Below are positions 1 through 46,085 of a stretch of DNA of 46,085 bases, in pieces. The position numbers and the translations under genes are program-made. Position 1 is the first letter of the stretch. Every line of letters begins with the position of its first letter. The stretch lies in contig JAHFDA010000018.1 of the NCBI GenBank assembly GCA_023249225.1, forward strand, positions 1-46,085, read 5' to 3'. This DNA comes from a bacterium. Lineage in GTDB: Bacteria; Margulisbacteria; Marinamargulisbacteria; JAHFDA01. The notes beneath the pieces are model-generated. The model searched no databases, had not been told where the DNA came from, and worked only from the letters and a program-made list of their open reading frames with translations.

Positions 1-564
1 CCAATTTGAAACCACCACCCTGTGCCCTTGCCGCTGCAACACACACAAACCCGCACCTTCGTTCATGATAAAACCATCGCGGTCACGGTCGAAAGGAGTG
101 CACAAACCACGCCGTGAAACCACACCCAAACTTTTAAAGGCTGCCTCTATCACCGGAATATGTGCGGCCTCGGCCGCAGCACCAAGCATGACATCGGCTT
201 CGCCATCGATGATGCGTTGAGCGCCCAGAATGATGCCATGTAGCCCGGTGGCGCAGGCGCTGGCCAGTGACAGACAAGGGCCCTGAAGTGTGAGGTGCTG
301 GGCTGTTTTTTGCGCTAAACCATGCCCCAGAATTTCAGCTATAAAATGTGAATCGTGATGCGCCTCGGGGTACTGACGTAAAAAATAATCCAGACCAAAC
401 TTGGAATTACTGATCACGCAGCCACAGCGTTCGGGCGCAACATGATCACGCAAGAACCCCAGCGTTTGTAGCAAAGGCCTTAGGTAGAACCAGCTCCGAT
501 CACTGGCCGTTGAATCCGAAACCGCTACAGGAGCGGGAGCTGCCGCAGTGTAAGTACCTGGCAT
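1..564 (-). CDS. beta-ketoacyl-ACP synthase (KAS I/II type), cut by the window edge
   Basis: Reading the minus strand from the ATG at 562-564 gives 188 open codons to the window edge. Residues 95-110 (GPCLSLASACATGLHG) carry the thiolase-fold nucleophile, Cys104. Downstream TPFDRDRDGFIMNEGAG is the usual KAS I/II segment after the active site. The enzyme condenses acyl-ACP with malonyl-ACP in fatty-acid synthesis. Cys104 lies about 60 residues earlier than in E. coli FabF (Cys163), so the N-terminal half of the thiolase fold is unusually short. The start lies 3 bp after the bioB stop, so the two are probably cotranscribed. Family assignment is firm. A role in making a pimeloyl precursor for biotin is only inference from the neighbour. 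The C-terminal half with the two catalytic His is outside the window. Confidence 0.85.
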   Translation of the reverse strand, partial: MPGTYTAAAPAPVAVSDSTASDRSWFYLRPLLQTLGFLRDHVAPERCGCVISNSKFGLDYFLRQYPEAHHDSHFIAEILGHGLAQKTAQHLTLQGPCLSLASACATGLHGIILGAQRIIDGEADVMLGAAAEAAHIPVIEAAFKSLGVVSRRGLCTPFDRDRDGFIMNEGAGLCVLQRQGHRVVVSNW

Positions 565-567
565 GAT

Positions 568-1575
568 TTAGGCCAGTGCAGGAACAACGTCCTCCACCAC
601 TTGCATGGCTTCTTCGGTAACGACTTCAAGCCCAAGGTCAGCGATCATTTTCAAATCATCCGCCGCCGCACGCCCATAGGTTGTCAAATAATTTCCGATC
701 AGGATGGAATTTGCTCCGGCCGCAAATACCAAAGCCTGTAGATCACGAATATTGGCCTCACGACCACCCGCCACCTTGATGTCCTTGGTGGGATTGGCAA
801 AGCGCAGCATGGCAATCGATTTGAGACATTCGATCGGTGACATCGGCTGCGCCTTGGCCGCAATCGGCGTGCCGTGAATGTGGTGCAGAAAATTAATCGG
901 AATCACATCGACATCCAGCAAGCGAATGGTTTGCGCAAATTCAACCCGCTGATCGAGCGTCTCGCCCATGCCAAAAATTCCGCCCACGCAGGCATGAATC
1001 CCTTGGGCTTTGATATTGCGAATGGTGTTGATGCGATCTTGATAGGAATGCGTTGTCACCACTTGATCAAAAAAACTAGGTGCCGCTTCGATATTGTGGT
1101 TGTAGCAGGCCAGGCCTGCTTCTTTGAGAGCCCGCGCATCGTCTTCGTCGAGTATTCCCAATGAGGCATCTACCCGGCGTGATTTAGACAGCTGCGAAAT
1201 AGTCTCTAAAATCGCCTGCCGATCTTTGTTGCGCTTAAGGCCCCAACCTTGACTGACCAATCCCAAACAAGCACCGTTATCTTTGGCTTCATCCGAAGCG
1301 GCTTTTACTTTTTCAGTGCCGACATAGCCATAAGCTTGATTGCCCGTCGCAAAATGCGCTGACTGGGCACAAAAGCCACAATTTTCGGAACAACTTCCGT
1401 TCTTAACATTGGCAATGGAACAAAGCTTGACCTTGTTGCCTTTAAAGTGAAAGCGCAAGCGGTCGGAGTAGCTAAGCAGATTCCAGATTTCGCTGTCGGG
1501 AATCTGCAAAATCGATAACAGATCCGAATTTTCGAGAGGCTGGTTATGCAAGGCTTTTTGAAAAAGGATGTTCAT
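568..1575 (-). CDS. bioB: biotin synthase
   Basis: Radical-SAM enzyme that inserts sulfur into dethiobiotin, the last step of biotin synthesis. The CxxxCxxC cluster motif is seen as CSENCGFC (Cys62, Cys66 and Cys69 from the chosen start), followed by AQSAHF and later YNHNIEAAPSFF, typical of BioB. Length from this start is 335 aa, normal for the family. The frame stays open to 1656, but that longer start would overlap the divergent folC start at 1655, and the added 27 residues look non-native, so the ATG at 1573-1575 is preferred. This leaves about 80 bp for divergent promoters. The ketoacyl synthase follows after 3 bp. Confidence 0.95.
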   Translation of the reverse strand: MNILFQKALHNQPLENSDLLSILQIPDSEIWNLLSYSDRLRFHFKGNKVKLCSIANVKNGSCSENCGFCAQSAHFATGNQAYGYVGTEKVKAASDEAKDNGACLGLVSQGWGLKRNKDRQAILETISQLSKSRRVDASLGILDEDDARALKEAGLACYNHNIEAAPSFFDQVVTTHSYQDRINTIRNIKAQGIHACVGGIFGMGETLDQRVEFAQTIRLLDVDVIPINFLHHIHGTPIAAKAQPMSPIECLKSIAMLRFANPTKDIKVAGGREANIRDLQALVFAAGANSILIGNYLTTYGRAAADDLKMIADLGLEVVTEEAMQVVEDVVPALA

Positions 1576-1654
1576 GGGCAGAATTTTAACACGTGTCCCA
1601 GGGTCAATCGTCCTCATGAATCTCCGCACACAGTTGTAATCGTATAATTTCATC

Positions 1655-2890
1655 ATGTCCGCTTACCGCCAGGCTTGCACGTTTTTGAACATCCAAAACA
1701 CTGTAAATGGTCTGGATATGAAGCTACAGCGGATCAGAAGCTACCTGGCTACCGCAGGCCATCCAGAAAAAAAAATTCGAATCATTCATGTGGCTGGCAC
1801 GGTAGGCAAGGGCAGCACCAGTGTCTTTGCCGCCTCCCTGTTGCGCGCAGCGGGCCTGCGCACGGGAGTCTTTCTTTCTCCGCATCTCGTGGACTACACG
1901 GAGCGGATCCAGATCTATGACCACGCTTCACGACAAATTCCGCAACAACGCTTTATGGATTATTTCTCGCACATCCGCCGCAATTCTTTCGGAAAAAAAC
2001 TGACACCGTTTGAAATTCTCACCGCCATGGCCGTGCATTACTTTGTGGACGAAGGCGTGGAGGCGGCTGTGTTTGAAGTGGGCCTGGGCGGACGTCTTGA
2101 TGCGACCAACGCCCTTAAAACAGAGGTCTCGGTAATCACCCGCATCGGCATGGATCATATGCATTGGCTCGGAAACACCCTCGAAAAAATCGCCGCCGAA
2201 AAGTTTGCCATCATTCGCCCCGGTGTACCGGTCGTCATGGCCCCGCACGAAGCAGCCCTGTACCGCTCCCTCCCCGCTTCACGCTTCACGCCTCACGCTT
2301 CACCTTTCGCATTGCATGTTCCCCGTCCCATCGCACTCCCCACCACCGCCCAGTTATCTGGCACTCACCAAAGACAGAATGCCGCACTGTCCCTTAAGGC
2401 AGTGGAAATTTTTCTAGGTCGGCAATTAAGCGCCCTCGAAAGACATGCGGGCCTATCGCAAGCCTTTATCCCCGGCCGCCTGCAACGCTTGCGCGCCAAA
2501 CCTCCCCTGATCTTGGATGGCGCCCACAATGAGGATTCAGCGCACATCCTGGCAGTCTTTCTACGCCGGAATTACCCAAGATTACGTTGGAATTTCGTGG
2601 TGGGCATTCTCGAGCGCAAAGACGCGTCTGCCATCCTTCGTCACCTCTCGCCCCTTGCCCTGCGCTTTTTATGGGTTCCGGTGCCCGGGAACCCTTGCCA
2701 CAGCGCTACGGAACTTGACCAGCTACTTAAAAAACAAAAAAAACCGCCTCCCGCCAACGCCTGCCGAAGTTGGAAGGAAGCCTTGCGCAAGACAGGTATG
2801 CGCCCCGTGTGCATTACAGGCTCGCTTTACCTGGCTGGAAACGTGCTCCGTCAGCTTGGCAGACACAAGGCTTTAAGGTCTTCAATATAG
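1655..2890 (+). CDS. folC: folylpolyglutamate / dihydrofolate synthase
   Basis: Mur-ligase-like ATP enzyme that adds glutamate to dihydropteroate and/or folates. It has the N-terminal P-loop HVAGTVGKGSTS (Val where most FolC have Asn), then GVFLSPHLVDYTERIQI, FEVGLGGRLDATNAL, and in the C-terminal domain LILDGAHNEDSA. At 411 aa it has normal length. At 2276-2303 the coding sequence contains four tandem heptamers of the GCTTCAC type, encoding a serine/proline/phenylalanine-rich stretch in a loop before the C-terminal domain. The last 40 bp overlap the 3' end of the convergent HAD gene. Confidence 0.93.
   Translation: MSAYRQACTFLNIQNTVNGLDMKLQRIRSYLATAGHPEKKIRIIHVAGTVGKGSTSVFAASLLRAAGLRTGVFLSPHLVDYTERIQIYDHASRQIPQQRFMDYFSHIRRNSFGKKLTPFEILTAMAVHYFVDEGVEAAVFEVGLGGRLDATNALKTEVSVITRIGMDHMHWLGNTLEKIAAEKFAIIRPGVPVVMAPHEAALYRSLPASRFTPHASPFALHVPRPIALPTTAQLSGTHQRQNAALSLKAVEIFLGRQLSALERHAGLSQAFIPGRLQRLRAKPPLILDGAHNEDSAHILAVFLRRNYPRLRWNFVVGILERKDASAILRHLSPLALRFLWVPVPGNPCHSATELDQLLKKQKKPPPANACRSWKEALRKTGMRPVCITGSLYLAGNVLRQLGRHKALRSSI
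2276..2303 (+). repeat. heptamer tandem repeat inside folC
   Basis: Four head-to-tail 7-bp units read GCTTCAC, GCTTCAC, GCCTCAC, GCTTCAC. The period is not a multiple of three, so each copy is read in another frame, yet folC remains open. It resembles the short tandem heptamers (STRR) described in cyanobacteria in kind, not in sequence. Confidence 0.75.
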
Positions 2891-3828
2891 TAGTCCGGAT
2901 GAATTTTTTGAGCCCGGCAATAGTCTGGTACAGACTGCCCGTTGTAAAACGGGATCACCGATGGAACCAGCACGCTTTTAATGCCCGCGCAAGCCGCTCC
3001 CAACACATCCGTAAACAAACTGTCTCCGACCATCAGCAATGTGTCGCGTGGATAAAACAAAAACGGTTTTAAGGCCGTATCAAACATCATCGGAAAAGGC
3101 TTGCCCAGCATTTCTACCCTGGCCCCGAATTTTTCTTGCAACTGCAAGGCAAAAGCGCCCGTCACCTCGCGCAGCTCACGCGGTCCGTGTGGCGCTACCA
3201 AGTCAGCATTAAGACACAAGACCGGTATGTCCCTGGTGGCTAATTTTTCTACCATGGCCTGTTCTTCAGCGCTCATCTGATGCGTAGATGCCAGCACAAC
3301 TCGATCCGCTATTTCGGCGCGCAGGGGCTGGCCCGGACGGTTCATGGGCAATCCGTCTGCCTCCCACACATATTGCAGGCCATCCACGCCACCTACATAA
3401 AACACGCTGGCGCCCTCGAGCATATGCTTTCGGAAATACGTCTTAAGGGCATGCCCACAGGAGATGATTTCATGTTCGTCAAAATCAAAACCCATGCCAT
3501 TAAGCCAATGGGCAATTTGTCCGGCGTTGCGGCTGCCGTTGTTAGTAAGCACCCGTAGTTGTTTGCCAAGCTGGCGCAATTTCTTAATCGCAGCGGGCAT
3601 GTCTGGCACGGGGGAGTCTCCGATATTAAGCACGCCAAAACCGTCAAAAAAAATCACGGTCGCATGCGCATAAACTTCGGCCAGAGAATCTAACCGCTGG
3701 ATGCTTCCGGCCACCAATTTTTCAGGCTTGCACGCATACAGCTTAAGCGCCCATTCGCGGTAACTTTCATAGCCTTTAAGGATGTTTTTAACGTATGGGT
3801 CGTCAACATCGTAAGATTTCGCCCCCAT
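2851..3828 (-). CDS. HAD-superfamily hydrolase, NagD-like subclass IIA
   Basis: A 325-aa protein with HAD features in order: motif I region VIFFDGFGVLN (about residue 55-65), motif II LTNNGSRN, a large IIA-type cap, and motif III/IV MVGDSLFTDVLGA near residue 265-278. The layout matches NagD/sugar-phosphate phosphatase relatives. Motif I reads D-G-F-G-V rather than D-x-D-G; related subfamilies have D-x-W-G-V. The general acid/base Asp two residues after the nucleophile is therefore replaced by Phe. An N-terminal extension of about 50 residues precedes the fold. It converges on folC and overlaps it by 40 bp. The substrate cannot be told from sequence. Confidence 0.8.
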   Translation of the reverse strand: MGAKSYDVDDPYVKNILKGYESYREWALKLYACKPEKLVAGSIQRLDSLAEVYAHATVIFFDGFGVLNIGDSPVPDMPAAIKKLRQLGKQLRVLTNNGSRNAGQIAHWLNGMGFDFDEHEIISCGHALKTYFRKHMLEGASVFYVGGVDGLQYVWEADGLPMNRPGQPLRAEIADRVVLASTHQMSAEEQAMVEKLATRDIPVLCLNADLVAPHGPRELREVTGAFALQLQEKFGARVEMLGKPFPMMFDTALKPFLFYPRDTLLMVGDSLFTDVLGAACAGIKSVLVPSVIPFYNGQSVPDYCRAQKIHPDYYIEDLKALCLPS

Positions 3829-3890
3829 CGTTGGGGAGTATAACAGAGGTTTTACAGCCTCAAGCGCTCCTGTGTATCATTAGCCCCTGT

Positions 3891-3967
<77 letters not shown>

Positions 3968-4130
3968 GGACGATCCTTCATATACCCTCAGTTCAACGAT
4001 GGAATTATGGCGATGGTCTTTGTTTTCGACCCGCGACCCGAGCAGAAAAAAATAAATGTTTAACCCGTATTGAATCCGGGAATGCTTTTATCTAGACTGA
4101 AACCAGAAAGAGAGAAAGAGGTAAAAAAAT

Positions 4131-4664
4131 ATGAAAACATTAACAAAAAAGTTAGGAGTAATTGCGCTATTGTGCGCGTTTACTGCAACGGCACAGGCTG
4201 CCTTAATTATCAAATCGGAAACGACTGGTGGAGTTGTCCCAGCAACAAATCTGGCAGGATATGTTTTGAATATGCCTCCAAAAGTGACCAGCTCTACCGA
4301 TCCCGATCTCACGGCCGCACTTTTAAATAATTCAGTTACTCTTATCATTAAATACACAAATGACAAGGATTCCTATCAGCACCAGGTCGGAACGGACACC
4401 CACCCCGGTGATGTTAACAACCCCAGCAATCAACTGGCCCTTTTTTATGCCGCAAGCTTCGAGGGAAGTATAATTCGAATCACGCAAGTTGAGGTTGGGT
4501 ATAAATATGTTGAAACCAAAAATGGTATTTCAAAAACAACCGGTGACAGGAGAATGAGCATTAACCCGAATCTCATTTTTAAGATAGATCCTGTAACGCA
4601 TAAAATCACGCCTCCCCAGCTAAAGTCTTTGGTTGACGGTACGTACGAATTTTTAATGTTTTAA
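4131..4664 (+). CDS. secreted protein of unknown function
   Basis: A 177-aa protein with a clear Sec signal peptide (MKTLTKKLGVIALLCAFTATAQA, cleavage likely after AQA at residue 23). The mature part is about 154 residues, rich in Thr/Asn/Ile/Val, has no Cys and is predicted by eye to be mostly beta. I recognise no family. A purine-rich ribosome-binding site (AAAGAGG) lies 9 bp before the ATG, and a strong intrinsic terminator follows within 45 bp, so it is a single-gene unit. Its A/T-richer codon use differs from the flanking GC-richer housekeeping genes, which would suit recent acquisition. It is probably periplasmic or exported. Confidence 0.85.
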   Translation: MKTLTKKLGVIALLCAFTATAQAALIIKSETTGGVVPATNLAGYVLNMPPKVTSSTDPDLTAALLNNSVTLIIKYTNDKDSYQHQVGTDTHPGDVNNPSNQLALFYAASFEGSIIRITQVEVGYKYVETKNGISKTTGDRRMSINPNLIFKIDPVTHKITPPQLKSLVDGTYEFLMF

Positions 4665-4705
4665 CGTAAACCGACGCAAAACGTTTTTTAACACGCTTGC
4701 ACATG

Positions 4706-4734
4706 AACCCCGGGCTAAGCACCCGGGGTTTTTT
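4706..4734 (+). terminator. intrinsic terminator
   Basis: Arms AACCCCGGG (4706-4714) and CCCGGGGTT (4722-4730) make a 9-bp stem with a 7-nt loop, and the T-run (4729-4734) follows at once. It ends the secreted-protein transcript. Confidence 0.92.
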
Positions 4735-4744
4735 GCAGAATTAG

Positions 4745-4927
4745 CAGATCAAACGCTGGGAAAAACACTGGCTCAAGAAGGTATTAGAACTGGTGAACTG
4801 GCAGCCTTTTACCGAAGATGACCCCGATCAGGATACAGATGTTGCCCAGGTGATCGATATCCCGCCCGCCAAATCAAATGTAGGCAATTTTTGGCGGGGC
4901 GGATGTGGTCCTAACCGTGGGGGCTGA
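4745..4927 (+). pseudogene. start-less reading frame, possible gene remnant
   Basis: Between a TAG at 4742-4744 and a TGA at 4925-4927 there are 60 open codons whose product looks protein-like (it includes KRWEKHWLKKVLELVNWQPF and a following acidic DDPDQDTD). There is no ATG and no ribosome-binding site, and a transcription terminator lies just upstream. This looks like the 3' end of a decayed gene. Family not recognised. It is the only notable content of the 4735-5083 gap apart from the ispH leader. Confidence 0.3.
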
Positions 4928-5083
4928 GGGAGGCCGTCCACCTAGCTTCTTAGAAGGGCCGCCGCCATCTTAAAAAAATCGCCCTGTCGTTCCCAAAACC
5001 AAAAAATCCCGCTATTCTTTGTGGGCTGGTTGTACGGGAACGTGTAACCCGCGCCAGGCTCGCTGTCGCTTGCAAGGAAAAAG

Positions 5084-6022
5084 ATGAAAATCATATTGGC
5101 CAATCCAAGAGGTTTCTGCGCCGGTGTCGACCGGGCCGTAGACATTGTGGATCTGTGCCTTAAACAGTTTGGCGCTCCCATCTACGTGCGCAAAGAAATT
5201 GTGCACAACCAGTACGTGGTGCAGTCGTTTAAAGAACGCGGCGTTGTTTTTGTAAGCGAACTCGGTGAGGTTCCGGATGGAGCCCGGGTGGTTTTTTCGG
5301 CCCACGGCATTTCACCGTCCGTCCGCAGTGATGCCGAAAAACGCAACCTGAAAACGGTCGATGCCACCTGCCCCCTGGTCACCAAGGTGCACCTCGAAGT
5401 GCACCGTTTTGTCAAACAAGGCTACAAAATATTTTTAATCGGCCACCAGGGCCACGAAGAGGTCGAAGGCACCATGGGCGAAAGCCCCCGTGACATTACA
5501 CTGATCACCTCGGTGGAGCATGCCGCCAGCATCGCAATGCCCACGCAGGATCACTACGTATACCTGACACAAACCACTTTGAGCGTAGACGAAACCAAAG
5601 AAATTATAAAAACTTTAAAAGCACGTTTTCCAAACCTGGTTTCACCCCCCACCGACGACATCTGCTACGCCACCCAAAACCGGCAGGACGCCGTTAAGAC
5701 TCTGGCCAAGCAATGTGATGTGGTGCTGGTGATTGGCTCGCAGAACAGCAGCAACAGCCAGCGCCTTAAAGAAGTGGCCGAAAGCCTGGGCGCACACTCG
5801 TATTTGATTGACGGCCCGCATGAACTTAAACTCGAATGGATGGCCAAGGCGTCTACCGTAGGCATCACCGCCGGAGCCAGCGCGCCCGAGATTTTGGTGG
5901 AAAACGTGGTTAACTTTTTAAAAACGTATCACCCCAGTGCCACGGTGGAAAAACTTTCGGTCACCGAAGAAACCGTACATTTTCCGCTGCCGCGCGAACT
6001 GCGGCAGACGGTGGCGGGCTAA
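5084..6022 (+). CDS. ispH: 4-hydroxy-3-methylbut-2-enyl diphosphate reductase
   Basis: The final enzyme of the MEP isoprenoid pathway. It reduces HMBPP to IPP and DMAPP with a cubane cluster. The three cluster cysteines are Cys12 (NPRGFCAGV), Cys96 (VDATCPLV) and Cys194 (DDICYATQNRQ). His41, His74 and His124 and the proton-donor Glu126 are also in place, matching E. coli numbering. At 312 aa it has normal length. AAGGAAAAAG precedes the ATG. Its TAA overlaps the TAG of the convergent membrane-protein gene. Confidence 0.97.
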   Translation: MKIILANPRGFCAGVDRAVDIVDLCLKQFGAPIYVRKEIVHNQYVVQSFKERGVVFVSELGEVPDGARVVFSAHGISPSVRSDAEKRNLKTVDATCPLVTKVHLEVHRFVKQGYKIFLIGHQGHEEVEGTMGESPRDITLITSVEHAASIAMPTQDHYVYLTQTTLSVDETKEIIKTLKARFPNLVSPPTDDICYATQNRQDAVKTLAKQCDVVLVIGSQNSSNSQRLKEVAESLGAHSYLIDGPHELKLEWMAKASTVGITAGASAPEILVENVVNFLKTYHPSATVEKLSVTEETVHFPLPRELRQTVAG

Positions 6023-7512
6023 AACGAGTAACGCTTAAGGATCTCCGCCCACTTGTTTTTGGCTTCACCCTGCCAGATTTTAATCTGTTTTTTTGCGCCT
6101 ATCCTAAAAGCGCGCCATAAAACCGAGACTTGGCGATTACCCAGCTTGACCCACTTTTTAGACTGCGCCCAACTGCCTTTGACACCCCGCACGCCGTCTG
6201 ACGACAGCTTGGAGACTTGTTTGGGCACCTGGCGCATTTTATTTTTGGTTTGGTTCTGAACATTGCGGATCTGGGTCTGCATCACTTTGGCACTGCGTGC
6301 GCTGTTGGAACGTAACGATTTCCATTGCGCAGCCGTCTGGCGCGGGATCTGCTGCATCTTGCTCTTTGATTGTGCCTGGATCATTTTTATCTTTCGAGCA
6401 CTTCCGGATCGCAACGTCTTCCAATGCGAGGCCATCTGCCGTGGCGCCTGACGGATCTTGTTTTTAACTTGCGCTTGTACCGCTGTAAAACGACGCGTAC
6501 CGTTTGAACGCATCGCCTTCCAGCGCGACGCCACCTGGCGGGGCACCTGCTTGAGCTTGTTTTTTGTCTGGGTTTGAATGGTTTTAACCTGGCGAAGGCT
6601 GTTGGCTTTGATCGCCTTCCATTGGGTGGCCAGCTGTCGTGGTGCCTGACGCCACTGGGCCATGGCCTGCATTTTATATTGCTTGATGGATTTCTTGCTT
6701 TGCGCCCGATATTCGGTCATGCGTTGAGTCATCTTATTGCGCTGGGCCTGCCACGTATTTTTAAAAGTGGTGACATCTGAAAGCCCCAACTGCTTAAGGG
6801 CCTGAAAGGTTTCGCTGAAAAATTCTTTGGGCGTACGCCGCTCGCCAAAATCATGAAGCCATTCCTTCTGGCGCAGGTGCCAGCGCTGGCTGAAGGCAAA
6901 AAAAGCCACACCAAAAGCCCCAACCGCAGCCCAGAGCGAAAAAAACCGTGGCCACCAGTCCCAAGGCATTGCCAGCGAATAGGCCGAAAAATTCCGGATG
7001 TGGATCATCAGCAACAAAGTGGCCCACATGGCCGTCAGCGTCAGCCAAAGCGGACGCCCATAAATGCTAAACAGGGCCAGCAAAATAACGGGTGCTATTT
7101 TAAAGATGCACGCGTGACCCAGCGCCGCCGATGAAATCGGAATTCCATACTGTACATACGGCCATAGCCAAAGCGCCAAATCTCCTGACAGTACCAGTAG
7201 CAAACCAAATACAAGCCGATGCGTAAAATCACCATAGTCCCAATCTAAAACCGCGTAATAGGTCTTTTTAATCCATTCCCAAAAAGCGGTCACGCGTACA
7301 CCGGTGTTTTTGGCGGACATTTGGACAGCAGCAAAGCATTTTCCTGGCAAGCTTATCAGGCCTTGCTTCATGCGCGGAAGATTGGCGCGACCCCATTCGC
7401 CCACGCGTGACGCAAGCCCGGTAAGCAGGCGCATGAGGAGCCCTTTTTTGCGTATGGGTTTGAGTCCACCCGTCACTGGACGCGCACTGATGGTTTTGGT
7501 AACAATCGGCAC
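6019..7512 (-). CDS. membrane protein with 33-residue basic tandem repeats
   Basis: A 497-aa protein of unrecognised family. Residues 1-98 are basic and cytosolic-looking. About four hydrophobic segments follow (roughly 101-120, 127-150, 155-171 and 189-208). The last 285 residues are very rich in Lys, Arg and Gln. Within residues 281-437 a unit of 33 residues recurs, with core K-(x)-Q-[VAI]-P-R-Q-x-A-x-x-W-K-x-x-R-S. Its prolines fall at 291, 324, 357, 390 and, after a 7-residue insert, 430. The units look like amphipathic basic helices that could bind nucleic acid or acidic lipids. The start is a GTG without a strong ribosome-binding site; ATG at 7432-7434 is an alternative. The C-terminus converges on ispH with a 4-bp overlap. 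Confidence 0.8.
   Translation of the reverse strand: MPIVTKTISARPVTGGLKPIRKKGLLMRLLTGLASRVGEWGRANLPRMKQGLISLPGKCFAAVQMSAKNTGVRVTAFWEWIKKTYYAVLDWDYGDFTHRLVFGLLLVLSGDLALWLWPYVQYGIPISSAALGHACIFKIAPVILLALFSIYGRPLWLTLTAMWATLLLMIHIRNFSAYSLAMPWDWWPRFFSLWAAVGAFGVAFFAFSQRWHLRQKEWLHDFGERRTPKEFFSETFQALKQLGLSDVTTFKNTWQAQRNKMTQRMTEYRAQSKKSIKQYKMQAMAQWRQAPRQLATQWKAIKANSLRQVKTIQTQTKNKLKQVPRQVASRWKAMRSNGTRRFTAVQAQVKNKIRQAPRQMASHWKTLRSGSARKIKMIQAQSKSKMQQIPRQTAAQWKSLRSNSARSAKVMQTQIRNVQNQTKNKMRQVPKQVSKLSSDGVRGVKGSWAQSKKWVKLGNRQVSVLWRAFRIGAKKQIKIWQGEAKNKWAEILKRYSF
6202..6672 (-). repeat. 99-bp coding tandem repeats
   Basis: This DNA encodes residues 281-437 of the membrane protein. Four units spaced exactly 33 codons apart, plus a fifth displaced by 7 codons, share the core PRQ-x-A-x-x-WK. 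The units differ from one another, so the array is old rather than a recent slippage product. Confidence 0.75.
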
Positions 7513-7604
7513 ATAGATCTATTGCCCAGCCACAGGCCCAGTAATGTATAAGAAATATTCGATATGGGGTGGGTTGGAACCACTGAAAAAGTCTCTGGTT
7601 TCAA

Positions 7605-7812
7605 GTAACTATTCAGCCCTACCGTTGTTCGTAAGCCCAGTGGCAGGGCCACTGGGAGCTGAACAGAGGGCATTCCACTTCTAAGCCAGGCAAGGCCTGG
7701 GGGCTTCAGAACACGCAGGCCCTGCCTGCATGCTTAGAAAAAAAGCGCATGTGTCTAGCTCGCATGCGGCCCCTGCCGCTGTGCCTGATATGTGGCAAAG
7801 CTGAATAGTTAC
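7605..7812. repeat. palindrome-rich spacer bounded by 13-bp inverted repeats
   Basis: The 303-bp gap between two minus-strand genes has no convincing reading frame but much symmetry. The outer arms GTAACTATTCAGC (7605-7617) and GCTGAATAGTTAC (7800-7812) are perfect inverted repeats. Inside are a 9-bp stem with 3-nt loop (7636-7656, CCCAGTGGC/GCCACTGGG) and a closing stem TTCTAAG/CTTAGAA (7679-7685 with 7733-7739). That stem encloses two 6-bp hairpins (7686-7700 and 7715-7729), so the whole folds like a three-way junction. It could be a small non-autonomous mobile element (MITE-like) or a structured RNA. Strand unknown. Confidence 0.55.
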
Positions 7813-7815
7813 GGC

Positions 7816-8808
7816 TTAAAGCTGCCTAATTTTTACACCAGCCTCTGTCAAAAGCGCCTGACTCACCTGATCTAAGCTGTACCGACTGGCAAAAACCACC
7901 TCGGCAATACCCGAATTAATAATCAATTTGGTGCAGATCAGACAGGGGCTAAAAGTGGAATACACGGTGCTGCTACGAATGGATACGCCGTGAAAGGCGG
8001 CTTGTGTAATGGCATTTTCTTCGGCATGCGAGCACAGGCATTCTGCCAGGCCCTGACCCGATTCGCCAAAACTGTTACAACGCGGGCATCCGCCTTCGTT
8101 GCAGTTTTTGGTGCCCCGCGGCGTGCCGTTATAACCCGTAGAAATAATGCGCTTGTCTTTAACAAGTACAGCGGCCACTTTACGTTTGATACAGTTACTG
8201 CGCAAAGCCACCTGGCGAGCAATGTCCATAAAATAAACATCCCAGTTGGGACGCAAAGCCTTTTGCCCCAGTTCACGCATCAAATCACGTAACTTTTGAT
8301 GCAACTCTGGCAGCGTACCCGCGTTCTCAAGCTGGCAATCTGCCATGGCACGTGTGGCTTTAAGTTGTTGATTGTTAGGGTCGTCGCTAGATTCTTCGGC
8401 GCGTTCGACGCGTTCAAACGCATCCGTAGTTTGTGGATCCTGTTCACGCCCACGTGCACGCAGGCGTTCAAAACGTAGTGCCGCTGGGGCTGTCACGTTA
8501 AGCAGGTAAAAGTCTGAAAGTTCACGTAACGACAACACCTCGGCCGGGTTACGTATTGAATCGACCACCGCATTAATGTCTGGCGTAATTTTTTTGCGAA
8601 CGCGATCCGCAAGCACACTGACTCCTTGACGCGTGCGCAACTCGGTTCCCGTGGCAATGAGCCGGTCGCGGGTGACCTCAAAACCCCGCGCGATAATCTC
8701 TTCGCGGATGGTATCGGACAGGGAATAATAGGTAAACCCGCATTTTTTGAGAAATTCGGCTACCTCTCCCTTACCCGCCGCATTTTGCCCCGTCAGCCCA
8801 ATGATCAT
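7816..8808 (-). CDS. P-loop kinase-like / dCMP deaminase fusion
   Basis: A 330-aa two-domain protein. Residues 1 to about 175 resemble a nucleotide- or dephospho-CoA-kinase-like P-loop domain, with Walker A GLTGQNAAGKGE at the start and a VVDSIRNPAEV strand. Residues about 190-330 are a zinc deoxycytidylate deaminase: HAEENA (His ligand and catalytic Glu), SPCLICTK (PCxxC ligands) and an upstream Cys cluster CNEGGCPRCN as in T4-type dCMP deaminases. The expected reaction is dCMP to dUMP, feeding thymidylate synthesis; the role of the P-loop domain is not evident. Architecture, though not length, recalls the phage-defence deaminase AvcD. It lies upstream of the palindrome-rich spacer. A housekeeping role is as likely as defence. 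Confidence 0.85.
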   Translation of the reverse strand: MIIGLTGQNAAGKGEVAEFLKKCGFTYYSLSDTIREEIIARGFEVTRDRLIATGTELRTRQGVSVLADRVRKKITPDINAVVDSIRNPAEVLSLRELSDFYLLNVTAPAALRFERLRARGREQDPQTTDAFERVERAEESSDDPNNQQLKATRAMADCQLENAGTLPELHQKLRDLMRELGQKALRPNWDVYFMDIARQVALRSNCIKRKVAAVLVKDKRIISTGYNGTPRGTKNCNEGGCPRCNSFGESGQGLAECLCSHAEENAITQAAFHGVSIRSSTVYSTFSPCLICTKLIINSGIAEVVFASRYSLDQVSQALLTEAGVKIRQL

Positions 8809-8824
8809 ACGTAGATTATACCCA

Positions 8825-8872
8825 TCCTTATATCCGTCCTCGTATTCGTCCTCGAATTCGTGCTCGAATTCA
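8825..8872. repeat. 12-bp tandem repeat, about four copies
   Basis: Units TCCTTATATCCG, TCCTCGTATTCG, TCCTCGAATTCG and TGCTCGAATTCA run head to tail and fill most of the gap between the deaminase start and the smpB stop. The copies degrade outward from the third. Confidence 0.75.
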
Positions 8873-8873
8873 A

Positions 8874-9323
8874 CTACAACCGACTCCTGATTGCCCTTGA
8901 AACCTCGCGGTCAATTTCGTGTTTTTTAATAGCCTCACGCTTGTCATACTTCTTTTTTGATTTACACAGCCCCAGCGTAACCTTGGCAATATTGCGCGGA
9001 TTCCAATGCAGGTTAAGTGGCATCAGCGTCAGGCCCTTTTCACTGACCTGCCCGTTGAGTTTTTTAAGTTCACTTGCATGCATCAGCAATTTGCGGGTAC
9101 GCAAGGAGTCCACATTGTGTACATTGCCATGACTATAGGGCGGTATGTGTAACCCTATTAAAAACAACTCACCCTTCATAAAAACCGCATAGGCATCTCT
9201 TAGCTGCACCGACCCAGTACGCAAGGCCTTGACTTCAGAACCCCGCAGTTCGATACCCGCCTCAAAAGTCTCCAGCACAAAATGATCGTGCCGGGCTTTA
9301 CGGTTTTCGCAGATGATTTTCAT
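8874..9323 (-). CDS. smpB: SsrA-binding protein SmpB
   Basis: Partner of tmRNA in trans-translation that rescues stalled ribosomes. The 149-aa protein shows GIELRGSEVKALRTGSVQLRDAY (residues about 24-46), typical of the SmpB OB fold, then HIPPYSHGN and the basic C-terminal tail KSKKKYDKREAIKKHEIDRE that enters the A site. The tmRNA gene is not in this window. The start overlaps the last 26 bp of the MauE-DsbA fusion gene, which suggests cotranscription from that gene. Confidence 0.96.
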   Translation of the reverse strand: MKIICENRKARHDHFVLETFEAGIELRGSEVKALRTGSVQLRDAYAVFMKGELFLIGLHIPPYSHGNVHNVDSLRTRKLLMHASELKKLNGQVSEKGLTLMPLNLHWNPRNIAKVTLGLCKSKKKYDKREAIKKHEIDREVSRAIRSRL

Positions 9324-10380
9324 GATCCAGGCGTGCTACCAGCAAGGGCAACAGGGCTTCAACCTTGTTTTTTCCGGTGTATTCGTAACCGTCCACAAAA
9401 AACGTGGGCGTGCGCTTAACCCCCAGCGTATAGCCTTCTTGCTTGGCAGCTTGCACCCACTGCTTTACGGAGTCGCTACCCGCATCTTGCGTAAAGCGTT
9501 TTATGTCGAGTTTCAACGTGGTTGCGACCGAGATAAAATGGTCCAGCGAAATATCTTCAGGATCCTTGGCCAGAAGCTCAAAATAGGGCCAAAATTTTTG
9601 TTGCGCATGCGCCCCCATCAGCGCTTCGGCCGCTGCAAAGGAACCCTGGTGGGACATCAGCGGCCATAACTTCCAGTAAAACGCATACTGCCCTTTTAAA
9701 GCCCCACTTTCCACCGCCGCTTTGATGGACGGAATTTCTTTGCGGCAGAACGGACAGGTGAAACAGGCATAGACCACCATTTGATGCCTGGCATCGGCTG
9801 ATCCCACATACGGTACCCCTGTTAAGTCGATTTTTTGGTACGTGGCGCTAAACGAAGCATGGACACCTGTCTGGCAGGTTAAAAGCGCCAAGCCCGTAAG
9901 TAGAAACATTTGAATGGATTTTTTTGAAAAATACCGCCAGACCGCCTTAAGCCCCAGCGGTTCACGGTGGCCAATCCACAAGGTCAGTGAAAGCATAAAC
10001 CATACTATATCGCGTAGCAGCGTCTTAACCGAAATCAGCTCGCCCTGCCCAAGCAGATCAAAACAGGCACAACTAATGGCCAGTTTCTGCTGCAAGGCCC
10101 AGACCAGCGCCAGTGTAAACACAAGCAACAGGCCATTGATGATGAGCAGCGCGGGCCACACCCACAAGCCCAGCAGCAGCAAGGCACCCGCCAGCAGTTC
10201 TAGCCAGGGAAGGATGACCGCAACGGCTGGAAGCAGCGCCATCGGTAACAGCCCATAAGCATGCACACCTTTTAAGAAAAAAACTGGATCAGCAATCTTT
10301 GAAATAGCAGCCATGATAAACACGGTGCCTAGATAAGTCCGTAACAATAAAGACACCCAGGGCCAGCCACGCCTTATCAT
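9298..10380 (-). CDS. MauE/DoxX-like membrane domain fused to DsbA-like thioredoxin
   Basis: From the ATG at 10378-10380 this is 360 aa. The N-terminal half (to about residue 165) has four or five hydrophobic helices and a CACFD motif like the Cys pair of MauE/DoxX proteins. After a further membrane segment the C-terminal half is a DsbA-like thioredoxin fold with active site CPFC (about residue 209-212) and a cis-Pro strand VKRTPTFFVDGYEY. It should oxidise or isomerise periplasmic disulfides, with the membrane half recycling electrons. The arrangement parallels VKOR-DsbA fusions with another membrane partner. The frame extends 11 codons upstream to a TTG, but the ATG overlaps the stop of the small gene before it, so ATG is chosen. 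smpB overlaps its 3' end. Confidence 0.85.
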   Translation of the reverse strand: MIRRGWPWVSLLLRTYLGTVFIMAAISKIADPVFFLKGVHAYGLLPMALLPAVAVILPWLELLAGALLLLGLWVWPALLIINGLLLVFTLALVWALQQKLAISCACFDLLGQGELISVKTLLRDIVWFMLSLTLWIGHREPLGLKAVWRYFSKKSIQMFLLTGLALLTCQTGVHASFSATYQKIDLTGVPYVGSADARHQMVVYACFTCPFCRKEIPSIKAAVESGALKGQYAFYWKLWPLMSHQGSFAAAEALMGAHAQQKFWPYFELLAKDPEDISLDHFISVATTLKLDIKRFTQDAGSDSVKQWVQAAKQEGYTLGVKRTPTFFVDGYEYTGKNKVEALLPLLVARLDHENHLRKP

Positions 10381-10550
10381 TGGGTTCCTTGTGCTGGCAC
10401 CGTTTCGTTGCAACTTTCTAGGTCAATATACGCGGCACGCTCGATACCAGCTGGCGTAAGCGGCAGCGGTTTCGCGCGCATAAAATTGGCTCCCAGCCCC
10501 AGCACGGTCGCCGCCAAAACCAGAACGCTAACTTGAAAAGCAATCCGCAT
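10377..10550 (-). CDS. small single-pass membrane protein
   Basis: A 57-codon frame starts at the ATG 10548-10550 and ends in a TGA that overlaps the next gene's ATG (ATGA), so translation is likely coupled to the MauE-DsbA fusion. Residues 4-22 form one hydrophobic helix (AFQVSVLVLAATVLGLGAN); the remaining 34 residues are probably periplasmic and hold one Cys (position 47). Function unknown. The single Cys beside a thiol-oxidoreductase hints at a partner or a truncated rhodanese-like anchor, which is inference. Confidence 0.6.
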   Translation of the reverse strand: MRIAFQVSVLVLAATVLGLGANFMRAKPLPLTPAGIERAAYIDLESCNETVPAQGTQ

Positions 10551-10563
10551 GACAACCCAGTGG

Positions 10564-11628
10564 CTAAGTGTCAGTTGCGGGCTGCTGCATGGTTAGACAA
10601 TGACAGGCCCCCAAACCCCACACCAGTTTGCGTGAAGGAATGGCTACCACTTTACGGGTTGGAAAATGTTCCTGGAGAATGGCCCGCGCGCGGGCATCTT
10701 GCGGATCATCAAATACAGGCAGCAGCACAACCTTGTTTCCAATATAAAAGTTGGCATAACTTGCGGGTACCCGCTGGCCATCCCAGGCCACCGCTTTGGG
10801 CATGGGCAAGGGAACAATATTAAAGGGCTTGCCTGCGGGGTCATACATCCGTTGAAGCAGCTTAAAATTGTCCTGCGTCAGCCCATGGTTGGGGTCTGAA
10901 GCATCTTGCTCAAGCACGCAGACAATCACGCTGGTATTTACAAAGCGCGCCAGATCATCAATATGGCCATCGGTATCATCGCCGACAATGCCTTCGCCAA
11001 GCCATAAGACTTGCTGGACGCCCAATACATCTTTTAACTTTTGCTCGATCTGCTCCTGCGACAAGGAAGGATTACGATTTGGATTCAGCAGACAAGATTG
11101 GGTGGTTAAAAGCACCCCCTGGTCATTGACATCCAGTGATCCGCCTTCCATCACCAAGGCTTGCTTAAATCTGGGCAGGGCCAATTTACGGGCCACTTTA
11201 TCCGGAATGGCATTATCCAGATCCCAGGGCGGATACTTGCCGCCCCACATGTTGAACTGCCAGTCGGTCACGGCCAGTTGAATTTGTCCTTCTACCTGGC
11301 GCCGCACAAAAAGCGGGCCTGAATCACGTATCCATGAATCATTACTCGGCCAGGGAATAAATTCGATCTGGTTTAGATCGGCATCGCAGTCTAAAAGCAA
11401 ACGTGTGGCGGATTCCAGCACGGACTCGTCTTTGATCAAAATACATACTTGTTCGCCCTGCGAAAGCGCGGCTGCCATCTGACTAAAGATGGGCGGAATT
11501 TCAGCGAGCATGCCTGGCCAGGTGTTGGGGTTATGCGGCCATACCAACCAGGTGGCTTCATGCGGTTCCCATTCGGCCGGCATACGAAAGCCCTGCGATG
11601 CCGGGCTTTGGTCAAGGTGAATCTTCAC
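10564..11628 (-). CDS. aguA: agmatine deiminase
   Basis: Converts agmatine to N-carbamoylputrescine and ammonia in putrescine synthesis. It is a member of the PAD/guanidino-modifying fold. Motifs are FRMPAEWEPHEATWLVWPH at the N-terminus, WIRDSGP, EGGSLDVNDQG, a GIVGDDTDGHIDDLARF segment with catalytic Asp/His, and C-terminal GACHCLTMQQP with catalytic Cys344. At 354 aa it has normal length. The start is GTG (11626-11628), overlapping the aguB stop TGA, so aguB and aguA are translationally coupled. Confidence 0.94.
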   Translation of the reverse strand: MKIHLDQSPASQGFRMPAEWEPHEATWLVWPHNPNTWPGMLAEIPPIFSQMAAALSQGEQVCILIKDESVLESATRLLLDCDADLNQIEFIPWPSNDSWIRDSGPLFVRRQVEGQIQLAVTDWQFNMWGGKYPPWDLDNAIPDKVARKLALPRFKQALVMEGGSLDVNDQGVLLTTQSCLLNPNRNPSLSQEQIEQKLKDVLGVQQVLWLGEGIVGDDTDGHIDDLARFVNTSVIVCVLEQDASDPNHGLTQDNFKLLQRMYDPAGKPFNIVPLPMPKAVAWDGQRVPASYANFYIGNKVVLLPVFDDPQDARARAILQEHFPTRKVVAIPSRKLVWGLGACHCLTMQQPATDT

Positions 11629-12488
11629 GCGTCGATTACCCGCGCCAAAATGGGCTGGTAAGCATCAATGCGCCGGTCACGTAAAAAAGGCCAAAGCTGG
11701 CGGGTCTTTTCGATCAAATCGAGATCACAGCTTTGAATCAAAATATCTGGCTGGGTATCGCTCGCCTGGGCCAATAGAGCGCCAAATGGATCGCTGACAA
11801 ACGATGAGCCCCAGAAATGAAGCTGCCCTTCGACACCCACACGGTTTGCAGCCGCCACAAAGACCCCATTGGCAATCGCGTGAGCGCGCTGAATCGTGAT
11901 CCATGCCTCGCGCTGGCGCTGATACACGGGCTGGTCGCTTTTGCTAAAACCGATGGCTGTCGGATAAAAAAGAATCTGCGCACCCTGCAGTGCAAGCAGG
12001 CGCGCCGCCTCGGGATACCACTGATCCCAGCAAATCAACACCCCTATTTTTCCGTAACGGGTTTTAAAGACCGGAAATCCAAGGTCTCCGGGCGCAAAGT
12101 AGTATTTTTCATAAAACCCAGGATCATCGGGAATATGCATCTTGCGGTAAGTTCCCAAAACCGCACCATCGGCATCGATCACCAGCACGGCGTTGTGATA
12201 CACGCCTTCCATGCGCTTTTCAAAAATGGGCACGATCAGTACCACCCCAAGCTCTTTGGCCAACTGGGCCATCTGCTTGAAACTTGGACCGGGAACGGTT
12301 TCAGCCAGTGAAAAATTTTCGACCGCCTCGGTCTGCGCAAAATACAGGCTGCGGTAAAGTTCCTGCAGACAAATCACCTGGGCGCCGCGGCGCGCCGCTT
12401 CACGAATAGCGGTTTCGGTCTGGCGTAGGTTCTGGGCAAGATCTGCGGTACAGCCTTGCTGGATAATTCCTAAAGTCACTTGGGCCAT
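11625..12488 (-). CDS. aguB: N-carbamoylputrescine amidase
   Basis: Nitrilase-superfamily enzyme that hydrolyses N-carbamoylputrescine to putrescine, CO2 and ammonia. The catalytic triad is Glu43 (ICLQELYR), Lys116 (TYRKMHIPDDPGF) and Cys153 (GVLICWDQWYPEAAR). The chosen ATG (12486-12488) gives 287 aa starting MAQVTLGIIQQ, where nitrilase folds normally begin; ten more codons are open upstream. It is first in a two-gene operon with aguA, a common pairing for the agmatine route. Confidence 0.95.
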   Translation of the reverse strand: MAQVTLGIIQQGCTADLAQNLRQTETAIREAARRGAQVICLQELYRSLYFAQTEAVENFSLAETVPGPSFKQMAQLAKELGVVLIVPIFEKRMEGVYHNAVLVIDADGAVLGTYRKMHIPDDPGFYEKYYFAPGDLGFPVFKTRYGKIGVLICWDQWYPEAARLLALQGAQILFYPTAIGFSKSDQPVYQRQREAWITIQRAHAIANGVFVAAANRVGVEGQLHFWGSSFVSDPFGALLAQASDTQPDILIQSCDLDLIEKTRQLWPFLRDRRIDAYQPILARVIDA

Positions 12489-12524
12489 TGCGATTCTATT
12501 GTAAAACAAACGGCACAATACGAG

Positions 12525-12530
12525 TATAAT
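12525..12530 (+). promoter_or_regulatory. -10 element (TATAAT) before the SGNH gene
   Basis: A perfect TATAAT lies 37 bp before the ATG at 12568, in the divergent gap with aguB. The only -35 candidate (TTGTAA) is 20 bp upstream, longer than ideal. Confidence 0.4.
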
Positions 12531-12567
12531 AAATCCGCTGGTTTAACTGAATACAAACCAAAATCTT

Positions 12568-13716
12568 ATGCGCTTAAAAAACGGTCTCATGAATTTTAGC
12601 TTGCTCCTTGCAGGCATCATGGTCGCTTTGCTGCTGCTAGAGATCATCTTGCGCGTGACCTACTTGCTACAGCCCTCTGAACTGGTTCCCACCCAAATTT
12701 CCGGACTCCCTTATGAAAACCGCCCCAGCTCTGCTTTCTGGCGTTATGACTATGGTCTAAGTTGGATTAAATACACCAAAAATTCTTATGGTTTCCGCAG
12801 CCCCGAGATCAGCGTTGAAAAACCCAAAAGCACCCGTCGCATCCTGGTGCTCGGAGATTCCGTCGCCTTTGGTGGAAACGTGCGCAATCAGGAAACTTTT
12901 TCTGCACAGCTTGAGGCTTTTCTTAACCCGATGTCCGCCTTCGGATCATGGCAGGTGATCAACACCGGCACCTCCAGTTACAATTTTCACAATTATTGGT
13001 CGATGTTGATGGGTAAAGGCGCGCAGTTTAATCCGGATGCTGTCATCATCTGCATCACAGCAAATGATTTCGAAATCGATCGCGGAAACGACATTACCCG
13101 ACCTCCCTCTGCGTCAGCAACCGCCCTCCCTAGAACTGTTTCCCTGCTGCTTAAAAAAACAAAAACATTTCTTGGCAAGTCGTACCTGCTCGACCATGTC
13201 AAAAAAAAATTCAATTATGGACAGGAAGAAGCTAAATTAAGCCCCGAAGAAAAACAGGTTGTTCAGCTTGAAGTCGAAAGTGTTTTTAAGAACGATCCTT
13301 CGACCCGACAGGCTTTTACATGGCTGGCAAAAAATGAAGGCCGAAATATTTTTGCCCTCTATAAGAACCTGCTGTATTCACGCAACATGAAGTGGGATGT
13401 GGTGCAACCCATCATGGCAAACTTTGGAACCTGGTCTAAGCAACACCAGGTTCCGATTTATTTATTTTTCTGCCCCACCCGCGTCCACTGTGTTCCCGGA
13501 AACAACAGTACGGTGCCGGAACCTCTATTGCTTTCCATGGCTTTCCAAAACGGTCTGCATCCCGTGCCTATGATTGATGCCTTTCAGGAGCACTACCGCC
13601 AGGGCGACCAAGCCTTGTTTGCCCGTTCAGATTATCTGCATCCCCTGGCGCCCGGACATACGGTCATTGCCCAGCGCCTTTGTAAAAGGCTAATAGATGA
13701 TGGCCTGATTAAGTAA
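12568..13716 (+). CDS. membrane-anchored SGNH/GDSL hydrolase-like protein
   Basis: A 382-aa protein. Residues 8-30 form an N-terminal membrane anchor, so the rest should lie outside the cytoplasm. SGNH blocks are visible: RRILVLGDSVAFGG (block I with nucleophile Ser), VINTGTSSYNFHNYW (block II Gly), ITANDFEID (block III Asn) and DYLHPLAPGH (block V Asp-x-x-His). Proteins of this kind de-acetylate or trans-acylate polysaccharide or lipid substrates, but the true substrate cannot be told here. It is monocistronic between divergent aguB and a convergent tRNA. Confidence 0.8.
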   Translation: MRLKNGLMNFSLLLAGIMVALLLLEIILRVTYLLQPSELVPTQISGLPYENRPSSAFWRYDYGLSWIKYTKNSYGFRSPEISVEKPKSTRRILVLGDSVAFGGNVRNQETFSAQLEAFLNPMSAFGSWQVINTGTSSYNFHNYWSMLMGKGAQFNPDAVIICITANDFEIDRGNDITRPPSASATALPRTVSLLLKKTKTFLGKSYLLDHVKKKFNYGQEEAKLSPEEKQVVQLEVESVFKNDPSTRQAFTWLAKNEGRNIFALYKNLLYSRNMKWDVVQPIMANFGTWSKQHQVPIYLFFCPTRVHCVPGNNSTVPEPLLLSMAFQNGLHPVPMIDAFQEHYRQGDQALFARSDYLHPLAPGHTVIAQRLCKRLIDDGLIK

Positions 13717-13753
13717 GCTGGCAGTTCGAGCCAAGAAAGCTTAGTACAAAGCA

Positions 13754-13830
13754 TGGTGCGCTCAGACGGGCTTGAACCGTCGACCCACTGATTAAGAGTC
13801 AGTTGCTCTACCAACTGAGCTATGAGCGCA
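13754..13830 (-). tRNA. tRNA-Lys (anticodon CTT)
   Basis: On the minus strand: acceptor TGCGCTC/GAGCGCA, D-arm AGCTCAGTTGGTAGAGC, anticodon stem ACTGA/TCAGT around CTCTTAA (anticodon CTT), T-loop GGTTCAAGCCC, and an encoded CCA. Confidence 0.96.
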
Positions 13831-13865
13831 GATTATTCTACACTGACTTTTTTTTCGGCGCCAAA

Positions 13866-15062
13866 CTAAACGCGCTTCAGCAGAGCCACACACTCGATAT
13901 GCGCGGTATGCGGAAACATATCAACCGGCTGTACCGTTTCAAGGTGGTAGGTCTCGCGACATAAAATCGCAAGATCCCTGGCAAGCGTTACTGGATCACA
14001 CGATACATAAATAACCGTCATCGGTCGTAGTGTCAGAAGCTCCCGAAGCACAAGCTCTGTACAACCCTTACGCGGTGGATCCAAGATCACAATATCAGGC
14101 GTCTGCTTCATCTCATGCCGCCAACGGGGTAAAAGTTGCTCGGCTTTACCGGCTTGAAAAGACACATTTGATATTTTGTTCAGGCGCGCATTTTGTTTGG
14201 CATCCGCAATGGCTTCGGAAACATTATCAAGACCCTGGACATATCGCACACAGCGCGCAAAATACAAGGCCAGCGTGCCCGTACCGCAATACAAATCCCA
14301 GACCACATCCTGCGCACGCGGGGCCGCAAGCTCCAGGGCCTGACGGTAGAGTACACGGCCTTGGAGCGGATTCACTTGAAAAAACGACTTGGCTGAAATC
14401 CTAAAACGTAATCCGTCCATTTGATCTTCGATATGCGATGCGCCCCACAGGGTCTTGATCACACTACCCAGGATCGCCGTCCCAGGTCGGGTATTGATGT
14501 TAAGCAACACACCACGCACCCTGGGTTCGGTTCTTAGCAGGGCCACCAAGTGTTCCGCAGCCGGCAGATGAGACCCATTGATCACCAGGCATACCAGAAT
14601 TTCACCGCTGGCCTGGCCCATGCGCACAAGCACATGGCGTGCCAAGCCGCAGTGTCGTTTTTCGTCGTAGATCAAAATTTGCTGCGTCTCTAGAAACTGG
14701 CGGACAAGACCCAGCGTCTTATCAACTTTTTCGGGTTGCACCAGGCAGCGATGGGTATCGACGATATGATGCGTGCCGCTTTCAAAAAATCCCATCTGTA
14801 CCTGGCCCCGCCGCACACCCAGCGGTAATTGCGCCTTGTAGCGAAAACCCCAGGGATCCTGCATGCCCATGATGTCCCGCACAGGGGGCGCTGTTAATTT
14901 GAGTGCGTCTTTTAAAATCTGCCGTAGCTGCTGGGTTTTTTGGGTCAATTGCGCCCCGTAACGCCAGTCTTGAATCTGGCAGCCCCCACAGCGGTCGGCC
15001 ACCAAACAAGGCGGAATCACGCGGTCTGACCCCAGGATGGGTTTGAGTTTGGCGTGCGCCAT
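13866..15062 (-). CDS. 23S rRNA (uracil-5)-methyltransferase, RlmD/RumA family, TRAM-less
   Basis: SAM-dependent m5U methyltransferase of 398 aa. The N-terminus begins with a Cys cluster (PPCLVADRCGGCQIQDW) typical of the 4Fe-4S site of the RumA family, but the usual N-terminal TRAM RNA-binding domain (about 60 residues) is missing. SAM motif DLYCGTGTLALYFA, then VILDPPRKGC and catalytic YVSCDPVTLARDL follow. The target could be U1939, U747 or both: Bdellovibrio RlmFO is known to modify both. panC lies 5 bp upstream on the same strand. Confidence 0.88.
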   Translation of the reverse strand: MAHAKLKPILGSDRVIPPCLVADRCGGCQIQDWRYGAQLTQKTQQLRQILKDALKLTAPPVRDIMGMQDPWGFRYKAQLPLGVRRGQVQMGFFESGTHHIVDTHRCLVQPEKVDKTLGLVRQFLETQQILIYDEKRHCGLARHVLVRMGQASGEILVCLVINGSHLPAAEHLVALLRTEPRVRGVLLNINTRPGTAILGSVIKTLWGASHIEDQMDGLRFRISAKSFFQVNPLQGRVLYRQALELAAPRAQDVVWDLYCGTGTLALYFARCVRYVQGLDNVSEAIADAKQNARLNKISNVSFQAGKAEQLLPRWRHEMKQTPDIVILDPPRKGCTELVLRELLTLRPMTVIYVSCDPVTLARDLAILCRETYHLETVQPVDMFPHTAHIECVALLKRV

Positions 15063-15067
15063 TGCGT

Positions 15068-15967
15068 TTACAAAAGGCGCAAGTTATCGATCAAGCGCGT
15101 TTGACCCACAAAGCCTGCGACAAACATGCGGGCATACGGCGCCTTCGTAGGTACTATGGCTAACGGCTGCAAATCGTCTTCCGAACAAACCTCGCAATAT
15201 TGCAGCTTAAGCAAAGGCTCGCTTTTAAAGACCTGGCGTATCTTTTTTTTAATCTGCGCCACCCGGCGCTCTCCTTGTTGTGCCAAAAGGCCCGCGCCCA
15301 GCAAAGCCTGCCATAGCACCAGTGCCGCCTGGCGCTCACGCGTTGATAAATGGGCATTGCGGCTGGACATAGCCAAACCGGCCGTTTCACGCACGGTGGC
15401 ACAAGGCCGTACTTCGATCGGAAAACACAATTCAGAGACCATGGCTTCGATCACACGCAACTGTTGAAAATCTTTTTCACCAAAATACGCCCGGCAGGAT
15501 CCCACCACATTAAAAAGTTTGGCCAGCACTGTACACACGCCGTCAAAGTGCCCTGGCCGATAACGGCCGCACAGACCTTGTGAAAGCATGGGTTGTGCCA
15601 AAACCGATGCACGCACCCCCCCCGTGCTGGCCGGATAAAGTTCTGCCGCAATAGGGTTAAATACGGCATCGGCACCTGCTTGCGCAAGCAGGTGCAAGTC
15701 ACGCGCCCATGGCCGGGGATAGCGCTTGAAATCTTCGTGTGGACCAAATTGTGTCGGGTTTACAAAAATACTGACCAGCACACGGTCGTTTTCGTGTCGC
15801 GCCCGGCGCAACAGTGCCAGGTGCCCCGCGTGCAAAGCACCCATGGTAGGCACAAAACCAATGGTCTCTGCGCGACCACGCCAGCCCGCAAGGAGACGCC
15901 GAAGGTTTGCCGCCGTCCCAGTGCGTTTAGGACGCAGCGGCCTGGTCTTTTTGAGAACGGAGTTCAA
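15068..15967 (-). CDS. panC: pantothenate synthetase
   Basis: Joins pantoate and beta-alanine with ATP, the last step to pantothenate and CoA. Motifs: FVPTMGALHAGHLALLRRA with the HIGH-type HAGH, SIFVNPTQFGPHEDF, FGEKDFQQLRVI and AMSSRNAHLS (KMSKS-like). At 299 aa it has normal length. The only plausible ATG (15965-15967) lies inside the 3' end of the receiver gene, a 41-bp overlap, so the two are likely coupled. No panB or panD is in the window. Confidence 0.95.
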   Translation of the reverse strand: MNSVLKKTRPLRPKRTGTAANLRRLLAGWRGRAETIGFVPTMGALHAGHLALLRRARHENDRVLVSIFVNPTQFGPHEDFKRYPRPWARDLHLLAQAGADAVFNPIAAELYPASTGGVRASVLAQPMLSQGLCGRYRPGHFDGVCTVLAKLFNVVGSCRAYFGEKDFQQLRVIEAMVSELCFPIEVRPCATVRETAGLAMSSRNAHLSTRERQAALVLWQALLGAGLLAQQGERRVAQIKKKIRQVFKSEPLLKLQYCEVCSEDDLQPLAIVPTKAPYARMFVAGFVGQTRLIDNLRLL

Positions 15968-16322
15968 TGCCCTTGTCTACTGTAGCAATAAATTTATCAA
16001 GGTCAAAAGGTTTCTCCATGACACCAAACACATCGTACTTTGCCAGGGCTTCCTGCACCTCGGCGCTGTCGGGAGCTCCGGTCATGATGAAAATAGAAAC
16101 ATTGGGGTTAATCCGGCGGATATGACCAATGGCCGAAAGGCCATCCATCCCGGGCATATTCATATCGATAGCCAGTACATCAAAATCTTTATTCATCAGT
16201 GCCGCCAGGGCATGGCTGCCATCGGTGACAATTTCAACCTCGTACTTGTCGTCGTCAAAGGCAAAACGCACCATTTCCACGGTATACCGTTCGTCATCGG
16301 CAATCAGCACTTTAGAAGTCAT
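15927..16322 (-). CDS. stand-alone response-regulator receiver domain
   Basis: A 131-aa CheY-like protein from the ATG at 16320-16322; the frame is open from a GTG eight codons earlier. Acidic pair Asp9-Asp10 (ADDE), phosphoacceptor Asp53 (VLAIDMNMPGMDG), Thr in IMTGA and Lys in MEKPF are all present, so it should be phosphorylated. There is no output domain and no kinase nearby. It probably signals by protein contact. It lies between topA and panC and overlaps panC by 41 bp. Confidence 0.9.
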   Translation of the reverse strand: MTSKVLIADDERYTVEMVRFAFDDDKYEVEIVTDGSHALAALMNKDFDVLAIDMNMPGMDGLSAIGHIRRINPNVSIFIMTGAPDSAEVQEALAKYDVFGVMEKPFDLDKFIATVDKGIELRSQKDQAAAS

Positions 16323-16391
16323 AAACTGGTTTTGGCCATTAGCCACAAGGCTATCGCCACAATTAACGATATAATCTTGAGCCCAATATTT

Positions 16392-18524
16392 TCAAGCAGC
16401 AGTTGTTTGATCTTGTTCATGTAATTCGTACTCACATTTTACACACTTTTTAAACGGAGCCTTGCCGCGCGCGCGTTTTATCACTAAAAAACCCTTACAT
16501 GGCGTCTGCGGACATATGTCCCCCGTAGGTTTGTCCCATACCGCAAAGGTACATTTAGGATAGCCGCTACAGCCATAAAAGATTTTTCCACGCTTGCTGC
16601 GCCGTTCAACAATCTTGCTACCGCATTCGGGACATACAACGCCCGTATCGGCCACCAGCGACCGGGTATTTTTACAGTTGGGATAGCCGCTACAGGCGAT
16701 AAACCGACCATACCGACTGGTTTTGATGATCATGGGGCTGCCGCATTTTTCGCACACTTCATCGGTTTTTTCATCGGTGTTGATTTTTTCCATTACATCC
16801 GAAGCAATCTTTAGGTCTTTTTCGAAGGGCTCAAAAAAATTCCGAACAATTTGGCGCCAGTCGATGCTACCGTCGTCGATCATGTCGAGCTTGGCTTCCA
16901 TGTCTGCCGTAAAACCCACGTCCACGATATCGCTAAAGTGTTTGACCAGTTGATCATTGATCAACAGTCCCAGATCGGTTGGCACCAAGGCCTTGCTTTC
17001 TTTACCCACGTAACCACGGTCTTGAATGGTGGACATGATGGGGGCATAGGTCGAAGGGCGTCCAATGCCCTGTTCTTCAAGAAATTTAACCAGAGAGGCT
17101 TCGGTAAAACGTGGTGGCGGCTGGGTAAAATGCTGTGCTGGCAAAAGCTCTGCCAAGGCCATGGCCTGACCCGGCGTCAAAAGCGGCAAAAGGTTTTCAG
17201 CGTCTTCATCGCGCTTGTCTTCGTCCTGGCCTTCAAGATAAACCTTCATAAATCCATCAAACTTAATCACCGAACCAGAGGCCCGCAAGACAAAACCATT
17301 GCCCTGAATTTCCACCGATGTCACATCGAGAATGGCAGGTGCCATCTGGCAGGCCACAAAGCGCTGCCAGACCAGGCGGTAGAGCTTCAACTGGTCCAAC
17401 GTAAGATCATTTTTAATGGAATCCGGCGCATACTCGATGTGTGTGGGCCGAATGGCCTCGTGTGCATCCTGCACACGACCCTTGGACTTATAGACGTTGG
17501 CCGACTCGGGCAAATAACCAGCGCCATACCACTGCGTGATGGCCGCCCGTACTTCGCCGATGGCTTGTTCACTAATACGCACCGAATCGGTGCGCATATA
17601 TGAAATGAGACCCGTCGATTCACCATGCAAGTCTATGCCTTCGTAAAGCTGCTGTGCCACCATCATGGTTTTGCGCGCGCCCCAACCCAGCTTGCGCGAT
17701 GCTTCTTGTTGCAGGGTGCTGGTAATAAAAGGTGCCGTGGGGTTACGGCGTTTTTCCTTTTGCACCACATCCGCAACCTGATAGGTGCCGCCTTCTAGCT
17801 GCGACACCAGTGCCTGTGCTTCCTGGCCGTTATTGATTTTTATTTTTTCCTTGTCACCCACGCGTCCGTAAAGTTGAGCCCGCACGGTTTCATCTGCCGA
17901 TGTTTTAAATAGGCCTTCGATCGACCAATACTCGACCGGCTTAAACGCCTGAATCTCACGCTCACGCTCGCAGATAATGCGCACAGCCACCGACTGCACC
18001 CGTCCGGCTGAAAGCCCCCGGCGGATTTTCTGCCATAAAAGCGGCGAGAGCTTGTACCCCACCAGCCGGTCTAGCACACGCCGGGCCTGTTGGGCGTAAA
18101 ACCGGTCAAGGTTAATCTCGCGCGGGTGTTCGATGGCGTAGGTTACGGCCTGTTTTGTGATCTCATTAAACTCGATACGATAGATATGCTCTTTGTTGAC
18201 CTTTTTAGACGACAAAAGCGCCTGCGCCAGGTGGTAGGCAATGGCTTCGCCTTCACGATCCGGGTCAGGTGCCAGAAAAATCTGGTCAGCGCCTTCGGCC
18301 GCTTTCTTGAGTTCGTTAATGGTTTTGGTTTTGCCCTTGATGGTGATGTACTGCGGTTCAAAATTGTTTTCGACATCCACACCCAGCTTGCTCTTAGGCA
18401 AATCACGCACATGGCCAAAACTGGCCTTTACAAAAAAGTGCTTGCCTAAAAAACGTTCCAGGGTTTTTGCTTTGGCGGGTGACTCCACGATGACCAGAGA
18501 TTTTTTAGCTTTTTTTTCGGCCAT
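16392..18524 (-). CDS. topA: DNA topoisomerase I
   Basis: Type IA topoisomerase that relaxes negative supercoils. Toprim domain at the N-terminus (SLVIVESPAKAKTLE, then APDPDREGEAIAYHL with the metal Asp pair), GLSAGRVQSVAVRII, and active-site Tyr in GLISYMRTDSVRIS. Three Cys-rich ribbons close the protein: CEKCGSPMI..CSGYPNC, CPECGSKIV..CSGYPKC, and a third, irregular CPQTPCKG..CVKCEYE. At 710 aa it has normal length. Confidence 0.97.
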   Translation of the reverse strand: MAEKKAKKSLVIVESPAKAKTLERFLGKHFFVKASFGHVRDLPKSKLGVDVENNFEPQYITIKGKTKTINELKKAAEGADQIFLAPDPDREGEAIAYHLAQALLSSKKVNKEHIYRIEFNEITKQAVTYAIEHPREINLDRFYAQQARRVLDRLVGYKLSPLLWQKIRRGLSAGRVQSVAVRIICEREREIQAFKPVEYWSIEGLFKTSADETVRAQLYGRVGDKEKIKINNGQEAQALVSQLEGGTYQVADVVQKEKRRNPTAPFITSTLQQEASRKLGWGARKTMMVAQQLYEGIDLHGESTGLISYMRTDSVRISEQAIGEVRAAITQWYGAGYLPESANVYKSKGRVQDAHEAIRPTHIEYAPDSIKNDLTLDQLKLYRLVWQRFVACQMAPAILDVTSVEIQGNGFVLRASGSVIKFDGFMKVYLEGQDEDKRDEDAENLLPLLTPGQAMALAELLPAQHFTQPPPRFTEASLVKFLEEQGIGRPSTYAPIMSTIQDRGYVGKESKALVPTDLGLLINDQLVKHFSDIVDVGFTADMEAKLDMIDDGSIDWRQIVRNFFEPFEKDLKIASDVMEKINTDEKTDEVCEKCGSPMIIKTSRYGRFIACSGYPNCKNTRSLVADTGVVCPECGSKIVERRSKRGKIFYGCSGYPKCTFAVWDKPTGDICPQTPCKGFLVIKRARGKAPFKKCVKCEYELHEQDQTTAA

Positions 18525-18621
18525 GAAACATCTAACTTACCTGTCTAAAATCAACCGTGTCAAATCTGCGCATATTAATAAAAACCCTCAACAGGCAATG
18601 AATCGATCAAATAGTGGGCTT

Positions 18622-19617
18622 TTACCGGGCAAACACAAGCGTGGGGCTGTGCCAAAGTTTCCCCTCCGTATCCAGTGTCAGGACATTGATGCTGGGCGGC
18701 AGGGATAGGGTTTCGAGCTTACCCAGCACAAACAGTGTGGTGCTTAAAATATCCGCATCCAGTCCGCTTTCTGCACATACCGAAACCAGCGTGTAACCCG
18801 GTTTAACCTGCGTCTTTAAGCGCGGATCAAAAATAGGATGCGTTACCCAGGCCTCGCCTAGCGGCCAATGCTGCGACAGACTGGAACTTGCCAGTGTCTG
18901 ACCGCTTTGCAGCATGATCTTTCCGAGCAAGGCATTGGGCTGGCGCGGGTCTTCGATGCCTACCGGCCAATCTCCATGGGCGGGATCTTGCCCCCATACC
19001 GTAATCTGCCCGCCCAGGTCGAGCAGCGCGGCAGGCACTTTAAGCGCTTTGAACATCAAGAGCGCACGGTCAGCGGCATACCCTTTAGACGCCCCCCAGA
19101 CATCGACTTGCGTCAGAGGGTGGCGCAGAGCCCCCACTTGGTTATAAGGATCAAGCCAAAGATTCTGCCAGCCAATACCGGCTGCCTGGCTTTGCCATAT
19201 ACGGCTGACGGCAGATGGATCGGTCGTGACCCGGTAAGCCAATGTAAGCGCACCCACGGTGGGATCAAAGGCACCCTGCGACCAACGGGCATAATACAGG
19301 CTGCGGTCAAGAATGGCGTACAGTTCTGGACTCAAGCGCATATTGCGCTGCGCATTAAGCAAAGACACTTCACTGTGGGGGTCGTAGAGGTTACTTTTGT
19401 TTTCGACCGATTTAAGCTCGGCAAATACGGCCTCGGCCACCTGTCCGGCTCCAGCAGGATCTTGCATATATAAAGTAAGCCGACAACGGGTCCCCAGAGC
19501 ATGGGTTTCAAATGAGAGCGCCTTATACGGCAGGCGTGGTTTTAACGCATACAAAATTCCCAGCACACAAAGCAGTGCCAGAATGGGTAAGTGCCATTTT
19601 TTTTTGAGTGAAATCAA
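18622..19617 (-). CDS. apbE: FAD:protein FMN transferase
   Basis: Transfers FMN from FAD covalently to Thr/Ser of target proteins outside the cytoplasm. The 331-aa protein has an N-terminal membrane anchor (residues 9-27), ETHALGTRCRLTLY, SLYDPHSEVSLLNA-like and AFDPTVGAL elements, DVWGASKGYAADRA, ALLDLGGQITVWG, and the C-terminal metal-binding GLDADILSTTLFVLG. The start is TTG, overlapping the TGA of the upstream membrane-protein gene. It is last in the porin/FMN-binding/membrane/ApbE unit, whose second gene encodes its likely substrate. Confidence 0.93.
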   Translation of the reverse strand: MISLKKKWHLPILALLCVLGILYALKPRLPYKALSFETHALGTRCRLTLYMQDPAGAGQVAEAVFAELKSVENKSNLYDPHSEVSLLNAQRNMRLSPELYAILDRSLYYARWSQGAFDPTVGALTLAYRVTTDPSAVSRIWQSQAAGIGWQNLWLDPYNQVGALRHPLTQVDVWGASKGYAADRALLMFKALKVPAALLDLGGQITVWGQDPAHGDWPVGIEDPRQPNALLGKIMLQSGQTLASSSLSQHWPLGEAWVTHPIFDPRLKTQVKPGYTLVSVCAESGLDADILSTTLFVLGKLETLSLPPSINVLTLDTEGKLWHSPTLVFAR

Positions 19618-20126
19618 GCCTCGGGACGGTCTTTGATTTGCCAGTTATACCGGTCCCAAAACCATAAATAGGCTAGCAACGCCAACATCAAAAACCCAAG
19701 CACCGACTGCAGGCACACAAAAGAGAAAACTTTAAGCCAGGCCCAGGCCGGATGCCCAAAACGCACCAGCCAGCTTGAAGCCTCTTGCAAAAAAGCGCTG
19801 GCAAATGCCAGCACAATCACAAATACCTTAAGCGGTTTTGAGACCGGCACAAAAATCATCAGGTGTGTCAGCATCAGAATAACCAGCGCCATGATCGGCA
19901 GGTGAAAATGCGAGGTTTCGGACAGACCTTCGAACGTTTTTGGCACCTGAAATGTGGCGTCAGAACCCCGATAATACGCCACCACCGATTGCGGATTTAA
20001 ATTCATGTGCGCAAAATACATGGCAAAATTGGTCAGCCAGAAGAAAAACAAAAACATCAGCGTCAGGCTAAGCGTCAGGCGCATGAGCGGGTTGTGTTTA
20101 AAGCCGCCTTTTTCCATATACTTCAT
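19614..20126 (-). CDS. four-helix membrane protein, possible b-type cytochrome
   Basis: A 170-aa protein with four hydrophobic helices (about 18-40, 74-95, 99-121 and 133-157). His residues sit at helix edges: His40 at the end of helix 1, His75 and His88 on helix 2, and His125 between helices 3 and 4. A His pair 13 residues apart on one helix is what di-heme membrane cytochromes use, so heme binding is possible but unproven. ATGA overlap with the FMN-binding gene before it and TTGA overlap with apbE after it show tight coupling. The likely role is passing electrons between membrane and the flavinylated partner. Confidence 0.7.
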   Translation of the reverse strand: MKYMEKGGFKHNPLMRLTLSLTLMFLFFFWLTNFAMYFAHMNLNPQSVVAYYRGSDATFQVPKTFEGLSETSHFHLPIMALVILMLTHLMIFVPVSKPLKVFVIVLAFASAFLQEASSWLVRFGHPAWAWLKVFSFVCLQSVLGFLMLALLAYLWFWDRYNWQIKDRPEA

Positions 20127-20665
20127 GGGATACTGTCCTTGGAGCGAATCATAACATCATAGACTGCCAGGGCACGCCGGACGGCTTTAAGCGTGGCCCA
20201 GCTGCTTAACGTAGACCCCGCCACCGCCACGATATCTTGCTTGAGCCAAAGAGCATCCGAAAGCGTCCTGCCTTGGAACAACTTAAGCCACCGCTGTGGC
20301 GGCAGAAAATCCTGCGGTTCGTTAAACGCCAGCGTACAGATGCTGGTCACCCGACTTTCGGCATCCAAGACCACTAAAAGTGTTTCGGGCTGCGTGCGCA
20401 CCACATGCGTGTCAAAAAAGGCATACCCCAGATTTTTTCCATCGCGCATGGCCTGGTAGTACACCAGCAGCTGACTATCCAGCTTGGATCTGGCCCGTTG
20501 TTCGATCATTGATTTTTGTTCTGGCGTAAGAAAGAGCTCCTGACGCAGTACGTTGGCGCTTAAAAAAACCTCATGCAACGCTTGTGCCTGGGTCTGAAAG
20601 ACCTGGGCGTGAGCCACGCTGGAAAGCATGACCCACGTCCAGATAAAGCTGCTTAATCTACGCAC
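20123..20665 (-). CDS. secreted FMN-binding (RnfG/NqrC-type) protein
   Basis: A 180-aa protein with a signal peptide (MRRLSSFIWTWVMLSSVAHA, cleavage about residue 20). The C-terminal part matches the FMN_bind domain: a VLDAESRVTSICTLAFNEP strand pair and the attachment motif D143-IVAVAGST-LSS, a variant of D-x-x-S-G-A-T-x-T/S in which Thr152 would be flavinylated. Start GTG. It is translationally coupled to the membrane protein and apbE downstream and starts 11 bp after the porin stop. It is the expected ApbE substrate and periplasmic electron carrier. Confidence 0.8.
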   Translation of the reverse strand: MRRLSSFIWTWVMLSSVAHAQVFQTQAQALHEVFLSANVLRQELFLTPEQKSMIEQRARSKLDSQLLVYYQAMRDGKNLGYAFFDTHVVRTQPETLLVVLDAESRVTSICTLAFNEPQDFLPPQRWLKLFQGRTLSDALWLKQDIVAVAGSTLSSWATLKAVRRALAVYDVMIRSKDSIP

Positions 20666-20676
20666 AACAAATGCTA

Positions 20677-21918
20677 TTAAAACATAAAGGTAGACGCAAA
20701 ACGCATGGAGTCCACCCCGGAATTATCGCCAAGGATTTCATTTTGGTAGTCTACCTTAAGCGCCACGTTGGGATGCGGCAGGTAACACAGGCCAAATACC
20801 AGATAGCTTTTGTCATTGGCGGCGCTGGCCGTGACTGTCGAAAGCACCGCTGCCTGGGTGTTGAACTTTTCGTAACGCACAAAGGGCATCAATGCCTGTT
20901 CACTTTGTGGCATAAAATGCGGCAGAATGTCGTATGCTGCTTCAACATAGTAACCGTATTGCGAGGTTCCTGCCGCAAAATCGGCCGTGACAGAACTGGC
21001 ATTGGTCAGACTGGTATTGGCATACAGCGCACGCAATTCAAGTTGCCCAAGCTTTAAACGACTGTGCAAATCCCATAACAAGAGTCCCACGTTGGCGCCG
21101 GTCTGGCCTTGATCCGTGCCACCCATGAAAAACGAAGCCCCCAACAGCGACCCCGGTTGCAGTTCGTAATCAAGGCGTCCGCTAAGCGCAATATCTTCCA
21201 TTTTGGCTTTAGACCCCTCTTGGCGTCCGTCACGAATGCCGCTTTCGTCAAAACTGCCGCTGCTGCCGGTGGCCGAAAGACTTTCAGAGGCGTAAAATTC
21301 ATAGCGGATTTGTTCACCCAATTGTCCAAAAACACCGGCACCGTTTGCTCTCCAAGTGGTAGGTATCATTTTTTGTTCCACTTCAGGACGGCGGACAGAA
21401 AAAAATGTGGGTGGTTCGTGGATTTGATTGTAAATACCCACGGGAATCAGCAGCATGCCCGTGCGAAAGTTTGCCACTGGACACATGAGAAAATCAAGAT
21501 ACGCAAACTCCACCGAAACCTCACCATTTTTTCCGCCACTGCCATGTTCAAATTCAATTTCAGAATTCATCAAGATGCTGTCAGAAAACTTATAACCCAG
21601 ATAAAGCACCTGTCGCAGGTAGTCGATGGTGTCGTTTTTGCCACCTGCCGTTCCATTGTCTTTAAGATCGGCATACCGGTCGTAGACCATCTCGCCGTAA
21701 CCCGCCAGTGACAGGCCTTTTGACTGGCTGTAGATTTTAGACGCTGCCGGACCAAGGCCCGTCTTAACGCTGGTTTCGCCAGCCACCTCGCCCAGTTTTA
21801 ATTGTTCAATTTCCCTGGAAAGAATGTCGATTTTTCTATCAAGTTCACTCACATCTGCTGCGCTAGCAATGCCATAGCATAAACACAACATAAGACCCGC
21901 CACACACCATTTTTGCAT
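20677..21918 (-). CDS. outer-membrane porin-like beta-barrel
   Basis: A 413-aa protein with a signal peptide (cleavage about ASAADV, residue 20) and a short coiled coil (ELDRKIDILSREIEQLKLGE), as in trimeric porins. A long alternating-strand region follows, ending in FASTFMF, a C-terminal aromatic outer-membrane signature. The segment LLIPVGIYNQIHEPPTFF followed by RRPEVE and IPTTWRANGAG is a recognisable conserved stretch of an outer-membrane family I know only as uncharacterised. AAGGAG lies 6 bp before the ATG. A Fur box and a second palindrome are upstream, and it is first in the flavin unit, so it may pass iron or a redox substrate. Confidence 0.8.
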   Translation of the reverse strand: MQKWCVAGLMLCLCYGIASAADVSELDRKIDILSREIEQLKLGEVAGETSVKTGLGPAASKIYSQSKGLSLAGYGEMVYDRYADLKDNGTAGGKNDTIDYLRQVLYLGYKFSDSILMNSEIEFEHGSGGKNGEVSVEFAYLDFLMCPVANFRTGMLLIPVGIYNQIHEPPTFFSVRRPEVEQKMIPTTWRANGAGVFGQLGEQIRYEFYASESLSATGSSGSFDESGIRDGRQEGSKAKMEDIALSGRLDYELQPGSLLGASFFMGGTDQGQTGANVGLLLWDLHSRLKLGQLELRALYANTSLTNASSVTADFAAGTSQYGYYVEAAYDILPHFMPQSEQALMPFVRYEKFNTQAAVLSTVTASAANDKSYLVFGLCYLPHPNVALKVDYQNEILGDNSGVDSMRFASTFMF

Positions 21919-21938
21919 TTATATCTCCTTATTTGATA

Positions 21939-21955
21939 ATGATAACTGTTATCAT
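21939..21955 (-). promoter_or_regulatory. Fur box upstream of the porin-flavin operon
   Basis: ATGATAAC-T-GTTATCAT is a perfect 8-1-8 palindrome matching the 7-1-7 Fur consensus (TGATAATnATTATCA) except for the inner T/A pair, here C/G. Its edge is 21 bp before the porin ATG. A Fur-family gene lies in the same island. Binding predicts repression by Fe(II)-Fur. Confidence 0.75.
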
Positions 21956-21983
21956 AAACAAATTACTTATCTATTTTAATTCG

Positions 21984-21996
21984 GACTAAAATAGTC
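21984..21996. promoter_or_regulatory. possible Rrf2/IscR-type operator
   Basis: GACTA-AAA-TAGTC is a perfect palindrome preceded by CG. A second degenerate copy (CGGACTATATAGGAT) starts at 22049. Rrf2-family iron-sulfur regulators often bind GAC-(AT)7-GTC-like sites. It sits in the AT-rich porin promoter region (21956-22089). The regulator is not in the window. Confidence 0.35.
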
Positions 21997-22089
21997 TGTC
22001 AATAAAAAATTAATTTAATTATTTAGTGTGATTTAAGTCAAATTAAATCGGACTATATAGGATTTAATTACAGAAAAATCGCTTTCAGG

Positions 22090-22587
22090 CTACTTATTTG
22101 CAATCAACTTTTCAATTTCCTTATCGGCAAAAAACAAACCGCGACTGTCCGTGCCAGCCATCTTAATGGTGCCAATAATGGTGTTGAAAAGTTTTTCTTC
22201 TTCATGTTGTTCGGCCACAAACCACTGCAAAAAATTAAAGGTGGCAAAATCTTTTTCCTTAAGGGCAAGCTCTACAATACTGCTGATTGATTGGGTCACT
22301 TCCTTTTCGTGCTTGAGTACGATTTCAAACAGTTGCAGCAACGACTTGAAAGTGTGGGGCACCTTGGGCACAGGTTGCACCAAGGCATGCGCGCCTGCAT
22401 CAATCACATATTTAAACATCTTCATCATATGGCCCTTTTCCTCTTCGGAGTGGGCGTACAGAAACTTGGCCGAACCAAAGTAACCTTCTTTGTCGCACCA
22501 CGATGCCATCGAAAGATAATAATGCGAGGCGTAATCTTCAAGTCCAACTTGCGTATTAAGGGCGTTTTGGATTTTTACGGACAACAT
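22090..22587 (-). CDS. non-heme ferritin
   Basis: Iron-storage protein of 165 aa, the length of bacterial FtnA. Ferroxidase ligands line up with E. coli numbering: Glu17, Glu50, His53, Glu94, Gln127 and Glu130. The chosen ATG (22585-22587) has AAAGGAG 8 bp upstream; the frame is open 20 codons further but without support. It stores Fe as a ferric core, complementing the FeoAB importer and Fur in this island. Single gene, own promoter likely upstream near 22620-22680. Confidence 0.94.
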   Translation of the reverse strand: MLSVKIQNALNTQVGLEDYASHYYLSMASWCDKEGYFGSAKFLYAHSEEEKGHMMKMFKYVIDAGAHALVQPVPKVPHTFKSLLQLFEIVLKHEKEVTQSISSIVELALKEKDFATFNFLQWFVAEQHEEEKLFNTIIGTIKMAGTDSRGLFFADKEIEKLIANK

Positions 22588-22690
22588 AAACCAGCTCCTT
22601 TTATCGTTATTCATTGACAGTCTGTGCCCGACTTGCAGGCGTGTCAAGTTAGGGTAAAGAAGGCATTTTTCTAGGTTTTATATGGCGTAA

Positions 22691-23239
22691 TCAAACTTCG
22701 CCCATGCTGGCCTGCACAAATTCAAGCAACACGATGGGCACGAGGTATTCATGCATATCCGGTTTGCTGGCATCGTCTTGCGTCAGCCGGAAACAGAGTG
22801 TGTAATCGAAACCGTAGTCGGTACGCACAATGTCATGCCTGATAAAACGCGGACCCATGGCTTTTTCAATAGCGGCCACGAACCTTACAAAGGCGTCGCA
22901 CGGATAGGCATAATACGCCAGGGTATTTAACAGCGTCAGGGCCGTTTTCAGATCAGGATGTTCTACGGCTTCTGAACTAAACCCGTAAACCTCTACTAAG
23001 CGGTCGAGCAAAGTTAAAAATCCCGCACTTTGGGTATAACGTTCAACTTCTGCGTCCAGAACGGCAAGAAAAGCTCCCGCGTCGATAATGCAGCGATTTG
23101 GATTGACTTGCAGAGCGCGGATGTATCGTTGACGCACCTCTTCAGGCGTCTGGCCTTTAAAAATTGGAAGCACTGCTTTTTTGGCGGTGGGAGCCTGATC
23201 AAGCTGGGCGGCGATACGTCTCAAGTTCAACAAATCCAT
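22691..23239 (-). CDS. hypothetical protein, 182 aa
   Basis: No family recognised. The product is soluble, mostly helical by eye, with no signal peptide or membrane segment and scattered Cys (49, 114, 149). A GGGGGA ribosome-binding site lies 8 bp before the ATG. It lies at the 3' end of the znu-like unit, 312 bp after the permease stop, with a doubtful small frame between. It may or may not belong to metal uptake. Confidence 0.7.
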   Translation of the reverse strand: MDLLNLRRIAAQLDQAPTAKKAVLPIFKGQTPEEVRQRYIRALQVNPNRCIIDAGAFLAVLDAEVERYTQSAGFLTLLDRLVEVYGFSSEAVEHPDLKTALTLLNTLAYYAYPCDAFVRFVAAIEKAMGPRFIRHDIVRTDYGFDYTLCFRLTQDDASKPDMHEYLVPIVLLEFVQASMGEV

Positions 23240-23245
23240 CGAAAA

Positions 23246-23530
23246 TTATCCCCCAAAACCCGCTTCACCCAGAATCTCAATTTCCTTTAACCGGAAATCA
23301 TGGGGATGACGCACTGGACGCAACTTTTCTCCGCCGTCCAAGGCATCCCGTAAAATGCCATGATCGCTGTAGATCTGAACGATATCGATGTGAACCGCAA
23401 GATGTTTTGTTGCATCGCTGTTGGTATGTCGTGGGTTGGGAGAGAAAGTTGCAGGCAATCCATAAGGCCGGGAGGGGTTCGCACCCGCTAAGCGGCTCCC
23501 CCCACAGAGCTTCTTAACGCTGCGCTTCAC
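23246..23530 (-). CDS. doubtful small ORF
   Basis: A 94-codon frame fills most of the 312-bp space between the ABC permease and the 182-aa hypothetical gene and ends 6 bp before the latter's ATG. Its second half (from HIDIVQIYSDHGILRDALDG on) looks protein-like, while the first 45 residues are low-complexity and GC-skewed. No ribosome-binding site is clear. It may be a decayed gene end fused by chance to intergenic sequence. Confidence 0.3.
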   Translation of the reverse strand: MKRSVKKLCGGSRLAGANPSRPYGLPATFSPNPRHTNSDATKHLAVHIDIVQIYSDHGILRDALDGGEKLRPVRHPHDFRLKEIEILGEAGFGG

Positions 23531-23551
23531 CTGACATGAAATATTGATGCT

Positions 23552-24364
23552 TCACTTTGTTACGCAACAGGTTAAGGCTGACTGTATTCCGGCCACCGTA
23601 AAAATTGCGGTCATGGTGATAATGATGGCCGCGCTGCTGGGCCAGTCATAGCGGACGGATAAACCCAAACCAAGTGCGGCTGCGGTGATGCCCATGGTTG
23701 AACCTATCAAAAAACGCCTGCCAAAACTTTGGGCAAAAAGCAGTGAAAACAAACTGGGAACAATCAAAAACGTAAACACCAAAAGCACGCCGGCAATGCG
23801 CACCGAACTTGTAACCACCACGCCGAACAAGGCGTAAAAAGCCATGTCCCAAAAACGCTGGGGCCAGTCAGGCTCCTGATGGAAGTTTTCGGAATTCTTT
23901 GCAAAGCGCTTGTGCAGCAGCGCGGCGGCAGCGCCCACACCGGCATAAATCAGCGCTGCATGCTTTAAACCTTTGGGGGTTAGAAACAAAATTGAACCGT
24001 TCAGGATATGTTCCAGGTGCTCCGCGCCCTGGGGCAAATGGCTCATCACCAGCGTGGCCAGGGCCGTGGCAGCTACAAAGGTCATGCCAATGATGGCCTC
24101 GTGCGGAATGCGGTCGCTGCGGCTGCGCGTAAGCGAAAAAATCGCTGCACCGATGAGCGTGAACAAAAAGGAGATGCCGTAAGCCCACAGGCTTTGCTCA
24201 TCAATGTTCATAAGATGCGCAAAGCTGATGCCCAACGCAGCCAGCTGGGCCAGCGCAAGATCCACAAAAATGACCTTGCGGCTGACCACATGCTGGCCAA
24301 AGTACCCATGGATGAATACCAATATCACACACGCCAAAAACGGTACAAGCAAAAAAGAAAGCAT
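23552..24364 (-). CDS. znuB: ABC-3 family metal transporter permease
   Basis: Inner-membrane permease of a Zn/Mn/Fe importer (ZnuB/MntB/TroC family). The 270-aa protein has about eight hydrophobic helices, begins MLSFLLVPFLACVILVFIHG and contains VSRKVIFVDLALAQLAALG, the typical ABC-3 coupling region. It starts 3 bp after the binding-protein gene. The unit lacks the ATPase (ZnuC) on either side within the window. The metal cannot be told; the symbol is by similarity. Confidence 0.85.
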   Translation of the reverse strand: MLSFLLVPFLACVILVFIHGYFGQHVVSRKVIFVDLALAQLAALGISFAHLMNIDEQSLWAYGISFLFTLIGAAIFSLTRSRSDRIPHEAIIGMTFVAATALATLVMSHLPQGAEHLEHILNGSILFLTPKGLKHAALIYAGVGAAAALLHKRFAKNSENFHQEPDWPQRFWDMAFYALFGVVVTSSVRIAGVLLVFTFLIVPSLFSLLFAQSFGRRFLIGSTMGITAAALGLGLSVRYDWPSSAAIIITMTAIFTVAGIQSALTCCVTK

Positions 24365-24367
24365 GGT

Positions 24368-25270
24368 TTAATCTTTGAGCGCAGCGTATAGCACGCGTAC
24401 ATTGTAATCAAACATGGCGTTATAGCTGGCTGTCTGTGCATCTCCTCCACTGGCCGAAGGCAACACCAATACCTGCAAGCGGGGGTTATCTTTTTGAAAG
24501 CACTCGCCCTCGGCGCTGCTGTGAAACGGATCAATGATAATCACCTTGATTTTTTCGCGCGCGATCTTCTGCGACAGTGCCACCATGTGCGAGGGCGGGG
24601 GCGTGATGCCCGGCTTGGGCTCCAGCTCGCCCACCAGCTCCAGATTAAAAGCATCTGCAAAGTAAGTCCAGTTGCGGTGATAAGTAATCACGCGCCGGTC
24701 CTTAAGCCCATCGAGGAGTTTTTTCCATTCCAACTGTTTTTGGTTAAGCAGAGCACTATACGTACGAAAATTGGCCTGAAAATATGCCGCGTGCTGCGGG
24801 TCAAGCGCAGCCAGCCGCTTTTGCATGGTGTCGGCCACCCGTACGCCATTGAGCGGGTTAAGCATGTAATGCGGATTGCCCTGTGGGTGCAAGTCGCCCT
24901 TGGCGCGCGTCAGTTCAGTAGGAATATCCAAAATGGGAATACCCACGCTGGCATCCAGGTATCCCGATTGTCCTTTTTGAATGCGCGGATTGCGCGAGTT
25001 TTCAATCAGGTAATCCATCCACTGATCGAGTTCCATACCGTTTACCACAGCCAGGTCGGCGTGCGCCAGACGGGCAATAAAACTGGGCTTGGGATCGATA
25101 AAGTGCGGATCCTCGTTACCCTTGGCCACCGCACTGACTTCGACAAATTGACCGCCAATGTTTTTAGCAATGTCCGCAAAATCTGGCAACGCACAAACCA
25201 CCATGAGCTTGGCATGGCCCACAGAAAATAAGACCCGCGTAAAAACGACCAGGAAAATTATTATTTTCAT
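24368..25270 (-). CDS. znuA: periplasmic metal-binding protein (cluster A-1)
   Basis: Solute-binding protein delivering Zn, Mn or Fe to the permease. The ATG at 25268-25270 has AAGGATT upstream and gives 300 aa with a signal peptide (to about GHA, residue 19); the frame is open 70 codons more but is non-native there. Likely ligands: His in NEDPHFIDP, His in QGNPHYMLNP, His in TYHRNWTYFADAF and Asp/His in IIDPFHSS. The His-rich loop of Zn-specific ZnuA is absent, so Mn or Fe is possible. It lies between an outer-membrane protein gene and the permease. Confidence 0.85.
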   Translation of the reverse strand: MKIIIFLVVFTRVLFSVGHAKLMVVCALPDFADIAKNIGGQFVEVSAVAKGNEDPHFIDPKPSFIARLAHADLAVVNGMELDQWMDYLIENSRNPRIQKGQSGYLDASVGIPILDIPTELTRAKGDLHPQGNPHYMLNPLNGVRVADTMQKRLAALDPQHAAYFQANFRTYSALLNQKQLEWKKLLDGLKDRRVITYHRNWTYFADAFNLELVGELEPKPGITPPPSHMVALSQKIAREKIKVIIIDPFHSSAEGECFQKDNPRLQVLVLPSASGGDAQTASYNAMFDYNVRVLYAALKD

Positions 25271-25283
25271 AAATAATCCTTTT

Positions 25284-26306
25284 TTAGTACGGATGCACCG
25301 CATGCGGGCCCAGCACAAAAACATACTGGATACGCACATCAAGCGTCTTGACGCCGGCGGTGTCGGTATTTTGGCTGATTTGCCCACGGTATCTGCCAAA
25401 TTCGCTGGGACTAAATGATCCAAAGACCGCCAGGCGCATGTCCCGTCCAGTGCTGGCCGGGCTTTGAGACGTTTCCCCAAGACTGCCGAACTCCCATTCG
25501 CGATTTAAGCACAGGGAGAGCACACCAAAATAAGCATTGGTATTTACCAGCGCGCCAGCATTGTCATAGTTGCTGCTCAGATATTCGCTGTGTAATTTCC
25601 AATAAGTGTTGGCGGCAAGCTTGTCTTTAAGCTGTGCATAAAAACCGGTCAGCGCGGTATTGCCGCCGGTGCTGTTATGGCCATTGGCCAAGGACAAGCC
25701 GGTCTCAAGGCCGATCGCGTCTGTCAGCTCAAAAAAGTTTTTCCATTGGCCCACATAAACCGGAAAAACATCACCCGTGCTAAAAGAGGTTCCGTTGTCG
25801 TTGATCAGTTGCAGCGTCCATTCCGAAAAAAAAGGCAGCGGCAGTAAGCCCGATGCCGAAACCCCGGCGTCGGCCAGACGTTCGCCAAAATAATGCGTGA
25901 TCAGCAAGGGTTCGGTCAAAAAAGGATAGACGTGGGTGTGGAGTCGATTCAGCTTTCCAAAGTCGGCAAAAAATTTTCCTAACTTGTACTGCAAATCAAA
26001 CGGGCCCACCGGAACCTGCACAAAACCTTCTTCAAGGTTAAATTCGTCACCCTCTTTGGACAGCAGAACATAGGCTTTGGCAAAGGGATCAATGTCTGCG
26101 TTAAGTCCCAGTTCGATTTCTTTAACACTGGCGCGGGCGTTGTCGGCATTGGCCGGATCATTTGAATAATCTGCTTCGAGCGTACCTACCACCGACAGCT
26201 TGGGATTTAAGGCTGCGGGGTTGGCAACGGTCATTTCGGCATACAGCACTACAGGAAAAAGGCAAGCGGTCAAAAAAAATAAAAGTGTTTTTTTAATTGA
26301 AAGCAT
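25284..26306 (-). CDS. outer-membrane protein linked to the metal ABC importer
   Basis: A 340-aa protein with a signal peptide (MLSIKKTLLFFLTACLFPVVLYA). The mature chain has alternating beta-strand pattern (VGTLEADYSND, KAYVLLSKEGDEF, GPFDLQYKLGKFFADFGKLN), typical of a beta-barrel, and ends VHPY. His residues at the end and in LHTHVYPF might bind metal. AGGGG lies before the ATG. It starts the unit OMP-znuA-znuB (14-bp and 3-bp gaps), so it is probably the outer-membrane pore for the same metal. A near-perfect palindrome lies just upstream. Confidence 0.8.
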   Translation of the reverse strand: MLSIKKTLLFFLTACLFPVVLYAEMTVANPAALNPKLSVVGTLEADYSNDPANADNARASVKEIELGLNADIDPFAKAYVLLSKEGDEFNLEEGFVQVPVGPFDLQYKLGKFFADFGKLNRLHTHVYPFLTEPLLITHYFGERLADAGVSASGLLPLPFFSEWTLQLINDNGTSFSTGDVFPVYVGQWKNFFELTDAIGLETGLSLANGHNSTGGNTALTGFYAQLKDKLAANTYWKLHSEYLSSNYDNAGALVNTNAYFGVLSLCLNREWEFGSLGETSQSPASTGRDMRLAVFGSFSPSEFGRYRGQISQNTDTAGVKTLDVRIQYVFVLGPHAVHPY

Positions 26307-26334
26307 AAATTTCCCCTAGAAAAAAGAATGCGTT

Positions 26335-26355
26335 CAAGTACCTTTAAGGCACTTG
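26335..26355. promoter_or_regulatory. 21-bp imperfect palindrome, candidate operator
   Basis: CAAGTACCTT-T-AAGGCACTTG has 10-bp arms with one mismatch. It lies 29 bp before the ATG of the importer-linked outer-membrane protein. No T-run follows on either strand, so a terminator is unlikely. It differs from the Fur boxes nearby and could bind a Zn- or Mn-sensing repressor. Confidence 0.45.
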
Positions 26356-26379
26356 CACTAAACAAAAGGCGGAAAAAAT

Positions 26380-26637
26380 TTATGCGTGAGGCGGAGCACG
26401 TTCCTGTAAAGGGCGGGTAAACGCCTGGAGTGGCTTGGCTGCTTGAACCGGGAGTACGTCCTGGATTTCAAGGTATGCGCCAGCCATCTCGGGCAAGGCT
26501 TCGGGAGCCAAGGTCCACGCGCCTTGACAGGCAAGGCAACTATGATGAGTCTGCGTAGCCATCAGGTCGTGGGTATGCGCCACGCCCCAAAAAAGGACGC
26601 TGGCCGAAAACACAAGCAGTAGAAACTTTTTAAGCAT
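26380..26637 (-). CDS. small secreted His/Cys protein after feoA
   Basis: An 85-aa protein with a signal peptide (MLKKFLLLVFSASVLFWGVA). The mature N-terminus holds HTHD, THH and a CLAC pair within 20 residues, a plausible metal site; the rest is Pro/Ala/Leu-rich and ends RAPPHA. Such CxxC and RAPP features recall DUF2946-like proteins found near metal genes, but the match is loose. AGAGG lies 6 bp before the ATG. The gene starts 46 bp after feoA on the same strand, so it probably rides on the fur-feoB-feoA transcript. Confidence 0.65.
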   Translation of the reverse strand: MLKKFLLLVFSASVLFWGVAHTHDLMATQTHHSCLACQGAWTLAPEALPEMAGAYLEIQDVLPVQAAKPLQAFTRPLQERAPPHA

Positions 26638-26682
26638 TAACGCCTCTAGTATAACGAGGAGCTAAAATAGATTACAAGTTGC

Positions 26683-26910
26683 TTATGCGATGGCTTGCAC
26701 CCTAATTCTGCGCACCGCGTCTTCCTCAAGCGCCACAGTGCCTTCGTCAGCAACCAGCACATAGGTCGGATAACGCTGGTGAATGCGCACCCGCGCACCG
26801 GGATACAAACCCATATGCATGAGTTGGCGCACCAGCGATGGATCGCCTTCGGCCTCAATAGATACCACGCGTACAGGTGTATTGTTTTGGATCTGGTCGA
26901 GCGCTGGCAT
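26683..26910 (-). CDS. feoA: ferrous iron transport protein A
   Basis: A 75-aa SH3-like small protein (VRVVSIEAEGD, LVRQLMHMGLYPGARVRIHQR, RRIRVQAIA), the classic FeoA pattern. It acts in the cytosol with the FeoB G domain in Fe(II) uptake. It lies 19 bp after feoB; in many bacteria feoA comes first. Confidence 0.93.
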   Translation of the reverse strand: MPALDQIQNNTPVRVVSIEAEGDPSLVRQLMHMGLYPGARVRIHQRYPTYVLVADEGTVALEEDAVRRIRVQAIA

Positions 26911-26929
26911 GGTTTTATGCTTTCATTTT

Positions 26930-28717
26930 CTATACAAGCCGCATGCCCACCTGGCGCACAAGCCAACCAATAAACACCGCATAGGTCACCACAAAAACAC
27001 TGATGCCCATGGCGCGCAGGCGGCCTTGTTCCTTGATCATCATTAAAAAGTGCGCCACGCAGGGAATAAACAAGGTAATCACCACCAGACTAACCACCGT
27101 TTGCAATACGGTCAGTTGGCCCTGCTCAAAAAGCCGAAAGAACCCGGCCGAGCCATAATCACGCCGTAAGAAACCCATCACAAAAGCCGGAGTGGCCGCT
27201 CCGGGCAAGCCCAGCACACCCTGCACCACCGGCATAAGAATGCGTTCGGCCAGCTTGAGCAACCCGACCTTGTCGAATATAAACAAACCCAGTGTGGCCC
27301 ACAAAAACAGAGGCACCACCTCGCGCGTAAACCAACGCATGCGGTACCAGGTTTTTTTAAGGATCGGCAGCAACTTTGGCAAACGAATGGGTGCCATCTC
27401 CATGACCAGCGCCGACGGTTTTCCGGGCATAATGAGGTTGGCGCAAAAACCTACAATACAAAGCTGCATCAACACAATACCAAGCACAGTAAACACTGCC
27501 CACGAACCAATGGCCGCTGTAATACCCAGCACCACGCCCAGTTGGGCCGAGCAAGGCACCCCCACCGCCAAAAGCAGGGTGGCAATAAAGCGCTCGCGCT
27601 TGGTCTGCAAAATACGCGTCGTCATGGTGGCCATGGTGGCACAACCCAGACCCAGTACCATTGGCAAAATGGCCTTGCCGTTTAAACCCAGATACTTAAA
27701 GAGGCGGTTTGACAGAATAGTCAGCCGAGGCAGGTAACCCGAGTCTTCAAACAAGGCAAAAGCCAGAAAAAAAGTAAATACAATCGGCAGCACAATGGCC
27801 AGGGAATAGGTGAGACCCATGCTGATGACTCCGTATTCGCCAAAGAGCAGGTCATGAAAAAACGGCAACGGCACCACAGCCGTAAAGGCTTTGGCCAAGG
27901 CAGGTACCATGTAAGCACCAAAAACTTTTTTTTCTAAATAATTGACCAGGGTTCCTGCCCCAAACACACCCACAAACTGGTACATAAAGTACATGGCCAT
28001 ACAAAAAAATGGCACACCCCAGAGAGGATGCATCATCAGGTTGCCTGCACGCACCTTAAGATCGGCCGTAGGTGATTTTTTGCGGGTCAGCACCTGATCC
28101 ACAAGCTGGTGGATGGCGTTGTCACAGATAATCGATACGGCGGGCTTTTCAAAGACCTGCGGCATGCGCGGCACGGCTGCAAACGGAAGTTGCTCGGCAA
28201 TGCCATCAATACCTTGCCGTTTGGTGGCTACCGTCATCAGCACCGGAATGCTTAAGGCCTTAGAAAGCTTGGGAATATCGATGGTCAGACCCGCTTGGGT
28301 GGCTTCATCCATCATGTTAAGTACCAAGATCATTGGAATGCGCAACTCGGCCAGCTCGGCGGTCAAAAGCAGGCTACGGTGCAGGTTCTTGGCTTCAGCC
28401 ACCTGCACCACAATTGGATTTTTGGCGCTGATGATCATACGCCGGGTGGCTTTTTCGTCTTCGGAGGTCTGGGCCGCATGCAAACTGTGCACCCCAGGTG
28501 TGTCAACGGCCACGATCTGTTTACCGGCATAAGGCATACTGCCGCGCGTCACCGCCACCGTGGTGCCAGAGTAGTTGGAGGCAATCACATATTTTTGGGT
28601 CAACCCATGAAAGAGAACAGACTTACCCACGTTGGGATGCCCCACCAGCAACACTGTGGGTTCGGCTTGTACATCGGCTGTAATTTTATTTTCCGGCAAT
28701 ACAGCAACATCACTCAT
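26930..28717 (-). CDS. feoB: ferrous iron transporter FeoB
   Basis: Membrane Fe(II) importer of 595 aa. The N-terminal G domain has G1 GHPNVGKS (residues 26-33), switch region SNYSGTTVAVTRG, G3 DTPG (72-75) and G4 NMMD (134-137). Two Gate regions follow, with conserved VPCSAQLGV and FVMGFLRRDYGSAGFF. It is shorter than E. coli FeoB (773 aa), with a compressed N-terminal linker. Its ATG overlaps the fur stop by 4 bp, so uptake is made together with its regulator. Confidence 0.96.
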   Translation of the reverse strand: MSDVAVLPENKITADVQAEPTVLLVGHPNVGKSVLFHGLTQKYVIASNYSGTTVAVTRGSMPYAGKQIVAVDTPGVHSLHAAQTSEDEKATRRMIISAKNPIVVQVAEAKNLHRSLLLTAELAELRIPMILVLNMMDEATQAGLTIDIPKLSKALSIPVLMTVATKRQGIDGIAEQLPFAAVPRMPQVFEKPAVSIICDNAIHQLVDQVLTRKKSPTADLKVRAGNLMMHPLWGVPFFCMAMYFMYQFVGVFGAGTLVNYLEKKVFGAYMVPALAKAFTAVVPLPFFHDLLFGEYGVISMGLTYSLAIVLPIVFTFFLAFALFEDSGYLPRLTILSNRLFKYLGLNGKAILPMVLGLGCATMATMTTRILQTKRERFIATLLLAVGVPCSAQLGVVLGITAAIGSWAVFTVLGIVLMQLCIVGFCANLIMPGKPSALVMEMAPIRLPKLLPILKKTWYRMRWFTREVVPLFLWATLGLFIFDKVGLLKLAERILMPVVQGVLGLPGAATPAFVMGFLRRDYGSAGFFRLFEQGQLTVLQTVVSLVVITLFIPCVAHFLMMIKEQGRLRAMGISVFVVTYAVFIGWLVRQVGMRLV

Positions 28718-29175
28718 GTGGAAGGATTTTCCTTACTTTGGCATTCGGGACAAACACCAAAAATTTCGAGCCGGTGCCACAACATTTTAAAACCATGGTC
28801 TATGGCAATCTTGGCTTTTTTATCTTCAAGCTGCTGATCGACAAATTCAATGACTTTGCGGCAGCGCACACAAATAATGTGTTCATGATGCACATGCCCA
28901 AAGGACTGATCGTAACGCACACGGCCATCATCAAAGCGTTTTTCTTCGGCAATATTACAGTGCGCCAGCAGCTTCATGTTGCGGTAAACCGTCGCCTGGC
29001 CCATCAGATAACCCTGCCGCCGCAACATACTCAGCATGTCTTCGACTGATACGTGTTCTTCGGTGCTTAAAAATGTACGAACGATATACTCGCGCTGATG
29101 GGTCCACTTAAGCGCTTTGCGCTTTACAAAGTCTTTAAATAGAATGACGGCAGAGTCGAGTTGGGTTGTTTCCAC
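28714..29175 (-). CDS. fur: Fur-family regulator
   Basis: Metal-dependent repressor. From the GTG at 29173-29175 it is 153 aa, the usual Fur length. Winged-helix region WTHQREYIVRTFL..GQATVYRNMKLL, metal site HVHHEHIICVRCRKVIEF and a C-terminal CPEC for structural zinc. The frame stays open to 29250, but that longer version would run through a perfect Fur box, so the GTG start is preferred. It is first in the fur-feoB-feoA operon and probably autoregulated. Fur proper is the simplest reading given the box and cargo; Zur or Mur cannot be excluded. Confidence 0.9.
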   Translation of the reverse strand: METTQLDSAVILFKDFVKRKALKWTHQREYIVRTFLSTEEHVSVEDMLSMLRRQGYLMGQATVYRNMKLLAHCNIAEEKRFDDGRVRYDQSFGHVHHEHIICVRCRKVIEFVDQQLEDKKAKIAIDHGFKMLWHRLEIFGVCPECQSKENPST

Positions 29176-29196
29176 AAGATAACTATAACCTAGATT

Positions 29197-29213
29197 TTGA
29201 TAATCATTATCAA
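29197..29213 (-). promoter_or_regulatory. Fur box of the fur-feoB-feoA operon
   Basis: TTGATAAT-C-ATTATCAA is a perfect 8-1-8 palindrome and a perfect 7-1-7 Fur consensus site. It lies 22 bp upstream of the GTG start. A TTGACT -35 element is at 29226-29231, so the box covers the -10 region, where binding would block transcription. Confidence 0.88.
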
Positions 29214-29258
29214 TAATATGATAAAAGTCAAATGAACCCTGACAACACAAGCATCAAT

Positions 29259-29981
29259 TTATTCTTTTTCCTTGATAAAGTCGGTCCAGACCAGCCCAAA
29301 AACCATCGCCGGGTCTGAAGGCAGCACATTGCCCAGCGAGGGTCTGCCAATCCCATCAAAAATATTCAGACCGTAAATTCGCAATTGTAGGTTGTTCATG
29401 ACATAAAAACGCATACCCATATTGACCAGATAATCGCTTCCTTCGCCTACAGTATCCGCCACCAGCGACATCAGCGGAAATGGAAAGTATTCAAGGCCCA
29501 GCATGACAAAAGCATCGGTCCGGTTAGCCGGAAAAGCCGCCAAAAACCCCACATGCGCATCTACGCCTTCGGGAAAACGCTTGCTGGCCACCATATAAAA
29601 GTTGCTTAAACTGGCCGAGGTTACGTTTAACAAGCCTAGCGCAATGCCCAGTGGATAGTGGCTGGCATCGGATAACAAATAATATTTCATATTAAGGTAC
29701 ACACCGTCATTGGGCTGCGTACCCCCCACCATGCCTACTTCAACTCCGCGGAAACTACCTAAATTGGCCTTGTAAAAAAGAGAAGATTGACGATTAGTGA
29801 CACTGTCATACACCACATCCAAACCCACGTTATATTCTTTATAACGCAGCGATTCTGCCGTAGGGATATAGACCAGCCCCGACGCACCACTTAGGGCTGG
29901 CGCAGCACCAAGTAAACCTGGTAGAAGCGGCAGTAGCATAAGGCCTACCAGAACACTTTTTACATTTCGATCATTTATCAT
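29259..29981 (-). CDS. outer-membrane protein, YjbH-like beta-barrel
   Basis: A 240-aa protein from the ATG at 29979-29981, with a signal peptide (cleavage near LLGAAP). The mature part begins SGASGLVYIPTAESLRYKEYNVG, a start seen in YjbH-type outer-membrane proteins, and alternates as beta strands. It overlaps the lpxD stop by 11 bp and follows lpxD, skp and bamA, so it is likely made with the envelope-assembly genes. It ends just before the Fur box. The exact function is unknown. Confidence 0.75.
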   Translation of the reverse strand: MINDRNVKSVLVGLMLLPLLPGLLGAAPALSGASGLVYIPTAESLRYKEYNVGLDVVYDSVTNRQSSLFYKANLGSFRGVEVGMVGGTQPNDGVYLNMKYYLLSDASHYPLGIALGLLNVTSASLSNFYMVASKRFPEGVDAHVGFLAAFPANRTDAFVMLGLEYFPFPLMSLVADTVGEGSDYLVNMGMRFYVMNNLQLRIYGLNIFDGIGRPSLGNVLPSDPAMVFGLVWTDFIKEKE

Positions 29982-30960
29982 TTTTGTCCATTCCGCGTGC
30001 AAATTTCCGCAGACGTGCCTCACGCTTTAGCTGTTCCCGATGATCGCGGGCTGGAAAACCACTTACCCGCGCTCCTGTGGGCAGGGGCGTGGTGACACCG
30101 GCCTGTGCATGAATTAACACATCATCCCCCACTTCAATGTGCCCAAGGATCGCCGCCTGGCCTCCGATCGAAACACGATTGCCGATTTTAACGCTTCCGG
30201 CAATAGCCACCGTGGCTGCAAAGGCACAATCCTCACCAATAATTACATTATGGGCAACCTGGCACAGGTTATCAATTTTAGTTCCCCGTCCGATCACCGT
30301 ATCGCCAATAGAGCCCCGATCCACTGTGGTGTTGGCGCCAATTTCTACATCATCATGAAGGATCACGCTGCCGATTTGCGGAACTTTATGCCAATGGTGA
30401 TCCCGGTCTGGAACATAGCCAAAGCCATCGCTGCCAATGACCGCTCCCGAATGCAGAATGACCCGGTGGCCAATATGCACCCCCTCATAAATAACCACAT
30501 GCGCGTAAATAAGACATTTTTCACCGACACTCACATCGGGACCAATCACGACACCGGCATCAATTTGCGTACCGGCGCCAATGTGGCAGCATGCCCCGAT
30601 CACAGCCAAGGGCCCCACCCCTACGCCTGGCGCCAACTGGGATGTTGGGTCAACCACCGCACTGGGATGTATCCCTTGGTAAAAAATACTGCGGCGGGTG
30701 CTAAAAAGTGCATTCAGTTTGGCCAAAGCCGAACGCGGCTGGGATACGATCACGCGTGGACGCGAGTCCTGAAAATCGGGCGTACAAACCAGTGCGCCGG
30801 CCCGTGACGCGTGCACTGACTTTTCGTGTTTTTTTTCAAGGCAAACACACAGATCCGCTGGACCGGCCAGCGCAGGAACCTTGAGTTGCTGTACAAAAAA
30901 TCCGGGATCTCCCTCTATACGACCGCCAATGGCCTGGGCCAGCTCTGCCAGAGTGGGCAT
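29971..30960 (-). CDS. lpxD: UDP-3-O-acylglucosamine N-acyltransferase
   Basis: Third step of lipid A synthesis: transfers a hydroxyacyl chain from ACP to UDP-3-O-acylglucosamine. The N-terminal uridine-binding domain is followed by a left-handed beta-helix of hexapeptide repeats (IGAGTQIDAGVVIGPDVSVG onward). The catalytic His region is DRDHHWHKVPQIG, and NTTVDRGSIGDT is typical. 329 aa is normal. It starts 7 bp after skp, an order (bamA-skp-lpxD) conserved in proteobacteria. Confidence 0.96.
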   Translation of the reverse strand: MPTLAELAQAIGGRIEGDPGFFVQQLKVPALAGPADLCVCLEKKHEKSVHASRAGALVCTPDFQDSRPRVIVSQPRSALAKLNALFSTRRSIFYQGIHPSAVVDPTSQLAPGVGVGPLAVIGACCHIGAGTQIDAGVVIGPDVSVGEKCLIYAHVVIYEGVHIGHRVILHSGAVIGSDGFGYVPDRDHHWHKVPQIGSVILHDDVEIGANTTVDRGSIGDTVIGRGTKIDNLCQVAHNVIIGEDCAFAATVAIAGSVKIGNRVSIGGQAAILGHIEVGDDVLIHAQAGVTTPLPTGARVSGFPARDHREQLKREARLRKFARGMDKNDK

Positions 30961-30967
30961 GCCTTAT

Positions 30968-31453
30968 TTATTTTTTAACAGCATTCAGGCGCGCCACAAC
31001 CAGTTCGGTAATATCAGTGCCCCCGACAATGATCACTTGTTTGTCGAGCACCACATCGATACCCAGTTCTTTAGCCACTTGGTCGACAGCCTTAATAATG
31101 TCTTGTTGCAACTGCATCGAAAGACGGCTGTTTATATCCATAATTTCTTTCTTCTGGGGTTCCAGTTCGTCTTCGTATTGTTTGATCAGCTTTTGGATAT
31201 CGGCTTCGGATTTGTTCTGGTCTTTGGCCTCCTGGATCTTTTTATTTTTTTCCTCAAAAGCCTCGGAAAACTTTTTTTCTTTTACTTCAAGCTCGGCCTG
31301 GGCAGTTTGGGTCTTGTTATAACTGGTAAACACTTTTTTGACGTCAATAAAACCCATGGCATCGGCATAGGCCGTATTGACAAGCCAGGCTGCCAAAAAC
31401 AACACGCCCAAACAAAATTTAATCCGATCCATTGTCTTTAACATTGTCCGCAT
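30968..31453 (-). CDS. skp: periplasmic chaperone Skp/OmpH
   Basis: A 161-aa protein with a signal peptide (to about AYADA, residue 30). A long charged coiled-coil hairpin (residues about 50-125) is the tentacle of the trimeric Skp holdase that carries unfolded outer-membrane proteins to BamA. FIDVKKVFTSYNKTQTAQAEL at the start of the mature chain is typical. AAGGAG lies 7 bp before the ATG. It lies 33 bp after bamA. Confidence 0.93.
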   Translation of the reverse strand: MRTMLKTMDRIKFCLGVLFLAAWLVNTAYADAMGFIDVKKVFTSYNKTQTAQAELEVKEKKFSEAFEEKNKKIQEAKDQNKSEADIQKLIKQYEDELEPQKKEIMDINSRLSMQLQQDIIKAVDQVAKELGIDVVLDKQVIIVGGTDITELVVARLNAVKK

Positions 31454-31486
31454 GAAAATCTCCTTAAAATCATTTGACTTATCATA

Positions 31487-33325
31487 CTAAAAAGTATGGC
31501 CAATGGAAAAATGGGGCACCGTATGCCCATCGTCGGCAATACCATAATCAAGGCGTATCGGTCCTAGCGGTGTCACCATGCGTACACCCAAACCTTTGCC
31601 CGTACGCACTTGGGATAGATCGAAGGAGGAAAGAGACTGGGTCGCAAAACCGGCATCGTAAAACGCCACCAAAGTGAACATCTCATTAAAGGGATAGCGG
31701 TATTCGATATTAAAGATGCCTTGACGGGTACCCGTGGCAAACGGTGAGGCATCCTCGAAACCACGCACGGTAGTTGATCCCCCGACATAATAAAGCTCAC
31801 TTGACTCCACCACACCCAGTTTTAATCCTCCAATCAGGCGAAAAGCCAGCGTCGCCTTGTCTCCGATGGGATAAAAATGATTGAGGTTCACGTCCAGGCG
31901 GGTAAAAGCAATGGATTGGCTGTCGATGGGAATACCCTGCTCGACACTCATGCTGTAAAGCACCCCCATACGGGGCGAAAGAATGTAATCACGCGTATCA
32001 AAAGCCAATGTTTCGCGCACGCTACGGATCTTGTAAAAGCTGCGGTCACCCGGGTTGGGGCTGGGTACGCTGACTTCCTCGCCCTTGAGCGTGGTGCTTA
32101 AACTGAACTGCTCCGACAAGGGTTGGGTCAGGCTGCCGTCCATGCCCACCCGCGTTTCATTGCGGTAATTGATCTGTGAGCTACTTCCCAGGTATGACGT
32201 GACACCCGAGGTGTTCCACACCCGCAGCGTCACTGGACGGTAAGCCTCTAAAAACCAGTTGCTTGAGTACTTAAATTGATAGGTGTTGGACTTGCCAAAC
32301 TGCCCTTTGAGCATGGCGTTATACCCCTCGCCAAAAAGATTTTCAAGATTGAGATCGGTAAAAAGAAACAGTCCGTCCAATTGGGAATAGCCTCCGCCCA
32401 AGCTGACCGATCCGCCCGATTTTTCATCCACTTCGATGGTAATCACCACGTGGGATGGATCGCGCCCGGGCGTTACGTTGGGGTTGATACTGTCAAAGTA
32501 ACCCAGGTTGAAGATACGGCGTATGTCTTTTTCGAAAAGGTCCCGGCGAAACACTTCGCCTTCATGCAGGTACATTTCCCTTAAAATCACATGCGGTTTG
32601 GTGCGGTCATTGCCCAGGATAATAATTTTTTCGATCATGCCTTCAGCCAACGTAAATTCCAAGGTTGGATCCTGTGGGTCTGGCCGTTTGACGTTGAGTA
32701 CCTTGGTCAGAATATAACCTTTGTCCTGGTAATGTTGTTCGATAACTTTGATATCTTCGCGCAAACCGTTAACGTTTAACGCTTGACCAGCACGATGCGC
32801 CAGAAGCGCCTCCAGTTCTTGCGCGGTAAAAACCGTGTTCCCCGTAAAAAGAATGCTTTCGACAATAGGGTTTTCGACCAGACTGATGCATAGCTCACCG
32901 CTTTCTGGCCGGTACTCCCAGGTCACATCTTCAAAGACACCCAGGGCATGCATATTTTTGATCTCACGTTCGATGCGCAAGCGATGGTAATTTTCGCCCA
33001 CCCGCAGGGTCAGTTTCTCCTGCACCAGTTTAATGTTAGCTTCGCTTGCGCCGGTCACAACCACGCTTGAAAACGAGACATAGTCTGCATCCTCCGGTAC
33101 TTCAGGAAGCAGGGCGGGCGGAAGTTCGTTTTCACTGGGTGATGCGGTATCGGCATGTTCACGAACGTCAATGCTGATGGGCAAGAGTTGTTCTAATAAA
33201 TATTGTAAAGAATCTACTTTGGGTTCTTCTTCAAAATCCAAGCCGCACCAGGCGCTTTGCGGTAGCCCCACCAGCATGATTAACCCGGCGCAGACCAGCG
33301 CTGTCCGAAACCGGGAAAACCGCAT
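31487..33325 (-). CDS. bamA: outer-membrane assembly factor BamA
   Basis: Omp85 insertase. From the ATG at 33323-33325 it is 612 aa with a signal peptide ending near QSAWC. By eye only three POTRA domains fit between residues about 75 and 310 (starting VSFSSVVVTGA, VESILFTGNTVFTA and IEKIIILGNDRTK), against five in E. coli (810 aa). The barrel has the conserved STTVRGFEDASPFATG loop-6 lid and ends HFSIGHTF with terminal Phe. The longer frame to 33388 would overlap the divergent SPOR gene. Confidence 0.93.
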   Translation of the reverse strand: MRFSRFRTALVCAGLIMLVGLPQSAWCGLDFEEEPKVDSLQYLLEQLLPISIDVREHADTASPSENELPPALLPEVPEDADYVSFSSVVVTGASEANIKLVQEKLTLRVGENYHRLRIEREIKNMHALGVFEDVTWEYRPESGELCISLVENPIVESILFTGNTVFTAQELEALLAHRAGQALNVNGLREDIKVIEQHYQDKGYILTKVLNVKRPDPQDPTLEFTLAEGMIEKIIILGNDRTKPHVILREMYLHEGEVFRRDLFEKDIRRIFNLGYFDSINPNVTPGRDPSHVVITIEVDEKSGGSVSLGGGYSQLDGLFLFTDLNLENLFGEGYNAMLKGQFGKSNTYQFKYSSNWFLEAYRPVTLRVWNTSGVTSYLGSSSQINYRNETRVGMDGSLTQPLSEQFSLSTTLKGEEVSVPSPNPGDRSFYKIRSVRETLAFDTRDYILSPRMGVLYSMSVEQGIPIDSQSIAFTRLDVNLNHFYPIGDKATLAFRLIGGLKLGVVESSELYYVGGSTTVRGFEDASPFATGTRQGIFNIEYRYPFNEMFTLVAFYDAGFATQSLSSFDLSQVRTGKGLGVRMVTPLGPIRLDYGIADDGHTVPHFSIGHTF

Positions 33326-33378
33326 AACGCTAATTGTACAAAATAGAATGCCAAAAGGATTAATGCTAATATTTTTAC

Positions 33379-34182
33379 ATGAGCACACAAGACCCTAAAA
33401 AGCTGACCGAAACTGCCGAGACCTTTGAGGATACCCCCGACGAACGTCTGGAATTTAACGATGGTGTCGGCGATATGCTGCGCCCACGTGAGAAAGATGG
33501 TTTTGGCTGGTTTTCCACCCTATTGATTATTGCTTTGTCGGTATTGGTGATCATCATTAGTTTTTGGATCAGTTTTAACGTGGGTAAAAAAATATTTCTC
33601 AAAGAAGCTCCCGCGCCAAAGGTGGAAAGTCCGCTGTGGGAAGAAGTGCCTGCCACACCTGAAAATGCAGCTCCCCCGGCAACAGCACCCGCTGCCGAAA
33701 AGGCTCCCGCCGAGGAGTTGTTGCCGCCCTCACAACCCAGTGTTAAGCCCGTCGAAAACGTTGCCCCTCCTGTTCCGGCCGTTAAACCTGTTCCAGCTCA
33801 AGTCGCCCCTGCCCTAAAACCACAAGTTCAAAACGTTCAAGCACAAAATAAGCCGGTACCTCCCGCACCCAAGCCAGCGCCTGTGGTCACAATACCCAAG
33901 CCCACTGTCCCCGCACCCAGACCGGCGGCTGTGGTTCCCATTGCTAAACCCAGCAAAGTGCTGATGCGCGTGATCGCTGGTAGTTTTAGTGATGCGGCTG
34001 GCGCCCAGCAGCTGGCAAACATGCTGACTCAAAAAGGCATTCCTTCATTTGTATGGGCCCATGCCTTGGGAGATAAAACAGTTTACCGTGTGCAAGCGGG
34101 CGCTTTTGGTTATGCCGAACGCGCCGAAGCCATGGTCAGCCACCTTAAAAACCTGGGTTACGACGCCTACATCATGCAGTAA
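33379..34182 (+). CDS. SPOR-domain membrane protein
   Basis: A 267-aa single-pass protein: cytosolic acidic head (1-47), one membrane helix (about 48-70, TLLIIALSVLVIIISFWISF), a Pro/Ala/Val-rich periplasmic linker of about 110 residues, and a C-terminal SPOR domain (VLMRVIAGSFSDAAGAQQL to the end) that binds denuded glycan at the division septum. A role in division or envelope constriction is likely. It is divergent from bamA and lies upstream of maf and mreB. Confidence 0.9.
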   Translation: MSTQDPKKLTETAETFEDTPDERLEFNDGVGDMLRPREKDGFGWFSTLLIIALSVLVIIISFWISFNVGKKIFLKEAPAPKVESPLWEEVPATPENAAPPATAPAAEKAPAEELLPPSQPSVKPVENVAPPVPAVKPVPAQVAPALKPQVQNVQAQNKPVPPAPKPAPVVTIPKPTVPAPRPAAVVPIAKPSKVLMRVIAGSFSDAAGAQQLANMLTQKGIPSFVWAHALGDKTVYRVQAGAFGYAERAEAMVSHLKNLGYDAYIMQ

Positions 34183-34193
34183 ATCCTGGTAAC

Positions 34194-34757
34194 GTGGTGC
34201 AGCTGATACTGTCTTCACAGTCGCCCCGTCGGCATACCCTTTTAAGCCAATTAGGTTATCACTTTGAGACCCATGTACCCGATATTTCCGAGCACTTGGA
34301 TCCGCTTGACCTTGAGCCTTCGCTTTTAGCACTGGCCCGTCTTAAAGCCTTGGACGCCCGCAAGAAATTTTCAAGCGGCTTGAGCATCGGCTGCGATACC
34401 GTTGTGCTCATCGACGGTCAGGTGCTTGGTAAACCCCGCGATGCAAAGGCTGCCCGCGCCATGTTGCGCCAACTCTCGGGACGTACGCATCAGGTCAAAA
34501 GCGCTCTGGCCCTGGTTAAGCTTGACAACGGACAAAGCAAAAGCGATCTTGAAACCACCGATGTCACGTTTCGGACGCTGTCAGACAAGGACATAGAAAC
34601 CTATATTGTCGGCCCAGAACCTTACGACAAGGCCGGCGCTTATGCCGCACAAGGTCAAGGCACGGTATTCATTGCGTGCGTATCCGGCTGCTTAAACAAT
34701 GTCATCGGTTTTCCGGTGGCCTTGTTTTTGCGGCTACTGTCACAGTTTAAGGATTGA
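34194..34757 (+). CDS. maf: Maf-family nucleotide pyrophosphatase
   Basis: A 187-aa house-cleaning enzyme hydrolysing dTTP, UTP or modified nucleotides. Motifs: LILSSQSPRRHTLLSQLGY at the N-terminus, IGCDTVV, GRTHQVKSALAL and PYDKAGAYAAQGQG. Starts at the first or second of two GTGs, 11 bp after the SPOR gene. maf beside mreB is a common arrangement. Confidence 0.94.
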   Translation: MVQLILSSQSPRRHTLLSQLGYHFETHVPDISEHLDPLDLEPSLLALARLKALDARKKFSSGLSIGCDTVVLIDGQVLGKPRDAKAARAMLRQLSGRTHQVKSALALVKLDNGQSKSDLETTDVTFRTLSDKDIETYIVGPEPYDKAGAYAAQGQGTVFIACVSGCLNNVIGFPVALFLRLLSQFKD

Positions 34758-34769
34758 TACACTAGTCCT

Positions 34770-35816
34770 GTGAGTTTTCTGACAAAACTGCATAAACGCT
34801 TTTCACGCGACATGGGCATTGATCTTGGAACTGCCAATACCCTGGTGTATGTGCGCAACGAGGGTATTGTTCTACAAGAGCCCTCGGTGGTGGCCATAGA
34901 AAAAGGCACCAAAAAAGTATTGGCGGTAGGCGACGAAGCCCGCAAAATGATTGGACGTACGCCGCAGTCGATCATTGCCGTGCGCCCGATGAAAGGCGGC
35001 GTCATCGCCGATTTTGAAATTGCGCACGCCATGCTACGCAGCTTTATTCAAAAAGTGCATACAAAAAAAACCTTGTTTAAACCACGCGTGGTCATTGGTA
35101 TTCCATCGGGTATTACCGAAGTGGAAAAACGCGCTGTGATTGATGCCGCCATGGCCGCTGGCGTCAAAGACGTGTACCTGATTGAAGAACCCATGGCTGC
35201 GGCCATCGGGGCCAAATTGCCTGTTTCGGAACCCACCGGAAACATGATTGTCGACATCGGTGGCGGCACCACCGAAGTGGCTGTCATCAGCTTGGGAGGC
35301 ATCGTGGAATCGCGTTCGATACGCGTGGCTGGTGACGCGCTGGATGAAGCCCTGATGAGCCACTGCCGCAAAAACTATAATCTGCTCATCGGCGAACAAA
35401 GCGCTGAAGAAATTAAAATCAGGGTGGGTTCAGCTTACCCTCTGCATGAGGAGCTTTCGATGTCGATCCGTGGACGCGACACCGTCTCGGGCATGCCTAA
35501 AACGCTGGCACTGACTTCCACCGAAATCCGCGATGCCTTGTCGGAACCTCTCAATACCATCATAGAAGCCATCCGTTTTACATTGGAAAAAATCCCGCCA
35601 GAGCTTTCTTCGGATATTGCCGAAAAAGGTATCGTCATGGCCGGGGGCGGAGCCTTACTGCGGGGCCTGGATGATCTGATTACGCTTGAAACCGAAATGC
35701 CGGTGCACCGTGTGGATAACCCCCTGCAGTGCGTTGTCATGGGCACCGGCTATGTGCTGGAGGAACTTGAAAACATTTCGCCCAGCCGGTACATTATCAA
35801 GAACTATTACAAGTAA
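34770..35816 (+). CDS. mreB: rod-shape actin homologue MreB
   Basis: A 348-aa actin-fold ATPase that guides lateral wall synthesis under the membrane. Phosphate 1 loop MGIDLGTANTLVYV, IGIPSGITEVEKRAV, phosphate 2 MIVDIGGGTTEVAVISL, and MAGGGALLRGLDDLI. Start GTG at 34770. The N-terminus (LTKLHKRFSRD) may form an amphipathic anchor. No mreC or mreD follows; a DUF3006-like gene comes 12 bp later. Confidence 0.97.
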   Translation: MSFLTKLHKRFSRDMGIDLGTANTLVYVRNEGIVLQEPSVVAIEKGTKKVLAVGDEARKMIGRTPQSIIAVRPMKGGVIADFEIAHAMLRSFIQKVHTKKTLFKPRVVIGIPSGITEVEKRAVIDAAMAAGVKDVYLIEEPMAAAIGAKLPVSEPTGNMIVDIGGGTTEVAVISLGGIVESRSIRVAGDALDEALMSHCRKNYNLLIGEQSAEEIKIRVGSAYPLHEELSMSIRGRDTVSGMPKTLALTSTEIRDALSEPLNTIIEAIRFTLEKIPPELSSDIAEKGIVMAGGGALLRGLDDLITLETEMPVHRVDNPLQCVVMGTGYVLEELENISPSRYIIKNYYK

Positions 35817-35827
35817 CGAGGGGTTTT

Positions 35828-36082
35828 ATGAGCGATTCATCTCATTTTCAAGCAGTCATTGAGCGTATTGAAGAAGACAAGGCGGTTTTGTCTATCCAAC
35901 CCGTAGGTCGCATCGAAATTCCGCTTGAGTACCTGCCCTCGGAAGCTGAAGAAGGTGCCCGTTTGCATTTTGAAGTCATCATCGACGCCGAAGGCAGCCA
36001 GTATATAAAGAAAGCCCCCGCCGAAGAGGAAAGTTCCGAAGAGGAAGAAGCTGCATACGAATACAGTGATGATGTGGCTTAG
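35828..36082 (+). CDS. small acidic DUF3006-like protein
   Basis: An 84-aa protein. Residues 8-55 (FQAVIERIEEDKAVL, then RIEIPLEYLPSEAEEGARLHFEV) match the short beta domain I know as DUF3006, of unknown function. The tail is strongly acidic (EEESSEEEEAAYEYSDD). GAGGGG precedes the ATG. It lies 12 bp after mreB, so probably cotranscribed. Confidence 0.75.
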   Translation: MSDSSHFQAVIERIEEDKAVLSIQPVGRIEIPLEYLPSEAEEGARLHFEVIIDAEGSQYIKKAPAEEESSEEEEAAYEYSDDVA

Positions 36083-36100
36083 CCTGAACACCCAACCAGA

Positions 36101-37513
36101 TTAATCCTGGCGTTTACGTTCTAAAAGAAATTCTGTTTCAACCTGACCGATGGCCTCAAAAGATTCTTCGTTGAGATGCGCCACAACGCGCCTGGCCGAA
36201 ATCCATTCGCCATTATCTTTAAGAATCGACACTTGATCATCTAACTCAATAATATCTTCGGCCTCAATGTAACGCGCATGCTGCGCGCGTGCGCGTTGTT
36301 CTTTTTGGATCACCAGCACGTTACCCGAAGCCTGTGCATTTTGCGTCTTGCGTTCAAGTTGCAGCATATCCGCCATGAGCAAAGCCGGTTTGCGTAAAGC
36401 CGACACGACCGTGGGATTTTCGATGCGTTCGGCGCTTTCTGGCCGGATCAGGTCACGAAATTCGTGCACATGCATTTGTGCATTGCCGTAAAGTTCCAGC
36501 ATGTCGCGCTTGCGGTAAAACGCCCCGCGCTCGGAACGCAATGCTTTGTCGCGTTCCTGAATATCCACATCGCCTGAAAAGGTAGCTTCGGTAAGGCTTT
36601 GATCGGCAGTCACGATACGCGCCGACAATTCGCGGGCGTGGATCACCGTGCCTCGGTCGACCAACACAAGCTCCACCTGATCCTGCAGTTTGAGATTTCC
36701 CTTTCCGTCCTGATAGCTTCCACGGCCGGCAAAGGCCTCGTGGTCTGATCGGATAAATTTAACCCGACCATTAAAACGCACTTCGTTGCCCGACGTGTCG
36801 TTAAGCAAAAAGGTCAGTTGTTGACAGTTTAAAGTCGTCGACGGTTGATCGGGCTGGTCGGCATCAAACAGCCACCATTGCACGTCACGGTTGACCGTGG
36901 TCACTTCGGTGTCGAGATCAGCCCATAGTTCCTGGGCCGTGACGATGCTGCGTACGCTGTGCAGCGAAAAACCCACCGGCACAAAGACTTCATTGTTTTC
37001 ATGGTTGATCTCGGCCTTTTGAGTGTCGATAACGCTGCCTTCATAGTTAAGCGACACCGCCCCCTCGGCGATGCTCTTGCGAATGTTGGAGTTGTAATAC
37101 AGCTTGCTGCAAGCCACGTTAAGGTAACGGATCTTGTCCGGACGTTGCAGATACACGTCGGCCCGCACAGCGCCTTCGGCTTCGAGCCATTCGCGCTGGC
37201 TGTCACCCTTGCCCTTATGGGCGTACAGACCCGCCATGACCACGCGGCCTTTTTCAAAGAGCGTGCCATTGCGGATATCCTCAAAAAATCCGGTATTTTT
37301 GTCTACCCCAGTCCAGGTGTAGGCCGATTCAATTTCCCAGGCTTTTTCCTGGCCCCGGTATCCCACCACCTTGAGCCGGTTCATTTCTACCACACGTTCC
37401 GGAGGCAGGCCGCCACTCACCAGCGTATAGTTGCGTGTATGGTACACAAAGGCCCCCGCACCAACGGTAAGCGCCAATAGCAGCCAGACCCCCCAAAACG
37501 TCAGTGAACGCAT
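36101..37513 (-). CDS. LptC/OstA-like LPS-export protein, long form
   Basis: A 470-aa protein with one N-terminal membrane helix (residues 7-25) and a long periplasmic part of repeating short beta strands. The first third (from VVEMNRLKVVGYRGQEKAWEIESA) resembles LptC. Later segments (GRVKFIRSDHEAFAGRGSY, ATFSGDVDIQERDKALRSERG, KTQNAQASGNVLVIQKEQ) look like several OstA/LptA beta-jellyroll units. LptC alone is about 190 aa, so this looks like an LptC head with an extended LptA-like bridge. It should carry LPS across the periplasm. It lies 6 bp after the aldehyde dehydrogenase, which is probably not functionally linked. Confidence 0.75.
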   Translation of the reverse strand: MRSLTFWGVWLLLALTVGAGAFVYHTRNYTLVSGGLPPERVVEMNRLKVVGYRGQEKAWEIESAYTWTGVDKNTGFFEDIRNGTLFEKGRVVMAGLYAHKGKGDSQREWLEAEGAVRADVYLQRPDKIRYLNVACSKLYYNSNIRKSIAEGAVSLNYEGSVIDTQKAEINHENNEVFVPVGFSLHSVRSIVTAQELWADLDTEVTTVNRDVQWWLFDADQPDQPSTTLNCQQLTFLLNDTSGNEVRFNGRVKFIRSDHEAFAGRGSYQDGKGNLKLQDQVELVLVDRGTVIHARELSARIVTADQSLTEATFSGDVDIQERDKALRSERGAFYRKRDMLELYGNAQMHVHEFRDLIRPESAERIENPTVVSALRKPALLMADMLQLERKTQNAQASGNVLVIQKEQRARAQHARYIEAEDIIELDDQVSILKDNGEWISARRVVAHLNEESFEAIGQVETEFLLERKRQD

Positions 37514-37519
37514 CCCAGG

Positions 37520-38812
37520 CTAGGCCGCTGGCAAGAGCACAAGGTTGCGGGGTTCGGAGTAGTGCTCCATGGCAAAGCGCACACCCTCGCGTCCAAAACC
37601 ACTGTCCTTGGTGCCCCCATAGGGCATGGTATCTAGCCGAAAGGTTGGAATCTCGTTAACGAGCACGGTGCCCATACGCAACGATTCAAAGGCTTCAAAG
37701 GCCGTGGCCTGCGAGCGGGTATAGATCGAAGCCTGTAAACCGTAACGAAACTGGTTAACACACGCGTACACCTCGGGCAGATTTCGGTAACGGTGCACAA
37801 TCAGCACCGGGCCAAAGGCTTCTTCGCACACCAGCGGCAGTTGTTCCGGTACCTGCGTGAGTACGGTGGGATACACCAGCGCGCCTTGACGTTTACCTCC
37901 ACAAAGCAACTTTGCACCCTGCGCTGTGGCTTGCCCGATCCAGGCCATGACGCGGTCCGCTGCTGCAGCATCGATCAGTGGGGGCACCAGGGTCTTGGCA
38001 CGACGTGGGTCGCCGACACCCAGACGCAAGGTTTCTTTTTTTAAGGCTTTTATAAAAGAATCATAAAAACTTTCGTGCACCCAAATTTGTTGCACCGCAA
38101 TACAGACCTGGCCAGCATACATAAAAGCGCCCCATGCCAACCGTGGCAGAGCGCTTTGCCATAAGGCATCGGGCGCTAAGATCACGGAGGCGTTTCCCCC
38201 CAGTTCAAGCAAGACCTGTTTTTTTCCGGCCTCGGCCTTGATACGCCAGCCAATGTCTGCTGATCCGGTAAAACTAACCACCGCAAAACGTGCATCCCAT
38301 ACCCAACGCATGACATCCTGATTAGAACATTGCAACACTTGTGCCGCCGCTGCTGGCCAGCCCGCGCGGTGTACCAGATTAACCAGGGCCTGGCCCGTTT
38401 GCACCGCCCGGGGCGAAGGCTTAAGCGCAAATGGCATGCCCAGCGCCATGGCCGGGGCAATCTTGTGCATGGGCAGATTAAACGGGTAGTTAAACGGCGT
38501 AATTGCCAGCAGGGGCCCGCGTGGCAGCTTTTTTGAAAAAATCTGGTGCCGCAGCGTATGTTGCTGAACATCGGCCTGCAGCCACTCACCATGTTGCCTG
38601 ACGCTCTCTTCCGCCGCATCCTGGCACACGGCCACCGCGCGGCGGACTTCGTTTTGCGCCAGCGAAATTGGTTTTTTGACTTCGCTGCAGATCAGACGCG
38701 CAAGTTGAGACTGCTCTTTTTCGATCAGTCCCGCCAGGCGCTGGAGTATTTTCTTGCGTTCATAGGCTGGCAAAGTCAATTGCGGAAAAGGTTTTAAGCT
38801 TTTAGAAGCCAT
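37520..38812 (-). CDS. aldehyde dehydrogenase family protein
   Basis: NAD(P)-dependent ALDH of 430 aa, about 50 residues shorter than most (470-500), with the loss at the N-terminus. Motifs: PRGPLLAITPFNYPFNLPMHKIAPAM (Rossmann entry), FTGSADIGWRI, catalytic Glu in LLELGGNASVIL, catalytic Cys in MYAGQVCIAVQQ, and EEAFGPVLIVHRY. The nearest types are succinate-semialdehyde, lactaldehyde or non-phosphorylating glyceraldehyde-3-phosphate dehydrogenase; substrate unresolved. Confidence 0.9.
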   Translation of the reverse strand: MASKSLKPFPQLTLPAYERKKILQRLAGLIEKEQSQLARLICSEVKKPISLAQNEVRRAVAVCQDAAEESVRQHGEWLQADVQQHTLRHQIFSKKLPRGPLLAITPFNYPFNLPMHKIAPAMALGMPFALKPSPRAVQTGQALVNLVHRAGWPAAAAQVLQCSNQDVMRWVWDARFAVVSFTGSADIGWRIKAEAGKKQVLLELGGNASVILAPDALWQSALPRLAWGAFMYAGQVCIAVQQIWVHESFYDSFIKALKKETLRLGVGDPRRAKTLVPPLIDAAAADRVMAWIGQATAQGAKLLCGGKRQGALVYPTVLTQVPEQLPLVCEEAFGPVLIVHRYRNLPEVYACVNQFRYGLQASIYTRSQATAFEAFESLRMGTVLVNEIPTFRLDTMPYGGTKDSGFGREGVRFAMEHYSEPRNLVLLPAA

Positions 38813-38819
38813 TGCATAA

Positions 38820-38985
38820 ATACCTTGTCGCGAAAAAACAGGATTTTGAGCGAGACGAGGCGCATGAGAAAAATGCCCGGAGGCCTAGCAGCGCTAGGTT
38901 GAGGACATTTTTTGAAAGGCAACGATGTCGCAGCCAAAAGGCTGATTTTGCAGTAAAGGGGTTGATGCGATGGCTTCTAGACACA
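38820..38985. repeat. candidate dispersed structured repeat
   Basis: This non-coding stretch upstream of the aldehyde dehydrogenase has small nested palindromes: GCAT..ATGC about 38861, CCTAGC-AGC-GCTAGG (38884-38898), and GCC-AAAA-GGC. An antisense 60-codon frame runs through it without a ribosome-binding site. Base composition differs from both neighbours. Only one copy occurs in this window, so the repeat nature is inference. The rest of the gap to 39140 is AT-rich leader with no clear promoter. Confidence 0.35.
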
Positions 38986-39140
38986 ATTTAATGATACCCC
39001 AAGCATGACAGTGCCTCTTGGTCGGCAAAAATTTACCTCAAATTTGATTGATGACCTAAAGATATGTTTTTAACCTGTGTTTTAAGGGAAATAATCAATG
39101 CAAAACTTGTCCGCCAAGTAAGACCATGCAAGGAGTTGAT

Positions 39141-40715
39141 ATGTCTTACATAAAACGTAGCCGATCGTCGGGGGGGCAAGCCATCATCTTAGGCGTACTG
39201 CTTTTGTCGGGCTTGGTGTTTACCAGTTCCCTAGCCATGGATATCGCCAGCCTGGTCAATCAAAAGGGGCGCCTGCAAGCTGTGGCCGAAGTGGCGGCTT
39301 TGTCTGCAATCGGCAAAAAAAATGATGGCACCGCGGCTGTGCTGAATGCTGCTCAAGCGGTTATCGCAGACAATCTGGGTGAGAGTAATATGGGTAACCA
39401 TAGCATTACCATTGAATATCCCTACAACGGCACCAATGAAGAAATTGTCTACGTGTCGATTAGCAAACCTTTAAGCAACTCACCCTTTTTAATGTCAGAT
39501 TTTTTTGTAAGCGGCAATACCGCCGGCCGGGCTTACGCCCACTTTAGCGGAGACAACAGCAACTGGCCCGAGTTTCAACGCGACGCCGAGAGCGACGGCT
39601 ATAACGTCAATACCCAGATTGCTCCGCCCTTGCAGAAGCTTTTTACTTATGAAACTTCGGGTTTTCCGCGCAGCCAGGTCGCCATTTATAACCGCATCGG
39701 TTACCTGACCTCGAGCACGCATTTACATGCCGTGGATCTGATTACCGGACAAGAACAATGGAAAGTCGATATAGGCTCGGCCTCGGGTTGCGCGCCCACC
39801 GTCCATAACGGCAAAATTTATATAGGTACAAATTCAAATTCGGCGGTATTTTATTGTTTTAACACCAGTGGCGCCGTCTTATGGCAAACCGCCATGCGTA
39901 AAATTGGCACCAACTGCGGCCTGGCGGTCAATGACCAATATGTGTTTATCAACAGTTCGGATGACGGGCGCCTGTATGTGCTTAACGCTGACACGGGTGC
40001 CATTGTTATTCCCAATCCGGTACTGGCCTCATATTACAATCCGCCCAAGGGTTTTTTAAATACCGGTATCGCTGGCCCGGGAAGCTTTGGCGGTTTTAGC
40101 AAACCCGCTTTTTGGAACAACTCGTTAATCTACACCGCCGATGTGGCGCGGGTGGCTGCCTATGACGTCAACACCTTTGCGCAGCTATGGTCGCGTGATT
40201 TGTCTGGCATAGACAATGCCGTCCTTGACGGCGTATGCGTCTACCAAAACGCCGTGTACCTGGGGGGCAGCAAATACGCCTTTGGGCTCGATGCCGCTAA
40301 CGGCAATACCCTGTGGACATACCTTGTGAACCTGCGCTGCACTTCGCCCGCCGCTTACGATGGCATCGTGGTGCTGGGATCCGAAGAAAGGATCACCGGA
40401 CTCAATTCCGCCAGCGGCGCACTGGTATGGCAATACATCGAAACTGAAAAAGCCAAGTCTTTTTCGACCCCCGCCATTGCCAATGGCAACGTGTACGCCA
40501 TTAATGACAACTCAAAATCAGGTCTGCATGTGGTCGATCTTTATACCGGAGCTTTGGTGTGGAAAAGTGAAGATAAGATTAACATCTACTACCGCGACTG
40601 CGCGCCATCGATTGGCTACGGCAAGGTCGTCTGTCCGGGACATTCGACCAAGCAAAAAATTGTTTATGGCCCCAGCAACGGCAACAAACCACGCCTGATC
40701 ACCCCACCGGCCTAA
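39141..40715 (+). CDS. TadG-like pseudopilin N-terminus fused to PQQ-type beta-propeller
   Basis: A 524-aa protein starting at the ATG with AAGGAG 6 bp upstream (39141). Residues 1-60 (SSGGQAIILGVLLLSGLVFT, then DIASLVNQKGRLQAVAEVAALSA) are the membrane-anchored TadG-type start. From about residue 165 come repeats of the PQQ/quinoprotein WD-like propeller (LHAVDLITGQEQWKVDIG, FYCFNTSGAVLWQTAM, LYVLNADTGA, TGLNSASGALVWQYIE, LHVVDLYTGALVWKSED). The propeller should sit outside the cytoplasm, perhaps as a surface or adhesion module. It is first of three Tad-type genes. Confidence 0.8.
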   Translation: MSYIKRSRSSGGQAIILGVLLLSGLVFTSSLAMDIASLVNQKGRLQAVAEVAALSAIGKKNDGTAAVLNAAQAVIADNLGESNMGNHSITIEYPYNGTNEEIVYVSISKPLSNSPFLMSDFFVSGNTAGRAYAHFSGDNSNWPEFQRDAESDGYNVNTQIAPPLQKLFTYETSGFPRSQVAIYNRIGYLTSSTHLHAVDLITGQEQWKVDIGSASGCAPTVHNGKIYIGTNSNSAVFYCFNTSGAVLWQTAMRKIGTNCGLAVNDQYVFINSSDDGRLYVLNADTGAIVIPNPVLASYYNPPKGFLNTGIAGPGSFGGFSKPAFWNNSLIYTADVARVAAYDVNTFAQLWSRDLSGIDNAVLDGVCVYQNAVYLGGSKYAFGLDAANGNTLWTYLVNLRCTSPAAYDGIVVLGSEERITGLNSASGALVWQYIETEKAKSFSTPAIANGNVYAINDNSKSGLHVVDLYTGALVWKSEDKINIYYRDCAPSIGYGKVVCPGHSTKQKIVYGPSNGNKPRLITPPA

Positions 40716-40719
40716 CAAC

Positions 40720-41145
40720 ATGAACAACTTATCTCCCCATCTCCCTGTCTCCCCATCTCCTTGTCGATTTAGCAAGGGACAGGCCATGGTCGAATTTGCC
40801 ATCGTCGCCCCCTTGCTGATGCTGGTGATGCTGGGAGGTTTGGATGTGACGATCAACACCTGGCGCAAACTGATGGCCAACCACGCCGTGTACACCGGCA
40901 CACAATTGGCGACGCAACAAGACAGCACCGATGATACTGCCGTGAAAACACAGATTACGACGCTGGCGCCCTTTATCACCAACGCCAATATTTCTATTGA
41001 CCGGAATGTCACCCTGGTGGCTTCGGCAGACGCGGTCGCCATCAGCGCAAAATATCAAGGCTTATGGATCGCGAGCCTGACTGGCTTTGCCTGGCCCGAT
41101 ATGACATCGGCCACCACGCTGCTAAAAGAAGAAAGGCCCCTATGA
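40720..41145 (+). CDS. TadE-like pseudopilin
   Basis: A 141-aa protein with the TadE signature KGQAMVEFAIVAPLLMLVMLGGLDV: a short basic leader, Gly-Gln, Glu, then one membrane helix. The first 15 residues are encoded by an octamer repeat (40731-40762) and may be a recent addition. It begins 4 bp after the TadG-propeller gene and overlaps the next TadE gene by 4 bp. Confidence 0.82.
   Translation: MNNLSPHLPVSPSPCRFSKGQAMVEFAIVAPLLMLVMLGGLDVTINTWRKLMANHAVYTGTQLATQQDSTDDTAVKTQITTLAPFITNANISIDRNVTLVASADAVAISAKYQGLWIASLTGFAWPDMTSATTLLKEERPL
40731..40762 (+). repeat. octamer tandem repeat at the 5' end of the TadE gene
   Basis: Four 8-bp units (ATCTCCCC, ATCTCCCT, GTCTCCCC, ATCTCCTT) run head to tail just after the ATG and encode a Ser/Pro/Leu stretch. 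Confidence 0.75.
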
Positions 41146-41528
41146 TGATCAAAAAAAATCATGGCCAATCGCTGATTGAATTTGCCATTTTTGTGCCTGT
41201 GGCTCTGACCTTGATTTTTGGCAGTGTAGACCTGGGTATCGCTTTTTACCACAAAACCCAAATCAACCAGGCGGTGGTGGCCGGTGCACGCCTGGCTGCC
41301 ATTCAAAGCTCTCCCAACGACAACCAAGTCATCGGTGCCATTCAAGGTATCGCCAGTTTTGTGGCCACTGGCGACATCACCATTAACCGTAGTTACACCA
41401 TTCAGAGCGCCAATGATGCGGTCGAGGTTAAAATTACCAACACACATACTTTTATTACCCACTATGTCCCTGGATCCAGCGTGATCCTGACTGCCCGAAT
41501 GAGCATGTTGATTGAAGACTTATCCTAA
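41142..41528 (+). CDS. second TadE-like pseudopilin
   Basis: A 128-aa protein beginning MMIKKNHGQSLIEFAIFVPVALTLIFG: basic leader, HGQSLIEFA signature, one membrane helix, then a periplasmic domain of about 100 residues. The ATG overlaps the TGA of the preceding gene (ATGATG), with GAAAGG upstream. Paralog of its neighbour. No tadA/B/C/Z, prepilin peptidase or secretin is in the window, so the machine itself must be encoded elsewhere. Confidence 0.85.
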   Translation: MMIKKNHGQSLIEFAIFVPVALTLIFGSVDLGIAFYHKTQINQAVVAGARLAAIQSSPNDNQVIGAIQGIASFVATGDITINRSYTIQSANDAVEVKITNTHTFITHYVPGSSVILTARMSMLIEDLS

Positions 41529-41560
41529 ACGGCGTCTTTTGCTACACTAAACCCCAGTAA

Positions 41561-42673
<1,113 letters not shown>

Positions 42674-42719
42674 TCAGGTCTCGGTTCAGTTTGGAAAAAT
42701 GACTGACTCCCCCCACAGA

Positions 42720-43316
42720 TTAAAAAAACGCATCTTCTGATAGGTTTTCTCCATCATCTGCCCATTGCGCAGGATTATCAGCAATGTATTGGCGGATACG
42801 ATTCAGAGATTCTTCGTTACGGATGATATGTTCGTAATAATTGCGTTGCCAAACCGTTGCACCTTGGGTTCCATTTATTTCGTTAATACGTTTGGTTACC
42901 GCAGATTTGAACGACCGCAGAATGGTCGGTATCGATCCGACAACCGGCGCACCAAACCGTTCCATCGTAGGGGCACGGCGCGCCGTGCCCCTACCTTCCG
43001 TACCCATGCCCCTACCTTCCGTCCCCGCGCCCTTATCCTCCGCAACCATGCCACCATGCAACACAACAATTCCATGAAAATGGTTGGGCATAACGACAAA
43101 TTCATCTATTTCCACATCATCTCGCAATTCACCGGTTTTAACCCATTCCAAAATAACCACGTTTCCCGCTTCATTCAAATGCATCTGTCCGTCAACTATC
43201 TCGCCAAAAAGACAAACCCGATCCTTTGTGCAAATCGTCACAAAATACGCACCGGCCTGCGTATAGTCGTACCCGGCCAATCGAAGAGATCGGCGGTGTA
43301 ATTTTTGATCAAACAT
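42720..43316 (-). CDS. REP-associated tyrosine transposase (RAYT)
   Basis: A 198-aa Y1 HUH-type nuclease of the IS200/IS605-related RAYT group. HUH motif HFH (residues 79-81) in FVVMPNHFHGIVVLH; candidate nucleophile Tyr160 or Tyr161 in WQRNYYEHIIRN; TYR-type N-terminus (RRSLRLAGYDYTQAGAYFVTICT). A Gly/Arg-rich stretch (residues about 90-118) is encoded partly by a REP palindrome. It lies between gapA and pgk, on the opposite strand. Such proteins cut REP single-strand hairpins and are thought to spread them. Confidence 0.92.
   Translation of the reverse strand: MFDQKLHRRSLRLAGYDYTQAGAYFVTICTKDRVCLFGEIVDGQMHLNEAGNVVILEWVKTGELRDDVEIDEFVVMPNHFHGIVVLHGGMVAEDKGAGTEGRGMGTEGRGTARRAPTMERFGAPVVGSIPTILRSFKSAVTKRINEINGTQGATVWQRNYYEHIIRNEESLNRIRQYIADNPAQWADDGENLSEDAFF
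42967..42994. repeat. REP palindrome 1, within the RAYT coding region
   Basis: A perfect 28-bp palindrome: left arm GTAGGGGCACGGCG (42967-42980), right arm its exact reverse complement. It encodes RAYT residues about 108-117. Two further partial tails (CCCTACCTTCCGT) follow at 42988 and 43009. Confidence 0.88.
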
Positions 43317-43516
43317 CAGGACATCATTTTAACGGAATTTGATAATCGAACCTACGTTAACCGATGTATGGCCAAAACAGGTACTGCATCGTAATGCCGG
43401 TGTTTTACCGAAACCGCTTACACGCAATTGTCATATCTACCGAAGAAACGGTATCCAAACGGACTGTCGAATTACCACGTTGATTTACATAATGTGTACG
43501 TTGACCGGATGTAGAT

Positions 43517-43544
43517 GTAGGGGCACGGCGTGCCGTACCCCTAC
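43517..43544. repeat. REP palindrome 2, upstream of the RAYT
   Basis: The left arm GTAGGGGCACGGCG is identical to REP 1; the right arm TGCCGTACCCCTAC differs at two positions. It lies 200 bp before the RAYT start. The sequence between 43317 and 43516 shows nothing else recognisable. Confidence 0.88.
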
Positions 43545-43795
43545 CCAAACAATTTATATTTTAGACGGCTCTCAATTTTATTAACCGTCTCCAAAAATTT
43601 CTCTGGCGTAATCACCGTGATCTTGGCGTTTTCGTGCGGGTGAACCACCTGGTACAAATGCGGATTTTGTTTAACCACCCAGCTAAAACGGAATTCAGAA
43701 ATGACGCTGCCGCCGTTGTCTTTGCCGATCGGAAAACCGCGCGAAGCCATTTCTTTTTCAAAATTAAGGTTTACCAGTTTTTGCTTTTGTACCAT
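43541..43795 (-). CDS. hypothetical protein, 84 aa
   Basis: A soluble basic protein (MVQKQKLVNLNFEKEM onward, then FSWVVKQNPHLYQVVHPHEN). No family recognised. AGGAGG lies 8 bp before the ATG, so it is probably expressed. Its TAG stop (43541-43543) lies inside REP palindrome 2, which suggests that the REP insertion set or trimmed the C-terminus. Confidence 0.65.
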   Translation of the reverse strand: MVQKQKLVNLNFEKEMASRGFPIGKDNGGSVISEFRFSWVVKQNPHLYQVVHPHENAKITVITPEKFLETVNKIESRLKYKLFG

Positions 43796-43865
43796 GAGTA
43801 CAACCTCCTGTTTGATCGTTCAATAATATATCGCCTTAATTAGAGATTGATTTCAAGATTTTTAC

Positions 43866-43886
43866 TCATACAAAAATCCTGTATGA
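43866..43886. promoter_or_regulatory. inverted repeat between divergent genes, candidate operator
   Basis: TCATACA-AAAATCC-TGTATGA is a perfect 7-bp inverted repeat in the 150-bp gap between the small minus-strand gene and pgk. No T-run follows. It could regulate either gene. Confidence 0.4.
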
Positions 43887-43945
43887 AATCCCTTAAATTT
43901 TGTAAACTTTACGGGCGTTTAACCTTTATTTGAAGGAGCCAAATT

Positions 43946-45178
43946 ATGGTCATCAGTGAAAAAACGGTTGCCATGGGCAAGCAGTCTGTCAAAGATATTG
44001 CTGCCACAGATTTAAACGCCAAACGCGTCCTGGTGCGCGTTGATTTTAACGTACCTATGGAAGCAGGCGTCATCACAGACGATGTGCGTATCCGCGCCGC
44101 CCTGCCGACCATTCGCTATCTGATCGAAAAAAACAGCATCGTTATTTTGTGCTCGCATTTTGGTCGCCCTAAGGGTCAGGTCAAGGACGAGTTCCGCCTG
44201 CAGCCCATCGCCAAGCGTTTACAAGAACTGCTGGGTCAACCCGTGAGCATGCTCGAGGACTGCATCGGCCAGGACGTTGAAACCGCCGTACATGCCGCAA
44301 AACCCAAAAGTGTCCTCCTGCTGGAGAACTTGCGTTTTTATAAGGAAGAAGAAGACAACAACGAGGTCTTTGCCAGAAAATTGGCCGCCCTTGCGGATGT
44401 GTACGTGAACGATGCGTTTGGAACAGCCCATCGCGCGCATGCCAGTACCGAAGGCGTGGCACACTTTTTGCCGGCCTATGCGGGATTGTTAATTGAAAAA
44501 GAGCTGGCCTTCCTGGGGCAAGCCATCCATCAGCCCCAGCGACCTTTTGTATGCATTATTGGCGGTGCCAAGGTTTCAACCAAGATGAGCGTACTTAAAA
44601 ATTTGCTGGGCAAGGTGGACACTTTGATCATTGGTGGAGGCATGGCCTATACCTTTTTTAAAGCCCAGGGCCTGCAAATCGGAAAGTCTCTGTGCGAAGA
44701 CAATTTTATCGAAGCCGCCAACCTGTTTTTAAATTTGGCCAAGTCATCTAAAACCAAGGTCATGTTTCCGGTGGATTGCGTGGTAGCCGATGCCTTTGAT
44801 CAGGATGCCCATACCCGCCTTGTAACCATCGATCAGATTCCTTCGGACTGGCAGGCCCTGGATTGCGGCCCCGAGACCATCGCACTGATCAAGGCCGAAA
44901 TCGCTGGCGCACGCACCGTGCTGTGGAACGGGCCTCTGGGGGTGTTTGAAATGGATCGCTTTGCCACTGGCACCAACGAAGTCGCCAAGGCTCTGGCGCA
45001 TAGTCAGGCAGTCACCATCGTGGGCGGCGGAGATTCGGCGGCAGCCATCGAAAAGGCTGGCCTGGTAGATAAGATCACCCACGTCAGCACTGGCGGAGGC
45101 GCTTCGCTGGAGTTTTTAGAAGGCCAAGAACTTCCTGGCATCGCGGTGCTGAAGGATAAAACTCCAACGCCGGTTTAA
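43946..45178 (+). CDS. pgk: phosphoglycerate kinase
   Basis: Makes ATP and 3-phosphoglycerate from 1,3-bisphosphoglycerate. Motifs: [64 protein letters not shown] and [14 protein letters not shown]. At 410 aa it is slightly longer than usual because of a leader before DLNAKRV. AAGGAG 8 bp before the ATG. Confidence 0.97.
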
Positions 45179-45258
45179 GTTTCCCTTCGGCACAACCCGG
45201 CTATCGGCCTTTTTAAAAGCACGTTTATCTATCGCGTGATTCGGGAATAATAACTTTG

Positions 45259-45963
45259 ATGCTTTACCGTAGATTCGCAGACCAGACCAGACCAACTAAC
45301 GCTATATCAGTTTTGGTGGACGGACGTGACTTAAGTTATTTCGGATTCCGTAAAATAAATCGTCCAGATGCCCGCATGGTTCCCGAACTGCAGCCCTACG
45401 TAGCAGCACTGAGCGGATCCGATCCGTCGTCGTTGCAAATGATGAATATTTTTGGCCTGTCTGTATTTGAAGGCGCTTTGCCGGAATTCGATGGTGCACA
45501 CGTATCCATAGACCCTAAGCCGGTCTCTGACAAGTTCAGGGATCAAATCGAAAGTAAAAATCAAATGTGCGCCCGGTTTGCACAGTTTTTTGGAGGCCGG
45601 TTTTCTAAACGTATCCTCGAAAAAATGGAGTTCATGTTTCCTTTGGTAAAACCTTTCGAGAGGACATTACCCTGGCATACAGATTCCTTATTCCCGGGAA
45701 ACAAAAGAATACTAAGGTTTGCGGTTTCTACCGAAAGATCATCGCTATTCTTGAACCTTGCAAACCTTCCAAAAGTACGGAACCCGAACGGCTTAAACAG
45801 CATTGACGAGATCTGTGACTTGATCAACGAATGGGGTCCCGAAATCTTGCTTTCGTTCAGGCCGGGAACAATATACGCCTGGGTAAATTATGGCGAAATT
45901 CACAAATCTCCGTCTACATCGTCCCCGGGAGCTTTATTTGTGGCTGATTTAGACTTGGATTAA
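45259..45963 (+). CDS. unknown protein, possible Fe(II)/2-oxoglutarate-type oxygenase
   Basis: A 234-aa protein without a signal peptide or membrane helix. Near the C-terminus LPWHTDSLFPG gives a His-x-Asp and, 72 residues later, NYGEIHKS gives a further His. That is the order and spacing of the iron facial triad (HxD...H) in cupin-like oxygenases, and SSPGALFVADLD looks like the last strand. Overall identity is not recognised, so this is a motif-based guess. The start is ATG; TTG just before it is possible. It stands alone downstream of pgk. Confidence 0.5.
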   Translation: MLYRRFADQTRPTNAISVLVDGRDLSYFGFRKINRPDARMVPELQPYVAALSGSDPSSLQMMNIFGLSVFEGALPEFDGAHVSIDPKPVSDKFRDQIESKNQMCARFAQFFGGRFSKRILEKMEFMFPLVKPFERTLPWHTDSLFPGNKRILRFAVSTERSSLFLNLANLPKVRNPNGLNSIDEICDLINEWGPEILLSFRPGTIYAWVNYGEIHKSPSTSSPGALFVADLDLD

Positions 45964-46000
45964 CCGCAGTGTATTCCAATCCTAGAATGAGCCTGAAGAG

Positions 46001-46029
46001 AAGGCCGTAGCCGCCGCCTTTCTTTCTTT
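46001..46029 (+). terminator. weak terminator-like hairpin
   Basis: AAGGC (46001-46005) and GCCTT (46016-46020) pair around a 10-nt loop, followed by a T-rich run. It could end the transcript of the preceding gene. Confidence 0.35.
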
Positions 46030-46070
46030 TTTTGGTTCTTTTTTTCTTTCTTTGTGGACAGCTGTGATCA

Positions 46071-46079
46071 TGTGGATAA
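46071..46079. promoter_or_regulatory. DnaA box
   Basis: TGTGGATAA is the exact complement of the DnaA consensus TTATCCACA. A weaker copy (TTGTGGACA, 46052-46060) precedes it, after a long pyrimidine run. The window ends 6 bp later, so whether more boxes follow cannot be seen. Confidence 0.5.
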
Positions 46080-46085
46080 GTCAGC

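Follow-up and report, generated by a model that had tools for sequence, protein, structure and literature searches.

The DNA analysed here, referred to as the window, is a 46,085-nucleotide stretch of the genome of a bacterium of the Marinamargulisbacteria. A tightly packed minus-strand operon in the window (18622-21918) encodes, in order of transcription, a porin, an FMN_bind protein, a four-helix membrane protein and ApbE. These four open reading frames, separated by gaps of 11, -4 and -4 bp, were found just as the initial annotation of the window had described them. The genes and sites at the locus are listed below.

18622-19617, minus strand: apbE, encoding an FAD:protein FMN transferase (Pfam match at 3.8e-49), with a TTG start; an N-terminal helix anchors the protein to the membrane
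19614-20126, minus strand: four-helix membrane protein; its family has no Pfam entry
20123-20665, minus strand: secreted, RnfG-like FMN_bind protein with a GTG start; the signal peptide, judged by eye, ends in AHA
20210-20212, minus strand: codon of Thr152 in the motif A-G-S-T-L-S, the FMN attachment residue predicted from an alignment
20677-21918, minus strand: outer-membrane porin, modelled with 16 strands, with an N-terminal coiled coil; a psp homologue
21935-21953, plus strand: Fur box GATAATGATAACTGTTATC of the flavin operon, matching the consensus at 16 of 19 positions
21973-22002, minus strand: sigma-70-type promoter of the operon, TTGACA-18-TAAAAT, an 11 of 12 match
22090-22647, minus strand: ferritin gene, the upstream neighbour of the operon, outside the module
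26930-28717, minus strand: feoB, encoding a ferrous iron importer, the predicted user of the product; shares 4 bp with the end of fur
28714-29250, minus strand: fur; no other Fur-family gene was found in the genome
29193-29211, plus strand: second Fur box GATTTTGATAATCATTATC, ahead of fur-feoB

The promoter, which is predicted to be strong, ends at 21973, about 20 bp ahead of the Fur box. The centre of this box is a perfect palindrome, ATGATAAC-A-GTTATCAT. A palindromic box had indeed been described here, 21 bp before the first ATG; the measured distance is approximately 17-21 bp, depending on the edge chosen. Shuffling of the whole window produced no match equal to the operon box. When only the 200 AT-rich bp upstream were shuffled, 4% of the shuffles scored about as well, so the weight given to the box comes from genome-wide and comparative tests. 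Across the whole 2.83-Mb genome, the Fur consensus with up to three mismatches occurs in three places, namely ahead of the operon, ahead of fur-feoB and inside lepA, and a reversed control pattern searched at the same stringency gave no match. The match inside lepA is probably due to chance; the operon and fur-feoB carry the only two non-coding boxes at this stringency. The second box falls downstream of the TTG listed as the start of fur, so the true start is probably located further on, past the box. The operon thus has a promoter Fur box, as does a known Fur target, and the position of the two best regulatory boxes of the genome joins it to the ferrous iron importer. The earlier distance of 8 kb to feoB is correct from the 3' end of the operon (8.3 kb); from the 5' end, the distance is 5.0 kb. 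Only one TonB-dependent receptor was found in the genome, and ferric-siderophore import therefore looks limited.

A scan of GTDB species genomes with the four-helix protein identified 49 loci in about ten phyla, the relatives being mostly metagenome-assembled genomes for which taxonomy and absences are provisional. The loci belong to Myxococcota, Desulfuromonadales, Methylococcales, Acidobacteriota, Spirochaetota, Riflebacteria, Handelsmanbacteria, Binatota, Margulisbacteria and WOR-3. Few members of the window's own phylum have the protein: 74 genomes gave three clear matches. An FMN_bind gene lies directly upstream of the four-helix gene in 47 of the 49 loci; in one of the other two (L068) only apbE stands between them, and in the other (L062) a contig end cuts FMN_bind off. 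Wherever the contig extends far enough, a barrel gene precedes FMN_bind, and this barrel is of the psp type in most loci and of the DUF6662 type in three (L064, L065 and L066). The constant module consists of the barrel, the FMN_bind protein and the four-helix protein. The initial annotation had made its interpretation depend on the four families being syntenic elsewhere, and this proved to be so: the order barrel, FMN_bind, four-helix protein is kept in essentially all fetched relatives whose contig is long enough, and ApbE is linked in approximately 30 of the 49 loci. Three modules (L020, L050 and L055) have no ApbE of their own but adjoin an Nqr-type operon that contains one. None of the fetched relatives showed a ferritin gene next to the module.

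Fur-type control, which had been proposed for the window operon, is supported both by the boxes ahead of the operon and of fur-feoB and by boxes in the relatives. When the 600 bp ahead of the barrel gene were scanned, 32 of 41 loci proved to carry a Fur-type box, whereas a distance-based background of 0.057 per 600 bp in the rest of the same loci predicts about two; many of the Myxococcota loci are related, and the 32 are not 32 independent events. Boxes also occur in loci of Methylococcales, Desulfuromonadales, Spirochaetota and WOR-3, and in several relatives they are arranged in tandem. Ten Myxococcota loci carry a Fur-family gene just upstream of the module. The functional tie to FeoB, also proposed earlier, gains from the pair of Fur boxes and from feoB genes beside the module in relatives: in a locus from the window's own class (L061) the module runs directly into feoB, and feoB lies inside the fetched flank of three others (L038, L056 and L063).

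The window FMN_bind protein scores 17.5 bits against the Pfam FMN_bind model, under the cut-off of 22. Among the members of its family, 37 of 44 match the model at E <= 0.01, and the family profile matches the RnfG structures of solved Rnf complexes at 1.6e-11. The assignment would thus be weak for the window protein alone and appears secure for its family. These exported proteins carry a site resembling [S/T]GA[S/T], in which GAT or GST is nearly invariant. The placement of the attachment residue at Thr152 stands, whereas its motif cannot be called a variant: AGST is normal within the family, GAT being found in most relatives and GST, as in the window, in about nine. The FMN_bind subunits RnfG and NqrC have the same domain with the attachment motif in the same position. 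Unlike them, the window carrier is a soluble exported protein encoded in a porin operon, with no other rnf or nqr genes in that operon. The linked ApbE has an intact catalytic motif, DADxxST, in which DADILST corresponds to DGDGLST in an alignment with a solved FMN transferase. Both members of the flavinylation pair postulated in the initial annotation were thereby identified. The genome's second ApbE has lost the catalytic Asp/Thr motif and a second FMN_bind match was not found in this genome, so the operon looks like its main flavinylation system.

The outer-membrane barrel recognized from the sequence was borne out by a model with 16 strands (pLDDT 85.7), the fold of which matches OmpC, OprP and DcaP. 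A Pfam search with the window porin alone gave no match; its relatives match BBP2 and Porin_O_P. Three glutamates on strand 3 (Glu120, Glu122 and Glu124) are invariant in 41 porin sequences. Alternate residues of a beta strand face the same side, and these three presumably face the pore. The invariant row suggests a cation path, opposite in charge to the arginine ladder of OprP.

The barrel and the redox carrier are always adjacent genes, which would also suit an outer-membrane electron conduit, in which the FMN_bind protein docks in the barrel and passes electrons to extracellular iron. Such a conduit would be a flavin counterpart of the porin-cytochrome complexes, which are the cytochrome parallel (PMC4245776). 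It is very improbable, since a 16-strand barrel like those of OmpC, OprP and DcaP is too narrow for a flavoprotein domain. The Mtr and Pcc conduits combine a large barrel with a multiheme c-type cytochrome, whereas none of the four operon proteins contains a CxxCH heme motif, and the window operon falls outside that class.

The porin had been left unnamed in the initial annotation, and this no longer holds. A Fur-regulated porin named psp, with tandem boxes, was predicted in Geobacter metallireducens and Desulfuromonas by Rodionov et al. (2004; PMC545781). The Desulfuromonas sites given there, TTGATAATGGCTTTCAT and CTGAAAACGATTTTCAT at -139 and -86, were found exactly in two of the present loci (L091 and L092), with the published spacing of 53 bp; they precede the porin, and FMN_bind and the four-helix protein follow it. 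The porin of the window is of the same family as this psp, preceded in those relatives by its published tandem sites. The passages considered from that study deal with psp as a porin gene only, and mention neither its FMN_bind and four-helix partners, nor a link to ApbE, nor a distribution across about ten phyla. A strong porin match was obtained in about 15 of 136 Desulfuromonadales genomes, and in nearly all of those with a long enough locus the porin is followed by FMN_bind and the four-helix protein.

The four-helix topology proposed earlier was confirmed by a confident model (pLDDT 91.6). Tyr52, Glu70, His73 and His75 are invariant in the family, and His88 is nearly so, being lost in two loci (L065 and L066). 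Searches of Pfam and NCBIfam with this protein returned nothing consistent, sequence and fold searches of the PDB gave no significant match, and virus contigs contained no relative. Heme A synthase ranked first as a fold relative but with an E value of 1.6, and was rejected. The family has no Pfam match to the NapH-, MsrQ-, PepSY-, DsbD- or Nqr/Rnf-like electron donors and belongs to none of them. A redox role is suggested by the gene context and the conserved Glu and His residues. By the positive-inside rule the N terminus would be cytoplasmic, so that Glu70, His73 and His75 would lie towards the periplasmic face and His88 towards the cytoplasmic one. On their common helix, 13 residues separate His75 from His88. 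This spacing is close to that of stacked b hemes, and a heme at either position would need a partner ligand from a second subunit, as has been proposed for FezC (PMC10979944). Ferrochelatase was found in 12 of 15 module genomes, that of the window included, the other three being possibly incomplete. The loss of His88 in L065 and L066 makes a heme-free quinol site possible as well.

One parallel among known systems is FezC, a DUF4405 protein modelled with heme sites that are formed by homodimerisation (PMC10979944), an arrangement that would suit His75 and His88. Both are small multi-helix proteins with conserved membrane histidines, encoded beside flavinylation genes. Homology to DUF4405 was rejected (profile comparison probability 0.4%), and the window protein differs from DUF4405 in its four helices, another histidine pattern and an invariant glutamate.

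Since the family has no known relative, the four-helix protein might instead be a small non-redox transporter. Its cargo could be Fe2+, with E70-x-x-H73-x-H75 as a potential metal site, or flavin destined for ApbE, and the flavoprotein would then take its electrons from elsewhere. This is quite unlikely. The four-helix gene is kept where ApbE is unlinked, which argues against flavin supply; feoB is already present as an importer; and the module would otherwise be left without a membrane electron donor.

Fur control, a putatively flavinylated carrier, a small membrane protein, a porin and feoB together fit periplasmic assimilatory ferric reduction. The operon probably encodes a Fur-repressed, flavinylation-based assimilatory ferric reductase that feeds FeoB, a proposal built on gene order, conservation, the Fur boxes, the regulator common to feoB, the porin fold and the four-helix topology. 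When iron is short, Fur would leave its box and the operon would be transcribed together with fur-feoB. The porin would then pass iron species, either small ferric chelates or free metal ions, across the outer membrane, and ApbE would flavinylate the periplasmic FMN_bind protein at Thr152. The bound FMN would receive electrons, drawn from the quinol pool or from across the membrane, through the four-helix protein, most likely near the periplasmic Glu70/His73/His75 cluster of the latter. The flavin would reduce Fe(III), the presumed substrate, at a presumed periplasmic site, and FeoB would import the resulting Fe(II). Several points count against the reductase: the Desulfuromonadales modules have no linked ApbE, 9 of the 41 loci have no Fur box above threshold, the four-helix protein has no known relative, His88, one of its two plausible heme ligands, is lost in L065 and L066, and ferrochelatase was not found in three of the 15 module genomes, all three possibly incomplete.

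Fur control would look alike if the flavin relay served an iron-sparing respiratory chain, replacing iron-rich periplasmic cytochromes during iron starvation and delivering electrons to another acceptor. The replacement of ferredoxin by flavodoxin is a parallel for such a swap. Interchange of flavins and cytochromes has been proposed (PMC8238504). An iron-sparing chain is nevertheless unlikely here, as the fetched loci have no terminal oxidoreductase as a recurrent neighbour of the module, and the constant porin as first gene and the tie to feoB suit uptake better.

The clustering of flavinylation genes with iron transporters is an established pattern (Meheust et al., 2021; PMC8238504). The PepSY-like and MsrQ-like iron reductase clusters of that study share with the window an exported FMN carrier, ApbE, a membrane electron-transfer protein and a tie to a ferrous iron transporter, and the PepSY-like clusters of Shewanella and Caulobacter are repressed by Fur, as is predicted for the window operon. 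In contrast, the membrane component of the window is in none of the five classes of PMC8238504 and in no Pfam family, and the module has a dedicated porin as its constant first gene, while that paper nowhere uses the word porin. The four-helix membrane component and the porin were not found among described flavinylation systems, and the literature covered, which lay mostly outside subscription journals, contained no description of a porin, FMN_bind, four-helix protein and ApbE combination.

In a phylogenetic tree the window sequence falls within the psp-type group, where it joins a sequence from Acidobacteriota (support 99/95), apart from its two same-class relatives, L061 and L064. This tentatively suggests horizontal transfer of the operon, the branches of the tree being long. 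A broader reading, possible and held tentatively, is that the four-helix family constitutes a new class of membrane electron donor to flavinylated carriers and that psp is a channel for iron selective for cations, the two making up a 'reduce and import' pathway independent of siderophores that has moved between phyla as a unit. As such a donor, the four-helix protein may be a b-type protein with two hemes in a homodimer, or may oxidise quinol without heme.

For Gram-negative bacteria that have few TonB receptors, the module would be a concrete answer to the question of how ferric iron crosses two membranes to reach FeoB. It is carried by uncultured phyla and by a cultured strain, Geothermobacter hydrogeniphilus HR-1. 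A Fur-regulated porin predicted 20 years ago gains constant partners, and an uncatalogued membrane protein family is added to the flavinylation systems.

Three further genes lie between the ferritin gene and fur-feoB, and the region from 18.6 to 29.3 kb of the window is therefore a metal-handling island. Another gene pair in the window is ordinary, being the usual agmatine-to-putrescine pair.

23552-26306, ZnuA-family binding protein, ABC-3 permease and an additional porin-like protein
10564-12518, PAD_porph-family deiminase and adjacent carbon-nitrogen hydrolase

The genome also encodes a second ApbE-family protein (L070), flanked by genes for a NadB-like flavoprotein on one side and a RelA/SpoT-like protein on the other.

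G000:C13:67326-68105, second ApbE-family protein

Its catalytic site has FTANCLAL where the conserved Asp/Thr motif would stand, so this protein may be inactive or have a different role. At three related loci (L020, L050 and L055), the module lacks its own ApbE and adjoins a convergent Nqr-type operon carrying one; these modules perhaps share the transferase of that neighbour.

DUF4405 proteins are very common among Desulfuromonadales (104 of 136 genomes), and those inspected (L113-L137) carry a long soluble C-terminal extension.

The barrel gene of the module seems exchangeable. At L064, L065 and L066, a DUF6662-type barrel unrelated to psp precedes the FMN_bind and four-helix pair in the place of psp, and a Fur-like box is still present before this barrel in L065 and L066.
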